A stretch of DNA of 64,000 bases, taken from Halostella litorea. GTDB lineage: Archaea; Halobacteriota; Halobacteria; Halobacteriales; Natronoarchaeaceae. Below, one piece after another: positions 1 through 64,000 of this stretch (the first letter of the stretch is position 1; each line of letters opens with the position of its first letter). The translations under genes and the position numbers were made by a program. Under the pieces are notes generated by a model. It was not told the DNA's origin. It saw only the letters and a program-made list of their open reading frames with translations, and searched no databases. Where the stretch lies: NCBI RefSeq assembly GCF_004785955.1, contig NZ_ML214300.1, positions 761,789 to 825,788 of the forward strand. Reading direction: 5' to 3'.

Positions 1-596
1 ACACGACGACTGACACCACCACCGACACGACGACTGACACCACCACCGACACGACGACTGACACCACCACCGACACGACGACTGACACCACCACCGACAC
101 GACGACTGACACCACCACCGACACGACTACGACCACCGACACGACTACGACCACCGACACGACGACGCCGAACCTCGCAGCGATAAGTTACGTCGCGTTC
201 TGCGTCGAGGGCGAGAAGGGCCCCGGTAACGATCCGTGCCCCGACGGGGAACGGCAACTCGTGCGGTTCCAAGAGGGAGGCGGCTCCTTCAGCCCCGAAG
301 GCGGCGACAGCCAGGGAGTCTCCGTGACGGTCACGGACACGAAGGACAACGGCGAACCGATCGAAGTGTCGTGGACCTCCAACCAGGAGATATCAAGCGT
401 CATCGTCAAGTCGTCGACCGACACCTGCCAATACGAAGGCGGTACGTCGGGAACGGCCGGGTCCTGCGGCCCGCCGCAGGGACAGCAGGAGAACGTCGAA
501 CCGAGCACGCAGGGCAGTTCGATCGACCTCGGTAACTACGTCGCTCCGCTGGGGATCGTCGCGTTCGGGGTCGCGGCCTTCCGGCGATACCGGTAA
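1..596 (+). CDS. C-terminal part of a Thr/Asp-repeat surface protein (partial)
   Basis: The frame is open from the first complete codon at base 3 to the TAA at 594-596, giving about 197 residues; the start lies outside the window. The visible part opens with a low-complexity stalk of TTTD units, then a domain of about 110 residues with four Cys (FCVEG, DPCPDG, DTCQYE, GSCGPP) that could form two disulfides, and ends in a hydrophobic stretch (YVAPLGIVAFGVAAF) followed by RRYR. A Thr-rich stalk with a C-terminal membrane anchor is typical of haloarchaeal cell-surface proteins, where the Thr would be O-glycosylated; that role is inferred. The tail lacks the PGF motif of archaeosortase substrates. 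A glycosyltransferase gene follows on the same strand. The ligand or function of the Cys domain is unknown. Confidence 0.75.
   Translation, partial: TTTDTTTDTTTDTTTDTTTDTTTDTTTDTTTDTTTDTTTDTTTTTDTTTTTDTTTPNLAAISYVAFCVEGEKGPGNDPCPDGERQLVRFQEGGGSFSPEGGDSQGVSVTVTDTKDNGEPIEVSWTSNQEISSVIVKSSTDTCQYEGGTSGTAGSCGPPQGQQENVEPSTQGSSIDLGNYVAPLGIVAFGVAAFRRYR
3..158 (+). repeat. Tandem coding repeat, five 24-base and two 18-base units
   Basis: Five identical 24-base units (3-26, 27-50, 51-74, 75-98, 99-122) encode TTTDTTTD, and two identical 18-base units (123-140, 141-158) encode TTTTTD. The array runs off the left edge, so the full copy number is not visible. The identity at the nucleotide level, including third positions, suggests recent expansion by slippage or recombination rather than old protein-level selection. 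Confidence 0.9.
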
Positions 597-627
597 CCCG
601 ACTGCCGTCCTCGGACCGGAGTGCCCA

Positions 628-656
628 CCCGTCCGGCGCAAACGGACGGGATTTTT
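628..656 (+). terminator. Hairpin plus T-run, overlapping the next gene's TATA box
   Basis: Eight-base perfect arms CCCGTCCG (628-635) and CGGACGGG (643-650) with a 7-base loop are followed by TTTTT at 652-656. This looks like a bacterial-style intrinsic terminator 30 bases after the surface-protein stop. The same T-run is the TATA-like element (TTTTTAA, 652-658) 26-32 bases before the glycosyltransferase ATG at 684, so terminator and promoter appear to share bases. Confidence 0.5.
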
Positions 657-683
657 AACGGCCCCCTGCGTCACCTCCGGCAA

Positions 684-1751
684 ATGCGGATCGCGGTCGT
701 GACGCTGGAGACGTGGCACCGCCGGGAGAGCCCGGCGCTCCGGCGGCTACAGTTCGTCGCCGAGGGGCTGGCCGAGCGGGGGCACGACGTCCACGTCCTC
801 TGCGAGAAGTGGTGGTCGGAGCCGGAGCACCGCCACGAGGTCGGCGGGGTCACGTACCACGGCACCGTCGTCGGCACGGAGGCGGGCACGTCGTTTCTCG
901 TCCGGTTGCCGTTCGTCCTGCGGAGGGTCGACCCGGACGTGGTCCACGCGGGCGCGGTGCCGCCGTCGCAGGTCGCCGCCGCGAGCGTCGGCGCGTCGCT
1001 GTCGCGGTGTCCCCTCGTCGCCGAGTGGTACGGCGAGGACGAACTGACCGCGGGGAGCGAGCGGACCCGGCGGTGGGCGCTCACCCGACCCGACGCCGTC
1101 GTGACGCCCTCCCGGACGGTGAAGACGTGGGCGCGGGGGGCCGGCGCGGACGGCGACGACGTCGCGGTGATCCCGGACGCGGTCGACTTCGACCGGATCC
1201 GGGCGACGCCGCCGGGCGACGGCGGCAGCGTCGTGTACGCGCGCCGCCTCGACGAGGGCGCGAACCTGGAGAGCCTCCTGCTCGCGCTGGCCGAGTTGCG
1301 GGACCGCGACTGGACGGCGACGGTGATCGGCGACGGGCCGGAGCGGGCGGCGTACGAGCAGCAGGCCCGCAACCTGCGGATCGACGGCCGGGTGAACTTC
1401 GTCGGCGAGTGCGACCGCGACGAGCGGATCGCCGTCTACCGCGACGCCCACGTGTTCGCCCAGACGGCGACGCGCTGTGCGTTCCCGACCGAACTGGCGT
1501 GGGCGCTCGCCGCGGGCTGTGTCGGCATCGTCGAGTACCACGCCGACTCCAGCGCGCACGAACTGGTCGAGAACCGCGAACGGGGGTTCCGGACGACGAG
1601 CGAGCAGGAACTGGCCGACGCCATCGTCGACGCGGGCGACCTGGCGCGCCTCGACGTCGACGAGTCGTTCGCCGACTTCGACCGCCGTCAGGTGCTGGAG
1701 TCGTACCTCGACCGCTACCGCGCGCTGCGGGAGGAAGCGGGGCTGTTCTGA
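684..1751 (+). CDS. Glycosyltransferase family 4 (GT-B fold)
   Basis: The 355-residue protein begins MRIAVVTLETWHRRESP and has the two-Rossmann layout of GT4 enzymes: an N-terminal acceptor half, then the donor half with IPDAVDFDRI, VVYARRLDEGANLESLL, VIGDGPERAAYE and a terminal ELAWALAAGCVGIVEY...HELVENRERGF block that binds the nucleotide-sugar. It should move a sugar from an NDP-sugar to a lipid or protein acceptor at the cytoplasmic face of the membrane; the sugar is unknown. An in-frame ATG exists at 621, but the TATA-like TTTTTAA at 652-658 fits a leaderless start at 684. The gene next to a Thr-rich surface protein suggests a role in cell-surface glycosylation, which is inference. Confidence 0.88.
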   Translation: MRIAVVTLETWHRRESPALRRLQFVAEGLAERGHDVHVLCEKWWSEPEHRHEVGGVTYHGTVVGTEAGTSFLVRLPFVLRRVDPDVVHAGAVPPSQVAAASVGASLSRCPLVAEWYGEDELTAGSERTRRWALTRPDAVVTPSRTVKTWARGAGADGDDVAVIPDAVDFDRIRATPPGDGGSVVYARRLDEGANLESLLLALAELRDRDWTATVIGDGPERAAYEQQARNLRIDGRVNFVGECDRDERIAVYRDAHVFAQTATRCAFPTELAWALAAGCVGIVEYHADSSAHELVENRERGFRTTSEQELADAIVDAGDLARLDVDESFADFDRRQVLESYLDRYRALREEAGLF

Positions 1752-1772
1752 GAACGGGACCCGTCGGGGAGC

Positions 1773-4208
1773 CTACCGACCGTCGCCGTCGGTCGTCGCG
1801 TCGGTGACCCGCACCGCCGCGACGTTCTCGGCGACATCGTGGACCCGGACCACGTCGGCACCGCGGTCGGCCGCCAGCGCCGTCGCGGCGACGGTCGCGT
1901 CGCCGCGCTCGCCGTGCTCGTAGCCGGCGCGTGCGAACATGGACTTGTGGGAGTGGCCGATCATGACGGGGCAGCCGAGCGCCCGCAGTTCGTCGGCGCG
2001 GTCGAGCAGTTCGAAGCTCTCGGCGGCGGACTTCGCGAAGCCGAGCCCGGGGTCGACCAGTATCTGCTCGCGGTCCAGCCCGGCCTTCTCGGCCAGCAGG
2101 ACGCGCTCCCGCAGTTCCGCGATGACGTCCTCGACCACGTCGTCGTACTCCACGTCGGCGGTCGGGTCGACCGGCGCGTCCCGGCTGTGCATCACGACCA
2201 GCGGCGCGTCGTGGTCGGCAGCGACGAAGCGCATCTCGGGGTCGGCGAGGCCGGTGACGTCGTTGACGACGTCCGCGCCCGCGTCCAGCGTCGCCTCGGC
2301 GACGGCCGCCCGGCGCGTGTCGACGGAGATCATCGCGTCGACGTCGGCGATCGCTTCGACGACGGGGACGACGCGCTCCAGTTCTTCCTCGACCGGCACC
2401 GGGTCCGCGCCGGGGCGGGTGCTCTCGCCGCCCACGTCGACGATGTCGGCCCTGTTCTCGACCATCTCCTCGGCGCGGCGGACGGCGTCCTCGACGCGGT
2501 CGTACTCGCCGCCGTCGTGGAACGAGTCGGGCGTGACGTTGAGGATGCCCATCACCGCGGTGCCGTCCGTCCACGGGTAGTCGCCGCCGTCGGCGCGTCC
2601 CCCGAGGTCCAGCGCGTCGCGGATCCGGTCGGCGACGGTCGGGAGGCCGTGGGGGCGGTCGTCGAGCGCGTCGACGAGCGCCTCGAACTGCGCGAGCGTC
2701 CCGGACAGCACGGCGTCGACGACGCGGCCGTCGTCGCTCCCCGCGGCCAGCCCCGAGACGGCGCAGTCGCCGCCGAGCGACGGCAGTTCCTCCCGGAGCG
2801 CGTGGGCCTGCCGGCGCTGGACGCGGAGCTTCAGCGTCCGGTGGACGCCGTCGGCCGCCAGCCGCCGGACCGCCGGCTCGGGGACGTTCGCGCTCTCCAG
2901 CGCCCCGCGGGCGTCGGCCCGGTCGCGGACCGTCTTGGGGACCGGCGCGTTGGTCCACCGCGACCGGGCCTCCGCGACGGCGTACAGCGAGCCGGTCACG
3001 ACCACCAGGTCGTCGGGGCCGGCGTCGGCGAGCGCGGCGTCGACGGCGTCGGCGACGGCGTCGCGCGTCCGGACCGATCCGGCCCCGGCGCGGTCGAACA
3101 CCGTGGCCAGCACGTCCGCGTCCTCGGCGCGTGACAGCGCCGGGCGGCAGGCCGTCACCGCGTCCGGCGTCGGCAGCGCGGCGGCCATCCCGCGGTGGTC
3201 CTTCTCGTGCATCGCGCCGACCACGAGGCGGAGGTCGTCGTAGTCGAACTCCGCGAGCGTCTCGGCGAGGCGCTCGCAGGCGGCGGGGTTGTGCGCGCCG
3301 TCGAGGACGACCGTCGGCGACGCGCCGATCACCTCGAACCGGCCGGGCCAGTGGGCGCTCCGGAGGCCGCGGGCGATGGTCCCCTCGTCGACCCCCGCGA
3401 CCTGCCGGGCGAGCACGGCGGCGATGCCGGCGTTGGTCGCCTGATGCGCGCCCAGTGTCGGGAGCCGCGTCTCGACCCCCCAGTCCGGGCCGTCGAGCGC
3501 GACGCTCGCCTCGGCGTGGTTCGTCCGGCCCCCGTACGTGGCGGTCACGTCGGCGTCTTCCTCGCCGACGGTGACCACGTCGCCGGCCTGCTCCCGGACG
3601 GCGGCCAGCGCCTCGCCGGTCGTCCCGGTCACGAGCGGCGCGTCGTCCGGCGCGACGTGGGCCTTGTCGCGGCCGATCTCGGCGACCGTGTCGCCGAGGA
3701 CGCTCGTGTGCTCCAGCGAGACGGTCGTAACCGCGCTGGCGACGGGGTCGACGGCGCTCGTCGCGTCCAGTTTGCCGCCGATCCCCACCTCCAGCACGGC
3801 GACGTCGACGTCCCGGCGGGCGAACTGCCACACCGCGAGCGCCGTCATCGTCTCGAAGAACGTCGGCGGCTCGCCGTCGGCCGCCCGGTCGACGACGTAC
3901 GGGCGGACCGCGTCGACGAACTCGGCGACGGCCGACTCGGGGACCATCCGGCCGTCGACCCGGACGCGCTCGCGGAGGTCCTCGAAGTGCGGCGAGGTGT
4001 AGAGTCCGACGGACAGCCCGGCCTCCCGCAGGACCGACTCGACCATCCGCGCGGTGCTGCCCTTCCCGTTCGAGCCCGCGACTTGGACGAACCGCGGGCG
4101 GTCGTCGACGTCGAGGTGGGCGAGCAGGTCCGCGGTCGACTCGGTCCCCGGGCGCGGGCCGAACCGCCGCAGGTCGTAGAGGAAGTTCGCCGCCTCGTGA
4201 TACTCCAT
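1773..4208 (-). CDS. folCP: Fused dihydrofolate/folylpolyglutamate synthase and dihydropteroate synthase
   Basis: One 811-residue protein carries two folate enzymes. Residues 1 to about 420 are FolC, a Mur-ligase-type ATPase, with P-loop AGSNGKGST (44-52) and the DGAHNPAA motif; it adds glutamate to dihydropteroate or folate. Residues from about 548 are FolP with VMGILNVTPDSFHDGG (Met553 in the motif) and DVGGESTRPG; it joins p-aminobenzoate to the pterin pyrophosphate. About 110 residues between them belong to neither core and hold an Arg-rich stretch. This fusion is known in haloarchaea. Two consecutive pathway steps are thus on one chain. The start at ATG 4208 aligns with the usual FolC N-terminus (MEYHEAANFLYDL). 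It lies next to purine genes that consume formyl-folates. Confidence 0.95.
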   Translation of the reverse strand: MEYHEAANFLYDLRRFGPRPGTESTADLLAHLDVDDRPRFVQVAGSNGKGSTARMVESVLREAGLSVGLYTSPHFEDLRERVRVDGRMVPESAVAEFVDAVRPYVVDRAADGEPPTFFETMTALAVWQFARRDVDVAVLEVGIGGKLDATSAVDPVASAVTTVSLEHTSVLGDTVAEIGRDKAHVAPDDAPLVTGTTGEALAAVREQAGDVVTVGEEDADVTATYGGRTNHAEASVALDGPDWGVETRLPTLGAHQATNAGIAAVLARQVAGVDEGTIARGLRSAHWPGRFEVIGASPTVVLDGAHNPAACERLAETLAEFDYDDLRLVVGAMHEKDHRGMAAALPTPDAVTACRPALSRAEDADVLATVFDRAGAGSVRTRDAVADAVDAALADAGPDDLVVVTGSLYAVAEARSRWTNAPVPKTVRDRADARGALESANVPEPAVRRLAADGVHRTLKLRVQRRQAHALREELPSLGGDCAVSGLAAGSDDGRVVDAVLSGTLAQFEALVDALDDRPHGLPTVADRIRDALDLGGRADGGDYPWTDGTAVMGILNVTPDSFHDGGEYDRVEDAVRRAEEMVENRADIVDVGGESTRPGADPVPVEEELERVVPVVEAIADVDAMISVDTRRAAVAEATLDAGADVVNDVTGLADPEMRFVAADHDAPLVVMHSRDAPVDPTADVEYDDVVEDVIAELRERVLLAEKAGLDREQILVDPGLGFAKSAAESFELLDRADELRALGCPVMIGHSHKSMFARAGYEHGERGDATVAATALAADRGADVVRVHDVAENVAAVRVTDATTDGDGR

Positions 4209-4279
4209 ACCTGCGACGTGGGGTTCCCCCGCGCTTTAGCCCTTCGAAACCCGGAGTGGGGGCGGCCCTCGCGCGGCCG

Positions 4280-5893
4280 TCAGTCGTGCCGGAACGCCCG
4301 GCTGCCGGTGAAGGCCATCGCGATGTCGTGCTCGTCGCAGGCGGCGATCACGTCGTCGTCGTTGACCGACCCGCCCGGCTGGATGACGGCCTCGATGCCG
4401 GCCTCGGCCGCGGCCTCGATGGCGTCCGGGAACGGGAAGAAGGCGTCGGAGGCCATCACCGCGCCGTCGGCGGACTTGCCCTCGGCGTCGCTCTCGGCTT
4501 TCATCTTCGCTATCTCGACGGCGTCCACGCGGGACACCTGCCCCGCACCGACGCCGACCGTCTCCGTGCCCGTCGCAAAGAGGATGGCGTTGGACTTGAC
4601 GTGCTTTATCGTCCGCCAGGCGAACAGCATCGACTCGACCTGCTCGTCGGTCGGTTCGCGCTCCGTGACGACCTCCAGGTCGTCGGCGGTCGGGGCCTGC
4701 CGGTCGCGCTCCTGGACGAGCGTCCCGCCGACGAGGTCCTTCTCCGTGTGGGTCTCGGCGGGGGCGTCGAGCGATCCCACGTCGAGCACCCGCAAATTGT
4801 CCTTCTCGAACAGCGCCGCGAGCGCGTCGTCGGTGTACCCCGGAGCGACGACGACCTCCTTGAACGAGTCGGCGACGCGCTCGGCGGTGGCGGCGTCGCA
4901 CTCGCGGTTGAGGGCGACGATACCGCCGAACGCGCTCTTGGCGTCGGTCGACAGCGCGTCGGCGTAGGCGGCTTCGAGCGTCTCGGCGGTGGCACAGCCC
5001 GCCGGGTTCGTGTGCTTGATGACGGCCGCCGCGGGGCGGTCGAACTCCTTGACGAGCGACAGCGCGGCGTCGGCGTCGTTGTAGTTGTTGTAGGACAGCG
5101 CCTTCGCGCCCTCGTTCAACTGCGGCGCGCCGACGACGGTGGCCGCCTCGCTGGCCCGGTCGGCGTACAGCGCGGCGTCCTGGTGGGGGTTCTCGCCGTA
5201 ACGCAGGTCGGCCGCGCGGTCGGCGGTCGTCACGCGGCGCGCGGGCAGGTCCGCGGCCTCGTCGCCCTCGACGCTGACGACGCCGGCCTCGCGGTCCACG
5301 TCGACGCGGCCCTCGGCGAACCACTCGACTGCCCGCGGGTACGCCTTGAACTCCCCCTGGTACAGCACGCGCTCCTTCAGGTCGTCGGCGTCGTCGCCCT
5401 CGTACACCGGAACCGGCTCCTGCGTGACGACGGGGCCGGCGTCGACCAGGTCCTCGACGACCTCGCCGTCCTCGTCGGTGGCGTCCGTGACGACGTGGAC
5501 GGTGCAGCCGGTGACGTCGACGCCCGCGTCGAGCGCGTCGCCCCAGGCGTCCGTGCCCGGGAACGACGGCAGCAGCGACGGGTGGACGTTCAGCGTCGTC
5601 GGCGCGCCGTCGAGGAACTCGTCCGAGAGGATGCGCATGTAACCGTCGAGACAGACCAGGTCGGCGTCGTAGCCGTCCAGCGCCGCGACGACGCGCTCCT
5701 CGTGGTCGCGGCGGCCCTCGCCGTCCGCGCGTTCGACGACCTCCGTCGGGATCCCGCGCTTTTCCGCCTCGTCGAGGACCGGCGCGTCGGCGTCGTTGGT
5801 CAGGACGACGGCCAGATCGGCACCGCCCGGCGACTCGTCGGCGACGTGCATCAGGTTGCGGCCGCGGTTGCTGGCGAGGCCTGCGATCTCCAT
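4280..5893 (-). CDS. purNH: Fused GAR formyltransferase (PurN) and AICAR formyltransferase
   Basis: The 537-residue chain starts MEIAGLASNRGRNLMHV (ATG 5893), the PurN N-terminus, with the PurN-type block NVHPSLLPSFPG. From about residue 231 (RYGENPHQDAALY) the AICAR transformylase part of PurH follows, with the catalytic Lys-His pair in VIKHTNPAG. The IMP cyclohydrolase (MGS-like) domain of bacterial PurH is missing; archaea generally use PurO for that step. Both halves are formyl-tetrahydrofolate-dependent steps of purine synthesis (steps 3 and 9). This arrangement is known in haloarchaea. The gene is divergent from purB and downstream of no other gene on its strand. Confidence 0.94.
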   Translation of the reverse strand: MEIAGLASNRGRNLMHVADESPGGADLAVVLTNDADAPVLDEAEKRGIPTEVVERADGEGRRDHEERVVAALDGYDADLVCLDGYMRILSDEFLDGAPTTLNVHPSLLPSFPGTDAWGDALDAGVDVTGCTVHVVTDATDEDGEVVEDLVDAGPVVTQEPVPVYEGDDADDLKERVLYQGEFKAYPRAVEWFAEGRVDVDREAGVVSVEGDEAADLPARRVTTADRAADLRYGENPHQDAALYADRASEAATVVGAPQLNEGAKALSYNNYNDADAALSLVKEFDRPAAAVIKHTNPAGCATAETLEAAYADALSTDAKSAFGGIVALNRECDAATAERVADSFKEVVVAPGYTDDALAALFEKDNLRVLDVGSLDAPAETHTEKDLVGGTLVQERDRQAPTADDLEVVTEREPTDEQVESMLFAWRTIKHVKSNAILFATGTETVGVGAGQVSRVDAVEIAKMKAESDAEGKSADGAVMASDAFFPFPDAIEAAAEAGIEAVIQPGGSVNDDDVIAACDEHDIAMAFTGSRAFRHD

Positions 5894-6061
5894 ACCTCGA
5901 CTCCGGCACGCGGCTGGCAAAGTAGTTGCGGTCCGCGGCGGGTTTGTATCCATGTTCGTGTATAGTATAGCCAGTATTTCGACGATAGTTCCCGTTACTA
6001 TCCACGTCTGTGCCTTCAGGCATCCGGTAGCCTTTTTGCCCGCGGCGCGGGACGCTCGTGC
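5894..6061. promoter_or_regulatory. Divergent promoter region between purNH and purB
   Basis: This 168-base gap is much richer in A+T than its surroundings (for example TATAGTATAGCCAGTATTT near 5962-5980) and separates two divergently read purine genes. On the plus strand a T-rich element (GTAGCCTTTTTG, about 6027-6038) lies about 27 bases before the purB ATG. A shared purine regulator could act here, but no clear palindrome was found. Confidence 0.5.
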
Positions 6062-7453
6062 ATGACCGAATCCCTGCACGCCGTGTCGCCGCTCGACGGG
6101 CGCTACGCGTCCCGGACCGCGCCGCTGGCCCCGTACGCGAGCGAGGCCGCGCTGATGCGGGCGCGGGTGCGCGTCGAGGTGGAGTACCTCGTCGCGCTGG
6201 CCGACCTCGACGCGACGCCGCTGGCACTCGACACCGCGGCGCGCCAGACCCTGCGGGCGCTGTACAAGGACTTCGCGGAGGAGGACGCCCGCCTCGTGAA
6301 GAAGTTGGAGACGGAGGGGTACGGCGAGTACGAGGCGACCAACCACGACGTGAAGGCCGTCGAGTACTACATCCGCCACCACCTGCCCGACGACATGGCG
6401 GACGTCGTCCCGTGGATCCACTTCGGGCTGACCAGCGAGGACGTGAACAACCTCGCGCACCGCCTGCTCGTCGGCCCGGCCGTCGAGGAGGTGCTGCTCG
6501 GCGAACTGCGGGACGTGCGCGACACGCTGGTCGACATGGCCCGCGAGCACCGCGACCTCCCGATGCTCGCCCGGACCCACGGCCAGCCCGCGACGCCGAC
6601 GACGTTCGGCAAGGAGATGGCCGTCTACGCCGCCCGCCTCGGCCGCGCGACGGGCCGCATCCGGCGCGCGCTCGACGGGATCACCGGGAAGCTCGGCGGC
6701 GCGAGCGGGACGTTCGCCGCCCACGACGCCGCGCTCCCGGAAGTCGACTGGCGGGCCTTCGCCCGCGAGTTCGTGACCGGGCTCGGCATGGAGTACGCGC
6801 CGCTGACGACGCAGGTCAACCCCTGCGACGACCTCGCGGAGCTGTTCGACGCGCTGCGGGGCGCGAACAACGTCCTCCTCGACCTGGACCGGGACGTCTG
6901 GCTGTACGTGAGCGACCGCTACCTCGGCCAAGAAGCGACGGAGGGCGAGACGGGGTCGTCGACGATGCCCCACAAGGTCAACCCGATCGACTTCGAGAAC
7001 AGCGAGGGGAACCTCTCGAAGGCAAACAGCGACCTGACGTTCCTCGCGGACTACATCACGACGTCGCGGCTGCAGCGGGACCTCTCGGACTCGACCGTCA
7101 AGCGCAACATCGGCGCGGCGCTTGCCCACTGTCTGATCGGCTACACCAAGACCGCCGACGGCCTCGACAAGGTCGTCCCCAACGAGCAGGTGATGCGCGA
7201 CGACCTGCGGGCGACCCCGGAGGTCATCGGGGAAGCCGTCCAGACGATCCTCCGCCGCGAGGGCCACGGGGACGCCTACGAGCGCGTGAAGGCGCTCACC
7301 CGCGGGCAGGACGTGTCGATCGAGGACTTCCGGGACCTGTTCGACGACCTCGACGTGGACGCGGAAACCCGGGCGGATCTGCGTGCGCTCTCGCCGGAGA
7401 CGTACGTCGGCGTGGCCGACGCGCTCGTCGACGACGTCGACGTCGACCGGTAG
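6062..7453 (+). CDS. purB: Adenylosuccinate lyase
   Basis: The 463-residue protein cleaves fumarate from SAICAR and from adenylosuccinate, serving both IMP and AMP synthesis. It starts MTESLHAVSPLDGRYASRT, the standard PurB N-terminus, and carries the fumarase/aspartase-superfamily signature GSSTMPHKVNP at about residues 298-308, on the mobile loop with the catalytic Ser. ARTHGQPATPTTFGKE matches the conserved His-containing active-site block. Length is normal for the family. The enzyme works as a cytoplasmic homotetramer. Its divergent neighbour purNH makes the AICAR-derived product in the same pathway. Confidence 0.97.
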   Translation: MTESLHAVSPLDGRYASRTAPLAPYASEAALMRARVRVEVEYLVALADLDATPLALDTAARQTLRALYKDFAEEDARLVKKLETEGYGEYEATNHDVKAVEYYIRHHLPDDMADVVPWIHFGLTSEDVNNLAHRLLVGPAVEEVLLGELRDVRDTLVDMAREHRDLPMLARTHGQPATPTTFGKEMAVYAARLGRATGRIRRALDGITGKLGGASGTFAAHDAALPEVDWRAFAREFVTGLGMEYAPLTTQVNPCDDLAELFDALRGANNVLLDLDRDVWLYVSDRYLGQEATEGETGSSTMPHKVNPIDFENSEGNLSKANSDLTFLADYITTSRLQRDLSDSTVKRNIGAALAHCLIGYTKTADGLDKVVPNEQVMRDDLRATPEVIGEAVQTILRREGHGDAYERVKALTRGQDVSIEDFRDLFDDLDVDAETRADLRALSPETYVGVADALVDDVDVDR

Positions 7454-7482
7454 AGCGCCGCTGCCCGCCCAATCCCCACGCC

Positions 7483-8268
7483 TCACACGTCCCGCCGCCG
7501 GAACCACTCCCGGCTCGCCAGCACGAGGACCGCGGTGCCGGCCAGCAGGACCGCGGCCCCGCCGACGTCGTACGTGCCGTCGACGAGTATCTCGCTCGGG
7601 ACGTAGTACCGCGTCGGCGAGAGCGCGCCGAGCGGTTCGAGGTCGGTGCCGGCGACGACGGACTCGACGAGAAACAGCGCGAACACCGCGCCCGCGGCCG
7701 CCCGCTGGGCTACCGAGGCGCGGTCGACCGCGACGGAGGCGACCAGTCCGATGCCGGCACAGGCCAGCAGGTACGGCACCGAGAGGAGGTGGGCCATCGC
7801 CACGCGCTCCATCGCGACCGACTCGTCGATGGCGAGGGTGGCGACGAACACGACGACCGGCATCGCCGCGTTGGCGACGAACAGCGGGACGCCCAGCGAG
7901 GCGAACTTCTCCAGCACGACGCGGCTCCGCGAGACCGGCATGGAGAGCGTCAGGTCCATCCGCCCGCGCTCCACGTCCGCGGCGATCAGGCCGGCCGCCG
8001 CGTACGCGAAGTAGAGGCCGAGCAGGATCACCCAGGCGAACGCGTACAGCTGGGTGGCGAGAAACCCCTCGATGGTGTTCATCGTCCGGATGTCGAACGC
8101 CTCGCGGACCGCCGGCGGGTACGCCGCGATGAGTTCGTCCAGGTTCGCCGTCGCCGTGATCGAGGGAAACAGCCCGACGTACATCGCCGTGAGCGCGGCG
8201 ATGCCGACGGTCATCGCCAGCGCGCCGGGCAGGCGCTTCCGGCCGTCGTAGCGGGCGAGTTCAAGCAT
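7483..8268 (-). CDS. ABC-2 type transporter permease
   Basis: The 261-residue protein has about six hydrophobic segments, starting with one near residues 17-35 after MLELARYDGRKRLPG, and matches the ABC-2 permease layout of haloarchaeal exporters. Its start overlaps the end of the upstream ATPase gene by 8 bases, so the two are co-translated as one exporter. ABC-2 pairs of this kind in haloarchaea are often involved in drug or lipid export or copper/nitrous-oxide maturation; nothing in the sequence fixes the substrate. Confidence 0.87.
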   Translation of the reverse strand: MLELARYDGRKRLPGALAMTVGIAALTAMYVGLFPSITATANLDELIAAYPPAVREAFDIRTMNTIEGFLATQLYAFAWVILLGLYFAYAAAGLIAADVERGRMDLTLSMPVSRSRVVLEKFASLGVPLFVANAAMPVVVFVATLAIDESVAMERVAMAHLLSVPYLLACAGIGLVASVAVDRASVAQRAAAGAVFALFLVESVVAGTDLEPLGALSPTRYYVPSEILVDGTYDVGGAAVLLAGTAVLVLASREWFRRRDV

Positions 8269-9184
8269 CGTCGTCCCCGTAAAACTGCATGAACACGTCC
8301 TCGAGGGGCGCTTCCTCGACGTCCACCTCCAGCAGGTCGAACCGGTCGAGGAAAGCGACCAGTTCGTTCACGTCGCCGGTGTAGGTGAACGTCACCTCCG
8401 TGACGGTCCCGCCGGCGTCGCGGTCGTCCGGGGCCGCGACGGTCCGGACGGCGACGTCGTGTGCGCCGGCGAGGGTCACGTCGTCGGCCGACACCGACCC
8501 GTCGACCCGCGCGAGCACCGCCTTGCCCGAGCGCCCGAGCAGGTCGGCGACGCGCTCGACGGCCACAATGTGGCCGTCCCTGATGACGCCGACGCGGTCG
8601 CAGAGCCGCCGCACCTCGCTCAGCACGTGCGAGGAGAGGAACACCGTCGTCCCGGCGCGCCGCTCCGCGCGGACGAACTCCTCGAAGCGGCGCTGCATCA
8701 GCGGGTCCAGCCCCGACGTCGGCTCGTCCATCACGACGAGGTCCGGGTCGTGCATGAACGCCTGCACCAGCCCGAGCTTCTGGGCGTTGCCCGTCGAGTA
8801 GTCGCGTATCTCCCGGTCGAGCGGCGGGTCGAACAGGTCGAGCAGTTCCCCGCGGCGCGGGTCGCCCTTGACCGACCCGTGGAGGTCGAGCACCTGCCGC
8901 CCGGTCGCCGTCTCGTCGAACGACGGCGTCGCCGGCAGGTAGCCGACCCGCCGCTTGGCGGCGATCAGTTCGTCCTCCGCCCGCACGTCCGCGCCGAGCA
9001 CCGACGCGGTCCCGTCGGTCGGCGACTGGAACCCCAGCAGCGTGCGGATGGTCGTCGTCTTGCCGGCCCCGTTCGGACCGAGGTAGCCAAACACCTCGCC
9101 CTCGGCCACCTCGAAGGTGACGCCGTCGTTGGCGAGCACCTCGCCGTAGTCCTTCGTGAGGCCGTCGACCGTTATCGCCGCCAT
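8261..9184 (-). CDS. ABC transporter ATP-binding protein
   Basis: The 307-residue ATPase has Walker A GPNGAGKTTT, a signature loop that reads YSTGNAQKLGL (a variant of LSGGQ), Walker B LVVMDEPTSGLDP and the switch His in SSHVLSE. The C-terminal 80 residues form the extra domain usual in ABC-2 exporter ATPases. It energises the permease whose gene overlaps its 3' end. The ATG at 9184 gives the expected N-terminus (MAAITVDGLTKDYGE). Confidence 0.92.
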   Translation of the reverse strand: MAAITVDGLTKDYGEVLANDGVTFEVAEGEVFGYLGPNGAGKTTTIRTLLGFQSPTDGTASVLGADVRAEDELIAAKRRVGYLPATPSFDETATGRQVLDLHGSVKGDPRRGELLDLFDPPLDREIRDYSTGNAQKLGLVQAFMHDPDLVVMDEPTSGLDPLMQRRFEEFVRAERRAGTTVFLSSHVLSEVRRLCDRVGVIRDGHIVAVERVADLLGRSGKAVLARVDGSVSADDVTLAGAHDVAVRTVAAPDDRDAGGTVTEVTFTYTGDVNELVAFLDRFDLLEVDVEEAPLEDVFMQFYGDDDA

Positions 9185-9215
9185 CGGCGGGGGTTCGACC
9201 CCCGGTCGAATGAAG

Positions 9216-9878
9216 CTACCGCCGTCGGGGCCGTTCGGCGACCGCGACGGCCCGGACCGGCGCGCCGTCGCCGCCGGCCACCCGCAGGGGGTAGGCCCGG
9301 AGTTCGAAGCGCTCGGGCAGGCCGTCCAGGTTCGTCAGGTTCTCGACTATCAGCCGCTCCGCGCCGAGCAGCGCGTGGTGGGCGGGCACGCCGTCGGGGT
9401 CGGCGGCGGTCCCGGCGTCGGTCCGCGAGGGCGAGGGGTCGACGCTCGCCGCGTCGGTCGCCACGTGGTACCCGCGCTCGGCGCAGTCCTCGGCCGCCGC
9501 GGCCGAGAGGTACGGGTGGTCGAAGTACGACGGGTCGCCCCACCGCCCGGCCCACCCGGTCCGGAGCACCAGCATCCCCGCGTCCGTCTCCGGCAGGTCC
9601 GCGGGGCGGATCGCCGCCCGCGGGCCGCGCCCGCGGAGGTCCACCAGCTTCGCGTCGAAGGCGAACGTCCCGACGGGGAACTCGTCTATCGTCCGGCCGT
9701 CCGGTTCGGTGTGGCTCGGGGCGTCGACGTGCGTGCCGGCGTGCGTGCCACACTCGACCGCCGAGACGCGGTAGCCGTCCGCCTCGACGGTGGCGTGGGG
9801 CGCGACGGATACCGGCGGGTCGCCGGGGTAGGTCGGCATATCCGTCTCGACGCGGCGCGTCAGGTCGCGGTGGGCCAT
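9216..9878 (-). CDS. Cyclase-family (kynurenine-formamidase-like) metal hydrolase
   Basis: The 220-residue protein starts MAHRDLTRRVETDMPTYPG and carries the metal-binding motif HAGTHVDAPSH, matching the HxGTHxDxPxH signature of the cyclase/KynB family (Pfam Cyclase). Members hydrolyse small amides or lactone-like substrates with Zn or Mn. An in-frame ORF extends upstream to 9986, but it would overlap the dapE 3' end and has unrelated composition, so ATG 9878 is preferred. It lies just downstream of the lysine operon on the same strand, 49 bases after dapE; a metabolic link is not evident. The substrate is unknown. Confidence 0.85.
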   Translation of the reverse strand: MAHRDLTRRVETDMPTYPGDPPVSVAPHATVEADGYRVSAVECGTHAGTHVDAPSHTEPDGRTIDEFPVGTFAFDAKLVDLRGRGPRAAIRPADLPETDAGMLVLRTGWAGRWGDPSYFDHPYLSAAAAEDCAERGYHVATDAASVDPSPSRTDAGTAADPDGVPAHHALLGAERLIVENLTNLDGLPERFELRAYPLRVAGGDGAPVRAVAVAERPRRR

Positions 9879-9927
9879 ACCGGTCACGTCGGCGACGGCG
9901 GTGAAAAGGGTGGCCCGCGGCGGACGG

Positions 9928-11001
9928 TCAGCCGAGCAGTTCGCGCAGCGTCGCCGCGACCGCATCGGCGGCCGCCCGGACCTCACCGACCCGGACGTAC
10001 TCCCGTTCGGCGTGGGCGACCGCGCCCTCGTCGTCGGCCAGTACGCCCGGCCCGAACACGACCGTCGGCGCGTCGGCGGCGAAGTAGGAGGCCTCCGTGG
10101 CGGCGGTGAACGGGCGCACGTCGCCCCCCGCCGCGTCGGCCAGGGCCGTCACGAGCGGGTCGTCGGCCGGCGTCGAGAACGCCTCCAGGAACGGGCTCTC
10201 GCGGTCGGTCAGCGAGAAGTCGACGCCGACGTCGTCGGGGACGCCCTCGCGGAGGTGGGCTTCGAGCGACGAGCGGAAGCCCTCGGCCGTCTCCGGCGGG
10301 ACGCTCCGGCGGTCGACCACGAGTTCGCTCGCCGCGGGGATCTGGTTGGTCGCGGTCCCGCCGGAGACGACGGTCGGCGTCAGCGTCGCCGCGCCGAGCG
10401 CGTCGTGGACCGGCGGCGCGTCGTCGCGCCCGTCGAACGTGTCGAGCGCGCGGAGGACGCCCTCCAGCGCGGCCACCGCGTTGGTCCCCTCCGCGGGTTC
10501 GGCGGCGTGGGCGTTTTCACCCGAGAGCGTGACGGTCCCCTGGAACCGCCCCTTCGCGGCGTTGCAGACGTCCAGCCCGGTCGGCTCGCCGACGACGCAG
10601 TAGTCGGGGTCGAGGTCGAGCGCCGCCGCGCCGGTCGACAGCGTCTCCTCGTCCGGGGTGACCGCAAGCGTCACGCGGCCGGCCTCGCCCGGATCGACCG
10701 CGAGGAACGCCGACAGCAGCGCCGCGAGCGGCCCCTTCGCGTCGCAGGAGCCGCGGCCGCGGACCGTGTCGTCGTCGCGCTCGAACGGGACGTGGGGCGG
10801 CACCGTGTCGATGTGCGTGTTCAACACGACGTGGGTGTCGCCCGACCCGCGCGAGGCGAGCGTGTTCCCCGCCCCGTCGACCGTCGCGTCGACGCCCGCG
10901 TCCGCGAGCGTCCCGACGAGCAGGTCCCGCATCTCGCCCACGTCCTCGGTGGAGTCGACCGGGACCGCGCGTTCGACGAAGGAAACGGGGTCGAACGTCA
11001 C
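9928..11001 (-). CDS. dapE: Succinyl-diaminopimelate desuccinylase (M20 family)
   Basis: The 357-residue M20-family metallopeptidase has metal-site motifs NTHIDTVPP and GRGSCDAKGPLAALL, the catalytic Glu in VTPDEETLSTG and EPTGLDV. It releases succinate from N-succinyl-LL-diaminopimelate. The start is GTG at 11001, which overlaps the dapF stop in a GTGA tetramer; this gives MTFDPVSFVERAV and a normal length. It is the last gene of the operon. The enzyme could be an ornithine/lysine-carrier M20 peptidase instead, but position after dapD and before no other M20 gene supports dapE. Confidence 0.9.
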   Translation of the reverse strand: MTFDPVSFVERAVPVDSTEDVGEMRDLLVGTLADAGVDATVDGAGNTLASRGSGDTHVVLNTHIDTVPPHVPFERDDDTVRGRGSCDAKGPLAALLSAFLAVDPGEAGRVTLAVTPDEETLSTGAAALDLDPDYCVVGEPTGLDVCNAAKGRFQGTVTLSGENAHAAEPAEGTNAVAALEGVLRALDTFDGRDDAPPVHDALGAATLTPTVVSGGTATNQIPAASELVVDRRSVPPETAEGFRSSLEAHLREGVPDDVGVDFSLTDRESPFLEAFSTPADDPLVTALADAAGGDVRPFTAATEASYFAADAPTVVFGPGVLADDEGAVAHAEREYVRVGEVRAAADAVAATLRELLG

Positions 11002-11846
11002 GACTGGGTCGGGACCGCGGGGAGTTCGCCGTCGAACTCGCGCTCGACGGGGCCGCGCAGGACCGCGGGGCCGGCCTCGGGGAGCCGCACCGTGAGGTCG
11101 CCGCCCGGCGGCGAGACCGTCACGCGCTCGGCGTCGGTCAGGCCAAGGCGGCGGGCGGCGGCCGCGACCGCGACCGCGCCGGTGCCGCAGGCGTCGGTCT
11201 CGCCCTCGACGCCGCGCTCGAACGTGCGCTGGGCGAACCCGTCGTCGGTTCCGCTGGCGACGTTGACGTTCGCGCCCTCCGGGAAGACGTCGGCGTGGCG
11301 GATCGGCGGGGCCATCGCCGCCAGGTCGACGGCGTCGGCGTCGTCGACGAAGACGACGGCGTGGGGGACGCCCGTCGTGAGCGCCGTCACCTCCCAGCCC
11401 TCGACATCCTCCGCGACCAGCGGCTCGTCGCGGGCGAGGGGGACCTCCGCCGGGTCGAACGACGGGACGCCCATCTCGACGGCCACGTCGTCGCCGTGGA
11501 TCTCGGCCCGCCGGGTGCCCGCGGGCGTGTGGATGACGACTTCGCGGGCGTTGGTCCGGTCGGCGACCCAGCGCGCGACGCAGCGCGCGCCGTTGCCACA
11601 CATCGCCGCGGTGCCGCCGTCGGGCTGGTAGAGCCGCATCGTCACCTCGGGCGGGTTCGGGGTGGCGTCCATGTCGAGGACGAGCACGCCGTCCGCGCCG
11701 GTCGTCCGGTCCGGGTCGTCCGCGCCGACGCCCGTCTCGCGGTCGCAGTGGGCGACCGCGAACGCGCTCCAGTCCGCCACGTCGGCGGCCGCGTCGACGA
11801 CCAGGAAGTCGTTGCCGGTGCCGTGGAGCTTCTCGTAGCGTATCAT
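10998..11846 (-). CDS. dapF: Diaminopimelate epimerase
   Basis: The 282-residue protein epimerises LL- to meso-diaminopimelate without cofactor. Both catalytic Cys are visible: in MCGNGARC and in DACGTGA. The N-terminus MIRYEKLHGTGNDFLVVD is the family hallmark. Start ATG 11846 overlaps the lysA stop as ATGA, and its own stop overlaps the dapE GTG, so translation is coupled on both sides. The acidic composition is normal for a haloarchaeal cytoplasmic enzyme. Confidence 0.96.
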   Translation of the reverse strand: MIRYEKLHGTGNDFLVVDAAADVADWSAFAVAHCDRETGVGADDPDRTTGADGVLVLDMDATPNPPEVTMRLYQPDGGTAAMCGNGARCVARWVADRTNAREVVIHTPAGTRRAEIHGDDVAVEMGVPSFDPAEVPLARDEPLVAEDVEGWEVTALTTGVPHAVVFVDDADAVDLAAMAPPIRHADVFPEGANVNVASGTDDGFAQRTFERGVEGETDACGTGAVAVAAAARRLGLTDAERVTVSPPGGDLTVRLPEAGPAVLRGPVEREFDGELPAVPTQS

Positions 11847-13105
11847 TCTTCGAGCCTCGTGACGTCCGCCACCGTCTCCCGGCGGCGGGCGAGCGTCGCC
11901 GCGCCGTCGTCCAGCGTCACCGTCGCCGGCCGGGGGCGGGAGTTGTACTGGCTGGCCATCTCGTAGCCGTACGCGCCGGCGTTGCCGAGCGCGAGCGTGT
12001 CGCCCCGGGCCGGCGCGGGCAGGTCGCGGTCCGTGCAGAACACGTCCGCGCTCTCGCAGATGGGGCCCGTGACGGTCTGGGCGACCGTCCCGCGCTCGCC
12101 GGCGTCCGGCGCGAGGTTGCGGACCGCGTGGTACGCGTCGTACATCGCCGGCCGGAGCAGCGTCGTCATCCCGGCGTCGACGCCGACGACGGTCGTCTCG
12201 GGCGTCTCCTTGACGGTGTTGACGTCCGCCAGCAGGACGCCCGCGTCCGCGACGAGGTAGCGCCCGGGTTCGACCGCCAGCCGCGCGTCCACGTCGCCGA
12301 GCGCCTCGCGGGTCGCGTCCGCGACGGCGTCGAGGTCGAGCGGGGCCTCGTCCGGCCGGTACGGGACGCCGAAGCCGCCGCCGACGTCGACGAACTCCAG
12401 GGGAACCGGCGCGTCCCGCGCCAAGTCGCCCATCCGCGCGACGAGTTCGCGGTGGGCCGCCAGGTCGTCGCCGGAGATGCCGCTCCCGGCGTGGGCGTGG
12501 ACACCCACCACGTCGAAGCCGCGGTCGGCCGCGTCGGCGAGCAGGTCGGTCGCCAGGCCGTACGGGACGCCGAACTTCGCGTCCGCGCCGGTCGACACCT
12601 TCTCGTGGTGGCCCGCGCCGACGCCGGGGTTGACGCGGACGCAGAGGCGGCCGTCGTACCCCCGCGCTTCGAGGCGGTCGAGGGTGTCCTCCGCGCCGAC
12701 GGTGACCGTCAGGTCGGGGTACTCGCGCCACAGGTCGACGACCGTGTCGAGGTCGCCGGCCGGCGGGTTGACCGCGGTGTACTGGACGCGCGCGCCGGGG
12801 TCGGCGACCGCGCCGTCCGTCCCGCCGTCGAGCGCGTCGAGGGCCCGTGCGACCTCGCCGGCGGAGGCACATTCGATGCCCGCGCCGGCCTCGCCCAGCG
12901 TCGAGAGGACGCGGCCGAGCGTGTTCGCCTTCGCGGCGTACCGTATCTCGGCGTCGGGGAACGCCCCCGCCATGCGGCGGTAGTTCTCCCGCACGCGGTC
13001 GAGGTCGAGGACGTACAGCGGGCTGCCGTGCTCGTCGCGGAGGTCGCGGAGCCGCGCCGCGTCCCAGGCGTCGAGCCGCCGCACCGCGGGGGTAGCCGCG
13101 CTCAT
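11843..13105 (-). CDS. lysA: Diaminopimelate decarboxylase
   Basis: The 420-residue PLP enzyme makes lysine from meso-diaminopimelate. RYAAKANT holds the PLP lysine, HAHAGSGI and EPGRYLVADAG are the phosphate-binding segments of the alanine-racemase-like barrel, and ICESADVFC contains the active-site Cys from the partner subunit. It lies in the middle of the operon, with ATGA overlaps to dapD upstream and dapF downstream. Placing lysA before dapF is not pathway order but is seen in other haloarchaea. Confidence 0.96.
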   Translation of the reverse strand: MSAATPAVRRLDAWDAARLRDLRDEHGSPLYVLDLDRVRENYRRMAGAFPDAEIRYAAKANTLGRVLSTLGEAGAGIECASAGEVARALDALDGGTDGAVADPGARVQYTAVNPPAGDLDTVVDLWREYPDLTVTVGAEDTLDRLEARGYDGRLCVRVNPGVGAGHHEKVSTGADAKFGVPYGLATDLLADAADRGFDVVGVHAHAGSGISGDDLAAHRELVARMGDLARDAPVPLEFVDVGGGFGVPYRPDEAPLDLDAVADATREALGDVDARLAVEPGRYLVADAGVLLADVNTVKETPETTVVGVDAGMTTLLRPAMYDAYHAVRNLAPDAGERGTVAQTVTGPICESADVFCTDRDLPAPARGDTLALGNAGAYGYEMASQYNSRPRPATVTLDDGAATLARRRETVADVTRLEE

Positions 13106-13944
13106 TCCCGCAGGGCGTCCTCCTTGGCCGCCGCCTCCAGGGTCTCCTGCTCTAAGCTCGTCGCGACGACGGCCGGCTTGTACGCGCCGCCCTCGAACAG
13201 GTCGTGCTCGCCGATCGACGACTCGACGAAGCGGGTGAACGCACGGCGCTCGGGCGGCAGTTCGCCGTAGATCACTTCCTCCTCGACGAGGTCGTAGACC
13301 GGGATCCGGGGGGTCAGCAGCGTGTTCTCGCCGACGACGCTGCCCTCGCCGACGACGAAGCCGCTGGTGACCCGACAGCCCGCGCCCAGCGACACGTCGT
13401 CCTCGACGACCACCGGCGCGTCCTCGACGGGTTCGAGGACGCCGCCGATCAGCGTGTTCGCGCCGAGCTTCACGTTCGCGCCGATCTGGGCACAGGAGCC
13501 GACCGTGTCCGCGGAGTCGACGAGGGTGCCGTCACCGACGTGCGCGCCGACGTTGACGAAGCTCGGGCTCATCATGATGCAGTCCGCGCCGAGGTACGCG
13601 CCGCGACGGACCGTCGTGCCGTCCGGCGTGTTGCGCGTGCCGCGCTCGCCGAGGTCGGCGGTGTCGCGCAGGGGGAGCACGTCGTGGTAGCGCACGTCGC
13701 CGTACTCCCGTGGCTCCGTCTCCCGCAGGCCGAAGTTGAGCAGGATGCCGCGCTTGACCCACGCGTTCGCCTCCCACTCCCCGCCGCGCTTCTCGGCCGC
13801 CCGCACCTCGCCGGCCTCCAGCGCGTCGAGGAACGCCTCCAGCGTGTCGGCGGCGTCCGCGCCGGCCGTCCCGGCGTCTATCTCGTCGTTCTCGTAGCGC
13901 TGCCACAGGTCCTCTATCTCGGCTGCAAGCGTCGACTGACTCAT
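13102..13944 (-). CDS. dapD: Tetrahydrodipicolinate N-succinyltransferase
   Basis: The 280-residue protein is a left-handed beta-helix acyltransferase. Hexapeptide repeats are clear in the middle (GAYLGADCIMMSPSFVNVGA, VGSCAQIGANVKLGANTLIG). It succinylates tetrahydrodipicolinate with succinyl-CoA and shows that this organism uses the succinylase branch of the diaminopimelate pathway. MSPSFVNVGA matches the DapD active-site strand. ATG 13944 overlaps the dapB TGA as ATGA. Confidence 0.94.
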   Translation of the reverse strand: MSQSTLAAEIEDLWQRYENDEIDAGTAGADAADTLEAFLDALEAGEVRAAEKRGGEWEANAWVKRGILLNFGLRETEPREYGDVRYHDVLPLRDTADLGERGTRNTPDGTTVRRGAYLGADCIMMSPSFVNVGAHVGDGTLVDSADTVGSCAQIGANVKLGANTLIGGVLEPVEDAPVVVEDDVSLGAGCRVTSGFVVGEGSVVGENTLLTPRIPVYDLVEEEVIYGELPPERRAFTRFVESSIGEHDLFEGGAYKPAVVATSLEQETLEAAAKEDALRE

Positions 13945-14720
13945 TGGGGTCCCTCCAGTACGTCACCGAAGTCGTACCACCCTGATTCCTGTTGCGATAG
14001 CCAGGCCGCGGCGTCGACCGCGCCCGCCGCGAACACGCCGCGGCTCTCGGCGCGGTGGGTGAGCCGCACCTCCTCGTGGTTGCCGGCGACCAGCACCTCG
14101 TGCTCGCCGGTCACGTCGCCGGCCCGGAGCGCGTGGACGCCGATATCGCCGTCCTCGCGCGGTGCCTCGCCCTCGCGGCCGTGGACGCGGCGGTCGTCGC
14201 CGACCCCGCGGGCGTCCTCGACCTCCCGCAGGATCGACTTCGCGGTGCCGCTCGGCGCGTCCCGCTTCGCGTTGTGGTGGGTCTCGACGAGTTCCACGTC
14301 GTACCCCGGCAGGTTCGCCACGGCGTCGCCGACCACGTCCAGCAGCGCCTGGACGCCGCGGGCGAAGTTCGCCGCCTTCAGCACCGGCACGGCCTCGCTG
14401 GCTTCCCGGAGCGCGTCCAGTTGGCCGTCGTCGAAGCCGGTCGTGCCGACGACGGCGGGGACGCCGGCGTCGGCGGCCGCCTCGACGTACGCCACGCTCG
14501 ACTCCGGGCCGGTGAAGTCGACGACCGCCTCGGCCTCGCGGGCCGCCAGGAGGTCGCCGAAGTCGGCCGCGTCCTCGACCGCGACGCCGTCGACCGCCTC
14601 GACGTCCGGGTCGCGGTTGACCGCCAGAACGACCGAGACGTCGTCGCGGTCGGCCGCCTCCGCGATAAGCTCCCGGCCCATGCGGCCGGTCGCGCCGGTG
14701 ACGGCCAGCCGGACCGTCAC
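13941..14720 (-). CDS. dapB: 4-Hydroxy-tetrahydrodipicolinate reductase
   Basis: The 259-residue enzyme reduces the DapA product with NAD(P)H. It has the Rossmann motif VTGATGRMGRELI at the N-terminus, VVGTTGFDD, and the catalytic block ETHHNAKRDAPSGTA with His-His and the substrate Lys. The start codon is GTG 14720, overlapping the dapA stop as GTGA. Length is typical. Confidence 0.96.
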   Translation of the reverse strand: MTVRLAVTGATGRMGRELIAEAADRDDVSVVLAVNRDPDVEAVDGVAVEDAADFGDLLAAREAEAVVDFTGPESSVAYVEAAADAGVPAVVGTTGFDDGQLDALREASEAVPVLKAANFARGVQALLDVVGDAVANLPGYDVELVETHHNAKRDAPSGTAKSILREVEDARGVGDDRRVHGREGEAPREDGDIGVHALRAGDVTGEHEVLVAGNHEEVRLTHRAESRGVFAAGAVDAAAWLSQQESGWYDFGDVLEGPQ

Positions 14721-15637
14721 GGCTCGACCTCCGCCCCGGCGTCGGCGGCCTCGCCGTCGAGGTCCGCGAGCACGGCCCGGAGGCGCTCGCGGTGCGCCTC
14801 GTCGAGGCGCGTGAGCGGCGAGCGGAGTTCCGGCGAGCCGCGGCCGCGGATCGACATGGCCTCCTTCACCGGGATGGGGTTGGTCTCGACGAACAGCGCG
14901 CGGGTCAGGTCGCCGAGTTCGTGGTGGATCCCGCGGGCGCGTTCGAAGTCGCCCGCCAGCGCCGCGCCGACCATCGCGCAGGTGCGCTCCGGTTCGACGT
15001 TGGCGACGACGCTGATTGTGCCGGTCGCGCCGACCGAGATCATCGGGACGGTGAGCGGGTCGTCGCCCGAGAGGACGGCGAAGTCCTCGTCGCGCGTCCG
15101 CTCGACTATCTCGGATATCTGACCCAGGTCGCCGCTGGCGGCCTTGAAGCCCGCGACGTTCTCGTGGGCGGCGAATTCGACCGCGGTGTCGGGGTCGATG
15201 TTCCGCCCCGTGCGCGACGGGACGTTGTAGACGATCTGGGGCAGGTCGACGGCGTCCGCGACGGTGCGGTAGTGCTCGACCAGCCCGCGCTGCTCTGGCT
15301 TGTTGTAGTACGGCGAGATGAGCAGGAGCGCGTCGGCCCCTGCGTCGGCGGCGCGCTCGGAGAGTTCGAGCGCCTCGCGGGTGTTGTTGCTCCCGGTGCC
15401 GGCGACCACCGGCACGTCGTCGACGGCGTCGACGACCGCCTCGACGACCTCGACGTGCTCGTCGTGGGTCAGGGTCGCGCTCTCGCCGGTGGAGCCGACG
15501 GGGACGACCCCGTCGACGCCCGCCGATTCGAGGTACCGGGCGTTCTCGCGTAGCTGGTCGAAGTCGATCCGCTCGTCGGCGTCGAACGGCGTGGTGAGCG
15601 CCGGGAAGACGCCGCTGAAGTCGATGTCGTGTGTCAT
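14717..15637 (-). CDS. dapA: 4-Hydroxy-tetrahydrodipicolinate synthase
   Basis: The 306-residue TIM-barrel enzyme condenses pyruvate with aspartate semialdehyde and opens the lysine operon. Schiff-base Lys is in VAGFKAASGD, the catalytic Tyr in YNVPSRTGRN, and GSTGESATLTHDEH is the conserved pyruvate loop. The chosen start is ATG 15637 (MTHDIDFSGVFPALTTPFD); a longer frame to 15721 would add a basic tail that the family lacks. Bases 15638-15700 would be a leader if the T-run on the minus strand near 15729-15735 (read as GAAAAAAC on plus-complement) is part of its promoter, but that is uncertain. Confidence 0.95.
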   Translation of the reverse strand: MTHDIDFSGVFPALTTPFDADERIDFDQLRENARYLESAGVDGVVPVGSTGESATLTHDEHVEVVEAVVDAVDDVPVVAGTGSNNTREALELSERAADAGADALLLISPYYNKPEQRGLVEHYRTVADAVDLPQIVYNVPSRTGRNIDPDTAVEFAAHENVAGFKAASGDLGQISEIVERTRDEDFAVLSGDDPLTVPMISVGATGTISVVANVEPERTCAMVGAALAGDFERARGIHHELGDLTRALFVETNPIPVKEAMSIRGRGSPELRSPLTRLDEAHRERLRAVLADLDGEAADAGAEVEP

Positions 15638-15947
15638 TGGTGCTGTGTGGTTAGTGTGGGTCGGTCGCGCGATGCCGGTCGAACGCGCCCGGGACGGGGA
15701 CGCCACCCCCGCCGCGAGCACACCCTACGCGCGTTTTTTCAGAAGGACGGTCGCGCCGCTCGTCGGCTTCGGTGAGACGACGCCCGGACGAGCGGCCGCT
15801 GGCATTACCGTACCAACGGTAACGGGAGGACTTAGGGCTTGTGCCGCCCGCGAATCCTGCCTCGGCGGGGCCGAGTTACCGAGCCCCACGCGAGGGTCTG
15901 TCACAATCAACAAGAGATATATGGCTCACGGGCGGATACTCTCGCGT
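15638..15947. other. Intergenic region between dapA and htpX with an inverted repeat
   Basis: This 310-base divergent gap holds the promoters of the lysine operon and of htpX. A perfect inverted repeat TTACCGT-ACCA-ACGGTAA lies at 15805-15822. GAGATATATGG near 15914-15924 is the TATA-like element for htpX, about 27-33 bases before its ATG. No convincing gene was found; a 62-codon minus-strand frame (15725-15913) has no family features. Confidence 0.6.
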
Positions 15948-16772
15948 ATGAGACACATCGGACTCAAACTCCGGATGGCGTTCGTGGGCACCATCCTGTT
16001 CGCGTTCTACGCGCTCGTGGCGGGCTTTGCCTTCACGCTCGGCGTCCCGCTGTGGCTGGTGCTCGTCGGCTCCGTCCTCTTTGCCGGCTTCCAGTACAAG
16101 CTCGGCAAGTGGATGGCGCTGCGCAGCGTCGGCGCAGAGGAGATGGACGAACAGCAGTATCAGGAGATCCACAAAATGGTCGACGGCATCTGCTTCGAGA
16201 TGAACCTCGACAAGCCGAAGCTGATGGTCGCCGACATGGGCGTCCCCAACGCCTTCGCCACGGGCCGGCGCGGCGCGGGCGTCGTGGTCGTCTCCAGCGA
16301 ACTCATCCGCATCCTCGAACGCGACGAACTGAAAGGCGTCATCGCCCACGAACTGGCCCACCTCGACAACCGCGACGTGGTCACGATGGTGCTCGGCCAG
16401 TCTATCGCCTCCATCGTCGGCATCGCCGTCCAGTGGACGATCATGCTCACCGGCGACAACGACATCGCCGACTTCGTGCTCGGTTACATCGCTGGCATCC
16501 TCACGCAGATGTTCGTGATGCTGTTTGTGCTCGCCATCTCGCGGTACCGCGAGTACGTCGCCGACAGCGACGCCGCCCAGCACATCGGCGGCGGCGAGCC
16601 GCTGGCCCGCGCCCTGGAGAAGATCCAGCGCGGCGCCGAGGGCCGCGAGAGCCGCGTCGGCGACGACGTGAGCGCGCTCTGTATCTTCGACTCCGAGCGC
16701 GGCCTCCTGAAGTCGGTTCTCGCGACCCACCCGCCGGTCGAGAAGCGCATCGAGAAGCTCCGGAGTTACTGA
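15948..16772 (+). CDS. htpX: HtpX-type membrane zinc metalloprotease (M48)
   Basis: The 274-residue protein has two N-terminal membrane segments (about residues 8-45), the zinc motif HELAH (134-138), further membrane segments near 145-190 and the third ligand Glu in ISRYREYVADSDAA. HtpX proteases degrade misfolded membrane proteins with their active site facing the cytoplasm. ATG 15948 is preferred over an in-frame ATG at 15921 because the latter overlaps the TATA-like GATATAT element expected about 27 bases upstream of a leaderless start. Confidence 0.93.
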   Translation: MRHIGLKLRMAFVGTILFAFYALVAGFAFTLGVPLWLVLVGSVLFAGFQYKLGKWMALRSVGAEEMDEQQYQEIHKMVDGICFEMNLDKPKLMVADMGVPNAFATGRRGAGVVVVSSELIRILERDELKGVIAHELAHLDNRDVVTMVLGQSIASIVGIAVQWTIMLTGDNDIADFVLGYIAGILTQMFVMLFVLAISRYREYVADSDAAQHIGGGEPLARALEKIQRGAEGRESRVGDDVSALCIFDSERGLLKSVLATHPPVEKRIEKLRSY

Positions 16773-16851
16773 GGACGCCGCCGGGGAACCCATCCGACTG
16801 CGGGACGTTTCCCCCGAAGCCATTTTACTGGCCCCCGACACACGTTCGGGT

Positions 16852-17349
16852 ATGGTGGATATCCACTCGGGCCAGCGCGTCGCGATGCTCGCCGACGCGC
16901 AGAACCTCTATCACTCCGCACAGAGCCTCTACAGCCGGAACATCGACTACTCCGAACTGCTGAACAAGGGGGTACAGGACCGCGAACTCGTCCGCGCGAT
17001 CGCGTACGTCATCCGCGCGGACTCGCCGGAGGAGGAGTCCTTCTTCGACGCGCTGACGGACATCGGCTACGAGACGAAGATAAAGGACATCAAGACGTTC
17101 AAGGACGGGTCGAAGAAGGCCGACTGGGACGTCGGCATGTGTCTCGACGCGGTGACGCTGACGAACCACGTCGACACGATCGTCCTCTGTACGGGCGACG
17201 GCGACTTCTCGCGGCTCTGCTCGCACCTGCGTCACGAGGGCGTCCGCGTCGAGGCGATGGGGTTCGAGGAGTCGACCTCCGACGAACTCGTCGACGCCGT
17301 CGACGCCTTCATCGACCTGAGCGAGCGCCCCGACACGTTCCTGCTGTAA
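16852..17349 (+). CDS. NYN-domain (PIN-like) putative nuclease
   Basis: The 165-residue protein matches the LabA/DUF88 group of NYN domains, a PIN-like nuclease fold. Acidic residues expected to bind metal are in ADAQNLYHS near the N-terminus, KADWDVGMCLDA in the middle and CTGDGDFSRLC near residue 118. It probably cuts RNA, but no substrate is known. Its leaderless-type promoter is CATTTTACTGG (about 16820-16830). It is a single-domain version; many homologues carry extra RNA-binding domains. Confidence 0.87.
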   Translation: MVDIHSGQRVAMLADAQNLYHSAQSLYSRNIDYSELLNKGVQDRELVRAIAYVIRADSPEEESFFDALTDIGYETKIKDIKTFKDGSKKADWDVGMCLDAVTLTNHVDTIVLCTGDGDFSRLCSHLRHEGVRVEAMGFEESTSDELVDAVDAFIDLSERPDTFLL

Positions 17350-17382
17350 AGGGTCGCCCTCCGGTACTTCGCGTCGTCCGGT

Positions 17383-17559
17383 TCAGACCGGGCGGCCGTC
17401 GCCGGCCGTCCCGACGAGCAGCGCGCCGGCCGCCATCCCGAGCGACGCGATCGCGGCCGGAATGAGTAGTGACGTGTCCCGCAGTGCGCCCGTCGCCAGA
17501 AGCACGACGCTGCTCACGACCAGCAACACGGCCCCAAGCGCGACTTTCTTCGTATCCAT
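17383..17559 (-). CDS. Small two-helix membrane protein, 58 residues
   Basis: A short frame reads MDTKKVALGAVLLVVSSVVL and goes on to a second hydrophobic helix (LLIPAAIASLGMAAGALLVG), ending DGRPV and TGA. Two transmembrane helices separated by an ATGALRDTS turn are clear. A TATA-like stretch, AAACTATAAG on the minus strand (about 17585-17595), lies 27-36 bases before the ATG, which supports real transcription. It lies convergent with the NYN gene. Function is unknown. Confidence 0.72.
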   Translation of the reverse strand: MDTKKVALGAVLLVVSSVVLLATGALRDTSLLIPAAIASLGMAAGALLVGTAGDGRPV

Positions 17560-17689
17560 TGTACGTAGGGATCGGCACCGAACGCTTATAGTTTTCTCTA
17601 CCGGTCCGCGGGGGTAGCGTGGTAACGACTCACGAACCCCGGCCGCCGTGTCGAAGGGCTTTCGAGGGCGTGTGTCGAACTGGGCGGCA

Positions 17690-18163
17690 ATGAGCGACGA
17701 CGCGGGCGACCTGGTCCGACTTCGGACCGTCGCCGACTACCAGTTCGGTCGCGGGGCGGGGCGGGCGCTGTTCCCGGCCGACGAGGAGCTACGGATCAAG
17801 CGCACGACCTCCGGCCGGCCACAGCAGGTCGTCGCCGACGAGGGGCGGGTCGTCTCCCACGGCATCGACGGCCGGTTCACGCTGGGGATCGCCGGCGGGC
17901 GGCGGCTCGCGGCGGGGCTGGACGCGCCGGCGGCGCGGGTCGTCGTCGGCGACGAGAGCGAGCCGTTCGTCCGCGAGGGCCGCAACGCCTTCGCGAAGTT
18001 CGTCGACGAGGCGGACCCGGCCGTCCGCCCCGGCGACGAGGTGCTCGTGGTCCACGAGTCGGGCGACCTGCTCGCGGTCGGCCGCGCGGAACTGGCCGCC
18101 GACGCGATGGTCGCGTTCGGGAGCGGGATGGCGGTGAAGGTGCGGGAGGGCGCGGGCGAGTGA
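17690..18163 (+). CDS. PUA-domain RNA-binding protein
   Basis: The 157-residue protein starts MSDDAGDLVRLRTVADYQFG. The C-terminal 75 residues form a PUA domain (VVVGDESEPFVREGRNAFAKFV, GDEVLVVHESGDLLAVGRAEL), the RNA-binding fold found in archaeosine and pseudouridine enzymes; no catalytic domain precedes it. The gene is 41 bases upstream of nac and then trmI, an order common in haloarchaea, suggesting a role in tRNA or ribosome biogenesis. An in-frame ORF extends to 17648, but ATG 17690 fits the family N-terminus. Confidence 0.88.
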   Translation: MSDDAGDLVRLRTVADYQFGRGAGRALFPADEELRIKRTTSGRPQQVVADEGRVVSHGIDGRFTLGIAGGRRLAAGLDAPAARVVVGDESEPFVREGRNAFAKFVDEADPAVRPGDEVLVVHESGDLLAVGRAELAADAMVAFGSGMAVKVREGAGE

Positions 18164-18204
18164 CGTTCGTCAGTCTTTTCTCGGAGTAACGCGACCCTCC
18201 GGGT

Positions 18205-18588
18205 ATGTTCGGAGGCGGCGGCGGGGGCCTCAATCCCCGCAAGATGAAGCAGATGATGGAGCAGATGGGCATCGACTTCGAGGAGCTGGAGGCAAACGAA
18301 GTCATCATCCGCACCGACGACGGCGACCTGGTGTTCGACGACGCCGAGGTCACCCGGATGGACGCCCAGGGCCAGCAGACCTACCAGGTCGTCGGCGAGC
18401 CCGAGACCCGCGAGGCCGGCGCGCTCCCGGAAGACGGGAACGAGGCCGACGACGGCGACGACGGCGGCGTCCCCGACGAGGACGTCGAGATCGTCGCCCA
18501 GCGGACCGGCGCCAGCGAGGCGGCGGCCCGCGAGGCCCTGGAGGAGAACAACGGCGACCTCGCCGCGGCCGTCGACAGCCTGGAGTGA
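18205..18588 (+). CDS. nac: Nascent polypeptide-associated complex protein
   Basis: The 127-residue archaeal NAC works as a homodimer at the ribosome exit tunnel. The NAC domain starts [20 protein letters not shown] and includes [20 protein letters not shown]; after an acidic linker (about 70-95) a C-terminal UBA domain follows ([20 protein letters not shown]). The stop TGA overlaps the trmI GTG, so the two are coupled. Length and order of domains are normal for archaea. Confidence 0.96.
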
Positions 18589-19307
18589 CGGTCGTCCTCG
18601 TCCACGGCGACCGGGAGTACCTGCGCGACCCCGGCGAGGAGCTCCAGACGGACCTCGGCGTGCTGGAGGTCCCCGAGGACGTCTCACCGGGCGACACCCT
18701 CGAAACGCACCTCGGCGACGAGTTCCACGTCCGCCGCCTGCGCGGCCCCGACCTCTTTCATCACCTCGAACGCACCGGCGCGCCGATGGTGCCCCGCGAC
18801 GTCGGCCGGGTCCTCGGCGAGGTCGGCGTCGAGGCCGGCGACCGCGTGCTCGACGCCGGCACCGGCACCGGCGTGCTCGCGGCGTACATGGGCCGGATCG
18901 GCGCGGACGTGCTCACGTTCGAGCGCGACCCCGAGTTCGCCGAGGTGGCCCGGGGGAACATGGCGACGGCGGACGTGTCCGACGCCGTCGAGGTGCGGGC
19001 CGGCGACGTGACCGAGGGCCTCGACGACCTCGGGCCGTTCGACGTGGTCACGCTCGACACCGAGGACGCCCCGACCGTCGTCGAGCGCGCGCCCGACCTG
19101 CTCGCGCGGGGCGGCTTCGTCGCCGTCTACTCCCCGTTCGTCGAGGACACCCGCGAGGTGGCCCGGACCGCCGAGGACGTCGGCCTCGGCGACGTCCGCA
19201 CGCTGGAGACGATCGAGCGCGAGATGGACTTCGACGACCGCGGCTCCCGCCCGTCGACCGCCGGCGTCGGCCACACCGGCTACCTGACCGTCGCCCGGAA
19301 CGACTAG
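18585..19307 (+). CDS. trmI: tRNA (adenine-57/58-N1) methyltransferase
   Basis: The 240-residue class I methyltransferase has the SAM motif [15 protein letters not shown] near residues 88-102 and the N-terminal beta domain typical of TrmI. In archaea this enzyme methylates N1 of A57 and A58 in the T-loop of tRNA, stabilising it. The start is GTG 18585, overlapping the nac TGA as GTGA. Its stop overlaps the stop of the convergent Nudix gene by the palindromic CTAG (19304-19307). It follows PUA and nac genes in one operon. Confidence 0.92.
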
Positions 19308-19735
19308 AGGTCCGCAAGCAGCGACGGCGGGTAGACGACCTCGTCCCGCTCGGCGAAGGCGGCGGGCTCCTTCCAGACGACGTCGAACGCCTCCCCGAGC
19401 TCCGGCTCCTCGGCCTCGAAGCGGTCGAGTTCGTACGGCCAATCCTCCACGATGTCGGCCTCGTACAGCCGCCAGATCTCGTGACCTTCGGTCCCGTCGA
19501 ACGTGAACGTCCGCTCGTAGGTGTCGACCGACCGGACGCCGGTCAGTTCGACGCCGAGTTCTTCGCGGAACTCCCGGCGCACGGCGTCCCGGCTGTGTTC
19601 GCCGAACTCGATCGCGCCGCCGACCGGCCGGTAGAAGGTGTAGTCCTCGGCGGGGTCGTAGTGCTCCGCAAGCAGGATCCGGCCGTCCCGCCGGACGACG
19701 GCCAGGGCGACCGGACGGACGTCTCGCCAACTCAT
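19304..19735 (-). CDS. Nudix hydrolase
   Basis: The 143-residue protein carries a complete Nudix box from about residue 39: GG-AIEFG-E-HSRDAVR-REFREELG, with the metal-binding Glu residues all present. It should cleave a nucleoside diphosphate linked to another group. VVRRDGRILLAEHYDP is the usual preceding strand. The substrate cannot be told. ATG 19735 (MSWRDVRPVALAV) gives the standard length. Confidence 0.92.
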   Translation of the reverse strand: MSWRDVRPVALAVVRRDGRILLAEHYDPAEDYTFYRPVGGAIEFGEHSRDAVRREFREELGVELTGVRSVDTYERTFTFDGTEGHEIWRLYEADIVEDWPYELDRFEAEEPELGEAFDVVWKEPAAFAERDEVVYPPSLLADL

Positions 19736-19809
19736 GGGCTTCGCGGATAGACCGACGTTCGACAAGTAGCTGTCCGTTCGGGACGGCGGACGTGAGGAGA
19801 GGGAGGTCG

Positions 19810-22800
19810 TCAGTCGTCGGACGAGGCCGCAAAGCCCGGCGAGTCCGCCGCGGCGTCGACCGTCGCCGCCTCGGGCGGGGACTCGCGGACGTCGTCGGCG
19901 CCCTCCTCGGTGATGACGCGGTGGTAGGCGTCCGGCATCACCACGGCGAACCGCTCGACGTACTCGTCCCACGCGTCCAGGATCGCCGCGCCGCGCTCGC
20001 TGCCGGTGTAGGCGACGTGGTTCTCGATCAGGCGGCGGAGCATCCGGCGGTCCTTCTCGGACAGCGAGTCGGAGACGCTCACCATCCCGGTGTTGGCCTT
20101 CTCGGCGAAGTCGCCGTCCTCGTCCAGCACGTAGGCGACGCCGCCGGACATGCCGGCCGCGAAGTTCTTGCCCACGTCGCCGAGCACGGCGACCGCGCCG
20201 CCGGTCATGTACTCGCAGCCGTGGTCGCCGACGCCCTCGACGACGGCTTTCACGCCGGAGTTGCGCACCGCGAAGCGCTCGCCGGCGACGCCGTTGACGT
20301 AGGCCTCGCCGTCGGTCGCGCCGTACAGCGCGACGTTGCCGACGCAGACGTTCTCCGCGGCGTCGTAGGCCGCGTCGTCGGGCGTCGTCACGGAGAGCTT
20401 CCCGCCCGAGAGGCCCTTGCCAACGTAGTCGTTGGCGCTGCCGGTCAGGTGCAGCGAGACGCCGCCCGCGAGGAACGCGCCGAAGCTCTGCCCGGCGGTG
20501 CCCTGCAGGTCGACGTTCACGGTGTCGTCCGGCAGGCCGGTCGTGCCGTGGCGCGAGGACACCTCGTGGGACAGCGTCGCGCCGACCGCGCGGTCGACGT
20601 TCGACACGTCGGCGACGAGTTCGACCGGCTCGCCCGCGTCGAGGGCGGGCTCGGCGGCGTCGATCAGGTCCCAGTCGAGCGCGTCGTCGACCTCGTGGGT
20701 CTGCTCGCGGACCTTCCGGCGCTGGTCGCCGTCGGGCTCGGCGAGCACGCCCGAGAGGTCGACGTTGCGCGCCTTCGGGTGGTCGACGTCGTCGCGCTGG
20801 GCGAGCACGTCGACGCGGCCGACCATCTCGTCGACCGTCTCGAAGCCGAGTTCGGCCATGATCTCGCGCAGTTCCTGGGCGATGAACGTCATGTAGTTGA
20901 TGACGTGTTCCGGCTCGCCGGGGAAGCGGCTGCGCAGTTCCTCGCGCTGGGTGGCGACGCCGACCGGGCAGGTGTTCTTGTGGCACTGGCGGGCCATCAC
21001 GCAGCCGCTGGTGACCAGCGACGCCGTGCCGAACACGTACTCCTCGGCCCCGAGCAGCGCGCCGACGGCCACGTCGCGGCCGGTCTTCATCCCGCCGTCG
21101 ACGGAGACGCGGATGCGGTCGCGCAGGTCGGTGCCGACGAGCATCTGGTTGGCCTCCGCGAGGCCGAGTTCCCACGGCAGGCCGGCGTTCTTGATCGAGG
21201 TGCGCGGGCTCGCGCCGGTGCCGCCGTCGTGGCCGGAGATGTGGACCACGTCGGCGTTGGCCTTGGCGACGCCCGCGGCGATGGTGCCGATGCCCGCCTC
21301 GGAGACCAGCTTGACGTTGATGTCGGCGTCCGGGCTGGCCGCCTTCAGGTCGTGGATCAGCTGTTTCAGGTCCTCGATGGAGTAGATGTCGTGCAGCGGC
21401 GGCGGCGAGATGAGGCCGACGCCGGGCGTCGCGTGCCGGACGTGGGCGATCATCTCGTTGACCTTCATCCCGGGGAGGTGGCCGCCCTCGCCGGGCTTTG
21501 ACCCCTGGGCCATCTTGATCTGCAGTTCGTCGGCGCTGGTCAGGTACGACGAGGTGACGCCGAAGCGGCCGGAGGCGACCTGCTTGACGTTGCACTCCTT
21601 CTCGGTGCCGAACCGCTCGGGCGGCTCGCCGCCCTCGCCCGTGTTGGACTTCGCGCCCATGCGGTTCATCGCGATGGCGTTGTTCTCGTGGGCCTCCGGC
21701 GAGATGGAGCCAAGCGACATCGCGGCCGTCGAGAACCGCTCGACGATGTCCGCGACCGGTTCGACCTCCTCGACGGGGATCGACTCGCGGGAGTCCGTGT
21801 CGAACTCCAGCAGCCCCCGCAGGGTCTGGAGGTTCTGGTTCTGGTCGTTGATCAGGTCGGCGAAGTCGAGGTACGTGTCGTAGTCGCCCTGCCGGACCGC
21901 CTGCTGGAGCGTGCCGACCGTCTCGGGGTTCCACTGGTGGTGGATGCCGTTCGACCGGTGCTCGTACTCGCCCTGGCGCTCGATGTCCGCGCCGTCGAAG
22001 GCGTTGCGGTGGCGCTCCTCCAGGTCGGCCTCGATATCCTCGATGCCGATGCCGCCGGTGCGGGCCTCCGTGCCCTCGAAGTACTCGGCGACGAAGTCGT
22101 CGTCGAGGCCGACCGCCTCGAAGATCTGTGCGCCCTGGTAGCTCTCCACCGTGGAGATGCCCATCTTCGCCATCGTCTTCAGCAGGCCGTCCTCCAGCGC
22201 GCCGACGTACGCCGCGACGGCGTCCTCGACGTCGGCGCCGTCCTCGCCGGCCACGACGTCGTCGATGGTCGCGAACGCGAGGTAGGGGTTGACGGCGTCC
22301 GCGCCGTAGCCCACGAGCGTCGCGAGGTGGTGGACCGCCCGCGGGTCGCCCGACTCGACGACGATGCCGGCGTGGTTGCGCAGGCCGTTGCGGACGAGGT
22401 GGTGGTGGACGCCGGCCATCGCCAGCAGGCTGGGGATCGGGACGCGGTCGGGGCCGGTCGCGCGGTCCGAGAGGACGACCACGTCGTTGCCGGCCTCGAT
22501 CGCCTCGCGGGCCTCGTCGCGGACGCGCTCGACCGCCTCGCGCAGGTCGCCGTCCAGGTCGTACGTGATGTCGACCGTGACGGAGGAGAGGCCGTTCGCC
22601 GAGAGGTTGCGGATCTCGGCGGTCTCGGCGTCGGTGAGCACCGGCGAGTCGACGACGAGCTGGCGCGCGTGGTCGGCGGACTCGTCGAGCAGGTTGCGCT
22701 GGAAGCCGAGCCGCGATTCGAGGCTCGTCACCAGCTCCTCGCGGATGTAGTCAAGCGGCGGGTTCGTCACCTGGGCGAACAGCTGCTTGAAGTAGGTGAA

Positions 22801-24345
22801 CAGCGGGCGGTTGAAGTCCGACAGCACCGACAGCGGCGTGTCGTCGCCCATCGAGCCGACGGGGTCTTTCCCCTGTTTCATCATCGGCTCGATGATGTTC
22901 TCCAGTTCGTCGTGGGTGTAGCCGTACGCCGACTGGTAGGCGCGCAGGTCGTCGACGCTGGTGCGGGGCTCGCGGTCGTTTGCGTCGGCCACCTCGTGGA
23001 GGTGGACCTGCTCGTCGTCGACCCACTCGCCGTAGCGCTCGTCGACGAGGTCGTCGAACACCTCGGCGTCCGGGATGACCCGGCCCTCCGAGGGGTCCGC
23101 GAGGAACAGCTGACCCGGCTGGAGGCGGCCGCGCTCGCGGATCTCCGAGGGGGGCGTTTCGAGCGCGCCGGCCTCGCTGGCCATCACGAGCGTGTTGTCG
23201 GTCGTCACGTCGTAGCGGCAGGGGCGCAGCCCGTTGCGGTCCAGCACCGCGCCGACCCGCTCGCCGTCGGTCGCGGCGACGAGGGCGGGGCCGTCCCACG
23301 GCTCGACCAGCGACGCGTGGAAGTCGTACCAGTCCTTCCGGTCGGGGTCCATCGCGTCGTCGTCGCGCCACGCCTCGGGGATGAGCATCCGGAGCGCGTG
23401 GGGGAGGTCCCGGCCGTCCTCCATCAGCAGTTCCAGGGCGTTGTCGACGGAGGCGGTGTCGGACTGCTCGGGGTCGTTGATGATCGGCTTCAGTTCCTCG
23501 ATGTCATTGCCCAGCGTCTCCGATTCCAGGTCGGTCTCGCGGGCGCGCATCCAGTTGATGTTGCCCTGGATGGTGTTGAACTCGCCGTTGTGGATGATGT
23601 TCCGGTAGGGGTGTGCGAGGTGCCACGCGCCCAGCGTGTTCGTCGAGAACCGCGCGTGGACCATGACGAACGTCGACCGGACGCGCTCGTCGGAGAGGTC
23701 GGGGTAGTAGCCCGCGACCTGGTCGCCCTTGAGCAGGCCCTTGTACACGAGCGTCTCGCGGTCGAGCGAGCAGACGTAGAACCGCTCGTGGCCCGGCGGC
23801 CGCTCGTCCTCGACGCGGTTCTCCAGCGCCCGGCGGCCGACGTACAGCGCGCGGTCGAACGCCTCGACGTCGAGGCCGTCGGGCCGGACGAAACACTGGG
23901 TCACGTCGGGCTCGGAGTCGACCGCCGTCGCGCCGAGGTCGGCGTTGTCCGTCGGCACGTCGCGCCAGTGGAACACGTCGACGTCGTGCTCGGCGAGCGT
24001 CGCCTCGACGAGGTCCTTCAGGCCGGCCGCGGCGTCCGCGTCCTGCGGGAGGAACAGCGACCCGACGGCGTACGTGTCGGGGAGGGAGACGTCGAGTTCG
24101 TCGGCGAAGAAGTCGTGTGGCGTCTGGAGGAGGACGCCGGCGCCGTCGCCGGTCGACTCCTCCGCGCCGGTCGTGCCGCGGTGTTCGAGGTTCTCCAGCA
24201 GTTCGAGGCCGTCGGCGACGACGTCGTGGCTCGTCCCGTCGTCCAGATCCATGACGACGCCGACGCCGCAGTTGGACCGCTCGTCGGTCGGGTCCGCGAG
24301 TCCCTCGGTTCGTTCGGGGGATACCTGCCCGTGGTGGTCGGTCAT
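19810..24345 (-). CDS. gltB: Glutamate synthase, large subunit
   Basis: The 1511-residue protein has the complete four-domain layout: class II glutamine amidotransferase with Cys26 in ERSNCGVGVVMDLDD, a central domain, the FMN-binding synthase barrel with the 3Fe-4S cysteines in CVMARQCHKNTCPVG, and the C-terminal GXGXG beta-helix. It makes two glutamates from glutamine and 2-oxoglutarate. No gltD is adjacent, so the electron donor may be ferredoxin; that is an inference. A TTG at 24369 is in frame, but ATG 24345 is preferred. The 25 residues before Cys26 would be removed if the chain is matured as in bacterial enzymes. Confidence 0.97.
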   Translation of the reverse strand: MTDHHGQVSPERTEGLADPTDERSNCGVGVVMDLDDGTSHDVVADGLELLENLEHRGTTGAEESTGDGAGVLLQTPHDFFADELDVSLPDTYAVGSLFLPQDADAAAGLKDLVEATLAEHDVDVFHWRDVPTDNADLGATAVDSEPDVTQCFVRPDGLDVEAFDRALYVGRRALENRVEDERPPGHERFYVCSLDRETLVYKGLLKGDQVAGYYPDLSDERVRSTFVMVHARFSTNTLGAWHLAHPYRNIIHNGEFNTIQGNINWMRARETDLESETLGNDIEELKPIINDPEQSDTASVDNALELLMEDGRDLPHALRMLIPEAWRDDDAMDPDRKDWYDFHASLVEPWDGPALVAATDGERVGAVLDRNGLRPCRYDVTTDNTLVMASEAGALETPPSEIRERGRLQPGQLFLADPSEGRVIPDAEVFDDLVDERYGEWVDDEQVHLHEVADANDREPRTSVDDLRAYQSAYGYTHDELENIIEPMMKQGKDPVGSMGDDTPLSVLSDFNRPLFTYFKQLFAQVTNPPLDYIREELVTSLESRLGFQRNLLDESADHARQLVVDSPVLTDAETAEIRNLSANGLSSVTVDITYDLDGDLREAVERVRDEAREAIEAGNDVVVLSDRATGPDRVPIPSLLAMAGVHHHLVRNGLRNHAGIVVESGDPRAVHHLATLVGYGADAVNPYLAFATIDDVVAGEDGADVEDAVAAYVGALEDGLLKTMAKMGISTVESYQGAQIFEAVGLDDDFVAEYFEGTEARTGGIGIEDIEADLEERHRNAFDGADIERQGEYEHRSNGIHHQWNPETVGTLQQAVRQGDYDTYLDFADLINDQNQNLQTLRGLLEFDTDSRESIPVEEVEPVADIVERFSTAAMSLGSISPEAHENNAIAMNRMGAKSNTGEGGEPPERFGTEKECNVKQVASGRFGVTSSYLTSADELQIKMAQGSKPGEGGHLPGMKVNEMIAHVRHATPGVGLISPPPLHDIYSIEDLKQLIHDLKAASPDADINVKLVSEAGIGTIAAGVAKANADVVHISGHDGGTGASPRTSIKNAGLPWELGLAEANQMLVGTDLRDRIRVSVDGGMKTGRDVAVGALLGAEEYVFGTASLVTSGCVMARQCHKNTCPVGVATQREELRSRFPGEPEHVINYMTFIAQELREIMAELGFETVDEMVGRVDVLAQRDDVDHPKARNVDLSGVLAEPDGDQRRKVREQTHEVDDALDWDLIDAAEPALDAGEPVELVADVSNVDRAVGATLSHEVSSRHGTTGLPDDTVNVDLQGTAGQSFGAFLAGGVSLHLTGSANDYVGKGLSGGKLSVTTPDDAAYDAAENVCVGNVALYGATDGEAYVNGVAGERFAVRNSGVKAVVEGVGDHGCEYMTGGAVAVLGDVGKNFAAGMSGGVAYVLDEDGDFAEKANTGMVSVSDSLSEKDRRMLRRLIENHVAYTGSERGAAILDAWDEYVERFAVVMPDAYHRVITEEGADDVRESPPEAATVDAAADSPGFAASSDD

Positions 24346-24599
24346 ACCGCTGAGTGTCGGCTGCTCCAATAAGAGGTTGTTCCTAAATCGTTAAGTGGAC
24401 CATAGTCCCATACTAGGATATATAATGCATATATCCGGACGATCGCCGGGCGGCCATGGGGGGATCGTTCGAACTCGTTACTCCGAAATAGATTCCGTAT
24501 CGGAACCGGAGATCTGAATTCGGGCAGAACTGATCATTTATTCTCCGTCGTTCGGGACGGATCTCGAACGGCTCCCTCGACACCTTTCGTGAACGAGTA
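24346..24599 (-). promoter_or_regulatory. gltB upstream region with an A/T-rich inverted repeat
   Basis: This 254-base gap between the ppk stop and the gltB start is strikingly A/T-rich. GGATATAT-AATGC-ATATATCC at 24416-24436 is a perfect inverted repeat with 8-base arms, 71-91 bases upstream of the gltB ATG. CTTATTGG on the minus strand (about 24366-24373) lies about 21-28 bases before that ATG and may be the TATA box. The repeat is a candidate operator for nitrogen control. Confidence 0.5.
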
Positions 24600-26858
24600 T
24601 CAAGGGCCGCCCGGCCGTCCCGACTGGAGGGTCCGGCGCATGAGGTCCGCGTGGATGTCCCGGTCCGGTTCGTCGGGGTCGGGCTCCCGGGGGACGTAGC
24701 TGCCGTCGGGCTGCATCACCCAGGCGTTCCGGTTGTCGGCGAGCGCCAGGTCGAGGAGGCGGTCCAGTTCGTCCTGCAGGCGGGGGTCGTCTATCGGGAC
24801 GACCGTCTCGACGCGGTTGTCGAGGTTGCGCGTCATCCAGTCGGCCGAGCCGACGTAGTGCTCGGGGTCGCCGCCGGCGTGGAAGCGAAACACCCGGGAG
24901 TGTTCGAGGAACCGCCCGACGATGCTGTACACGTCGACCGTCTCGCTGACGCCCGGCACGCCGGGGCGGAGCCGGCAGATGTCCCGGACCACGAGGTCGA
25001 TGTCGACGCCCGCCATCGAGGCCTCGTACAGCTCCCGGACTATCTCGGGGTCCTCCAGCCGGTTCATCTTGGCCGTGATCCGCGCCGGCTCGCCGTTGCG
25101 CGCCCGCTCGGCCTCCGCCCGGATCAGGTCGACGAACCGCTCGCGCATGTTCCCCGGCGCGATGAGCAGCGACCGGTACTCCTCGTGGAGGGAGTGGCCC
25201 GTGAAGTAGTTGAACAGCTTCACGAGGTCCTGGCCCACGTCCCGGTCGGCCGTGAGCAGCCCCAGGTCCTCGTACGTCTTGGCCGTCTCCGAGTGGTAGT
25301 TGCCGGTGCCGACGTGGGAGTAGAGCCGCACGCCGTCGGCCTCCTGGCGGACGACCAGCGAGGTCTTCGTGTGGGTCTTGTAGCCGATGGTGCCGTACGC
25401 GACGTGGATCCCCTCCTCCTCGAGGCGCTTGGCCCAGGCGAGGTTGTTCTCCTCGTCGAACCGCGCCTTCAGTTCGACCATCACCGCGACCTGCTTGCCG
25501 TTCCGGGCGGCCTCGATGAGGCTCTCTATCACCTGCGAGTCGCTCGCGGTCCGGTAGATGGCTGCCTTGATGGCGAGCACGTCGGGGTCGCGGGCGGCCG
25601 CCTCCAGGAACCGCTGAACGGTGGCGTCGAACGAGTGGTAGGGGTGGTGGACCAGCACGTCGTCGCGCCGTATCTCGTCGAAGATGTCCCCGTCCGGCGC
25701 GCCGCGGTCGGGCAGCCGCGGATGGGGCTGGGGCGTCCACTCGTCGGCCTTCAGGTCCGGGCGGTCGAGGTCGGCGATCGCGTCGAAGTCGCGGAACTCG
25801 AGGGGACCGTCGAGGCGGTACACCTCGCGGTCGTCCAGGTCGAGCTGTCGTTTGAGTATCGACAGCGCCGCCTCGGGCATGTCGCGCTCGACCTCCAGGC
25901 GGACGACCGTCGCGAAGCGGCGCTCCTCTATGACCTCCTCGACCATCTCGATCAGGTCCTCGGCGACGTCCTCGTCCCGACCGACCTCCGCGTTGCGGGT
26001 CACCCGGAAGAGCCCGGTGTCGACGACCGTCACGTCGGGAAAGAGGAGATCGAGGTTCGCGCGTACCACCTGCTCCAGCGGGACGTACCGGTCGTCGTCG
26101 ACCTCGACGAAGCGGACCTGGTTGCGGGGGATCTTCACCCGGGAGAACGTGAGGTCGGCGCCCGGGGACTCGCGCGTGAGCACGGCCAGCGAGAGGCTCT
26201 GGTTCGAGATGAAGGGGAAGGGGTGGGCCGGGTCGAACGTCAGCGGGGTCAGCGTCGGCAGGACGGACTCCTCGAAGTGCGCCCGAAGCTCCGCCCGCTC
26301 CTCGGGCGCGAGGTCGGCGTGGTCGCAGATCTCGATGCCTGCGGCGGCGAGCGCCGGCCTGACGGCCTCGCGGTAACACTCCGCCTGCCGCTCGAACATC
26401 GGCCGCGCTGTCTCCAGCACCTCGGCCCACTGCTCCTCGGGCGTCCGCCCGTCGGGCGTGGGCTCCGTGATGCCGGCGGCCACCTGCTGTTTCAGGCCGC
26501 CGACCCGCTTCCGGAAGAACTCGTCCATGTTGCGCGTGAAGATGGCGAGGAACTTCACGCGCTCCAGCAGCGGGTTGTCGCCGTCGAGCGCCTCCGCGAG
26601 CACCCGCCGCTGGAACGCAAGTTCGCTCAGCTCCCGGTTCAGGTAGTACTCGGGGTCCGAGAGGTCGACGGCGGACGGGTCGGCCGGCCGGGCGACGTCA
26701 CCCGGATCGGGAGCCGCCGGGTCGCTCTCGGTCGCCGGGTCATTGGCGTCGGCAGCCGAGTCCGTCGGCCCCTCGTCGCCCGCAACGTCGGCCCCCGTTG
26801 CCTCGCCGCCGGATCCGCCGTCCGCGGGCTCGGCGTCGGCGTGGCGTTCCTCGCTCAT
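24600..26858 (-). CDS. ppk: Polyphosphate kinase 1
   Basis: The 752-residue protein polymerises phosphate from ATP, reversibly. After an N-terminal extension of about 70 residues that is acidic and low-complexity, the PPK1 domains follow in order: N (EYYLNRELSELAFQRRVLAE), head, and the two phospholipase-D-like C domains with YKTHTKTSLVV, the block expected to hold the autophosphorylated His, and SHVGTGNYHSETAKTYEDLG. The start ATG 26858 overlaps the TGA of the upstream phosphatase gene (ATGA). PPK1 is not universal in haloarchaea. The extension is unlike bacterial PPK1 and may be halophilic padding. Confidence 0.95.
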   Translation of the reverse strand: MSEERHADAEPADGGSGGEATGADVAGDEGPTDSAADANDPATESDPAAPDPGDVARPADPSAVDLSDPEYYLNRELSELAFQRRVLAEALDGDNPLLERVKFLAIFTRNMDEFFRKRVGGLKQQVAAGITEPTPDGRTPEEQWAEVLETARPMFERQAECYREAVRPALAAAGIEICDHADLAPEERAELRAHFEESVLPTLTPLTFDPAHPFPFISNQSLSLAVLTRESPGADLTFSRVKIPRNQVRFVEVDDDRYVPLEQVVRANLDLLFPDVTVVDTGLFRVTRNAEVGRDEDVAEDLIEMVEEVIEERRFATVVRLEVERDMPEAALSILKRQLDLDDREVYRLDGPLEFRDFDAIADLDRPDLKADEWTPQPHPRLPDRGAPDGDIFDEIRRDDVLVHHPYHSFDATVQRFLEAAARDPDVLAIKAAIYRTASDSQVIESLIEAARNGKQVAVMVELKARFDEENNLAWAKRLEEEGIHVAYGTIGYKTHTKTSLVVRQEADGVRLYSHVGTGNYHSETAKTYEDLGLLTADRDVGQDLVKLFNYFTGHSLHEEYRSLLIAPGNMRERFVDLIRAEAERARNGEPARITAKMNRLEDPEIVRELYEASMAGVDIDLVVRDICRLRPGVPGVSETVDVYSIVGRFLEHSRVFRFHAGGDPEHYVGSADWMTRNLDNRVETVVPIDDPRLQDELDRLLDLALADNRNAWVMQPDGSYVPREPDPDEPDRDIHADLMRRTLQSGRPGGP

Positions 26859-27562
26859 CGGGGCGTCGCCTCCAGCGAAGCCGGGGAGATCACCTTCTCG
26901 TCGCAGCGCGCCTCGTACGTCCGCCGGGCGGGCACGCTGACGAACTCGTCGCCGTAGAAGTCGTACGCCGTCAGCCGCCCGCCGTAGACGCAGCCGGTGT
27001 CGAGCCCGACCGCCCCGTCGCTCTCGAACGGGGCGTCGAGGACCGTGTGGCCGAAAAACACCCGCGGCGGGCCGGCGTACCGCTCGAACCAGAACGGTCC
27101 GTCGTACCCGTTGCCCGGCGGCACCGAGCGCCGCGTCAGCAGGTCGTCGATCCCGTGGTCCGCAAGCTCCCAGCGGGGGTCGACGCCGCCGTGGACGACC
27201 AGCGCGTCGTCCCAGGACAGCGCGACCGGGAGCCCCTCCAGATACGCCACGTCGTCGGACGTCAGGTCGGGGAGGCGGGCGTCGCCGCGCAGCAGTTTGT
27301 CCTCGTTGTTCCCGCGGACGCTGACGGCGTTGGGCGCGGCACGGACGTACCGCAGGACGCCCGCGCTGTCGGGCCCTTTCCGGACCAGGTCGCCGACGAA
27401 CACGAGCAGGTCGTCGTCGCTCGGGTCGACCGCGTCGACGAGCGCCTCCAGTTCCCGGAGACAGCCGTGTACGTCGCCGACGACGTAGATGTCGTCCCAC
27501 CGGTCGGGGTCGATGCGCCTGTGTCGCTCCGCGGTCTCGCCGTCGAATTGAACTGTCGTCAT
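26855..27562 (-). CDS. Calcineurin-like phosphoesterase (ApaH/PrpE type)
   Basis: The 235-residue metallophosphatase has all core motifs of the bis(5'-nucleosyl)-tetraphosphatase/PP1-like group: GDVHGC (30-35), GDLVRKGPDS, RGNNE, and VHGG, followed by FFGHTV. The metals are bound by Asp, His and Asn in these motifs. It may hydrolyse diadenosine polyphosphates or a phosphoprotein. Its stop overlaps the ppk start by ATGA, so it is translated together with polyphosphate kinase; a role in nucleotide-polyphosphate turnover is suggested but not shown. Confidence 0.88.
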   Translation of the reverse strand: MTTVQFDGETAERHRRIDPDRWDDIYVVGDVHGCLRELEALVDAVDPSDDDLLVFVGDLVRKGPDSAGVLRYVRAAPNAVSVRGNNEDKLLRGDARLPDLTSDDVAYLEGLPVALSWDDALVVHGGVDPRWELADHGIDDLLTRRSVPPGNGYDGPFWFERYAGPPRVFFGHTVLDAPFESDGAVGLDTGCVYGGRLTAYDFYGDEFVSVPARRTYEARCDEKVISPASLEATPR

Positions 27563-27754
27563 TGCTGGGTCCCTTCGCCGGCGCGGTGCCCCGCGGCCGC
27601 GCCGGCGGCGTTGCTCGTGACAACCCCCGGAGACTGTTAGGTCCTTTATATTACTCCACCGTACCAGTCGGTACCGGTACGGAGCACTCAATAGACCTAC
27701 CAATGTCGGCGGGTACCGCCAGCGTTTATCCGCCGGTCCCCCTACGTCCGCCGG
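27563..27754. promoter_or_regulatory. Divergent promoter region with inverted repeats
   Basis: Between the phosphatase-ppk operon and the membrane zincin gene. CCGTACC (27659-27665) and GGTACGG (27676-27682) form 7-base arms around a 10-base spacer that itself contains the palindrome GGTACC. GTCCTTTATATTACTCC (about 27642-27658) is the A/T-rich part. On the plus strand GCGTTTATCCG (27722-27732) is a TATA-like element about 25-32 bases before the ATG at 27755. Confidence 0.5.
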
Positions 27755-28264
27755 ATGTCGCTCCGGTCGACCCTCGGTGCCGCCCTGTACGTCCCCCTCA
27801 CGCTCGTCCTCGCGCCGGGCATCCTCACCCACGAGTACGCCCACGTCGCCGCCTGCCGCCTGAGCGGCGTCGCCGTGCACTCGACGCCGTCGCTGAACCC
27901 CTTCGGGAAGGACGCGTACGTCGACCACGCGCCGACCGACCGGTTCGCCGCGGACTTCGCCATCGCCGTCGCGCCGTTCGCCGTCAACAGCGCGCTGGCG
28001 GTCCCCGCGTTCGTCGTCGCGGGTGCGGTCGAGTCGGCGCTCGCCGTGCCCTTCCTCTGGCTCGGCGGCTGTTTCGCGTGGACCGCGATCCCCAGCCCCT
28101 CGGACACCGACGGCCTACTCGAGACGGCCGGCGGCCTCCCGTGGACGACGCGGCCGCTGGGCTACCTGCTCGCTGTGCCGGTTCGGGCCGCGACGCTGCT
28201 TGCGATAGAGGGGATCGGGAGCCTCGTCTGGACCGTCGCGCTGTACGTCGCCATCGTCGGGTGA
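27755..28264 (+). CDS. Membrane zincin-like protein (M50-type HExxH)
   Basis: The 169-residue protein has about four hydrophobic segments. HEYAH (HExxH) lies at the end of the first, and a second conserved-looking block, AIPSPSDTD, lies near residue 113, as in small M50-like intramembrane metalloproteases whose third ligand is an Asp. This suggests zinc-dependent proteolysis within the membrane, but homologues are mostly uncharacterised. The gene has its own TATA-like element. Nothing in the neighbourhood identifies a substrate. Confidence 0.78.
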   Translation: MSLRSTLGAALYVPLTLVLAPGILTHEYAHVAACRLSGVAVHSTPSLNPFGKDAYVDHAPTDRFAADFAIAVAPFAVNSALAVPAFVVAGAVESALAVPFLWLGGCFAWTAIPSPSDTDGLLETAGGLPWTTRPLGYLLAVPVRAATLLAIEGIGSLVWTVALYVAIVG

Positions 28265-28315
28265 GCGGGAGGCCGCGACGGGCCACGGGGGAGGCGGTGA
28301 GAAGTGGGGCTGCCG

Positions 28316-29770
28316 TCAGTACGACTTCGCGAAGTACGCCGTCTCGACGGCCTCGTCGCCGCAGACGCCACAGTCGTCGCCGATCGGCTCGGCGTCGTCG
28401 TCCAGGGGCGTCATCACGATCTCGGCGGCGATCTCCTCCTTGATCGCCGTCTCGCAGGCCTCGTCGCCGCACCACGGCGTCTTGACGTAGCCGCCGTAGC
28501 GCCCGATGGTGCCGAGGATGTCCTCGGGCGAGTGGGCCTCGCGGACGTTCTCCTCCAGGTTCTCCTCGGCGGCGGCGTAGAGCTTGTCGTGGACGTCCTC
28601 GAAGTGGTCCTCGACGGCGTCGGCGATGCCGTCGCGGTCCGCCTCGACGGACTCGCCGTCCGGCCGGTGGACGACGGTGACGCGCTCGTCCTCGACCTCG
28701 TTCGGGCCGATCTCGAAGCGGACGGGGACGCCGTTCAGCTCGTGCTCGTTGAACTTGAAGCCGGGGTTGCGCTCGTCGCGGTCGTCGAGTTCGACGCTGA
28801 CGCCGGCGGCCTCCAGTTCCTCGGCGATCCTCTCGGCGTAGTCGAGCACCTCCTCCTTGGTGTCCTCCTGCCAGATGGGGACGATGGCGACCTGCGTGGG
28901 CGCGACGGCCGGCGGGAGCACGAGGCCCTGGTCGTCGCTGTGGGTCATGATCAGCGCGCCGAGCGCGCGCCAGGAGAGCCCCCACGAGGTGGTGTGGGCG
29001 ACGGACTCCTCCTCGTCCTCGTCGACGAACGTGATGTCGAACGCCTCCGCGAACGACTGGCCGAGGTAGTGGCTGGTGCCGCCCTGGACGGACTTGCCGT
29101 CGGGCATCAGCGCCTCGACGGTCGTCGTCGTGTCCGCGCCGGGGAACTTGTCGTGGGGCGGCTTGCGGCCGCGCAGTACCGGGATGGCGAGCACGTCCTC
29201 GTACAGTCGCTCGTACTGGTCGAGGCGGGTCATCGTCTCCTCCCAGGCCTCGTCGCCGTCCTCGTGGGCGGTGTGGCCCTCCTGCCAGAGGAACTCCTTG
29301 GTGCGGAAGAACGGCTTCGTCTCGGTGGCCTCCCAGCGGACGACGCTACACCACTGGTTCAGGCGCATCGGAAGGTCGCGGTAGCTCCGGGTCCACTTCG
29401 CGATAAAGGGCGCGATGATGCTCTCGCTGGTGGGCCGCACCGCGAGGCGCTCCTCCAGTTCGTCGTGGCCGCCCTGGGTGACCCACGCGACCTCGGGGTC
29501 GAACCCCTCGACGATGTCCTTCTCGCGTTCGAGGTAGCTCTCGGGGATGAAAAGCGGGAAGTAGGCGTTGGTGACGCCGGTGTCCTTGAACCAGCCGTCG
29601 AGGTGGTCCTGGATCGACTCCCAGAGGGCGTACCCGCGCGGGCGGGTGACGATGAACCCGCCCATCGGCGCGTAGTCCGCGAGGCCGGCCTTCTGGACGA
29701 CCTCCGCGTACCACTCCCCGGGGCTGTGCTCCTTGCTCTCGGTGATGCCGAGGTCCTGCTCGTCGCTCAT
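28316..29770 (-). CDS. proS: Prolyl-tRNA synthetase (archaeal/eukaryotic type)
   Basis: The 484-residue class II synthetase charges tRNA-Pro. TSESIIAPFIAKW and RWEATETKPFFRTKEFLWQE are motif 1/2 blocks; the anticodon-binding domain follows, then a C-terminal zinc-like domain with Cys pairs (WCGDEACE, CGVCGDEA) and the terminal Tyr (AKSY) that marks the archaeal/eukaryotic form. It lacks the bacterial editing insertion. The start ATG 29770 gives MSDEQDLGITESKEHSPGEW; an earlier in-frame codon at 29842 lies in the promoter region. Confidence 0.97.
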   Translation of the reverse strand: MSDEQDLGITESKEHSPGEWYAEVVQKAGLADYAPMGGFIVTRPRGYALWESIQDHLDGWFKDTGVTNAYFPLFIPESYLEREKDIVEGFDPEVAWVTQGGHDELEERLAVRPTSESIIAPFIAKWTRSYRDLPMRLNQWCSVVRWEATETKPFFRTKEFLWQEGHTAHEDGDEAWEETMTRLDQYERLYEDVLAIPVLRGRKPPHDKFPGADTTTTVEALMPDGKSVQGGTSHYLGQSFAEAFDITFVDEDEEESVAHTTSWGLSWRALGALIMTHSDDQGLVLPPAVAPTQVAIVPIWQEDTKEEVLDYAERIAEELEAAGVSVELDDRDERNPGFKFNEHELNGVPVRFEIGPNEVEDERVTVVHRPDGESVEADRDGIADAVEDHFEDVHDKLYAAAEENLEENVREAHSPEDILGTIGRYGGYVKTPWCGDEACETAIKEEIAAEIVMTPLDDDAEPIGDDCGVCGDEAVETAYFAKSY

Positions 29771-29858
29771 GTACCTTCGTCGTGGCACCGGAGTAATAAA
29801 CGCGCCGTGTTGGCGACCGTCCGCGGACCTACCAGTCAGCAACGAAAGGATTCTTCAT

Positions 29859-29874
29859 CCGGTGTGCACACCGG
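29859..29874. promoter_or_regulatory. Perfect 16-base palindrome before the winged-helix gene
   Basis: CCGGTGTGCACACCGG is a perfect palindrome that ends 6 bases before the ATG at 29881. At this place it would overlap the transcription start of a leaderless or short-leader mRNA and so could block it. The gene downstream encodes a small DNA-binding-type protein, which makes autoregulation the simplest idea. Confidence 0.55.
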
Positions 29875-29880
29875 TAACGT

Positions 29881-30294
29881 ATGACGGAGCAGGATCGCAC
29901 CGACGGCGAGGCGGTCAACGACGCCGACCGCGCCGGGATCGACGACGCCTTCGAGGCGCTCGCCGACGCCGACCGCCGTGTCGTCCTGTACTACCTCCGG
30001 GAGCGAGGGGAGAGCAGCCTGAGCGAACTCGCCGACGTCGTCGCCGGGCGGCGGGCGGCGGCGGAGGGGACGTTCGTCCGGCCGGAGCGACGCGACCGGA
30101 TCGAGATCGACCTCCACCACGCCGCGCTCCCCGCCCTCGCGGACAGCGGGGCGGTCGACTACGACCCCGAAACCGGCCGCGTCGCGCTCGCCGACCCGCC
30201 GGCGGCGGTCGAGGCGCTGATAGATACCGCGATCGCCGCCGCCGGCGACGCCGACCACGCCAGCCTCGACGGGGAGCATGCCGGGGGCCAGTAG
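29881..30294 (+). CDS. Winged-helix regulator of the DUF7344 type
   Basis: The 137-residue protein has one winged-helix-like domain: DDAFEALADADRRVVLYYLR, then a recognition part with SSLSELADVV and a wing ending VDYDPETGRVALA. Haloarchaea have many such small proteins, often next to DICT-domain sensors. The gene overlaps the DICT gene by 17 bases, so the two are co-expressed. A perfect palindrome before it is the candidate target. It is called by resemblance in sequence pattern and size; the regulated genes are unknown. Confidence 0.82.
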   Translation: MTEQDRTDGEAVNDADRAGIDDAFEALADADRRVVLYYLRERGESSLSELADVVAGRRAAAEGTFVRPERRDRIEIDLHHAALPALADSGAVDYDPETGRVALADPPAAVEALIDTAIAAAGDADHASLDGEHAGGQ

Positions 30295-31003
30295 CGCGAT
30301 GGCGCTCCGGGACGCCATCGCCGCCGCCACGACCGACGCGGTCGACGTGACCGTGTACGCGCCCGAGCCGTTCGACCGACTCGGCGACCTGTTTGCGGCC
30401 CGCAACGTAAGCGTCGCGCACCGACCGTACCCGGACGACGGGACCGGCGGGTTCGTCGTCGTCCGACGCGACGGGGCGTTCCGCGGGGCGCTCGCGCTCG
30501 ACAGCGTCCGGGCGAGCCTCTCGCCGCCCGTCCGCCCGCCCGGCGGCTCGCGCGACGAGTCGTTCCGACGGTTCATGGACCTGTTCGAGGGGACCGGGTT
30601 CGCCGCCACCGACCGGCGGCAGTTGCTGGCGACGACGCGGGAGATAGAGGACCGGGCCTGGCGGGTCGGCCGCGGCACGCTGTACGTCGGTTTCCAGTCG
30701 CCCGACGCGCTGGCGGCCCAGCGGTCGGTGTACGAGCGGCTGGGGCGGCGCGAGGACCTCGCGGTCCACCTCTACGTCGCCGCCGAGTGGGACCGCCCCG
30801 CGATCCCCGGCGTCACGGTCCACGCCTCCGACGCCGGCGAGGTCGGGACGGTGTGGTTCGTCGCCTTCGAGGGCGGCGGGACCGACGAGAACAAGTGCGC
30901 GCTGCTGGCCGAGGAGCGCGCGCCCGGCGAGTACCGCGGCGTGTGGACGTACGACCCCGCCCGCGTCGACGAGGTGACGGCCCACCTCCGGGCGACGTAC
31001 TGA
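30278..31003 (+). CDS. DICT sensory domain protein
   Basis: The 241-residue protein resembles haloarchaeal DICT-domain proteins (a sensory domain linked to diguanylate-cyclase and two-component proteins): VTVYAPEPFDRLGDLFAARNVSV at the start (a stretch of alternating strands and helix), SFRRFMDLFEGTGFAATDRRQL in the middle, and VWFVAFEGGGTDENKCALLA near the end. It has no membrane segment and no output domain, so it probably works with the overlapping winged-helix protein. ATG 30278 or ATG 30299 could be the start; the second would remove a 7-residue tail (MPGASSA). Confidence 0.8.
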   Translation: MPGASSAMALRDAIAAATTDAVDVTVYAPEPFDRLGDLFAARNVSVAHRPYPDDGTGGFVVVRRDGAFRGALALDSVRASLSPPVRPPGGSRDESFRRFMDLFEGTGFAATDRRQLLATTREIEDRAWRVGRGTLYVGFQSPDALAAQRSVYERLGRREDLAVHLYVAAEWDRPAIPGVTVHASDAGEVGTVWFVAFEGGGTDENKCALLAEERAPGEYRGVWTYDPARVDEVTAHLRATY

Positions 31004-31007
31004 GCCC

Positions 31008-31490
31008 CTACTGGCCGACCCGGAACGGGCTCGGCCCCTCCGTCCAGTCCCAGCCGGGGAGCCGGGTCTGGAACCCCGCGGAGAGCGCCGCCTCCAGGTC
31101 GTCGCTCCCGGCGGTCGCGTCCGGCGGGTGGTGCCGGGCGTCGGCGTAGTGGAACGCCGCCTCGCCGAGCAGGCCGAGCGGCTGGTTGCCGGCGATCATC
31201 CCCGCGAGCCGGCGGCCGAGCAGTTCGTCGACGACGAAGCCCGGGTAGTCCGTCTCGACGTCCAGTTCGCGCAGCAGTCGGACCAGCGCGGCGACGTTGA
31301 CGGCGAGGTCGCCGTCGGCGAAGACGGCGTCGACCTCCTCGCGGTACGCCGCGGGCGCGACCGGGTCGACGTCCGTGTCGAACAGCTCCGTGAACTCCGC
31401 CCGGAGGTCGTTGATGAGCGGGACCACCACGTCGGCGCGCTCCCGCACCCAGTCGCGCTCGTCGACGACGTCGTCGGGGGTGAGTCGCAT
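31008..31490 (-). CDS. Conserved haloarchaeal protein, function unknown
   Basis: The 160-residue acidic protein starts MRLTPDDVVDERDWVRERAD. It is largely helical by appearance, with a Leu-rich region (VAALVRLLRELDVETDYPGF) and a Gly-Asn turn (MIAGNQPLGLLGEAAFHYAD). No known motif is seen. It is convergent with the DICT gene with only four bases between their stops, so the two may share a terminator. The longer frame to 31706 would cross an A/T-rich promoter-like zone and is rejected. Confidence 0.75.
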   Translation of the reverse strand: MRLTPDDVVDERDWVRERADVVVPLINDLRAEFTELFDTDVDPVAPAAYREEVDAVFADGDLAVNVAALVRLLRELDVETDYPGFVVDELLGRRLAGMIAGNQPLGLLGEAAFHYADARHHPPDATAGSDDLEAALSAGFQTRLPGWDWTEGPSPFRVGQ

Positions 31491-31944
31491 GGACCGCCGA
31501 TACGCGCCGACGGTCCTACTAGCTTCGGCCGTCACCCTCACCCGTCGCCGAGCGAGGAGCGGCGACGGTTGCGGGGCCGCGCCCGGTATTGCGAAGGCTT
31601 TTATAACAAGGAAGTAATATTGCCGGGTAAGCGGGTTCTTCCGGACCTTCCCGCACATCGTGGGACCGACTCCCGAGCGTGTCGACCGACGCGCCGCCCA
31701 CAGCACAACCGGGACGACATCGCTATGTGTACCGCGTTACGACGCAGTGACGAACCGTTTGATACGGACTGTTGTAACGATCTACCGATGACCGCCTGCA
31801 CGGGTCGGCGGACGCCGGTAACGGACTACGACGGTCCGTATGACAGTCCGCCGACCGCCGGGGCTCCCCCGGCGGACGGCCGACGGAACGCGGCGACCGC
31901 CCACCGAGTCCGGGAGACCCGACTGACGATATCCAGCTCTCATT
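31491..31944 (+). other. Long structured region before the fttA gene
   Basis: This 454-base gap has a strong TATA-like element, CTTTTATAACAAGG, at about 31598-31611 on the plus strand. Downstream lie two strong hairpins: GTCGGCGGAC (31804-31813) with GTCCGCCGAC (31846-31855), enclosing a smaller one (ACGGAC 31821-31826 with GTCCGT 31834-31839), and CCGCCGGG (31855-31862) with CCCGGCGG (31868-31875). They would lie in an fttA leader of about 300 bases if transcription starts near 31630. A 78-codon frame (31723-31958) overlaps the fttA start and looks non-coding. Confidence 0.5.
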
Positions 31945-33876
31945 ATGAGTTCAGTTGACCAACAACTCGACGACCTGCGCGAAGAGATCACGAGCGAACT
32001 GCCGAACGACATCACGGTGTCGGACGTCAAGTACGAGGGCCCCGAACTGGTCGTGTACACCCGCGACCCGAAGCGGTTCGCCCAGAAGGGCGACCTGATC
32101 CGACAGCTCGCGAGCAAGCTCCGCAAGCGGATCACCGTCCGGCCGGACCCGGACGTGCTCACGAAACCCGGCGACGCACGGGAGCAGATCATGAACGTCA
32201 TCCCGGACGACGCCGGGGTGACCGACCTCGACTTCCACGCCGACACCGGCGAGGTCGTCATCGAGGCCGAGAAGCCCGGCATGGTGATCGGCCGCCACGG
32301 CTCGACGCTCCGGGAGATCACCCAGAAGGTCGGCTGGACGCCCGAGGTCGTCCGCACGCCGCCGATCGAGTCCTCCACCGTCTCGAACGTCCGGAACTTC
32401 CTCAAGCAGGAGCGCGACGAGCGCCGCGACGTGCTCGAACGCGTCGGCCGCCAGATCCACCGCGAGGAGATGTCCGACGACGAGTACGTCCGCATCACCA
32501 CGCTGGGCTGCTGTCGCGAGGTCGGGCGGGCCTCCTTCGTCCTCTCGACGCCCGAGACGCGCATCCTCATCGACTGCGGCGACAAGCCCGGCGCGCCGGA
32601 CGAGGTGCCGTACCTCCAGGTGCCCGAGGCGCTGGGCGCGGGCGCACAGAACATCGACGCCGTCGTGCTCACCCACGCTCACCTCGACCACTCCGCGCTC
32701 ATCCCGCTGCTGTTCAAGTACGGCTACGACGGCCCCATCTACACGACGGAGCCGACCCGTGACCTGATGGGCCTGCTCCAACTGGACTACCTCGACGTCG
32801 CCGCCAAGGAGGGCCGCGCGCCCCCCTACGACTCCGAGATGGTCCGCGAGGCGATCAAACACACCATCCCGCTGGAGTACGGCGACGTGACCGACATCGC
32901 GCCCGACGTGAAGCTCACCCTCCACAACGCCGGCCACATCCTCGGCTCGGCGGTGAGCCACTTCCACATCGGCGACGGCCTGTACAACGTCGCGTTCTCG
33001 GGCGACATCCACTACGACGACACCCGCCTGTTCAACGGCGCGGTCAACGACTTCCCGCGCGTCGAGACGCTCGTGCTGGAGTCCACCTACGGCGGCCGGA
33101 ACGACTACCAGACCGACCAGGAGGACTCCGAGCGCAAGCTCAAGCGCGTCATCAACGAGACCTACGAGGACGACGGGAAGATACTGATCCCCGCGTTCGC
33201 CGTCGGCCGCTCCCAGGAGATGATGCTCGTCATCGAGGAGGCGATGCGCAGCGGCGACATCCCCGAGATGCCCGTCCACCTCGACGGGATGATCTGGGAG
33301 GCGACGGCGATCCACTCCACCTACCCCGAGTACCTCCGGGACGAACTCCGGGACCGCATCTTCCACGAGGACGACAACCCCTTCCTCGCCGACCAGTTCA
33401 ACCACATCGACGGCGGCGAGGAGGAGCGCCGCGAAGTCGCCGACGGCGAGCCGTGTATCGTCCTCTCGACCTCCGGCATGGTCGAGGGCGGCCCCATCAT
33501 GTCGTGGCTCCGCCACTTCGGCAGCGACCCGGACAACACGCTGACGTTCGTCGGCTACCAGGCCCAGGGCACGCTGGGTAGCCGCATCCAGAGCGGCTGG
33601 GACGAGATCCCGATCAGCGACCGCGGCAACGGCGGCCGCCGCGGCGGCGACACGCTCACGCTGAAGATGGACGTCGAGACCGTCGACGGCTTCTCCGGCC
33701 ACGCCGACCGGCAGGGCCTTGAGAACTTCGTGAAGACGATGAACCCCCGCCCCGAGAAGGTGCTCTGTGTCCACGGCGACGAGTCCTCCGTGCAGGACCT
33801 CTCGTCGGCGCTGTACCACGACTACAACATGCGGACGTTCGCGCCGAAGAACCTGGAAACCTTCCGCTTCGTCTGA
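31945..33876 (+). CDS. fttA: Transcription termination ribonuclease FttA (aCPSF1), beta-CASP/KH
   Basis: The 643-residue protein has two N-terminal KH-type domains (the second with GMVIGRHGSTLR at 112-123), then a metallo-beta-lactamase domain with HAHLDH (244-249), NAGHILGSA and SGDIHYDD, and a beta-CASP insert with ILIPAFAVGRSQEMM, LSTSGMVEGGP and SGHADRQG. It is the archaeal relative of CPSF73; FttA/aCPSF1 cuts nascent RNA at U-rich 3' ends and releases RNA polymerase. Two zinc ions and the dimer-forming C-terminus are expected. All catalytic residues seem present. It probably acts on most transcripts of this cell. Confidence 0.97.
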   Translation: MSSVDQQLDDLREEITSELPNDITVSDVKYEGPELVVYTRDPKRFAQKGDLIRQLASKLRKRITVRPDPDVLTKPGDAREQIMNVIPDDAGVTDLDFHADTGEVVIEAEKPGMVIGRHGSTLREITQKVGWTPEVVRTPPIESSTVSNVRNFLKQERDERRDVLERVGRQIHREEMSDDEYVRITTLGCCREVGRASFVLSTPETRILIDCGDKPGAPDEVPYLQVPEALGAGAQNIDAVVLTHAHLDHSALIPLLFKYGYDGPIYTTEPTRDLMGLLQLDYLDVAAKEGRAPPYDSEMVREAIKHTIPLEYGDVTDIAPDVKLTLHNAGHILGSAVSHFHIGDGLYNVAFSGDIHYDDTRLFNGAVNDFPRVETLVLESTYGGRNDYQTDQEDSERKLKRVINETYEDDGKILIPAFAVGRSQEMMLVIEEAMRSGDIPEMPVHLDGMIWEATAIHSTYPEYLRDELRDRIFHEDDNPFLADQFNHIDGGEEERREVADGEPCIVLSTSGMVEGGPIMSWLRHFGSDPDNTLTFVGYQAQGTLGSRIQSGWDEIPISDRGNGGRRGGDTLTLKMDVETVDGFSGHADRQGLENFVKTMNPRPEKVLCVHGDESSVQDLSSALYHDYNMRTFAPKNLETFRFV

Positions 33877-34213
33877 AAGCCCTTGCGAGCGCTTGGCAGC
33901 GCTCGCTGCGCCCTTTCAATGTCCGCCGCCAGAATCGCTGCGCGATTCTCGCTAAGGCCCGCTAGTCTGCGCGAGCGCTGACGGTCGTCAGCGCACGCTT
34001 CGAGTGCCTGCCCTTCCCCGGACGCTCGCCCGCGGCGCGGAAGCGCGCCGCGCGCTCGCGCTGGCCGGGTTAACGGTGAGTCGTGTAGCTTCGCTTCGAT
34101 GTGGTAACCACATCGGTAACCGAAAAGGTTAGAGCCAAATCGGTCTTCGCCAAGGCGGCTAACCGTAGACGCGCACCTGCGAACGGACTGAGAGCCGTCC
34201 GAGACGGTTCCGC
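33877..34213. repeat. Cluster of five hairpins and palindromes
   Basis: This 337-base convergent gap (fttA and nth end here) has no gene but five inverted repeats: GCGAGCGC/GCGCTCGC (33885-33906), AGAATCG/CGATTCT (33931-33949), GCGCTGACG/CGTCAGCGC with a 2-base centre (33975-33994), CGCGGCGCG/CGCGCCGCG (34031-34052), and CGATGTGGT-A-ACCACATCG (34097-34115), the last followed by a second GGTAACC. The first has the same arms as the terminator hairpin at 48702-48723. A/T-rich T-tracts are missing after the hairpins. The region may end both genes or hold repeats of the REP kind. Confidence 0.6.
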
Positions 34214-35077
34214 TCAGTCGCCGGCGGCGTCCGCCGGGTCCTCGACCTCGCCCGTCGCGGGGTAGACGCCGACCTGGTCGCAGATATCGGCCATCGGACA
34301 GGCGTCGGGGTCGTCCAGACACGCCGGTTTTCGGGCCTTGCAGTACTCCCGGCCGAACTGGATCATCGCGGTGTGGCCGAAGCCGCATTTCTCGGCGGGG
34401 ACGTCGCGCTCCAGCGCGGCGCGGACGCCCTCGTGGTCGGCGTCGGCGGGCGCGACCCCGAGGCGGCGCGCGATGCGGTGGACGTGCGTGTCCACGGGAA
34501 ACACCCCGCCGCGGCCGCCCGAGAACAGCAGGACGCAGTCCGCGGTCTTCGGCCCGACGCCGGTCACCGAAAGCAGCGTATCCCGGACCTCCGAGGGCTC
34601 GCCCGACCGGACGAACTCGTCGAACGCCGCTTCCGAACCGAACTCCGACAGCACCCACTCCGCGGCGTCGATGATCACCTCGGACTTCTGGTTGTACAGG
34701 CCCGCGCCGGAGATGGTCTCCGCGAGGCGGGATTGCTCGGCGGCGGCGAGCGATTCGGCCAGGTCCGCGTCGTCTCGCGGCTCGTCGCCGCTCGACCCTT
34801 CCGAGGCGCGTCGCGCCTCGCCGGCCCCGTACCGCTCCATCAGCGCGTCGTGGGCGGGCTGGCTCGCCACGTCGCTCGTGTTCTGGCTCAGGATCGTACG
34901 GACGAGGCACTCGAACGCGTCGCGCCCGCCGTAGGCCTTCTGCCAGTACATGTCGCCGAGGCGGTCGACGACGGCCTCGGCCCGGGTGGCCGACTCCCCG
35001 CTCCCGTCGTCGGCGAACGCCTCCCAGCCCTCCGTCCCGCCGCTGATGTTCTCCGTCGGCTCGGCGTCGTCGGACAT
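34214..35077 (-). CDS. nth: Endonuclease III (DNA glycosylase/AP lyase)
   Basis: The 287-residue protein removes oxidised pyrimidines. It has the helix-hairpin-helix LLSVTGVGPKTADCVLLFS with the lyase Lys, the catalytic Asp in VFPVDTHVHRIARRLG, and a C-terminal 4Fe-4S cluster. The cluster spacing here is C-x6-C-x6-C-x5-C (CKARKPAC, DPDAC, PMADIC) rather than C-x6-C-x2-C-x5-C. There is an acidic N-terminal tail of about 35 residues and an insert with acidic residues near 90-110. The N-terminus MSDDAEPTENISGG is typical halophilic padding. Confidence 0.95.
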   Translation of the reverse strand: MSDDAEPTENISGGTEGWEAFADDGSGESATRAEAVVDRLGDMYWQKAYGGRDAFECLVRTILSQNTSDVASQPAHDALMERYGAGEARRASEGSSGDEPRDDADLAESLAAAEQSRLAETISGAGLYNQKSEVIIDAAEWVLSEFGSEAAFDEFVRSGEPSEVRDTLLSVTGVGPKTADCVLLFSGGRGGVFPVDTHVHRIARRLGVAPADADHEGVRAALERDVPAEKCGFGHTAMIQFGREYCKARKPACLDDPDACPMADICDQVGVYPATGEVEDPADAAGD

Positions 35078-35114
35078 GGGCGGGCGTTGGGACGCCCGGA
35101 AGAAATGCCTCCCG

Positions 35115-35528
35115 CTACTCGACGGTCACCGTCACCGTCAGGTCCGCGCCGTCGGCCAGCGCCGCTACGAGGTCGCGGTCGAACCCCACGGCGGGAAAGT
35201 CCGCGCCGAGCAGGAACGTGCGCTCGTCGACGTAGTCGCTGGTGCGGCCCACCATGCTCCGCTCGCTCGTCAGTTCCAGGTCGGGGTCGCCGCGGCCCCG
35301 GACCGTCTCGACGTGGCCGGCGGCCTCGAACGTGGCCGTGATCGTGGCGTTTTCGTCCCGGCACGCCTCGACGAACTCGGGGTCGAAGTCGGCGGGCGCG
35401 CGGTCGGCCTCCACGGCGAGGATGCAGTCGCCGGCCGGCGTGAGGTAGTCGTCGGTCGTCACCTCGAAGGTGCTGCCGTGCTCGGCGGTCACGTTGTCGT
35501 GGCCGCGAGCGCGGACGACTTCTTCCAT
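35115..35528 (-). CDS. DUF371 family protein
   Basis: The 137-residue protein starts MEEVVRARGHDNVTAEHGST, the hallmark of the archaeal DUF371 family, and has LTPAGDCILAVEADRAPADF and VRGRGDPDLELTSERSMVGRTSDY. The strongly conserved His-Asn, Asp and Arg-Gly residues suggest an enzyme-like site, but no function is known. It is upstream (on the minus strand) of nth by 37 bases and downstream of a Cys-rich mini-protein, so the three may form an operon. Confidence 0.88.
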   Translation of the reverse strand: MEEVVRARGHDNVTAEHGSTFEVTTDDYLTPAGDCILAVEADRAPADFDPEFVEACRDENATITATFEAAGHVETVRGRGDPDLELTSERSMVGRTSDYVDERTFLLGADFPAVGFDRDLVAALADGADLTVTVTVE

Positions 35529-35553
35529 GGCCGGCGGTTTTCGGCCGCCCCAC

Positions 35554-35715
35554 TTAGCGGGACGGATCGACGACCGTGACGGTGACCGCGCCGCAGTCGC
35601 ACTCGTAGGCGCGGCGGACGCCGCCGTCGCGCTCCATCTCCAGCATGCAGTTGCCGTCGTCGAGCGCGCGGTCGCAGCCGGCCGCCTCGCACGTGGCGGT
35701 GAGCCGTTCGAGCAT
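35554..35715 (-). CDS. Cys-rich mini-protein, 53 residues
   Basis: The protein starts MLERLTATCEAAGCDRALDD and has four Cys in two groups (C-x4-C near the start; YECDCG near the end) plus one single Cys between (GNCMLEM). The pairs would suit one zinc ribbon. Small zinc-ribbon proteins of this size are frequent in haloarchaea and several are regulators, but this one is not assigned. It lies 25 bases before the DUF371 gene. A longer version from 35745 (MTRARAEPQD...) is possible; ATG 35715 is preferred on size. Confidence 0.65.
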   Translation of the reverse strand: MLERLTATCEAAGCDRALDDGNCMLEMERDGGVRRAYECDCGAVTVTVVDPSR

Positions 35716-35901
35716 ATCCTGCGGTTCAGCGCGGGCCCTTGTCAAAGCGACCCGTCCCCGGAGTGAAAGTGAAACTGATAGCTCGCCGGGTCGTACGCGT
35801 CGGTTTCCCCACGCCGGCTGGCAAACGGTTCCCGCGGTACGCGGCCGGGCAGGGCGACGACGTAAAGCCTATTTCGCAGGGGTGCGGTGGCCAGTGTAGT
35901 G

Positions 35902-37764
35902 ATGACGGGGACGTGGACGGCCGCGGCGGTCGACCCGGGCGACGACGGGGACCCGCCGAGCGCCGGGGAGTGGGAGGACGTATCGGTGCCGGGACAGCCC
36001 GAGCGGTTCGCGGGCGAGTCGGCCGTCGCCTATCGGCTGGCGTTCGACGACCCGCGGAGCGACGACGCACAGCGGACCCTGCTCGACCTGCGCGGGCTGT
36101 ACGCGCACGCACGGGTGTGGCTCAACGGGGACCTGCTCGGCGAGCACGACGCCTACTTCGTCCCGTTCCGCCGGGAGTTCGTCCCCGAGGAGCGCAACGA
36201 ACTCGTCGTCGAGTGCCGCGCGCCCGAGGACGCGTTCGGCGGCGTCGAGCGCACCGACCAGCTCCCCACGGTCGCCGGCGTCCCCGGGATCCGGTGGGGG
36301 GCACACGTCCGGGTCCGCCCGCCGACGTTCCTCGACGACCTGACGGTCGAACCCCGCGTTGACGGCGACGACGCGACCATCGAGGCGACCGTCGCGGTCG
36401 ACGCCGGCGAAGCGGTCGACGACTACGTCACCTTCTCGCTGCGGCCCGAGGGGTTCCGCGGCGGCGGCGCGATGGAGCGCGCCGAGGTGACCGCCGACGC
36501 CGGCGAGCGAACGACGGTGAGCCGGGAGATACGGGTGCGGGACCCCTCGTTCTGGTGGCCGAACGACCACGGACCGCAACACCGCTACACGGTCCGTGCG
36601 AAACTGGGCGACGCCAGCGCGAGCGCGACGACCGGCCTCCGCACCGTCTCGTACGGCGACGACGGCCTGCGCGTGAACGGCCGGCAGGTGCAGGCGCGGG
36701 GGGTCAACGTGCTCCCCGCCGCCGACCCCGCAGCGGACGTCGAGCGCGCGGCCGACGCCAACGCGAACCTGGTCCGGGCACACGCCCACGTCCCGCCCCA
36801 CGACCTCCACGAGGCGGCCGACGAGGCGGGGCTGCTCGTCTGGCAGGACCTCCCGCTTTCGGGCGACCGCGAGTTCGACCCGGACCGCGGCCGCGCGCTC
36901 GCCGCGATGCTCGCCGACGAGTACGGCCACCACCCGAGCGTGAGCCTGTACGGCGTCCACGACGACCCCCGCTCGCCCTTCGCCGACCCGCTGGGCGCGG
37001 GTCGGACGAGCAGGTATCGCCTCCGCTGGCGGGCGTGGCGGACGTCGTACGACCGCGGGCCGGCCGAGCGCGTCGCCGAGGCGTTCCCCGACGGGACGCC
37101 GACGGTGCCGGTCGCCGGGCCGCCCGGCACCGCGCCGGACGCCGCCCACCTCTATCCGGGCTGGTCGTACGGGGCGGCGACCGACGCGGAGTGGCTCCTC
37201 GACCGCTACCCCGACCTCGGCGGGGTCGTCGGCGAGTACGGCGCGGGGTCGCTCGTGGCGGACGCCGAGGGCGACGTGCCCGGGTTCGACCGGGCGACCC
37301 ACGACGCCGCCGTCGGGACGGACGACCCCGCCGAGTCGCAGGCCCGGCAGGCCGCGACGCTGAAGACGGTCACCGAGACGCTCCGCCGGCGCAGCACCGA
37401 CGTGCTGGCGGCCTTCGCCCTGCGGGACGCCGCGCCGGGGGCCGGGATGGGCGTGCTTGCCCACGGCGGCGAGGCAAAGCCCGGCTACGAGGCACTTGGC
37501 GAGTCGTTCGAGCCGGTGCAGGCGATGCTCGACGAACCGCCGTCGCCGGGCGCGGTGGGCGTCACCGTCGTCAACGACGGGCCCGAGGCCGTCGAGCCGA
37601 CGCTCTCGTGGGCCGCCGGCGACGCCGAGGGGACCGCCGAACTGTCCGTCGATCCCGGCGACCGTGTCGACGCCGGCGCGGCGCGGATCCCGCCGGACGC
37701 CGACGACGTCGAACTCCTGCTCACCCTGTCGGACCGCACCGTGTACAACGAGTACGATTTATAA
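35902..37764 (+). CDS. GH2-like glycoside hydrolase with an altered acid/base site
   Basis: The 620-residue protein has the GH2 layout: a jelly-roll sugar-binding domain (about 1-150; RVWLNGDLLGEHDAYFVPF), an Ig-like domain (about 150-250; DPSFWWPNDHGPQHRYTV), then a TIM barrel (GVNVLPAADPAADVERAADA onward), and a C-terminal beta domain. In active beta-mannosidase-type enzymes the barrel has an Asn-Glu pair after the L-W-x-G strand; here the same place reads LYGVHDDP, so Asp354-Asp355 replace it. The nucleophile-like Glu445 is kept (VVGEYGAGS). It is probably inactive or changed in function. ATG 35902 is preferred over an in-frame codon at 35887. No signal peptide is visible. Confidence 0.82.
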   Translation: MTGTWTAAAVDPGDDGDPPSAGEWEDVSVPGQPERFAGESAVAYRLAFDDPRSDDAQRTLLDLRGLYAHARVWLNGDLLGEHDAYFVPFRREFVPEERNELVVECRAPEDAFGGVERTDQLPTVAGVPGIRWGAHVRVRPPTFLDDLTVEPRVDGDDATIEATVAVDAGEAVDDYVTFSLRPEGFRGGGAMERAEVTADAGERTTVSREIRVRDPSFWWPNDHGPQHRYTVRAKLGDASASATTGLRTVSYGDDGLRVNGRQVQARGVNVLPAADPAADVERAADANANLVRAHAHVPPHDLHEAADEAGLLVWQDLPLSGDREFDPDRGRALAAMLADEYGHHPSVSLYGVHDDPRSPFADPLGAGRTSRYRLRWRAWRTSYDRGPAERVAEAFPDGTPTVPVAGPPGTAPDAAHLYPGWSYGAATDAEWLLDRYPDLGGVVGEYGAGSLVADAEGDVPGFDRATHDAAVGTDDPAESQARQAATLKTVTETLRRRSTDVLAAFALRDAAPGAGMGVLAHGGEAKPGYEALGESFEPVQAMLDEPPSPGAVGVTVVNDGPEAVEPTLSWAAGDAEGTAELSVDPGDRVDAGAARIPPDADDVELLLTLSDRTVYNEYDL

Positions 37765-38014
37765 GTGAACCGGCGGCGTGTGTGAACCGTTTACACCCTC
37801 TCTGGGCCGCTTGCTAACTGTTTTCAGGGGTTCAGTGACCGATACTTTTATATTCAAACCCGCGCTACTAACTGGTACCAGAACGTCACCGGCGTTCCGG
37901 CAGCATCGCTCGCTCGACAGAATGACAGGGAATCCTTATCCACGGTCAGTAACGGTCGATCAGCGGCGACTGTCGCCCGCCGGTGCGGGTATGGCACAGA
38001 GGTTTGACTAACAC
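37765..38014 (+). promoter_or_regulatory. Promoter region and possible leader ORF for the coiled-coil gene
   Basis: ACTTTTATATTC at about 37846-37857 is a strong TATA-like element, which would place the start of transcription near 37880 and give a leader of about 135 bases. A 29-codon frame (ATG 37922 to TAA 38011) ends three bases before the coiled-coil ATG. GAGG (about 37999-38002) provides a Shine-Dalgarno-like site for ATG 38015. So this gene, unlike most around it, seems not to be leaderless. Confidence 0.45.
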
Positions 38015-38896
38015 ATGGTAGACGAAAGCAAGAACATCGAACTCACAGAGGACGACCTCGAAAACGAATCCAAAGGCCAGCTCATCAAGCGAGCCGGGCA
38101 GCTCCGCGACCGACGGAACGAGCTGAACCAGATGGCCTCGGAGCGCGCGTCCAAGCGCGACGACCTGAACGCGAAGACCCGCGAGAAGGTCGACGAGGCC
38201 CAGGAACACCGCGAGAAGCGCGACGAGCTCAACGAGCTGGTCCAGGAGCACAAGGAACAGCGCAACGAGCTCAACGCGAAGGCCAACGAGCTGTTCGACA
38301 AGGTCGAGGAGATGAAATCCGACCTCGAGCTCGACGAGGGCAAGGACCTGGAGGAGCTCGAGGAGGAGATCGAGGACCTGGAGTTCAAACAGCAGACCGA
38401 GGTGCTCTCGACCGAGGACGAGCGCGAACTCATCGAGAAGATCGAGGAGAAGCGCGAGGAGTACCAGCAGCGCAAGGAGAAACTCGACCAGAACGAGGAC
38501 CTTGAGGAGTACGTCGAGAAGGCCGAGTCCGTCCGCTCGGAGGCCTCCAAGCACCACCAGAAGGTGACGGAGCTCGCCGACAAGGCCCAGGAGCACCACA
38601 ACCAGATGATCGAGGCCTACCGCGAGGCCGACGACATCCGCGACGAGGCCGACGAGATGCACGAGAAGTTCGTCGAGGCCCAGGAGGCGGCCGACCGCCA
38701 CCACGAGGACTTCGTCCGCGTCCAGAAGCGCCTGCGCGAGCTCGACAAGCAGGAGGAGGAGGAGCGCAAGTCCGAGCGCGAGCAGAAGGAACAGGAGGCC
38801 AAGGAGGAGGCCGAGGAGATCTACCAGAAGTTCAAGGAAGGCGAAACCCTCGAAACCGAGGACCTGATGAAGCTCCAGAAGACGGGGCTGCTGTAG
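38015..38896 (+). CDS. Archaeal coiled-coil protein
   Basis: The 293-residue protein is nearly all coiled coil, rich in Glu, Lys and Gln, from about residue 20 to 270 with a break near KLDEGKDLEELEEEIEDL and STEDERELIEKIEEKR. It resembles the conserved archaeal family COG1340, of unknown function, sometimes compared with SMC arms or with chromatin-associated proteins. It has no ATPase, so it is not an SMC. Lysine is much more frequent here than in its neighbours. The strong codon bias (mostly GAG, AAG, CTC) suggests high expression. The C-terminus ends with LMKLQKTGLL. Confidence 0.85.
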   Translation: MVDESKNIELTEDDLENESKGQLIKRAGQLRDRRNELNQMASERASKRDDLNAKTREKVDEAQEHREKRDELNELVQEHKEQRNELNAKANELFDKVEEMKSDLELDEGKDLEELEEEIEDLEFKQQTEVLSTEDERELIEKIEEKREEYQQRKEKLDQNEDLEEYVEKAESVRSEASKHHQKVTELADKAQEHHNQMIEAYREADDIRDEADEMHEKFVEAQEAADRHHEDFVRVQKRLRELDKQEEEERKSEREQKEQEAKEEAEEIYQKFKEGETLETEDLMKLQKTGLL

Positions 38897-39057
38897 TCGG
38901 CTAGGATTTTGCGGTTCTCTCCGGCGGTCGCGAGTCGGTAGCAGCTGCGCCGTCGGTCGCCGGCGTCGGCCCGGTCGCGGGGCGGCGAACGTGCGTCGGC
39001 GGGCGACGACGCGCCCGCCCCCGACGGTTATTGCCGTCGGCGTCGACCGGCGGTCGC

Positions 39058-39360
39058 ATGAGCACGCCCGAGGAGAACTACGAGACCGCGACCGACGAGT
39101 CGGCGGACCGCGACGCCCGCGAGGCGGCGATCGACACGCTCGAGACGGCCAACGAGTGCAGCCGGCTCGCGAAGCTGGCCCGAATGGACGGCATCGACGA
39201 GTCGTATCGCGAGCTGGCGCTGGACGCGCTCGCACACCCGCAGTGCAGGACCCGGCTCCGACAGCTCGTGGAGGGGGACGACCTGTCGGGGTCGCTCCGG
39301 GAGCGGGCGGAGCGCCTGCTCGACGAGACGCCGGAGAGCGCCGGCGCGGGGCCGAGCTGA
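39058..39360 (+). CDS. Small helical protein, function unknown
   Basis: The 100-residue protein starts MSTPEENYETATDES. Helical repeats of HEAT type are suggested (AAIDTLETANECSRLAKLAR; YRELALDALAHPQCRTRLRQ), with two Cys (CSRL, QCRT). A TATA-like GGTTATTGCC (about 39026-39035) lies 23-32 bases before the ATG and supports a leaderless start. Nothing links it to its neighbours. Confidence 0.72.
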   Translation: MSTPEENYETATDESADRDAREAAIDTLETANECSRLAKLARMDGIDESYRELALDALAHPQCRTRLRQLVEGDDLSGSLRERAERLLDETPESAGAGPS

Positions 39361-39481
39361 TCCGGCCGTCGGGTCCCGGCGGTCAGTCGCAGGGCTCCCG
39401 GCGACCCGGACCGCCGGGCGTGGGTCGCCGGAGGCTCCACCCTTTTCTGCCCGCGCCCGCAACACGACGGCAGGTGAACCC

Positions 39482-40489
39482 ATGGGAACCACGCTGCAGT
39501 CACTCGGAAAGCTCGGGATCGTACTCGTCGGCGCGCTGGTCGCCGCCGCGGTCGGCGTCGGGCTGTTCGTCGTCGTCCCAGCCGAGACGTCGGCCGGCGT
39601 GGTCGGCGTCCTGCTCGCCGTCGCGACGGCGCTGTTCGGCCTGAAAGTCGCCGGCAACCTCGCCGGGTCGCTGTTCCCCGGCTACAACGTCGCGGAGGTA
39701 AAGGTGACGGGGCCGATCACGTCCGACGGGGGCGGGATGCCGCTGCGGCCCGGCGGGGCGTCGGCCGACGACATCGTCGACCGGATCGAGGCGGCCGACG
39801 CGGACGACGGGGCGGAGGCGCTGGTGGTCACGCTCGACACGCCGGGCGGCCAGCCGGTCGCCAGCGACGAGATCCGGCGCGCGGCCGCCGACTTCGACGG
39901 GCCGACGGTGGCACACGCCAAGGACATCTGCGCCAGCGGCGGCTACATGATCGCCTGCGGCTGCGACGAGTTCGTGGCCCACCGCGACAGCCTCGTCGGC
40001 AGCATCGGCGTCATCGCCAACCAGCGGAAGTTCTCGGATCTTGCCGACCGCTACGGCGTCGAACTGGAGCGTTTCACCGGCGGGGAGTACAAGGACACGA
40101 TGGACCCGCTGAAGTCCCTCTCCGAGGACGAGCGGGCGTACTTCCAGGGCGTGATCGACAGCAGTTACGAGAGCTTCGTCGACCTGGTCGCCGAGGCCCG
40201 TGACGTCGACCGCGAGTTCGTCGACGACACGGAGGCGCGCATCTACCACGGCCGGCAGGCCGCCGAGAACGGCCTCGTGGACGCGCTCGGGGACCGCGAC
40301 GACGTGGAGGCGCGCCTCGCGGACCGGGCGGGCCTGGACGAGGTGGCGGTCGAGCGGTTCGAGCCGGACCGCGGGATCGGCGAGCGGCTGAGCGTCGGCG
40401 CGCAGGCCGTCGCCCGGGCGTTCGGGCGCGGCGCGGCGAGCGTCGTCGCCGACCGGGACGGCTCCCTCGTGGAGTTTCGCGTGAAGTAA
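39482..40489 (+). CDS. sppA: S49 signal-peptide peptidase-like protease
   Basis: The 335-residue protein has two membrane segments (about 10-60), then an S49 protease domain with the catalytic Ser152 in CASGGYMIACG and Lys204 in GGEYKDTM, the expected Ser-Lys dyad about 50 residues apart. LVVTLDTPGGQPVASDEI and SLVGSIGVI are further family blocks. Such proteases clear cleaved signal peptides and other membrane peptides, with the active site outside the cell or facing the membrane. Its stop is followed at once by an 82-base nested inverted repeat. Confidence 0.93.
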   Translation: MGTTLQSLGKLGIVLVGALVAAAVGVGLFVVVPAETSAGVVGVLLAVATALFGLKVAGNLAGSLFPGYNVAEVKVTGPITSDGGGMPLRPGGASADDIVDRIEAADADDGAEALVVTLDTPGGQPVASDEIRRAAADFDGPTVAHAKDICASGGYMIACGCDEFVAHRDSLVGSIGVIANQRKFSDLADRYGVELERFTGGEYKDTMDPLKSLSEDERAYFQGVIDSSYESFVDLVAEARDVDREFVDDTEARIYHGRQAAENGLVDALGDRDDVEARLADRAGLDEVAVERFEPDRGIGERLSVGAQAVARAFGRGAASVVADRDGSLVEFRVK

Positions 40490-40570
40490 TACCGTTCGCC
40501 CTCACTGGTCACCGGTTATCGCCGGTGGCGGTGCGGGCGATAACCGGTCGTTGGCGAGAGCGAACGGTAT
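40489..40570. repeat. 82-base nested inverted repeat between sppA and the DUF373 gene
   Basis: Outer arms ATACCGTTCGC (40489-40499) and GCGAACGGTAT (40560-40570) match perfectly over 11 bases. Inner arms ACCGGTTATCGCC (40511-40523) and GGCGATAACCGGT (40536-40548) match over 13 bases around a 12-base loop. The two stems are separated by short bulges that can pair partly. It starts on the last base of the sppA stop codon and is followed by TTTTTATCC (40581-40589), the TATA-like element of the next gene. It could be a terminator, a double operator, or a tiny mobile element. Confidence 0.75.
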
Positions 40571-40613
40571 AAGTCGAGGGTTTTTATCCTCCGGCCGTGT
40601 TGTCGGAGCTACC

Positions 40614-41765
40614 GTGACCACGCTCGTGGTGTGTGTCGACCGCACGGACGACATCGGCCGGAAGGCCGGCCTCCGGACGCCGGTGTCGGGCTGGGAGGCC
40701 GTCCACTCCCTCGTCACCGACGTCGGCCTCGCGGACCCGGAGGACTCCAGCGTCAACTCGCTGCTGGAGGCCCTGCGGGTCACCCGCGACCTGCGTGACG
40801 ACGACCAGGACGCCGTCGTCGCCGTCGTCTCGGGCGGGACCGAGAACGTCGTCGGCGCGGACCGGTCGGTCGCCCGCCAGCTCGACGCCCTCATCGAGGA
40901 GCACGACCCCGACTCGGCGGTCGTCGTCATCGACAGCGCACAGGACGAGCGGCTGGTCCCTATCGTCGAGAGCCGCCTCCGGGTCGACTCGGTCGACCGC
41001 GTGGTCGTCCGGCAGGCCCGCGACATCGAGTCGACGTACTACCTGCTGAAGCAGTTCCTCGCCGACGAGGAGCTCCGACAGACCGTCCTCGTGCCGATCG
41101 GCCTCGCCCTCCTCGTCGCGCCGGTGCTCTCGGCCTTCGCCGGGCCGGCGATCGCCGTCTCCTCCATCACCGCTGTCATCGGGCTGTTCCTGCTGTACAA
41201 GGGCCTCGGCGTCGACGAGTACCTCACCGAACTCGCGGTCCGCGTCCGGGAGTCGCTGTACTCCGGCCGGGTGTCGATCGTCACCTACGTCGTCGCCGTC
41301 GGGCTGTCGCTCATCGGCGTGTTCGTCGGCGCGCTCGGCGTCTCCGATCTCTCCGGCCAGGAGAGCGTCCTCCTGCAGGCGATGCGGTTCGCCCACGACA
41401 GCGTCCCGTGGCTGGCGACCGCCGCCCTGGCCGCGAGCACCGGCCGCCTGCTCGACGTGGCGATACAGGAGGACAGCGTCCGCAGTTCCTACCTGAACAT
41501 CCCCTTCGGGGTCCTCGCCGTCGGCCTCGTGATCCGGGGGTTCTCCGCGTACTTCCTCGAACGCGCCGACCTGCTGCCGCCGTTTGCCGTCCCCCGGCTC
41601 GAACTCGGGGTGGTGTCGGTCGAGCCGTTCGCGCTCTCGCCGGGCGAGCACCTTGCCATCTTCGTCGTTGCGGGCGTGCTCGTCAGCCTGATCGGCGTCC
41701 GGGTCGCCACCTACCTCGGCGGGACGAGCATCGACGAGGACGAACTGCCCGGCGGCGGGCCGTAG
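40614..41765 (+). CDS. DUF373 family membrane protein
   Basis: The 383-residue protein starts TTLVVCVDRTDDIGRKAG after GTG 40614. The N-terminal 150 residues form an alpha/beta domain with conserved Asp and Gly-Gly-Thr (VVAVVSGGTENVVGADRSVA), and about six to seven membrane helices follow. Family DUF373 is mostly archaeal and has no known function. TTTTTATCC 25-33 bases upstream supports the GTG start; an earlier in-frame codon at 40551 lies inside the inverted repeat. The cytoplasmic domain with a membrane half looks like a sensor or transporter, but this is guesswork. Confidence 0.87.
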   Translation: MTTLVVCVDRTDDIGRKAGLRTPVSGWEAVHSLVTDVGLADPEDSSVNSLLEALRVTRDLRDDDQDAVVAVVSGGTENVVGADRSVARQLDALIEEHDPDSAVVVIDSAQDERLVPIVESRLRVDSVDRVVVRQARDIESTYYLLKQFLADEELRQTVLVPIGLALLVAPVLSAFAGPAIAVSSITAVIGLFLLYKGLGVDEYLTELAVRVRESLYSGRVSIVTYVVAVGLSLIGVFVGALGVSDLSGQESVLLQAMRFAHDSVPWLATAALAASTGRLLDVAIQEDSVRSSYLNIPFGVLAVGLVIRGFSAYFLERADLLPPFAVPRLELGVVSVEPFALSPGEHLAIFVVAGVLVSLIGVRVATYLGGTSIDEDELPGGGP

Positions 41766-41843
41766 GCGGGACCGCGGCGATCCGGGCGTGTGCCGTCGCC
41801 AGCAGTCCGTAGCTGGTTTATCCGCGGGATGCGAGGCGGAGGT

Positions 41844-42566
41844 ATGAACGACAGCGGAGCCTGGGTGAGCCTCTTCTCCGGCGGCAAGGACTCCTCGTGG
41901 GCGCTGTACCGGGCGCTCGAACGCGACCTGCCGGTCGAGCGGCTCGTCACCGTCCACCCGGGCGAGGACTCGTACATGTACCACGTCCCCGCGACCGACC
42001 TGGCGGCGCTGGCCGCGGAGAGCGTCGGGATCGAACTCGTCGACGTCGACCCGGGCGACCTCGACGCGGCGGCCGCGGCCGACGCCGGCGCGCAGGGCGA
42101 CGCCGAACTCGAACCGCTGGAGGCCGCGCTGGTTGCGCTCGACGACGAACTCGACGGCGGGGTCGCGGGCGTCACCGCCGGGGCCGTCGAGAGCGAGTTC
42201 CAGACCAGCCGGATCGAGGCGATGTGCGAGCGCCTCGGCGTCGAACTGTTCGCCCCGCTGTGGCAGCGCGACCCCGAGACGCTCGCCGAGGCGATGATCG
42301 ACGCCGGCTTCGATATCCGGATCGTGCAGGTCGCCGCGTACGGGCTGGACGAGTCGTGGCTCGGCCGGACGCTCGACCGCGAGGCGCTTGCCGATTTGCG
42401 CGAACTACACGACGAGTACGGCGTCCACGTGCTCGGCGAGGGCGGCGAGTTCGAGACGCTGGTGACCGACGGCCCGCACATGGACCGCCCGATCGAACTG
42501 GACTACGAGACGGAGTGGGAGGGGTCGCGGGGGACGCTGCGGATCACGGACGCGCGGCTGGGGTAG
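41844..42566 (+). CDS. dph6: Diphthine-ammonia ligase (Dph6-type ATP pyrophosphatase)
   Basis: The 240-residue protein has the PP-loop motif SLFSGGKDSSWALY at the N-terminus and the Dph6 features TAGAVESEFQTSRIEAMCE, GLDESWLGR, and EGGEFETLV. It finishes diphthamide on elongation factor 2 by amidating diphthine. Archaea need this modification as do eukaryotes. ATG 41844 is preferred, with TATA-like TTTATCC (about 41817-41823). The gene stands alone. Confidence 0.92.
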   Translation: MNDSGAWVSLFSGGKDSSWALYRALERDLPVERLVTVHPGEDSYMYHVPATDLAALAAESVGIELVDVDPGDLDAAAAADAGAQGDAELEPLEAALVALDDELDGGVAGVTAGAVESEFQTSRIEAMCERLGVELFAPLWQRDPETLAEAMIDAGFDIRIVQVAAYGLDESWLGRTLDREALADLRELHDEYGVHVLGEGGEFETLVTDGPHMDRPIELDYETEWEGSRGTLRITDARLG

Positions 42567-42602
42567 CGAAGCGAAACGCACCGAGCCACGGCCGACAACG
42601 CC

Positions 42603-43571
42603 TTACTCGCCGTTCCGGATCTCGGTGTGTGCGCCGATGAGCGCGCCGGCCAGGTCGAGGTTGTGGAGGTCGGTGTCGCGGTCGATGATCGAGTTGCGCA
42701 CGTCGGTGCCGTGTAACGTCGCGTCGGAGAAGATGATCGAGGAGTCGACGTGCGAGTCGACGATTTCGGCGCCGGACATGACGTGGACGTTCTCCCCGAC
42801 CGTGCTGTCCTCGATGGTCGCGTCCGGGGCGATCCGGTTGTCGCCGTTCAGGTGCCAGGCGACGGCGTCGAGGTAGCTCTCGGGGGTGCCGATGTCGAAC
42901 CACGCCTCGTCGAAGGCGAAGGCGTACACCGGCTGGCGGTCCTGCAGCCACTGGACGAACCAGCCCGGCTCGTCGGGGTTGTTCCCGCTCTCCAGATACT
43001 CCTCCAGTGCACCGAGCGTGTCGGCGGTGAAGGCGTAGCAGGCGATGGAGACGAGCGTGCTGTTCGGGTCCTCCGGCTTCTCCTGGAAGTCGACGACGCG
43101 GTCGCCCTCCAGTTCGACCAGCCCGTACGACTTCGCGCGCTCCTTCGACCCCACGTCGTAGGCGGCCAGCGTCGGCTCCCCCTTCTCCTGGAAGAAGTCG
43201 ACGAACTCGGCGACGTCGAAGCTGATCAGGTTGTCGCCCGCGATGACCAGCAGGTCGTCGTCGACGCCCTCGCGGTCGACCAGCTGGGCGAGCGCGCCGA
43301 CGACGCCGAACTTCTCGTCCTCCTCCTCGGTGTCCTCGATCGAGAGCGTCGGCTTCTCGAACCCGCTGTCGGCGAGGTGCTCGCGGAAGTCGTCGGCGAA
43401 CCGCTCGTTCGTGCTGACGTACACGTCGTCGATCCGGTCGTCGCCCTCCAGTTCGGCGAATATCTGGTCGATGACCGTCGCGTCGCCGATCGGCAGGAAC
43501 ATCTTGGGCCGATTCTTCGTGATCGGCCAGAGTCGAGTGGCGTAGCCTCCCGCAAGCACGACTGCGTCCAT
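42603..43571 (-). CDS. NDP-sugar synthase (nucleotidyltransferase)
   Basis: The 322-residue protein starts MDAVVLAGGYATRLWPITKN, the nucleotide-binding signature of sugar-1-phosphate nucleotidyltransferases (AglF/RmlA/GlmU types). VIAGDNLISFD holds the metal Asp; the last 70 residues form hexapeptide-like left-handed helix turns (IEDSTVGENVHVMSGAEIVD). It makes an NDP-sugar for glycan synthesis and may feed the glycosyltransferases in this region, for example the family 2 enzyme at 47736. The nucleotide and sugar cannot be told. TATA-like TTTATCC in reverse near 43603-43609 fits a leaderless start. Confidence 0.9.
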   Translation of the reverse strand: MDAVVLAGGYATRLWPITKNRPKMFLPIGDATVIDQIFAELEGDDRIDDVYVSTNERFADDFREHLADSGFEKPTLSIEDTEEEDEKFGVVGALAQLVDREGVDDDLLVIAGDNLISFDVAEFVDFFQEKGEPTLAAYDVGSKERAKSYGLVELEGDRVVDFQEKPEDPNSTLVSIACYAFTADTLGALEEYLESGNNPDEPGWFVQWLQDRQPVYAFAFDEAWFDIGTPESYLDAVAWHLNGDNRIAPDATIEDSTVGENVHVMSGAEIVDSHVDSSIIFSDATLHGTDVRNSIIDRDTDLHNLDLAGALIGAHTEIRNGE

Positions 43572-43690
43572 ACCCGGAGCGACGACGGCGCGTGGTAAGT
43601 CCTTTATCCTTCCTGGCAGTCCGACCGCGGGCCGAGCGAGGCGGGAGCACCAGCTTCTATTACCCCGGGCCGCGTTGCCGGAAGCAGTAG

Positions 43691-43867
43691 ATGAGATCGG
43701 AAACGGAGTTGCGGGCACGGATCGACGCCCTGGAGGAGAAGTACGACGCGAACGACCCGCCGACGACGCCCGTCGAGGACGAGATGGAAGTCGAACTGCT
43801 GCGGGCCATCGCGGAGCTCGAGTGGGCGCTGGGGGAACGCGACGAGCCGCCCTACTTCACGAAGTGA
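43691..43867 (+). CDS. Small acidic protein, 58 residues
   Basis: A short frame reads MRSETELRARIDALEEKYDA, continues NDPPTTPVEDEMEVELLRAI and ends PPYFTK before TGA. Two helices joined by a Pro-rich turn are suggested. TTCTATTACC near 43653-43662 is a TATA-like element 29-38 bases upstream. The composition (Glu, Arg, no hydrophobic core of size) suggests a small dimeric helical protein. It lies between the divergent NDP-sugar synthase gene and the convergent TRAM gene. Function is unknown. Confidence 0.7.
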   Translation: MRSETELRARIDALEEKYDANDPPTTPVEDEMEVELLRAIAELEWALGERDEPPYFTK

Positions 43868-43921
43868 CGCGGGCGGCGCTCCGTCGGTCGTCGATCGTCC
43901 GTCGACGCGCCGACGGACGCC

Positions 43922-44317
43922 TCAGAAGGTCTCCTCGATGATCTCGCCGACCGCGAAGTTCGACTTGACCTCCGTCACCTCGATCTTCACGCGCTCGCCG
44001 ACCTCCGCGCCGGGGACGATGATCACGTAGCCGCGCTCGACGCGGGCGATGCCGTCACCCTGCTTGCCGATGTCCTCGATCTCGACGTAGCGGGTCTCGC
44101 CGACCTCGACCGGCGGCTGGGGCTCGGGGGGCGCGCCGGAGGACGACTCCTCGGACTCGGAGGCGTCCTCGCTGGAGATGAGCGCGACGCGATACGTCCC
44201 GCCGGCCTCGACCGCGCCGGTTTCGACCTCCCGGCGCGGTACCTCCACGACGTACTTGTCGTCCTGAACGGACACGTCGGCACTGAACAGACACAGGAGT
44301 TCATCAGATATTTCCAA
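43922..44317 (-). CDS. TRAM-domain RNA-binding protein with a TTG start
   Basis: The 131-residue protein ends with a TRAM domain (about 68-131: YVEIEDIGKQGDGIARVERG, YVIIVPGAEVGERVKIEV). TRAM domains bind RNA; single-domain forms in archaea act as cold-shock-type chaperones. The first 60 residues (EISDELLCLFSADVSVQDD) are a separate small domain found in haloarchaeal members, joined by an acidic/Pro linker. There is no ATG. TTG at 44317 lies six bases after GGAGGT (44324-44329), a good Shine-Dalgarno; TTG 44323 touches that site and is less likely. Confidence 0.85.
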   Translation of the reverse strand: MEISDELLCLFSADVSVQDDKYVVEVPRREVETGAVEAGGTYRVALISSEDASESEESSSGAPPEPQPPVEVGETRYVEIEDIGKQGDGIARVERGYVIIVPGAEVGERVKIEVTEVKSNFAVGEIIEETF

Positions 44318-44373
44318 GGTCAAACCTCCAGCATGTACCTCGGATTCATCCGTTAAAGAAGTACCGCCGCCGC

Positions 44374-45075
44374 TCAGCGGTCCCGCGGCGTGCCGTCGGC
44401 GGACTTCGCGCCCTCGGAGTCGTGGACGACGACTTCACCCGGGCCCGCCTCGACCGGTTCGTACGTATCCCGGACGGCGATCGCCTCCTCGAGTTCCCGG
44501 ACCGCGCGTTCCTTGAGGGCCACGGCCAGGTCCTCGGCGTCCTCGCGGGAGATGTCCCGGCCGAGCCCCTCGCACTCGTGAGCGCGGAGCAGCCCCGACC
44601 CGTCGCCGGCGTCGCCGTCCGGTCGTTGCCCGTCCACGGGGACGCTGTCGACCGCCTCGCCCATGGGCTGGCTGGTGCCGGCCAGCGCGACGCTGAACGG
44701 GTACGTCCGGCAGATCAGCGGGCGGTCCTCGTGGACCGTGCAGGCCCCGGTTCCGTCGTCGTCCTCGGCGTAGAACGCGCAGTCGCCACAGCCGTCCGTC
44801 TGGAGCGCCCACTCGAACGTCTCGCCCTCGGGGCCGTCCGGGCCGTCGGTCAGCCCGTACGGCATCGGCCGGGCGACGTCGCGCCAGTCGCGTTCCCCGT
44901 CCTGCAGGTCCCGCACCTCGTCGGGGAACACGGTCGCGGTGTGTGGGTCCTCGTCGTCGGCCTTGCAGCAGGCCCCGCAGCGCGTGCACTCGAAGCCGAT
45001 GGACTCGACGGCGTCGGCCAGCGCCGCCACGTCGAGGTCGCGGGCGCGCTCCAGTTCGGCTTCGAGGCTCTCCAT
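44374..45075 (-). CDS. YkgJ-family Cys-cluster protein
   Basis: The 233-residue protein has the YkgJ pattern: FECTRCGACCK near residue 28, CGDCAFY in the middle, and GACTVHEDRPLICRTYPF. The Cys groups are thought to bind Zn or an Fe-S cluster. The function of this family is unknown. It starts MESLEAELERARDLDVAALA at ATG 45075; a longer frame to 45198 has a non-family N-terminus. The C-terminal third is an acidic tail. The gene is upstream of the TRAM gene on the same strand but 56 bases away. Confidence 0.86.
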   Translation of the reverse strand: MESLEAELERARDLDVAALADAVESIGFECTRCGACCKADDEDPHTATVFPDEVRDLQDGERDWRDVARPMPYGLTDGPDGPEGETFEWALQTDGCGDCAFYAEDDDGTGACTVHEDRPLICRTYPFSVALAGTSQPMGEAVDSVPVDGQRPDGDAGDGSGLLRAHECEGLGRDISREDAEDLAVALKERAVRELEEAIAVRDTYEPVEAGPGEVVVHDSEGAKSADGTPRDR

Positions 45076-45167
45076 GCCCGACGGTACGTCCGGGGCGGCA
45101 AAAGGAGCGCGGTCGGGGACCAGCCGCCGAACCCCCTCGAACCCGACGGCTGTGGTCCGGCCGTGAC

Positions 45168-45941
45168 TCACCGCGGCGTCGCCCGCTCGCCGTCCCACGC
45201 GACCACGCCCTCGACGGCGAGTTTCTCCAGGTGGGCGCGGACGGTGCCGGCCGCCAGGTCGCGGACGCCGGTCAGGTCCTTCGCGTAGGCGGCGTCGACC
45301 ACCTCGTCGACGGTCCGCGCGCCGTCCGCGACGGCCCGGCGCACCTTCCGCTCGCGGTCCGTGCGGTGGGCGAGGAGTCGCGCCAGGGTCTCGCGGACCG
45401 CGTCGATCACGGGGCCGTGACCGGGGAGCAGTCGGGCGGGGTCACGGGCGTACAGCCGGCGGAGCGCGGTGAGGTAGCCCCGGAGGTCGCCCTCCGGCGC
45501 GGCCACCGCGACGCTCCCCTCGGCGACGGCGAGGTCCCCGGCCAGCACGTCGTCGCCGGCGACGAAGGCGACGTGGTCGGGCGCGTGGCCGGGCGTGTCG
45601 AGGACGGTGACGCCGCCGGCCGCCGGGATCACGGTCCCCTCGCGGAACGTCTCATCGGGGGCGACGCCGGTTGCCCGCTCGAACCGCTCGGCGCGGCCGG
45701 CGCGGCACCAGACCGTCGCGTCGCAGCGGGCGGCGTACTCGGCGACGCCGCCGATGTGGTCGGGGTGTGCGTGCGTGACCGCGACGTGGGCGACGTCGCG
45801 CGCCTCGATGGCGGCGTCGAGGTCGTCGGTCCGCGCGGCGGGGTCGACCAGCAGGGCGGCGTCGCGGCCGACGAGGTAGGCGTTCGTCGTCCCGCCGGGC
45901 GCGCCGGCCGCCGGAACGGCGACGCGGTCGATAGCGTCCAT
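45168..45941 (-). CDS. MBL-fold hydrolase with a C-terminal winged helix
   Basis: The 257-residue protein has the metallo-beta-lactamase motif HAHPDH near residue 57, a further His in DTPGHAPDHV and the Asp in GDLAVAEG, and LLPGHGP. The C-terminal 60 residues form the winged-helix domain of the LACTB2-like group (RTVDEVVDAAYAKDLTGVRD, GTVRAHLEKLAVEGVV). LACTB2 is a ribonuclease; related archaeal proteins may cleave thioesters. The function is unassigned. Confidence 0.86.
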   Translation of the reverse strand: MDAIDRVAVPAAGAPGGTTNAYLVGRDAALLVDPAARTDDLDAAIEARDVAHVAVTHAHPDHIGGVAEYAARCDATVWCRAGRAERFERATGVAPDETFREGTVIPAAGGVTVLDTPGHAPDHVAFVAGDDVLAGDLAVAEGSVAVAAPEGDLRGYLTALRRLYARDPARLLPGHGPVIDAVRETLARLLAHRTDRERKVRRAVADGARTVDEVVDAAYAKDLTGVRDLAAGTVRAHLEKLAVEGVVAWDGERATPR

Positions 45942-46022
45942 GCTCGTCGTTGGGTGGCTGGGGGTAAGAAAACCGACGGAGTCGGTTCGTTCGGATCGCT
46001 GACCGATCCGGGAGAAGGTTGA

Positions 46023-46307
46023 TCAGTTGTTCAGGAAGTACACCTGCTTCCGCGCGTCCTGGAAGGAGTACCGGGAGTTGACGAGGTCGTCGTCCTCCAG
46101 GCGGTTCAGCGCGTAGCGGACGGTCCGGTCGGGCAGCAGCGACTCCTCCGCGAGCTGGCCCTGCGAGAGCGGCGCGTCCGATTCCAGGACTTTCGCCACG
46201 AGTTTGGCACTCGGCGGGAGCTCGCGGAGGCGGTCGCGAAACTCCGTGTCCGACAGCGGTGTCTCCTCGGTATCCTTCGAGCGGTCGTCCGTCGCGCTGG
46301 TGCTCAT
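46023..46307 (-). CDS. Winged-helix transcription regulator, MarR-like
   Basis: The 94-residue protein ends with a single winged-helix domain: PSAKLVAKVLESDAPLSQGQ, ESLLPDRTVRYALNRLEDDD, LVNSRYSFQDARKQVYFLNN. The N-terminal 30 residues are acidic and disordered. It has the size of haloarchaeal single-domain MarR/ArsR-like regulators. It is divergent from the PPOX gene, and the A/T-rich gap between (46308-46444) has candidate sites for it. Control of the PPOX gene or itself is likely but not shown. Confidence 0.85.
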   Translation of the reverse strand: MSTSATDDRSKDTEETPLSDTEFRDRLRELPPSAKLVAKVLESDAPLSQGQLAEESLLPDRTVRYALNRLEDDDLVNSRYSFQDARKQVYFLNN

Positions 46308-46397
46308 GGCACCCACTCGGCAAACGTTGTAAGTAAAGCTTGGCTATATGGGGGTTCAAACAATGTGCACAATATTAGGTGTATCATTATCATATAA

Positions 46398-46421
46398 GGT
46401 GTCGTCTCGACACCGTTTTTT
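46398..46421 (+). promoter_or_regulatory. Hairpin followed by T6 just before the PPOX start
   Basis: GGTGTCG (46398-46404) and CGACACC (46408-46414) form a 7-base stem with a 3-base loop, followed by GTTTTTTCC. The shape is that of an intrinsic terminator, but no plus-strand gene is upstream, because the winged-helix gene is read the other way. ATCATATAAGG (46389-46399) just before could be the TATA box. The hairpin may be an operator or an attenuator. Confidence 0.45.
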
Positions 46422-46444
46422 CCGACCCGGACCTCGCCCCAACC

Positions 46445-46852
46445 GTGGTCGAAATACCAGCCTCCCACCGCGACCTGTTCGAGAAGGAGACGTTCGCACA
46501 CTTCGTGACACAGGAGGACGACGCGACCCCACACGTGACGCCGGTGTGGGTCGACTACGACGCCGACGCGGGCGAACTCCTGGTCAACACCGCCCGCGGG
46601 CGGCGGAAGGAGCGAAACGTCCGGGACAACGGGACCGTCGCGCTGTCGATGCTGGACCCCGACGACCCGTACCGCTACCTCTCGGTCACGGGGACCGTCG
46701 AGGAGGTCACCACGGAGGGAGCGGTCGAACACATCGACCGGCTCGCCGAACGGTACATGGGCGTCGACGAGTACCCCAACCACGGCGAGGAGTCCGGCGA
46801 GCGCGTCATCATCCGGATCCGGCCCGACGAGGTCCGCACCGGCGGCGAGTAG
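46445..46852 (+). CDS. PPOX-class flavin/F420-binding protein
   Basis: The 135-residue protein fits the split-beta-barrel PPOX group, which binds FMN or F420: the block FAHFVTQEDDATPHVTPVWVDYD, then LLVNTARGRRKERNVRDNG and LSVTGTVEEVTTEGAVEHID. Proteins of this size in haloarchaea are called pyridoxamine-phosphate-oxidase-family proteins; many reduce small molecules with F420H2. The start is taken as GTG 46445 (VVEIPASHRDLFEKE); the frame is open to 46379 but that part overlaps the promoter. Confidence 0.84.
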   Translation: MVEIPASHRDLFEKETFAHFVTQEDDATPHVTPVWVDYDADAGELLVNTARGRRKERNVRDNGTVALSMLDPDDPYRYLSVTGTVEEVTTEGAVEHIDRLAERYMGVDEYPNHGEESGERVIIRIRPDEVRTGGE

Positions 46853-46972
46853 CGCCCGCGGACGGCGGCCGGAACCCGTCCACCGCGGCGCGGGACCGCT
46901 CGAAGCGCCGGACCGGGTCGGCGGAACGACTCCAGTACCGTTTTATTCCAGGGGCGAGGAAATCACCACAGC

Positions 46973-47680
46973 GTGAAGGGACAGGAGTGGTATCAGGAGT
47001 CCGACGTCGCCGAGGAGTACGACGAGAAGCGGTTCTCCCGCGGGGGGCGACTCATCGACCGCCGCGAGAAGGAGGCGGTCCTCGACGCCGTCGGCCCCGT
47101 CGACGACAAGCGCGTCCTCGAGATAGCCTGTGGCACCGGCCGGTTCACGGTCATGCTCGCGGAGCGCGGGGCCGACGTGGTCGGACTCGACATCTCGGGG
47201 CCGATGCTCCAGCAGGGGCGGGAGAAGGCCCGCTCGGCCGGCGTCGACGACACGCTGGAGTTCATGCGCGGCGACGCCGCGCGCCTGCCGTTCCCCGACG
47301 ACCACTTCGACACCGTGTTCGCCATGCGGTTTTTCCACCTCGCGGACACCCCCGCGGCGTTCCTGAGCGAGATGCGCCGCGTCTCGAAGGACCAGGTGTT
47401 TTTCGACACGTTCAACCGCTTTAGCACCCGGAGCATCTACAACTGGCTCCTCCCGATGGGGTCGCGGCTCTACTCCCGCTCGGAGGTCGAGTCGCTGCTG
47501 GCGAAAGCCGACCTCCGACTCGTCGGCGACGAGCACGACTTCGTCCTCCCGTACGGCTTCTACCGCAAGATCCCTAACAGCCTCGCCAGCACCGTCCGCG
47601 GCATCGACACCGGGATCGGCCGCTCGCCCGTCGGCGACAGCCTCGCCTCCGTCTCCTACTGGAACGCGTCGGTCGAGTGA
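46973..47680 (+). CDS. Class I SAM-dependent methyltransferase
   Basis: The 235-residue protein has motif I VLEIACGTGRFTVML, motif II VVGLDISGPMLQQGREKA and a motif-III-like FPDDHFDTVFAMRFFHLAD, as in UbiE/type-11 methyltransferases. The substrate is unknown; the C-terminal region (NWLLPMGSRLYSRSEVESLL) is typical of small-molecule or lipid enzymes. The start is GTG 46973 with TATA-like TTTTATTCC (46941-46949) 24-32 bases upstream. It precedes a glycosyltransferase, so a glycan or lipid target is possible. Confidence 0.87.
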   Translation: MKGQEWYQESDVAEEYDEKRFSRGGRLIDRREKEAVLDAVGPVDDKRVLEIACGTGRFTVMLAERGADVVGLDISGPMLQQGREKARSAGVDDTLEFMRGDAARLPFPDDHFDTVFAMRFFHLADTPAAFLSEMRRVSKDQVFFDTFNRFSTRSIYNWLLPMGSRLYSRSEVESLLAKADLRLVGDEHDFVLPYGFYRKIPNSLASTVRGIDTGIGRSPVGDSLASVSYWNASVE

Positions 47681-47735
47681 CGCTTTTGGGGACCATCCAA
47701 TGATCTTTTAACCGCTGTTGGACCTATAGGACCGT

Positions 47736-48635
47736 ATGGAGCTCTCGGTAGTCGTTCCGACGCTCAACGGCCGAGAGCGACTGGAACGGTGTCTCGACGC
47801 GCTCGCCGACCACGCCCCCGACGCCGAGGTGGTCGTGGTCAACGGCCCGTCGTCGGACGGGACGACGGGGATGGTCCGCGAGCGCGACGACGTGGACCTC
47901 CTGCTCGAGATATCGGACCGCAACGTCAACGTCGCCCGGAACGCCGGCATCGAGGCGTCGACGGGCGAGGCCGTCGCCGTGCTCGGCTACCGGCTCGCGG
48001 TCGAGCCGTCGTGGTACGACGCCGTCGAGTCGACGCTTTCCGACGGGGCCGACGCGGTCACCGGCCCGACCCACCGCACGCTCCGCGCGGGGATGACCAC
48101 CGAGGACGAGGAGACCCGGACGTACGCCGGCCGGTCGGTCACCTTCTTCAACGGGAACAACGTCGCGTTCGCCCGCGACGCCGTCGAGGCGATCGACGGC
48201 TTCGACGAGTACCTCGAACGCGGCGGCGCGCGGGACGCCTCCCACCGCCTCGCCGGCGCGGACCGGACCGTCGCCTGGACGCCGGAGATGAGCGTCCGCG
48301 GCGAGTACGGCACCGACGGCGGCCGCACGGAGCACGACTGGGGGTGGCGACACCGCTCGCTGGCCTACCAGCTTTGCAAGAACTACGGCGTCCACCACTG
48401 CGTCCCCCGGCGGATGGCCGGCCTCGCAGTTTCCGACGCCGTCGCGGTCGCCAAGGACGTGGTCCGGGGCGACGTGGAGCCGTCGGCGTGGCTCGGCAAC
48501 GGCCGGAGCGTCCTGCGCGGCATCGTCGCCGGCAGCAAGGACGGCTTCGCCGCCCGGTCGCGCGACGGCGACGGCAACCCCAACGGGCTGGCCGACCGCC
48601 ACGACCGCGTCGTCGAGCGGTACGACTGGCGCTAA
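47736..48635 (+). CDS. Glycosyltransferase family 2 (AglG/AglI-like)
   Basis: The 299-residue GT-A enzyme starts MELSVVVPTLNGRERLERCL. The donor site shows NGPSSDGT and the place of the usual DxD reads AVLGYRL, so the metal-binding Asp pair is not obvious. VTFFNGNNVAFARDAVEAID and a C-terminal tail are as in haloarchaeal AglG/AglI-like enzymes. No membrane helix is clear. It has a TATA-like CTTTTAACC (47705-47713). Loss of DxD in the expected position is worth checking. The gene ends at a clear terminator. Confidence 0.86.
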   Translation: MELSVVVPTLNGRERLERCLDALADHAPDAEVVVVNGPSSDGTTGMVRERDDVDLLLEISDRNVNVARNAGIEASTGEAVAVLGYRLAVEPSWYDAVESTLSDGADAVTGPTHRTLRAGMTTEDEETRTYAGRSVTFFNGNNVAFARDAVEAIDGFDEYLERGGARDASHRLAGADRTVAWTPEMSVRGEYGTDGGRTEHDWGWRHRSLAYQLCKNYGVHHCVPRRMAGLAVSDAVAVAKDVVRGDVEPSAWLGNGRSVLRGIVAGSKDGFAARSRDGDGNPNGLADRHDRVVERYDWR

Positions 48636-48640
48636 CGACC

Positions 48641-48723
48641 TTTTTTCGCCTCGGGTCGCCTGCGGCGACCGCTCGGCCAAAAAATGTCGATCAAAAAAGG
48701 CCGCGAGCGCCGGAGCGCTCGCG
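48641..48723. terminator. Two-way terminator with hairpins and T-runs for both strands
   Basis: On the plus strand TTTTTT (48641-48646) follows the glycosyltransferase stop by five bases, then a hairpin GGTCGCC-TGC-GGCGACC (48654-48670). On the minus strand, downstream of the aminopeptidase, a 9-base stem CGCGAGCGC/GCGCTCGCG with loop CGGA (48702-48723) is followed in reading direction by TTTTTT (48693-48698) and by a second T6 (48679-48684 region). The order hairpin then T-run is that of a bacterial intrinsic terminator; archaeal termination at T-runs with FttA fits equally. Confidence 0.7.
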
Positions 48724-48843
48724 GATGCTCGCTGCTGACTAATCGCTGCCAGCCTGCCCTCCCCCGGGTTGGACGGCTCGGCCCGCGGCGGGGCCTCGCC
48801 GCCCGCCCGGCCGTCGAGCGGTGTGAGGTGTGAGAGCTGCCAC

Positions 48844-49941
48844 CTACTCTTCGAACCCGTCCTCCCACCGGAACCGGCCGTTCCGCTGGATCACTTCGCC
48901 GTCGACCTCAAGGCGGGCGTCCTCGCTCGTGTCCGTGATCATGTCGACGTGAACGGCGCTGTCGTTGCCGGATTCGCCCTCGGGCAGGTTGCTGTCGTAG
49001 GCGCGGCCCAGCGCCAGGTGGACCGTCTCGCCCATCTTCTCGTCGAACAGGATGTTGTCGGTGACGCGGTCGATGCCGCGGTTCATGCCGATCCCGAGTT
49101 CGCCGAGGCGGCGCGACCCCTCGTCGGTTTCGACGATGTCGCCGACCACGCTCTCGCCCTGCGCGGCCTCGTAGTCGACTACCTCGCCGTCCTCGAAGGT
49201 GAGGCGCACGTCGCGGACGGCAGTGCCCCGCAGCGTCATCGGCACGTCGAACAGCACCTCGCCCTCCGTCGCGTACGGCGCGGTGAACACTTCGCCGCTC
49301 GGCAGGTTGTGGGAGTCGTAGGCGACCGAGGCGGCGCTGTTGACCGCCGTACGCCCCTCGATCGACATCGTCAGGTCGGTGCCATCCTTCACGAGGCGGA
49401 CCTCGCTCCCCGCGTCCAGCACCTCCTTCATCCTGGCCATCTCGTCGGCGAGCGACTCCCAGTCACGCAGGACGGCGTCGTACACGAAGTCCTGATACGC
49501 CTCGTAGGACATCCCGGCCTGCTGGGCCAGCGAGCGCGTTGGATGCAGCGTCGACACCCAGTCGGTGTCCAGCCGGGCCTCGCCGACTCCCTTCATCGCT
49601 TCCCGGGACGCTCCGCGGCGCTCGCTCGGCACGTCGGCCATCGCGGCCCGGTTCCGGCCGCCGCCCAGGGAGAGGACCGCGTCGGCGTTCTCGTACATCG
49701 CCAACTGGTGGGCCGGGTCCGCGTCGAACTCGCCGTCGTGTGCGTTGAGATACGCCCGGCGCACCTCGCCGGAGGAGTACGTCGCGAGGAGGTTCGCGCC
49801 GCGCTCCCCGAGTTTCTCCGCGACGGCGACCGCCAGGTCGTGGGCCGCCGGGCCGACGGAGACGACTACGTTGTCGCCGTCCTCTATCCGCGCGCTCCAG
49901 TCAACGAGCACCTCGGCGTGCTCGCGAACCCTGTCGTCCAT
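48844..49941 (-). CDS. M29-family (AmpS-type) aminopeptidase
   Basis: The 365-residue protein has the M29 layout with metal ligands in TEGEVLFDVP, EKMGETVHLALG and NDSAVHVDMIT (Glu, Glu, His, His, Asp order). It removes N-terminal residues from peptides, using Co, Zn or Mn, and works as a cytoplasmic dimer. MDDRVREHAEVLVDWSARIE at ATG 49941 matches the family N-terminus; the longer frame to 49986 would enter the divergent promoter. It is divergent from the acyl-CoA ligase gene. Confidence 0.92.
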   Translation of the reverse strand: MDDRVREHAEVLVDWSARIEDGDNVVVSVGPAAHDLAVAVAEKLGERGANLLATYSSGEVRRAYLNAHDGEFDADPAHQLAMYENADAVLSLGGGRNRAAMADVPSERRGASREAMKGVGEARLDTDWVSTLHPTRSLAQQAGMSYEAYQDFVYDAVLRDWESLADEMARMKEVLDAGSEVRLVKDGTDLTMSIEGRTAVNSAASVAYDSHNLPSGEVFTAPYATEGEVLFDVPMTLRGTAVRDVRLTFEDGEVVDYEAAQGESVVGDIVETDEGSRRLGELGIGMNRGIDRVTDNILFDEKMGETVHLALGRAYDSNLPEGESGNDSAVHVDMITDTSEDARLEVDGEVIQRNGRFRWEDGFEE

Positions 49942-50088
49942 ACTCGCCCCTGTGCCGGCGGCGGTAAAAGAACCGGCGGGATCCACCCGGCGACGGCGGC
50001 CACCGGGCGAGGACCGGGAGGTGTCCCGACGAAAACAGGAAACGGGCGGAAGGTTTTACATCCGCGACATCAACGTTAACGATGGACA

Positions 50089-51651
50089 ATGACAAACCTA
50101 GTACGGAACGTCGGCGAGGTGGCCGCCGAGCGGCCCGAGTCGACAGCGGTACACTTCGACGGAACCGACGTCAGCTACGGCGGGCTCTGGCACCGAACCG
50201 GGCAGTTCGCGGCGGCGCTGGCCGAGAGGGGCATCGAGCCGGACGACCGCGTCGCCGTGTACCTGCCGAACCTGCCGCAGTTCGTCACGGCGTTCCACGG
50301 CACGCTCCGGGCCGGCGGCGTCGTGGTGCCGATGAACCCGCAGTACAAGTCCCGGGAGATCGGCCACCTGCTCGGCGACAGCGGGGCCGAAGTCGTCGTG
50401 GCGCTGGCGGACCTCGCGCCGTTCGTCGAGGAGGTGCGCGACGACACCGCCGTCGAACACCTCGTTACGGTCGGCGGCGAGGCCGACGCGGGGACGCCGT
50501 TCGAGGCGTTCCTCGCCGACGAGCCGGCGGACGTGGTCGAGCGCGATGACGACGACGTCGCGGTCCAGCCGTACACGAGCGGTACGACGGGCCAGCCGAA
50601 GGGGGTCCAGCTCACCCACCGGAACCTCGACTCGAACGCGAACGTGGCGGCGGACCTGGTGCCGGGCGGGATCAAGCCCGACGACAGACAGCTCGGCGTC
50701 CTCCCGCTGTTCCACATCTACGGAATGACCGTCGTGATGAACGCGACGCTGTTCCGCGGCGGCGCGTACTACCCGCTCCCGAAGTGGGACGCCCAGCAGG
50801 CGGTCGGCCTGATCCAGAAGGCGGAGCTCACGATGATGCACGGCGTCCCGGCGATGTACAACGACGTCATCAACCAGCCCGACGCCGAGGAGTTCGACCT
50901 CTCCTCGCTGCGCCTCTGTGGCGTCGGCGGGGCCGGCATCCCGGCGGAGGTGCTCCGGCGGTTCGAGGAACTGTACGAGGCGACCATCTACGAGGGGTAC
51001 GGCCTCACCGAAACCAGCCCCGTCACCCACTTCAACAGCCCCGAGGCCGGCCGCCGCGTCGGCAGCATCGGGAAGACGCTGGAGGGCGTCGACGCCCGCA
51101 TCGTCGACGACGACTTCGAGACGGTCCCGCCCGTCGAGGAGGGACCGGTCGACGAGGACGAGGTGGACTTGGACGAGATCACCGGCGAACTCGTCGTCAG
51201 CGGCCCCAACGTGATGAAGGGGTACGCCGGCCTGCCGGCGGCCAACGAGGAGGCCTTCACCGAGGCCGACGGGCAGCGCTGGTTCCACACCGGCGACGTG
51301 GGCTACTACGACAAGGACGGCTTCTACTTCGTCGTCGACCGGGAGAAACACGTCATCGTCAGCGGCGGCTACAACGTCTATCCGCGCGAGGTCGAGGAGT
51401 TGCTGTTCGAACACGAGGCGGTCGCCGAGGCCGCGGTCGTCGGCATCCCCGACGAGCGCCGCGGCGAGACGGTGAAGGCGTTCGTGGTGACCACCCCGGA
51501 CGCCGACGTGACCGCCGACGAGATACGGCAGTACTGCCTCGACAACCTCGCGGAGTACAAACACCCCCGCGAGGTCGAGTTCGTCGACGAACTGCCCCGG
51601 ACGACCACGGGGAAGGTCCAGAAGTTCGAACTCGTGGGTGACGACGAGTGA
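50089..51651 (+). CDS. Fatty-acid--CoA ligase (AMP-forming)
   Basis: The 520-residue ligase activates carboxylates, probably fatty acids, with ATP and CoA. YTSGTTGQPKGVQLTH (from Tyr162) is the AMP-binding loop, GYGLTETSPV the conserved core motif, and GEL..SGPNVMKGY with FHTGDVGY and VDREKHVIVSGGYNVYPREVE the hinge region; the final Lys is in PRTTTGKVQKFEL. A TATA-like TTTTACATCC (50054-50063) suits ATG 50089. ATG 50082 is out of frame. An enoyl-CoA hydratase follows 25 bases later. Confidence 0.94.
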   Translation: MTNLVRNVGEVAAERPESTAVHFDGTDVSYGGLWHRTGQFAAALAERGIEPDDRVAVYLPNLPQFVTAFHGTLRAGGVVVPMNPQYKSREIGHLLGDSGAEVVVALADLAPFVEEVRDDTAVEHLVTVGGEADAGTPFEAFLADEPADVVERDDDDVAVQPYTSGTTGQPKGVQLTHRNLDSNANVAADLVPGGIKPDDRQLGVLPLFHIYGMTVVMNATLFRGGAYYPLPKWDAQQAVGLIQKAELTMMHGVPAMYNDVINQPDAEEFDLSSLRLCGVGGAGIPAEVLRRFEELYEATIYEGYGLTETSPVTHFNSPEAGRRVGSIGKTLEGVDARIVDDDFETVPPVEEGPVDEDEVDLDEITGELVVSGPNVMKGYAGLPAANEEAFTEADGQRWFHTGDVGYYDKDGFYFVVDREKHVIVSGGYNVYPREVEELLFEHEAVAEAAVVGIPDERRGETVKAFVVTTPDADVTADEIRQYCLDNLAEYKHPREVEFVDELPRTTTGKVQKFELVGDDE

Positions 51652-51676
51652 GACGGACTGCCGGACGAGGGGTCGC

Positions 51677-52468
51677 ATGAGCGAGGCGGTCACGGTCGGC
51701 TACGACGACGGGGTCGCCACGGTGACGATCGACCAGCCGGGCACCCGCAACGCGCTGACCGAGGACGTCGCCCGCGGCCTGATCGACGCCGTCGACGACG
51801 TCGAGGGGAGCGACGCCCGCTGTCTCGTCGTCGAGGGCGCTGGCGACACGTTCTCCGCCGGCGGCGACGTGAACATGATGATCGAGGGGCTGGCCGGCGA
51901 CGTGACGACGGCCGAGAAGGTGCGGATCGTCATCGAGTTGACGGGGCGGGCGGTCGCCCGCGTCGCGGAGTGCCCGCTCCCGACCGTGGCGAAGATAGAC
52001 GGCGCGGCCTTCGGCGCGGGCGCGAACCTCGCCATCGCCTGCGACCTGCAGGTCGCCAGCGAGTCGTCGTCGGTGAGCTTCGGCTTCCGGAACGTCGGCC
52101 TCGCGGTCGACTCCGGCACCTCCTACCTCCTGCCGCGGCTCGTCGGCGAGAACGTCGCCAAGGAACTGGTGTTCACCGGCGAGCGCCTCCCCGCGGCGGA
52201 GGCGGCGGATCTGGGCGTGCTCAACCGCGTCTACCCGGACGACGAGTTCGACGAGCGGACCGCCGAACTGGTCGACCGGATCGCCTCGGGGCCGACCGTC
52301 GCCCTGCGGGCGTCGAAGCGCCTGCTGAACCGCGGCTCCGGGCGGTCGCTCCGCGAGGCCGTGGAGTGCGAGGCCGACGCGCAGGCGGCGGTGTTCGAGT
52401 CCGCGGACCACCGCGAGGGCGCGGAGGCGTTCATGGAGGGCCGCGACCCGTCGTTCGAGGGGCGGTAG
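51677..52468 (+). CDS. Enoyl-CoA hydratase/isomerase (crotonase family)
   Basis: The 263-residue crotonase-fold protein has the oxyanion-hole blocks AGGDVNMMIEGLAGD and DGAAFGAGANLAIACDLQVA, and FGFRNVGLAVDSGTSYLLPR in the place of the second catalytic region, where many hydratases have P-E or P-D; here it is V-D, so dehydration or isomerisation is possible. It is in one operon with the acyl-CoA ligase. ATG 51677 is preferred; a GTG at 51638 would overlap the ligase gene. Together with the nearby acyl-CoA dehydrogenase and SDR it suggests beta-oxidation-like metabolism. Confidence 0.9.
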   Translation: MSEAVTVGYDDGVATVTIDQPGTRNALTEDVARGLIDAVDDVEGSDARCLVVEGAGDTFSAGGDVNMMIEGLAGDVTTAEKVRIVIELTGRAVARVAECPLPTVAKIDGAAFGAGANLAIACDLQVASESSSVSFGFRNVGLAVDSGTSYLLPRLVGENVAKELVFTGERLPAAEAADLGVLNRVYPDDEFDERTAELVDRIASGPTVALRASKRLLNRGSGRSLREAVECEADAQAAVFESADHREGAEAFMEGRDPSFEGR

Positions 52469-52485
52469 CGCGCCCGACCCCGGCG

Positions 52486-52815
52486 TCAGGCCGCGAGGGC
52501 GCGCTCCGCCGCCGCCGCGGCGACCCGGACCGCCGCCAGCGGCAGGGCGACGAGGACGGCGGCCAGCGCCAGCGCGACGGCTGCCGCGCCCGCCAGGGGA
52601 CCGCCGACGACGGCGGCCAACGCCAGCGCGGCGGCGGCGGAGAGGGCGGCGGCGGCGAACAGCGCGGTGACCGCCGTGACGGCCAGCGCCGCGTCGAGGA
52701 CGGGCGGGGGCCGCCGGGCGCGGTCGGCGACGCCTTCGGCGGCGTCCGCGGCGGCGGCGGACAGTCGGTCGGCGAGCGGTGCGTCGTGTCGGTCTGAGTC
52801 GTGTCGTCGGAACAT
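52486..52815 (-). CDS. Small Ala-rich membrane protein
   Basis: The 109-residue frame has a charged N-terminus (MFRRHDSDRHDAPLADRLSA) and then about three hydrophobic segments of mostly Ala, Val and Leu from about residue 42. Hydrophobic periodicity and a charged tail suggest a real membrane protein, but Ala-rich frames can arise by chance at this G+C, so caution is needed. It is convergent with the enoyl-CoA hydratase (17 bases between stops). No TATA box is visible in front of it. Confidence 0.5.
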   Translation of the reverse strand: MFRRHDSDRHDAPLADRLSAAAADAAEGVADRARRPPPVLDAALAVTAVTALFAAAALSAAAALALAAVVGGPLAGAAAVALALAAVLVALPLAAVRVAAAAAERALAA

Positions 52816-52932
52816 GGGTGTCGTGTGCGGGTTCGGTCGGCGAGCGATGCGACTCCGCGGGGTCGGCGCGGCGGTTCCGGCCGACCCAAGTCGGTCGGGA
52901 CGGCGACGGTCCTCAGGTGGACCGTCGCGGGG

Positions 52933-53034
52933 TCAGGCGGCCCGGCCAGCCCCGAGGTAGGGCGGCCGGCCGTCCGTCGTGCGTGCGTCGGATCCGTGCC
53001 CCGGAAGCGTCACGGGGCGGGGGATATCGTGCAT
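52933..53034 (-). CDS. Short ORF (33 codons) after the tRNA-like element
   Basis: The frame begins MHDIPRPVTLPGHGSDARTT at ATG 53034 and ends GAGRAA with TGA. The ATG is the second to fourth base after the predicted acceptor end of the tRNA-like element at 53037-53083, so an RNA cut there would give an almost leaderless message. The peptide is Pro/Gly/Arg-rich without recognisable motifs. It is listed because of its position; coding is unproven. Confidence 0.25.
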   Translation of the reverse strand: MHDIPRPVTLPGHGSDARTTDGRPPYLGAGRAA

Positions 53035-53036
53035 AG

Positions 53037-53083
53037 GCTCCCGGCAGGAGTCGAACCTGCCCCCTCGCGGTACCCCTGGGAGC
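53037..53083 (-). ncRNA. tRNA-like element (acceptor stem plus T-arm), downstream copy
   Basis: On the minus strand GCTCCC (53083-53078) pairs with GGGAGC (53042-53037), and directly before the latter lies a T-arm GGCAGG-TTCGACT-CCTGCC (53061-53043), with a perfect T-loop consensus. Only 16 bases replace the D and anticodon arms, so it is not a working tRNA. It resembles the minimal substrate of tRNase Z. The base after the stem is C, and TATGCAC follows with the ATG of a short frame. tRNA-like elements cut by tRNase Z are known before 5S rRNA in Haloferax. Confidence 0.5.
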
Positions 53084-53091
53084 GGCGGCGG

Positions 53092-53394
53092 TCACGCCGC
53101 GTCGGCGACCTCGACATCCGCCACGTCGGCGACGCCGAAGCCGTCGGCGAGCGTCTCGCGGGCGGCCGCGGCGTCGGCCGGCCGCTCGTCGAACGTCAGG
53201 CGGACGGCGACGCCCACCTGCAGGTCGTTCAGGGTCGGGGTGACGCCGGTCAGGCGGTCGACGTCGGCCTCGGCGACGCCGTCGACGCGTTCCAGCACGG
53301 TCTCGGCGTCGCGCTCCAGGGCCTCGCCGTCGCGGGGCACCCGCAGTTCGATCTCGGCGGTCACTGTCGCCGCGGGCATCTGTCTGGCCTGCAT
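53092..53394 (-). CDS. Small alpha/beta protein between two tRNA-like elements
   Basis: The 100-residue frame begins MQARQMPAATVTAEIELRVP and continues with a helix (GEALERDAETVLERVDGVAE) and strands (LNDLQVGVAVRLTF), ending VADVEVADAA with TGA. The strand-helix-strand order looks like a ferredoxin-like or ACT-like domain. ATG 53394 is in the TATGCAG sequence that ends the upstream tRNA-like element; ATG 53379 (MPAATVTAEI) is the alternative. No family is recognised. The codon pattern is coding-like and the protein has real hydrophobic periodicity, unlike the flanking DNA. Confidence 0.65.
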   Translation of the reverse strand: MQARQMPAATVTAEIELRVPRDGEALERDAETVLERVDGVAEADVDRLTGVTPTLNDLQVGVAVRLTFDERPADAAAARETLADGFGVADVADVEVADAA

Positions 53395-53398
53395 ACTC

Positions 53399-53445
53399 CC
53401 CCGGCGCGAGTCGAACGCGCGGGTCCCGTGCGGGACGGTCCGGGG
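53399..53445 (-). ncRNA. tRNA-like element, upstream copy
   Basis: On the minus strand a T-arm GCGCG-TTCGACT-CGCGC (53420-53404) is followed by CGGGG (53403-53399), which can pair with CCCCG (53445-53441). Between lies a 6-base hairpin GTCCCG/CGGGAC with a 2-base loop (53436-53423). So the element has acceptor-like, extra and T-arm parts. After it comes GAGTATGCAG, with ATG 53394 of the small gene. The acceptor-like stem is shorter (5 bases) than in the other copy, so this assignment is weaker. Confidence 0.4.
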
Positions 53446-53720
53446 CCGCGGCGGGCTGCCGCGGCGGGGGTGGGGCGGTCGGTAGCGATACCTCTCCAGC
53501 GCCGTCGTGCTCGGCGACGGGCGGTGTCCGGGGACCGGACGGCCGTCGGCGGGAGCGCCAGCGGGGCGCGCGGGGCGGTCGCCACCGTCGCACGCCCGGG
53601 GCTCGCCGGGAAACGCCGTGAGGGGTCGGAGAACCGCGCTCGGCCCGACCCCCGTCGAGGGACGGACCCGTCCCCGGAACGGTGGAGTTCCGGAGAAACG
53701 GGCCGACCCTCGGCGGCGTC
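53446..53720. other. G+C-rich stretch without a clear gene
   Basis: Frames in this 275-base stretch are Arg/Pro/Gly-rich on both strands and show no hydrophobic core, motif, TATA box or Shine-Dalgarno site. It may be leader or spacer for the minus-strand transcript that starts near 53910. Nothing else is seen. Confidence 0.5.
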
Positions 53721-53885
53721 CTACGCGGCGAGGGGTTCGGTCCGAGCGCGCGGGCGAGTCACGTCGCACCCATCGCCGAACGCCGCGCCGTCGGAGACGA
53801 CGGCCGCCGAGGTAGCACCCTCGGACTCGTTGGACGGACCGCTCGTCGCGCGAGCGGTCGTCCAGTGTGGCGTTGCGATGGTCAT
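53721..53885 (-). CDS. Possible small protein, 54 residues
   Basis: The frame starts MTIATPHWTTARATSGPSNE at ATG 53885 and ends RARTEPLAA with TAG. A TATA-like TTTTATTTTCC (minus strand, about 53941-53931) and a Shine-Dalgarno-like GGTGA, about nine bases before the ATG, both support expression. The peptide is Thr/Ser/Ala-rich with one Trp and one Cys. It is the first frame of a possible minus-strand transcript running to the two tRNA-like elements. No family is known. Confidence 0.4.
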   Translation of the reverse strand: MTIATPHWTTARATSGPSNESEGATSAAVVSDGAAFGDGCDVTRPRARTEPLAA

Positions 53886-54095
53886 CGTGATCTCACCCGG
53901 AGACGGTGTACTCCATGCCAGAACGGTTGGGAAAATAAAACTACTGGCGGTGTGCTTGGGGTTCACAACCGCGTTTTATTCACATCGATCATGAACGTCG
54001 TCCGCGCCATAACCGCCGCCCACCGGAACGGCCGAAAACTTTCCGAGCGTTCACTGTCCCAAACGGTTAAGCGAGCGCGCCCGCACGGTGTGTGC

Positions 54096-54872
54096 ATGGA
54101 TCTCGGACTTGACGGTCGGACCGCGCTGGTGACGGGCGGCGCCGGCCGCATCGGGAGCGTGGACTGCGAGGTGCTCGCCCGCGAGGGCGCGGAGGTCGCC
54201 GTGGTGGACGTCGACGGCGACTCGGCGGAGGTTGTCGCAGAGGGGATCCGCGACGACGGCGGCGACGCGTTCGCGGTCGAGTGCGACCTGACGGACCGCG
54301 ACGAGGTGGCCGCGGCGGTCGAGGGGGTCCGCGAACGGACCGGGGGCGTCGACGTGCTGGTGAACAACGCCGGCATCGTCGACACCGTCGCCCGCGTGGG
54401 CGACTTCGACGACGAGAAGTGGGACCGCGACCTCGAGGTGAACCTCACGAGCGCGTACAACGTGACGACGGAGGTGTTCCCGGCGATGTGCGACCGCGGC
54501 TGGGGTCGGGTGATCAACATGGCGAGCATCGCGGGCGTCGGCGGCAACTTCGCGCAGCTGTCGTACGCGACGACGAAGGCCGGGATGACCGGCTTCGGCA
54601 AGACGCTGGCGCTGGAGGGCGCGAAACACGGCGTCACGTCGAACGTGCTCGCGCCGAGCATCGTCGTCGGCGCGCTCGCGGACCTCTCGCCGGAGGAGCT
54701 GGAGGCGTTCGAGCCCCAGTACGAGCGCGTCCGGCAGGCGACGCCGATGAAGAAGCTGGGGCGCGAGGAGGACGTCGCGAACCTCGTCGCGTACCTCGCC
54801 AGCGACCTGGCGGGCTACGTGACGGGACAGGTGATCGGCGTCACCGGCGGTGCCGACCTGTTCTCCTACTGA
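54096..54872 (+). CDS. Short-chain dehydrogenase/reductase (FabG-like)
   Basis: The 258-residue SDR has TGGAGRIGSVDCE (cofactor loop), VNNAGIVD, the catalytic Ser in NMASIAGVGG, and Tyr-x3-Lys in YATTKAG, with NVLAPSIV. It reduces a ketone or oxidises a hydroxyl, probably 3-hydroxyacyl-CoA given neighbours. The Asp after the second strand (VVDVDGD) suggests NAD(H). A TATA-like CGGTTAAG (54064-54071) lies 25-32 bases before ATG 54096. It is in the acyl-CoA cluster between 50 and 57 kb. Confidence 0.92.
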   Translation: MDLGLDGRTALVTGGAGRIGSVDCEVLAREGAEVAVVDVDGDSAEVVAEGIRDDGGDAFAVECDLTDRDEVAAAVEGVRERTGGVDVLVNNAGIVDTVARVGDFDDEKWDRDLEVNLTSAYNVTTEVFPAMCDRGWGRVINMASIAGVGGNFAQLSYATTKAGMTGFGKTLALEGAKHGVTSNVLAPSIVVGALADLSPEELEAFEPQYERVRQATPMKKLGREEDVANLVAYLASDLAGYVTGQVIGVTGGADLFSY

Positions 54873-54908
54873 GAAATCGGGCCGCGTCGCCGGGTCGGTC
54901 CGGCGGGG

Positions 54909-55160
54909 CTACAGGTAGTCCTGGTCCTTGAGCTGCTCTATCACGTCGTCGACGAACGCCTCCGCCGAGTCGTACGGGAAGTCGCCGCCGGGCAGCTTCG
55001 TGTTGAGCTCCATCGCCGTCATCGAGAAGTCGCCGGACTCGAACTTCGTTCCGGGGCCGTCGGGGAGCGCCGGGACGAGGTCCATCGGGCTGGAGATGGG
55101 GTAGTCGGCACCTTCGAACGCGTCGATCATCTGTTGCCGGAGGTCATCTTCGTCTGCCAT
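54909..55160 (-). CDS. MTH865-like small protein
   Basis: The 83-residue protein, MADEDDLRQQMIDAFEGADY onward, fits the MTH865 family (small EF-hand-like helical protein of archaea): PISSPMDLVPALPDGPGTKF and SMTAMELNTKLPGG. Function is unknown. It is convergent with the SDR gene and divergent from the acyl-CoA dehydrogenase. The A/T-rich bases TAAATATTAAATTTT on the complement (about 55179-55195) contain its promoter. Confidence 0.85.
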   Translation of the reverse strand: MADEDDLRQQMIDAFEGADYPISSPMDLVPALPDGPGTKFESGDFSMTAMELNTKLPGGDFPYDSAEAFVDDVIEQLKDQDYL

Positions 55161-55326
55161 GCAACCCCCTTTTGGGGCATAAATATTAAATTTTGGTGTA
55201 GTTTTTCCGAGAGGTGCCGCGGTCGAGCGGCGGATTCGCCCGGAACCCGTGGTCGGCGTCGGCCCGGGCCGCGGAAACGGACAATTCGGGGGAAGTTTTT
55301 ACACCGCGCCGACCGTGGGAGACGGT

Positions 55327-56541
55327 ATGGACTACCACGACCCGGCGGCCGGCCGCGAGGTGGCCGACCGAACGCGCGCGTTCGTCGAGGAGGACGTGAT
55401 CCCCGTCGAGCGGGACCTGCTCGGCGACGGGCCCGTCTCGGCGGAGACGGTGGCGACGCTCCGCGAGCGGGCCCGGGAGCGCGAGGTGTACGCCCCCCAG
55501 ATCCCCGAGGAGTACGGCGGCCTCGGCCTGGACTTCCGCGAGGCCCTCCCCGTGTTCGAGGCGGCCGGGCGGAGCCTGCTCGGCCCGGCGGCGATCCGCG
55601 CGGCCGCCCCCGACGAGGGGAACATGCACACGCTGGAGATGGTCGGCACGGACGAACAGAAGGAGCGCTGGCTCCGCCCCCTCGCCGAGGGCGAGGCGCG
55701 GTCGGCGTTCTCGATGACCGAACCGCTTCAGGGCGGCGGCTCCGACCCGAAGATGATCCGGACGACCGCCGAGCGGGACGGCGACGAGTGGGTGATAAAC
55801 GGCCACAAGTGGTGGACGACGCAGGGCACCGAGGCCGACGTGCTCATCGTGATGGCCCGCACGGACCCGGACGCCCACCCGTACCAGGGGTGTTCGATGT
55901 TCCTCGTGCCCGCGGACGCGGACGGGGTCGAGGTCGTTCGGGACATCCCCCACGTCGGCGGCGAGGTGACGGGGATGAGCCACGCCGAGATCCGGTACCG
56001 CGACGTCCGGGTCCCCGAGGCGAACATGCTCGGCGCGAAAAACGCCGGCTTCGCCATCGCCCAGCGGCGGCTCGGCCCGGCCCGGCTCACCCACTGCATG
56101 CGCTACAGCGGGATGGCCCAGCGCGCCCTGGAGATAGCGAAGGCGTACACCGCCGAGCGGCAGGCGTTCGGCGAGGCGCTCGCCGAGAAAGAGTCGCTGC
56201 GCCACCGCGTCGCCGACGCCGAGACGCAACTGCACGCCGCCCGGACGATGGTCCGCCACGCGGCCCGTACCATCGCCGAGGGCGGCGAAGGCCGCGTCCC
56301 GGTGGCGATGTCGAAGGTGTTCACGGCCAACGCCGTCCAGCACGCCGTCGACGAGGCGATCCAGCTCTGTGGCGGCAACGGCATCGGAAAGGACCTGCCG
56401 CTGGCGGACTTCTACGAGAACGTCCGCGCGTTCCGCATCATCGACGGGGCCGACGAGGTCCACCGTCGGGTGATCGCCCGCGACGCGTACGACGGCGTGA
56501 ACGAGGACGCCATCGAGGGGATCACGCGGTACGAGGGCTGA
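55327..56541 (+). CDS. Acyl-CoA dehydrogenase family protein
   Basis: The 404-residue flavoprotein has PQIPEEYGGLGLDFREALPV, AFSMTEPLQGGGSDPKMIRT (the FAD/acyl loop), INGHKWWTTQG, and the C-terminal QLCGGNGIGKDLPLADFYENV with IDGADEVHRRVIA, as in ACAD10/11-like enzymes. It oxidises acyl-CoA to enoyl-CoA with FAD and passes electrons to ETF. ATG 55327 is preferred with TATA-like GTTTTTACACC (55294-55304). Together with the nearby ligase, hydratase and SDR it gives most of a beta-oxidation cycle; a thiolase is not in the window. Confidence 0.93.
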   Translation: MDYHDPAAGREVADRTRAFVEEDVIPVERDLLGDGPVSAETVATLRERAREREVYAPQIPEEYGGLGLDFREALPVFEAAGRSLLGPAAIRAAAPDEGNMHTLEMVGTDEQKERWLRPLAEGEARSAFSMTEPLQGGGSDPKMIRTTAERDGDEWVINGHKWWTTQGTEADVLIVMARTDPDAHPYQGCSMFLVPADADGVEVVRDIPHVGGEVTGMSHAEIRYRDVRVPEANMLGAKNAGFAIAQRRLGPARLTHCMRYSGMAQRALEIAKAYTAERQAFGEALAEKESLRHRVADAETQLHAARTMVRHAARTIAEGGEGRVPVAMSKVFTANAVQHAVDEAIQLCGGNGIGKDLPLADFYENVRAFRIIDGADEVHRRVIARDAYDGVNEDAIEGITRYEG

Positions 56542-56622
56542 GCCGGCCGCCCGTTACCCGGTCACGGAGCCCCGACCGCCGCCCCCGTCGTGCTTTTGCT
56601 CGCTGCCGCCGTACCGCCGCCC

Positions 56623-57372
56623 ATGAACGACGCCGACGTGACTGCCCTCGCCGAGGCGCTGGCCGCCGCGGACCGCGCCGTCGCGCTCACCGGTGCCGGC
56701 GTCAGCACCGCCTCCGGGATCCCGGACTTCCGCGGCGACGGCGGCCTGTGGGAGCGCTACGACGAGAGCGACTTCCACGTCCGGCGCTTCCTCGCGGAGC
56801 CCAGCGCGTTCTGGCGGGACTGGGTCGACCTCCACGCCGAGATCTCCGGAAACGCCGCACCGAACGCCGCCCACGAGGCGCTGGCCGACCTAGAGGCCGC
56901 CGGCCACGTCGACGCTGTGGTCACGCAGAACGTCGACGGCCTGCACGCGGCGGCCGGGGGCGAGCGCGTGGTGCGACTCCACGGCCGGGGCGACCGCGCG
57001 ACCTGCCGACGCTGCGACGCGTCGGTGGCGGCCGAGGCGGCGGTCGAGCGCGTCCGTGACGGCGAGGCCCCGCCGCGCTGCGACTGCGGCGGCCTCCTGA
57101 AGCCCGACACCGTCCTCTTCGGCGAGCGGTTGCCGGAAGCGGCGCTGTCGGCCGCGGAGAGCCACGCGGCCGGCTGCGACGCGATGCTCGTCGCGGGCAC
57201 CTCGCTGACGGTCGAACCGGCGGCCAGCCTCCCGCGGCGGGCGGCCGAGGGCGGGGCGACGCTGGCGGTCGTCAACGCCGAACCGACGCGGGCCGCGGAC
57301 CGCGCGGCCCACGTCTTCCGGGGGGACGTGACCGAGGTGTTGCCGGCGGTCGCCGACGCCGTGTCGGACTGA
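56623..57372 (+). CDS. cobB: Sir2-family NAD-dependent protein deacylase
   Basis: The 249-residue sirtuin has GAGVSTASGIPDFRG, QNVDGLHAAAG, the catalytic His in VRLHGRGD, and a small zinc site with CRRC and CDCG, the last pair one residue closer than usual (C-x-C). It removes acyl groups from lysines using NAD. In bacteria CobB-type enzymes reactivate acyl-CoA synthetases; here the gene lies near one, 5 kb away. ATG 56623 is preferred with TGCTTTTGC 24-32 bases before. Confidence 0.93.
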   Translation: MNDADVTALAEALAAADRAVALTGAGVSTASGIPDFRGDGGLWERYDESDFHVRRFLAEPSAFWRDWVDLHAEISGNAAPNAAHEALADLEAAGHVDAVVTQNVDGLHAAAGGERVVRLHGRGDRATCRRCDASVAAEAAVERVRDGEAPPRCDCGGLLKPDTVLFGERLPEAALSAAESHAAGCDAMLVAGTSLTVEPAASLPRRAAEGGATLAVVNAEPTRAADRAAHVFRGDVTEVLPAVADAVSD

Positions 57373-57409
57373 TACTGCGGGACGACCGGCCCGCGTCACC
57401 GCTGCCGAC

Positions 57410-60400
57410 CTACTCCAGCGCGGCGGCCAGTTTCTCGACGGGGTGGGCCGGCGGCCCCGCGCCCTCCCGGTCGCCCAGTTGCGTCCGGCAGGACGCGCCG
57501 GGCGCGACGACCTCGTCGCCGTCGCTCTCGACGACCTGGTCGAACAGGATCGAGCCGATCGCCTGGCTCATCGAGTAGTGCTCGGCCTCGTAGCCGAACG
57601 TACCGGCCATCCCGCAGCAGGTGGAGTCGAGCGGGTCCACGTCGTAGCCGGCCCGGCGGAGGACGCCGACCGCGTGGTGGTCCTTCTTCGTCGCCTTCTG
57701 GTGGCAGTGGCCGTGGTACGTGAGCGCGCCCGCGGCGTCCGCGTCGAGCGCGTCGTCCAGCCCGAACGCGTCGAGATACTCGCAGACGCCGTAGGCGTTC
57801 TCGGCGACTCGGTCCACGTCCCGGCCCGACAGCAGGTCGAGGTAGTCGGACTGGAGCATGACGGCGTCGGACGGCTCGACGACGACCACGTCCCGGCCCT
57901 CGTCGACCTCCGGCGCGAGTTCGGCGACCACGTCGGCGGCGGTGTCGCGGGCGGCGTCGAGAAAGCCCTTCGAGTGGGCCGGGCGGCCGCTGTCGGTCGC
58001 CTCGGCCAGTTCCACGCGGACACCCGCGGCCTCCAGCACGCGGACGGCCGCCTTCCCGCGCTCGGGGTGAGTGTAGTTCGTGTACGTGTCGGGCAGGAGC
58101 ACCGCCGTGCGCTCGGCCTCGCCCGGCGAGACGGCGGGGCCGCCGCGGGCTTCGAACCAGTCCCGGAGCGTCTCCCGGCTGAACGACGGCAGCGAGCGCT
58201 CGCGGGCGATCCCGAACGCCTTCTCCATGACGGCCCGCGCGCCGGGGAGCTTCGGCAGCCAGTTCGAGACGGGCGCGGTCGCGCTCCCGAGGGCCGCCAG
58301 CGAGTCGAAGTTGGCGAAGGCGCGGTCCCGGAGGCTCGCCCCCTCCCGCTGGTGGCGCTCGTGGGTCACCTCCGTTTTCAGCTTCGCCATGTCGACCTCG
58401 CTCGGGCAGTCCTTCGCACAGCCCTTGCAGCCGATACAGAGGTCGAGCACCTCGTCGGCGAACTCGCCCGATAGCTGCTCCTCGTCGGGCAGGTCGCCGC
58501 TCATCGCCTGCCGGAGCGCGTTCGCCCGGCCGCGGGTGCTCAGGATCTCCTCGTCCTCGGCGCGGTACGTCGGGCACATCACGCCGCCGGTGGTGTCCTG
58601 CTCGCCGCGGCAGCCGCCACAGCCGTGGCACAGTTCGGCCATCCCCTGGAACCCCTGGTCGTTCTCCCAGTTCAGTTCCGGGTCGAAGCCGGCGTCGAAC
58701 TCGTAGTCGTCGCCGTACCGGAAGTGCTCGGTCATGTCGTGGTCGCCGCAGACGTTCCCGGGGTTGAGCAGCCAGTCGGGGTCGAACGCCGACTTGAGGT
58801 CGCGGAACGTCGACCACAGCTCGTCGCCGTACAGTTTCCGGTTCCACTGGGTGCGGGCGCGGCCGTCGCCGTGCTCGCCGGAGACGCTGCCGCCGAACTC
58901 GACGACGAGGTCGGTCACGTCGTCCGCGATGGACTCCATCGTCTCGGCCCCCATGTCGGACTTGGTGTTGACGAGCGGCCGGATGTGGAGCACGCCCGGG
59001 CCGGCGTGGGCGTAGAAGCTGGCGAACGTGTCGTGGTCCTCCAGGATCTCCTGGAAGCCGGCGACGTACGCCGGGAGGTGCTCCGGCGGGATCGCACAGT
59101 CCTCGATGAACGAGATGTGCTTCTCGTCGGTCGTCCGCGACAGCAAGATTGGGAGGCCGGACTTGCGGAGCTTCCAGAACCGCGCTCGGTCGTCGGCGTC
59201 GTGGGCCTCCAGCGCGGCGACGGCGCGGGCCTCTGCGCCGGTCGCCGGCGCGCCGTCGGGGGCCGACGCGTCGCTTGCCGGCACGCGGTCGGCGAGCAGC
59301 CCGGCCACCTTCTCGCGGCCCTCGGCCTCGTCGTCGGCGTAGAACTCAACGAGCAGGACCGAGTCGGTCCCCTCCGGGAGCATCGCCACGACGTCCTCGA
59401 ACTCAGCGGTGTCCCGGGCGAGGTCGATGAGCACGTCGTCGACCAGTTCGACCGCCGCGGGGTCGTGTTCGAGGATCGGCTCCACGTCCTCCATCGCCTC
59501 GACGACGCTGCCGTACGACAGCAGGGCGAGCGACTTCGTCGCCGGGATCGGTTCGAGCGACACCTCGACCTCGGTGACGACCGCAAGCGTCCCCTCGCTC
59601 CCGGCCAGCAGCTTCGCGAGGTTGACCGTCCCGTCGTCGGCCCCCTCGACCAGCTTGTCGAGGTTGTACCCCGAGACGTTGCGCTTCAGCTCCGGGTAGC
59701 GGGCGTCTATCTCGTCGCGCTCCTCGTCGAGTATCCGGTCGACCTCGGCGTACACCCGCGCCTCCACGTCGCCGTCGCCGGCGCGCTCGCGGATCGTCTC
59801 GCGGCTCACCTCGCCGAACGTTGTCACGGTGCCGTCCGCGAGGACGACCTCCGCCTCCTCGACGTAGGCGTCGGTCTTGCCGTACTGCAGGGAGTGTGCG
59901 CCGGTCGAGTTGTTGCCGACCGCGCCGCCGATGGCGCTCTTGTCGCCCCACGCGGGGTCGGGCGCGAACTTCAGACCGTGGGGTTCCAGATCGGCGTTGA
60001 GGTCAGCGAGGACGGTCCCCGGCTGGACCCGCGCCCGGCGCGCGTCGGGGTCCACGTCGAGGACGGCGTCCATGTGCCGCGTGAAGTCGAGCACGACCGC
60101 CTCGTTGACGGTCTGGCCCGCGAGGCTCGTCCCGCCGCCCCGCGGGAGCACGGGGATCTCCCGCTCGGCGCAGTACTCCATCACCGCCGCCACGTCGTCC
60201 GTCCGCGTCGGGAAGACGACGCCGATCGGGGTGCGCTCGTACGCGCTGGCGTCGGTGGCGTACAGCTGGCGGCTGTACTCGTCGAACCGCACCTCGCCGT
60301 CGACGAGGCCCTCCAGGTCGTCGACGAGGCCGGGGCGGTCGACCGACCCGCCCGCGTAGTCGTAGGGTGCACGGTCGTCCGCGCTGGGGTCGGCTCGCGT

Positions 60401-60427
60401 GCCCGGGCCGCCGCGGCTGGCGGTCAT
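57410..60427 (-). CDS. FAD-linked oxidase with Fe-S domain (D-lactate/glycolate type)
   Basis: The 1005-residue protein is a fusion. Residues 1-560 are a FAD-binding type 4 oxidase (PRGGGTSLAGQTVNEAVVLD; C-terminal oxidase half with FYAHAGPGVLHIRPLVN). From about 600 come two Cys clusters, CHGCGGCRGEQDTTGGVMCP (C-x2-C-x2-C-x11-C, unusual) and CIGCKGCAKDCP (normal 4Fe-4S), then the GlpC-like domain with GHCHQKATKK and CCGMAGTFGYE. It oxidises D-lactate, glycolate or a similar 2-hydroxy acid and delivers electrons to the respiratory chain. ATG 60427 is preferred; GTG 60439 is possible. Confidence 0.93.
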   Translation of the reverse strand: MTASRGGPGTRADPSADDRAPYDYAGGSVDRPGLVDDLEGLVDGEVRFDEYSRQLYATDASAYERTPIGVVFPTRTDDVAAVMEYCAEREIPVLPRGGGTSLAGQTVNEAVVLDFTRHMDAVLDVDPDARRARVQPGTVLADLNADLEPHGLKFAPDPAWGDKSAIGGAVGNNSTGAHSLQYGKTDAYVEEAEVVLADGTVTTFGEVSRETIRERAGDGDVEARVYAEVDRILDEERDEIDARYPELKRNVSGYNLDKLVEGADDGTVNLAKLLAGSEGTLAVVTEVEVSLEPIPATKSLALLSYGSVVEAMEDVEPILEHDPAAVELVDDVLIDLARDTAEFEDVVAMLPEGTDSVLLVEFYADDEAEGREKVAGLLADRVPASDASAPDGAPATGAEARAVAALEAHDADDRARFWKLRKSGLPILLSRTTDEKHISFIEDCAIPPEHLPAYVAGFQEILEDHDTFASFYAHAGPGVLHIRPLVNTKSDMGAETMESIADDVTDLVVEFGGSVSGEHGDGRARTQWNRKLYGDELWSTFRDLKSAFDPDWLLNPGNVCGDHDMTEHFRYGDDYEFDAGFDPELNWENDQGFQGMAELCHGCGGCRGEQDTTGGVMCPTYRAEDEEILSTRGRANALRQAMSGDLPDEEQLSGEFADEVLDLCIGCKGCAKDCPSEVDMAKLKTEVTHERHQREGASLRDRAFANFDSLAALGSATAPVSNWLPKLPGARAVMEKAFGIARERSLPSFSRETLRDWFEARGGPAVSPGEAERTAVLLPDTYTNYTHPERGKAAVRVLEAAGVRVELAEATDSGRPAHSKGFLDAARDTAADVVAELAPEVDEGRDVVVVEPSDAVMLQSDYLDLLSGRDVDRVAENAYGVCEYLDAFGLDDALDADAAGALTYHGHCHQKATKKDHHAVGVLRRAGYDVDPLDSTCCGMAGTFGYEAEHYSMSQAIGSILFDQVVESDGDEVVAPGASCRTQLGDREGAGPPAHPVEKLAAALE

Positions 60428-60524
60428 CGGCTGACCCACCCGGATACCGTTACCCGTGAGTTCGATAAGTGCATACGCCCGTGTTTCGCGTCGGCCTACG
60501 TCAGCGTTCGGGTCACGGCTCGGC

Positions 60525-61376
60525 TTACCGGGCCGCGGTCCGCAGGCGGGAGCCGAGCGCGCGGGCGGCGAGGGCGGCCGCGTACACCGCGATCGCCGCG
60601 AGGACTATCGTCCCGCCGGCCGCGGTGCCGTGCGCGTAGGAGACGGTGACGCCGACGAGCACGGCGACCTGCGCGGCGACGACCGCGAGCGCGACCGACT
60701 GCCGGAAGCTCCGGGCGACCGTCGAGGCGGCCGCCACCGGGACGACCAGCATCGCGGCGACGAGGACGACGCCCATGATCCGCATCGCGCCGACGACGAC
60801 CACCGCGGTCAGCACGACGAGCAGGCGGTTGTACAGCCCCACGTCGACCCCGCCGACGCGCGCCGCGGTTTCGTCGAACGTGACGTAGGCCAGTTTGCGG
60901 TACGTGGCCCCGACGACGGCGACGACGAGGACGGTCAGGGCGACCAGCAGCCGGACGTTGCCCTCCGTGACGGTCGCGAGGCTTCCGAACAGGTACTGGC
61001 GGATGCCCACCGAGATGCCGCCGTCGAGGCTGATCACCACGCTTCCGAGCGCGAACCCGCCCGAGAGGACTATCGCCATCGACACGTCGCCGTACGCGTC
61101 CGTCCGCTCGGCGATGGCCTGGATCAGGAGGGCGGCGAGGACGGCGACGACGAGCGCGGCCAGTTCGGGCGACACCGGGACGGCGAGCGCGGAGCCGACG
61201 AACAGCCCGATCGCCACCCCCGCGAACGCCGTGTGGGCGAGCGCGTCGCCGATGAGCGCCATCTCGCGGTGGACGAGGAAGCTGCCGACCAGCGGGGCGA
61301 CGACGGCGACGCAGACCCCGGCCACCAGCGCCCGCTGCATGAACCGGAAACCGACCATCTCGACCAGGTCAATCAT
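60525..61376 (-). CDS. znuB: Zinc/manganese-type ABC transporter permease
   Basis: The 283-residue protein has about eight membrane helices. GDALAHTAFAGVAIG and MRIMGVVLVAAMLVVP are ABC-3 permease signatures. It overlaps the ATPase gene by 8 bases and forms the channel of the importer. The metal is called zinc because of the His-rich binding protein of the operon, but Mn importers look similar. Confidence 0.92.
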   Translation of the reverse strand: MIDLVEMVGFRFMQRALVAGVCVAVVAPLVGSFLVHREMALIGDALAHTAFAGVAIGLFVGSALAVPVSPELAALVVAVLAALLIQAIAERTDAYGDVSMAIVLSGGFALGSVVISLDGGISVGIRQYLFGSLATVTEGNVRLLVALTVLVVAVVGATYRKLAYVTFDETAARVGGVDVGLYNRLLVVLTAVVVVGAMRIMGVVLVAAMLVVPVAAASTVARSFRQSVALAVVAAQVAVLVGVTVSYAHGTAAGGTIVLAAIAVYAAALAARALGSRLRTAAR

Positions 61377-62109
61377 GGTCGTGACGGAGCAGTTGCCGGT
61401 TCGCGCCGTACGCCCGCGACAGCGCGTCGCTCTCGACGAAGTCCGCAGGGTCGCCGTGGTACTCCAGCGAGCAGTTGACGCAGGCGACGCTCGTGGCGTG
61501 GCTCGTCACGACGCCGATGTCGTGCTCGACCAGCACGATGGTGAGCCCGTCGGCGTTGAGGTCGGCGAGCAGGTCGTAGAACGCCGCCCGCGACTCCGCG
61601 TCGACGCCGACCGCCGGCTCGTCCAGCACGAGCAGGTCCGCGTCGCCGGCAAGCGCGCGGGCGATGTACGCCCGCTGGCGCTGCCCGCCCGAGAGCCGCC
61701 GCAGCTGTCGGTCCGCGAGGTCGGCCACGCCGACGGTGTCCATCGCCCGCTCGACGGCCGCGCGGTCGGCGTCGCGGAACCGGCCGAACCCGACGCGCGG
61801 GTACCGGCCCATGCGCACCGCCTCGCGGACGGTGACCGGCATCCCGCCGTCGCCGCCGGCCGCGTTCTGCGCGACGTAGCCGACGCGCTCGCCGTCGCCG
61901 AACTCGTGGGCCGGCTCGCCGAACAGTTCGACCGAGCCGGCGTCCGGGCGGCGGAGCCCGAGTAGCAGCGCGACGAGCGTGCTCTTGCCGGAGCCGTTCG
62001 GCCCGACGAGGCCGAGGAACTCCCCGGCCTCCACGCGCAGCGTCACGTCCTCGACGGCCGGCCGTGGGCCGTAGCCGAACGTCACCCCGTCGACGTCGAC
62101 GACCGTCAT
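61369..62109 (-). CDS. znuC: Zinc/manganese-type ABC transporter ATPase
   Basis: The 246-residue ATPase has Walker A GPNGSGKSTL, Q-loop YVAQNAA, signature LSGGQRQRAYIARAL, Walker B LLVLDEPAVGVD, and switch His in VEHDIGVV. The tail ends with His-rich LLRHDHD, as in ZnuC-type proteins, where it may sense metal. ATG 62109 overlaps the stop of the binding-protein gene (ATGA). A longer frame to 62190 is a shadow. Confidence 0.94.
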   Translation of the reverse strand: MTVVDVDGVTFGYGPRPAVEDVTLRVEAGEFLGLVGPNGSGKSTLVALLLGLRRPDAGSVELFGEPAHEFGDGERVGYVAQNAAGGDGGMPVTVREAVRMGRYPRVGFGRFRDADRAAVERAMDTVGVADLADRQLRRLSGGQRQRAYIARALAGDADLLVLDEPAVGVDAESRAAFYDLLADLNADGLTIVLVEHDIGVVTSHATSVACVNCSLEYHGDPADFVESDALSRAYGANRQLLRHDHD

Positions 62110-63146
62110 TCGGCACCCAGCGCCGTCCGCAGCGACGGCAGGTTCACGTGCTCCTGCACCTCCACGTACCCCCACCCCTCGTCCGCCCACGCCTCCGTCC
62201 GGCCGGGGATCGGCGTGATCGGCAGGACCTCGCTCGCGTCGGTGTCCTCGACGAGCAGTTCGGCGGCGCGGTCGGCCTCGAACGTCGGCGCGAGCACGTG
62301 GTCAATCCCGTGGCGCTCGATGATTTCCTGTGCCGCCCCGATGTCCCGCTGGGAGGGGGAGTCGTCCGGCGAGACGGACGTCAGCGCGTGGACCTCGAAG
62401 CCGTACCGGCGGCCCATGTACTGGAAGGAGTTGTGCCCGGCCACGAGCACGGCGTCCCGCGACGCGGACGACAGGGCGGCCTCGAACTCGTCGTCGAGCG
62501 CCGCCAGCCGGTCCCGGTACGCCGCGGCGTTGTCCCGGTAGGCGGACTCGTTGTCGGGGTCGACCGCCGCGAACCCGTCGGCGATCGTCCCGACGGCCGT
62601 CGCCGCGCGCGTCGGGTCGAGCCAGAAGTGGGGGTCGGCGTCCCCGTGGTCGTGCCCGCCGTCGTCGTGATCCTCGCTCCCGTCCCCGTGGTCGTCGCCG
62701 TCGTGGCCGTCGTCGTGGTTCTCCCCGTCGTGCTCGTCGCGGTCGTCGTGTCCGTCGTGGCTCCCGTCCGGCGGCAGGTGGTCGACGTCGCGCCGCGCGG
62801 CGACGACTTCGACGTCCTCGTCGTCGCGCTCGACGTTCGCGACGACGTCGTCGGCCCACGGCTGGAACCCCTCGCCCATGTAGACGAAGGCATCGGCGGT
62901 CAGCACGTTTCGCTGGAGCTGGCCGGACGGCTCCCAGCCGTGACCGTGCTGGCCGACCGGCACCAGCGTCTCGGCGTCGGCGGCGTCGCCCGCCACTTCC
63001 GCCGCGAAGTCCCCGAGCACGAAAAACGAGGCCTCCGCCGTCGTGCCGCCGTCGTCGCCCGAGACGCCGCCGAGACAGCCGGCGACGGCCGCCGCAAGCG
63101 TTCCAGCGCCGGTCGCGAGCATCCCGCGTCGAGTCAGTCCGTTCAT
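62106..63146 (-). CDS. znuA: Zinc/manganese-type ABC substrate-binding lipoprotein
   Basis: The 346-residue protein has a Tat-type signal (LTRRGMLATG) with a lipobox ending at Cys24 (AVAGCLGG), so it should be exported folded and anchored by lipid. The cluster-9 fold shows GQHGHGWEPSG, a His/Asp-rich loop at about 128-175 with more than 12 His, DPHFWLDPTRAA and VLVAGHNSFQYMGRRYG. The His-rich loop is typical of zinc-binding ZnuA and collects zinc outside the cell. It is the first gene of the operon and lies behind a palindrome. Confidence 0.94.
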   Translation of the reverse strand: MNGLTRRGMLATGAGTLAAAVAGCLGGVSGDDGGTTAEASFFVLGDFAAEVAGDAADAETLVPVGQHGHGWEPSGQLQRNVLTADAFVYMGEGFQPWADDVVANVERDDEDVEVVAARRDVDHLPPDGSHDGHDDRDEHDGENHDDGHDGDDHGDGSEDHDDGGHDHGDADPHFWLDPTRAATAVGTIADGFAAVDPDNESAYRDNAAAYRDRLAALDDEFEAALSSASRDAVLVAGHNSFQYMGRRYGFEVHALTSVSPDDSPSQRDIGAAQEIIERHGIDHVLAPTFEADRAAELLVEDTDASEVLPITPIPGRTEAWADEGWGYVEVQEHVNLPSLRTALGAE

Positions 63147-63322
63147 CTCGGTATTAACTCTATATCCTATCTTAATAAGAGCTATTATTCAAAGATTCTC
63201 TGTTATTATATCGTTGCCCCACGCACAGCTACCGAGCGCATCGGGACAGAAACGCGGTCCCGCGGCCGAACCGGGCCGGCAGCGGACGGCGACGAAAACG
63301 AGTCCCGTGGCGGACCGCGGCG
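63147..63322 (-). promoter_or_regulatory. znuA promoter region with operator-like palindrome
   Basis: This 176-base region is very A/T-rich between 63151 and 63215. AATAAGAGCTATTATT at 63174-63189 is a 16-base palindrome with only one mismatched pair (form AATAA-n-AGCT-n-TTATT). It is 28-43 bases before the znuA ATG, over or next to the expected TATA box. A metal-dependent repressor (DtxR/SirR or Zur type) binding here would shut off zinc uptake. Confidence 0.55.
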
Positions 63323-63592
63323 TCAGGACCGGATCGTCTCGACTATCTCTTCGGCCTGCTCCCGGGCCTTCCCTTCGCCGACGCTTTTCTTTATCAGGAC
63401 GCTCTGAACCTCCCAGTCGTCGCTCCCCTCCTCTTTTCCGGTCCGGACCTCGCTCCCCTCCGACACCGAGTCGGACGCTTCGTCCGCCCAGTCGGGCGTG
63501 CGTATCTCGTCGAACTCGTCGGGGTCGCGAAAGCGGACGTGGTAGTAGTCGTCGCCCTCCTCCACCGCCTCGACCGACGGGTCGCTGGCCAT
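63323..63592 (-). CDS. Conserved haloarchaeal small acidic protein
   Basis: The 89-residue protein reads MASDPSVEAVEEGDDYYHVR, FRDPDEFDEIRTPDWADEAS, then SDDWEVQSVLIKKSVGEGKA and a final helix with EQAEEIVETIRS. The layout is a small alpha/beta domain with acidic insert. It is found widely in haloarchaea as a hypothetical protein; no function is known. It is on the same strand as the transporter genes but 176 bases before znuA, so probably a separate unit. Confidence 0.8.
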   Translation of the reverse strand: MASDPSVEAVEEGDDYYHVRFRDPDEFDEIRTPDWADEASDSVSEGSEVRTGKEEGSDDWEVQSVLIKKSVGEGKAREQAEEIVETIRS

Positions 63593-63667
63593 GTCGGTCG
63601 TCCCACGGGGGCGGTGAAAAGCGTCGCAGTCAGCGGGCCTACCGGTCGCGGCGGCGAGAGGTCCCGG

Positions 63668-64000
63668 TCAGGTCGGGGCGACGGCGCTCCCCTCGCGGTC
63701 GCGGACGGCGGCCACGACGGCGTACACCACCGGCGTGTCGAGCACGGCGATGGCGAGTTTCAGCAGGTACTGACCGACGATGAGGGAGAGTATCGCCGGT
63801 GGCTCCAGCGCGCCGCCGACGCCGAGCAGTCGCGGGGCGACGAAGAAGGCGACCGAGACGAAGATGACGGTGTCGATGGCCTGGCTGCTCGCGGTCGACC
63901 CGACGTTGCGGAGCCACAGCGCGTCGCCGTCGGTGTACTCCCGCAGGCGGTGGAAGGCGACCACGTCCCAGTTCTGCGAGACGACGTAGGCGAGCAGGCT
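63668..64000 (-). CDS. yhhQ: YhhQ-type queuosine/archaeosine precursor transporter (partial)
   Basis: Only the C-terminal 110 residues are inside the window; the start is beyond base 64000. Visible features are AYVVSQNWDV, RNVGSTASSQAIDTVIFVSV and two to three membrane helices, as in the VUT/YhhQ family. The motif with SQAIDT is diagnostic. The family takes up preQ0/preQ1, the precursors of queuosine; in archaea the product is archaeosine at position 15 of tRNA. The end reads VRDREGSAVAPT with TGA at 63668. Confidence 0.86.
   Translation of the reverse strand, partial: SLLAYVVSQNWDVVAFHRLREYTDGDALWLRNVGSTASSQAIDTVIFVSVAFFVAPRLLGVGGALEPPAILSLIVGQYLLKLAIAVLDTPVVYAVVAAVRDREGSAVAPT

Follow-up and report, generated by a model that had tools for sequence, protein, structure and literature searches.

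Conserved tRNA-like elements directly before start codons in haloarchaea, candidate tRNase Z-processed leaders of near-leaderless messages

To our knowledge, a tRNA-like element (t-element) that gives an RNA its 5' end has so far been known only from 5S ribosomal RNA. In Haloferax volcanii, a tRNA-like structure lies directly before the 5S rRNA and a tRNase Z cut makes the 5S 5' end, according to PMC4326828 and PMC4946936 (original papers: Hoelzle et al., 2008, RNA 14:928 and 2012, Biochimie 94:940, as cited in PMC4326828). In the same species, crRNA is freed in vivo by RNase P and tRNase Z from an engineered t-element/crRNA/t-element cassette (PMC4326828, PMC4946936). The locus described here shares with the 5S t-element the acceptor plus T-arm shape, the TTCGANT loop and a distance of 20 nt from the T-loop start to the predicted 5' end of the downstream RNA; whereas the 5S element precedes a ribosomal RNA, this one precedes an mRNA start codon, and its cut is only predicted. 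It also resembles the engineered cassette, since a message stands between two elements, at 1 nt from the upstream and 8 nt from the downstream one, but the arrangement is natural, carries an mRNA, and has a second element that is not widely conserved. The t-element is thus known and its position before messenger RNAs is new, with the proviso that mRNA cases in H. volcanii might already be contained in the 2012 tRNA-like-element paper (Biochimie 94:940).

The window analysed is a stretch of 64,000 nucleotides from Halostella litorea (NCBI RefSeq assembly GCF_004785955.1, contig NZ_ML214300.1, positions 761,789 to 825,788), and its minus strand carries, in this order, a tRNA-like leader element (TLE1), a 100-aa protein gene, a second element (TLE2), a 33-codon frame and a small Ala-rich, membrane-like gene. 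TLE1 (53396..53471) is a 76-nt junction, delimited from sequence, conservation, fold and covariation, in which the acceptor 5' strand ACCCCCG (53471-53465) is followed by two internal hairpins, a T-stem (53420-53416 / 53408-53404) around the T-loop (53415-53409), the acceptor 3' strand (53403-53397) and a discriminator-like G (53396). Taking the geometry of the 5S t-element as a guide (T-loop + 20 nt), the predicted tRNase Z cut would fall between 53396 and 53395 and leave 5'-U-AUG, the AUG being that of the 100-aa protein gene (53092..53394). TLE2 (53036..53083), a shorter acceptor plus T-arm element, begins 8 nt past the stop codon of this gene, its acceptor GCTCCC (53083-53078) pairing with GGGAGC (53042-53037) and its T-stem GCAGG (53060-53056) with CCTGC (53048-53044) around the T-loop (53055-53049). 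Both elements have a 5-pair T-stem around TTCGACT, seven acceptor positions, a discriminator-like base and T-ATG, with the T-loop starting 21 nt before the ATG.

An earlier reading of this DNA from its letters (hereafter the sequence-only reading) had pointed to two TTCGACTC motifs, each at the same distance from a TATGCA start, flanking a small gene and with a 6-bp acceptor in the downstream copy. The positions, letters and equal distance (21 nt), the flanked gene and the GCTCCC/GGGAGC acceptor were all found as described. The coordinates given for the elements were likewise correct, but the upstream one was understated: it extends over the whole junction and has an acceptor of its own, CCCCCG/CGGGGG, which that reading had not noted. 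The second TATGCA had also been taken to open a reading frame with a message of its own at 53034. This part of the reading is doubtful: the frame (52933..53034, minus) has only 33 codons, and its amino acids are not protected beyond the ninth codon in comparison with a close relative, the Halostella genome G003, so that a real gene is improbable here. Further along, the Ala-rich, membrane-like protein gene (52486..52815, minus) was called by its codon GC pattern and has no Pfam match, and similar small genes lie downstream of the 100-aa homologue in several other genomes. As side observations, an MTH865-like protein gene (PF07747, E 6e-31) is located upstream of TLE1 (window 54909-55160, minus), with a similar protein upstream of the 100-aa homologue in H. 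pelagica, and a tRNA-Pro(cgg) reported by ARAGORN at window 57282-57369 (plus) lies within a long frame (56590-57372) that looks by eye like a sirtuin-type gene and is probably a false call.

Evaluated by itself, the bare 8-mer TTCGACTC occurs at chance frequency (4 in the window vs. 3.8 expected). Of the 304 TTCGANT loops counted on the two strands of an 864-kb part of this genome, however, 7 have a 5/5 T-stem, and TLE1 and TLE2 are the only ones of these 7 followed by an ATG at 21 or 22 nt. Across the whole 3.75-Mb genome, 16 TTCGANTC loops precede an ATG at 21-22 nt, 3 of them with a 5/5 T-stem, namely TLE1, TLE2 and a T-arm before a phage-like gene on contig C7. Single-sequence folding energies (z-scores) are no better than those of shuffles, hence the evidence for structure is comparative rather than energetic.

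This comparative evidence is strongest for TLE1. The gene and TLE1 are kept in 5/5 Halostella genomes, including the CCCCCG/CGGGGG acceptor, the hairpin CCGCGG...CCGCGG, the second hairpin and the T-arm, with one genome (G002) carrying CCCCTG/CAGGGG, i.e., a compensatory pair change in the acceptor. Within the order, 79 of the 195 genomes encode homologues of the 100-aa protein, and the search around these homologues that the sequence-only reading had proposed recovered a T-arm leader at 46 of the 70 homologous loci examined. The loci with a leader span about 17 genera and nine haloarchaeal families, as we tallied from the genome table. Their T-stems and acceptors come in many different sequences, and the T-loop precedes the ATG by 21 nt (30 leaders), 22 nt (13), 24 nt (2) or 19 nt (1). 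Halobacterium salinarum, a laboratory organism, is among them (L110, L059): there, the element-bearing gene encodes MATANQTVQITADLTMHVPRN..., and CTCCCGGCGGGCGG lies upstream of its AUG. One homologue of the 100-aa protein (L216) had been missed by the protein search and was recovered by the T-arm pattern.

Across 21 distinct acceptor/T-arm sets, a count that omitted sets with weaker acceptors, 97.2% of cells are paired, and double changes occur at 9 of 12 pairs (49 cells). None of 500 shuffles matched either the paired percentage or the double-change count, and slid structures paired at only 42-53%. Acceptor pairing is inflated in these numbers because the acceptor 5' strands were picked as best complements; the T-stem, unaffected by this choice, has three pairs with double changes, and 7/7 acceptors are found in 18 of 29 distinct leaders, whereas swapping the 3' strands gives 8 on average and shuffling the upstream DNA 3.9. 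From this sequence comparison, TLE1 is almost certainly a real, conserved RNA element.

Conservation of the T-arm and of its distance to the ATG, which the sequence-only reading had expected in related genomes, thus extends far for TLE1 but only to the nearest relative for TLE2, whose sequence is shared with G003 only among Halostella. Elements downstream of the 100-aa gene may matter too, as suggested by a genus (g21, Haloarcula-like, the name being our assignment) in which a different tRNA-like element stands 3' of the gene, some 390-416 nt from where the gene begins, and before an Arg-rich frame of 28-29 aa (L025, L027, L028, L030, L032, L049). This micro-frame is conserved as M(H/D)xxYLAAVIGRRRRDSKxRxQSRRTRRL.

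To what extent are these elements tRNAs? With tRNA genes they share the T-arm, the 7-bp acceptor and, in some genera, a D-arm. In contrast to tRNA genes, the window elements have no canonical anticodon arm: other hairpins take its place, and no cloverleaf with a 7-nt anticodon loop was found. Neither TLE1 nor TLE2 is called a tRNA by ARAGORN (standard mode) or by Rfam at gathering thresholds, where the window also returned no leader or riboswitch match; lax thresholds added weak, non-credible matches only (e.g., Plastid-ycf2, tRNA-Sec). When introns were allowed, ARAGORN combined TLE2 with a distant 5' part into a tRNA-Gln with an 898-nt intron, which we rejected as an artefact of this loose setting, since it makes dozens of similar calls elsewhere. 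When the acceptor and T-stem are constrained, the leaders of Halostella, Halobacterium and other genera fold into junctions of three or four helices, and for most of them this fold is at the unconstrained minimum or near it. In some genomes the element is still tRNA-like (L061, L057, L065), with a D-arm and nearly complete tRNA shape retained in some genera, and a few relatives score as tRNA. By simple alignment, the closest counterparts of these tRNA-like leaders in the window's genome are tRNA-Gln, -Glu, -Arg or -Val, and anticodon arms vary from genus to genus. This suggests that the leader descended from a tRNA gene, of which the decoding part would have been lost and the part read by processing enzymes retained.

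Two further tRNA-like loci were noted along the way. At L061 (790-1480, minus, genome G091), the homologue sits amid several genes that are true tRNAs or resemble them (Lys, Glu, Trp, Pro-like), together with a 134-nt tmRNA-like match, possibly a tRNA interrupted by an intron or insertion. A stand-alone element elsewhere in the H. litorea genome (L131, i.e., G000:C1:220001-240000, 1606-1689, minus) has a 7-bp acceptor and the T-arm GTAGG.TTCGACT.CCTAC, lacks a canonical anticodon arm (tRNA-??? for ARAGORN) and has no ATG at 21 nt; it is possibly a small RNA.

The spacing before the start codon can be compared directly to that of the 5S t-element. In 15 of 15 5S loci of relatives with a recognisable T-loop, those of Halostella among them, 24 nt separate the start of this loop from GGCGGCC. 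Mature haloarchaeal 5S rRNA begins UUAAGGCGG, a UUAA-type start, which places the T-loop start 20 nt before the mature 5S start. The same T-loop + 20 position falls at the boundary before U-AUG at TLE1 and TLE2, and 1-2 nt before the AUG in leaders with a 21-22 nt spacing, so that, as read from the letters, the leader geometry is the same as that of the 5S t-element. In both window elements the acceptor stem also adjoins a T-arm, and the T-loop is of tRNA type. The sequence-only reading had likened this shape to known tRNase Z substrates, and it recurs as conserved RNA structures, with the ATG distance kept, before homologues of the same protein, which supports this part of that reading.

We therefore propose the following, by analogy with 5S rRNA. 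TLE1 would be transcribed as a t-element in which the D and anticodon regions are reduced or have given way to other hairpins. tRNase Z would recognise it and cut past the discriminator, 20 nt from the T-loop start, and the small-protein mRNA would then start with 5'-U-AUG (5'-UC/UU-AUG in other species), to be read by the ribosome as a near-leaderless message. A further cut, by RNase P, may occur on the 5' side of the element. TLE2 could play the same role, or RNase P could trim the message 3' end there, 8 nt past the stop. We consider it likely that tRNase Z cuts TLE1-type t-elements to release near-leaderless mRNAs; transcription, cut, enzyme and regulatory purpose are all parts that we infer. 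A search by AT content upstream of TLE1 gave no clear promoter, and the main text of PMC8303175, on processing sites in H. salinarum, contains no mention of tRNA-like leaders or tRNase Z.

To what genes is this type of leader attached? A pattern scan of 74 genomes returned known homologues, the missed homologue L216 and, at two loci, another gene family, that of the DUF5658 membrane protein. Among DUF5658 loci fetched by protein similarity in one haloarchaeal family (f7, which we take to be Natrialbaceae), 29 of 30 have a T-arm leader, at 21 nt (26 loci) or 22 nt (3 loci) from the ATG. Most of these loci also have an ATAACAA box about 75-125 nt before the ATG and upstream of the element, a position that would fit a promoter ahead of a transcribed element. 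A stricter pattern yielded 57 matches in 253 genomes vs. 1 for the reversed pattern, and these comprised, beyond DUF5658 and the 100-aa protein family, a Halorussus DUF6884 gene (L253), two putative secreted proteins (L258, L259) that come from two genera and look related by eye, and a few chance sites and ordinary tRNAs. With one or two loci each, the secreted-protein and DUF6884 contexts are weaker cases than DUF5658. The third full T-arm that lies 21 nt before an ATG in the H. litorea genome (G000:C7:17869-17894; L036/L174) precedes a phage-like gene encoding a zinc-finger domain of phage type, and the neighbouring gene holds DUF6884. Homologues of this contig C7 gene in other genomes lack the T-arm, hence this case is not conserved, and no relatives of the gene were found in viral contigs. 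A general haloarchaeal route to mRNA 5' ends, in which t-elements cut by the tRNA 3'-end enzyme would produce near-leaderless mRNAs of several unrelated genes, including DUF5658 and phage-like genes, appears to us evenly balanced between right and wrong.

The 100-aa protein itself is conserved from M1 in Halostella, and its structure model has a ferredoxin-like fold (pLDDT 89). It gave no credible Pfam or NCBIfam match, and searches by family, PDB sequence and fold returned a fold only, assigning no family or function; used alone as query against the genome contigs, the window protein found nothing, whereas the family alignment did match. Its top Foldseek matches include 2x3d, 3bpd and 2raq, which we take to be DUF211-type archaeal proteins and which are likewise small and ferredoxin-like, but at an E of about 0.01 or worse, a TM of about 0.3-0.5 and without sequence match. 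As modelled, these proteins and the 100-aa protein share the same broad fold only, which does not support placing the latter in DUF211. It is possible that this protein binds its own leader.

Several other readings of the leader can be weighed against these data. Chance resemblance in GC-rich DNA would account for the expected frequency of the 8-mer and for the unremarkable single-sequence folding, but is refuted for TLE1 by the rarity of full T-stems, the conservation, the covariation and the reversed-pattern control; at TLE2, the counter-evidence consists of two close genomes plus the shape of the element. Overall, we view chance as very improbable. One could also imagine that the T-arm DNA is conserved as an N-terminal peptide (FDSRR) of a longer protein, given that, at 21-nt spacing, loop and ATG share one frame, which is often open upstream. 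A spacing of 22 nt, found in 13 of the 46 leaders and at 3 of the DUF5658 loci, puts the same DNA in another frame, however, and single-base indels within the Halostella leader indicate that it is not coding, which leaves this peptide with practically no chance. The tRNA-like character of several copies and the position of L061 amid real tRNA genes are what one would expect of relics of tRNA genes or integration sites adjoining the gene by accident. The covariation contradicts this, and compensatory changes, constant spacing over many genera and the DUF5658 arrangement need selection, which makes such relics improbable.

Harder to set aside is a cis-regulatory tRNA mimic that stays uncut and is bound by the encoded protein, another tRNA-binding protein or a synthetase, its folding beside the AUG controlling translation. 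mRNA leaders such as that of E. coli thrS mimic tRNA to bind the synthetase and, like the haloarchaeal leaders, present a tRNA-like fold adjoining the start codon, but they mimic the anticodon arm, whereas the haloarchaeal leaders keep the T-arm and acceptor. Conservation of the whole junction within Halostella, beyond acceptor and T-arm, and the nearly complete tRNA shape in some genera would both suit an uncut mimic, as would the Halorussus homologues, which have no T-loop although several keep acceptor-like GCTCCCG/CGGGAG stems, with the start codon 9-160 nt further downstream. Since the stem is kept there and the T-loop lost, cleavage cannot be universal: either processing was lost in this genus, or the stem may have its own use without tRNase Z. 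Conversely, a cut is the better fit to the constant distance of 21-22 nt, to the consensus of the T-loop and to the geometry of the 5S t-element, the differing anticodon arms speak against synthetase mimicry, and a leader common to unrelated proteins speaks against binding by the encoded one. We hence judge an uncut mimic to be unlikely, though not negligible, and favour cleavage by tRNase Z.

Most haloarchaeal messages are leaderless, and the rule is that transcription starts at or beside the start codon. Elements such as TLE1 readily escape notice, since an open frame often runs through them and may be taken for coding sequence in annotation. If our proposal of tRNase Z cleavage is true, the t-element known from 5S rRNA would also serve mRNAs, leaderless messages would have a second, processing-based route beside transcription start at the AUG, and expression of the leader-bearing genes would be coupled to tRNase Z and RNase P. 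If this route is general, translation of these genes would be tied to the tRNA-processing capacity of the cell.
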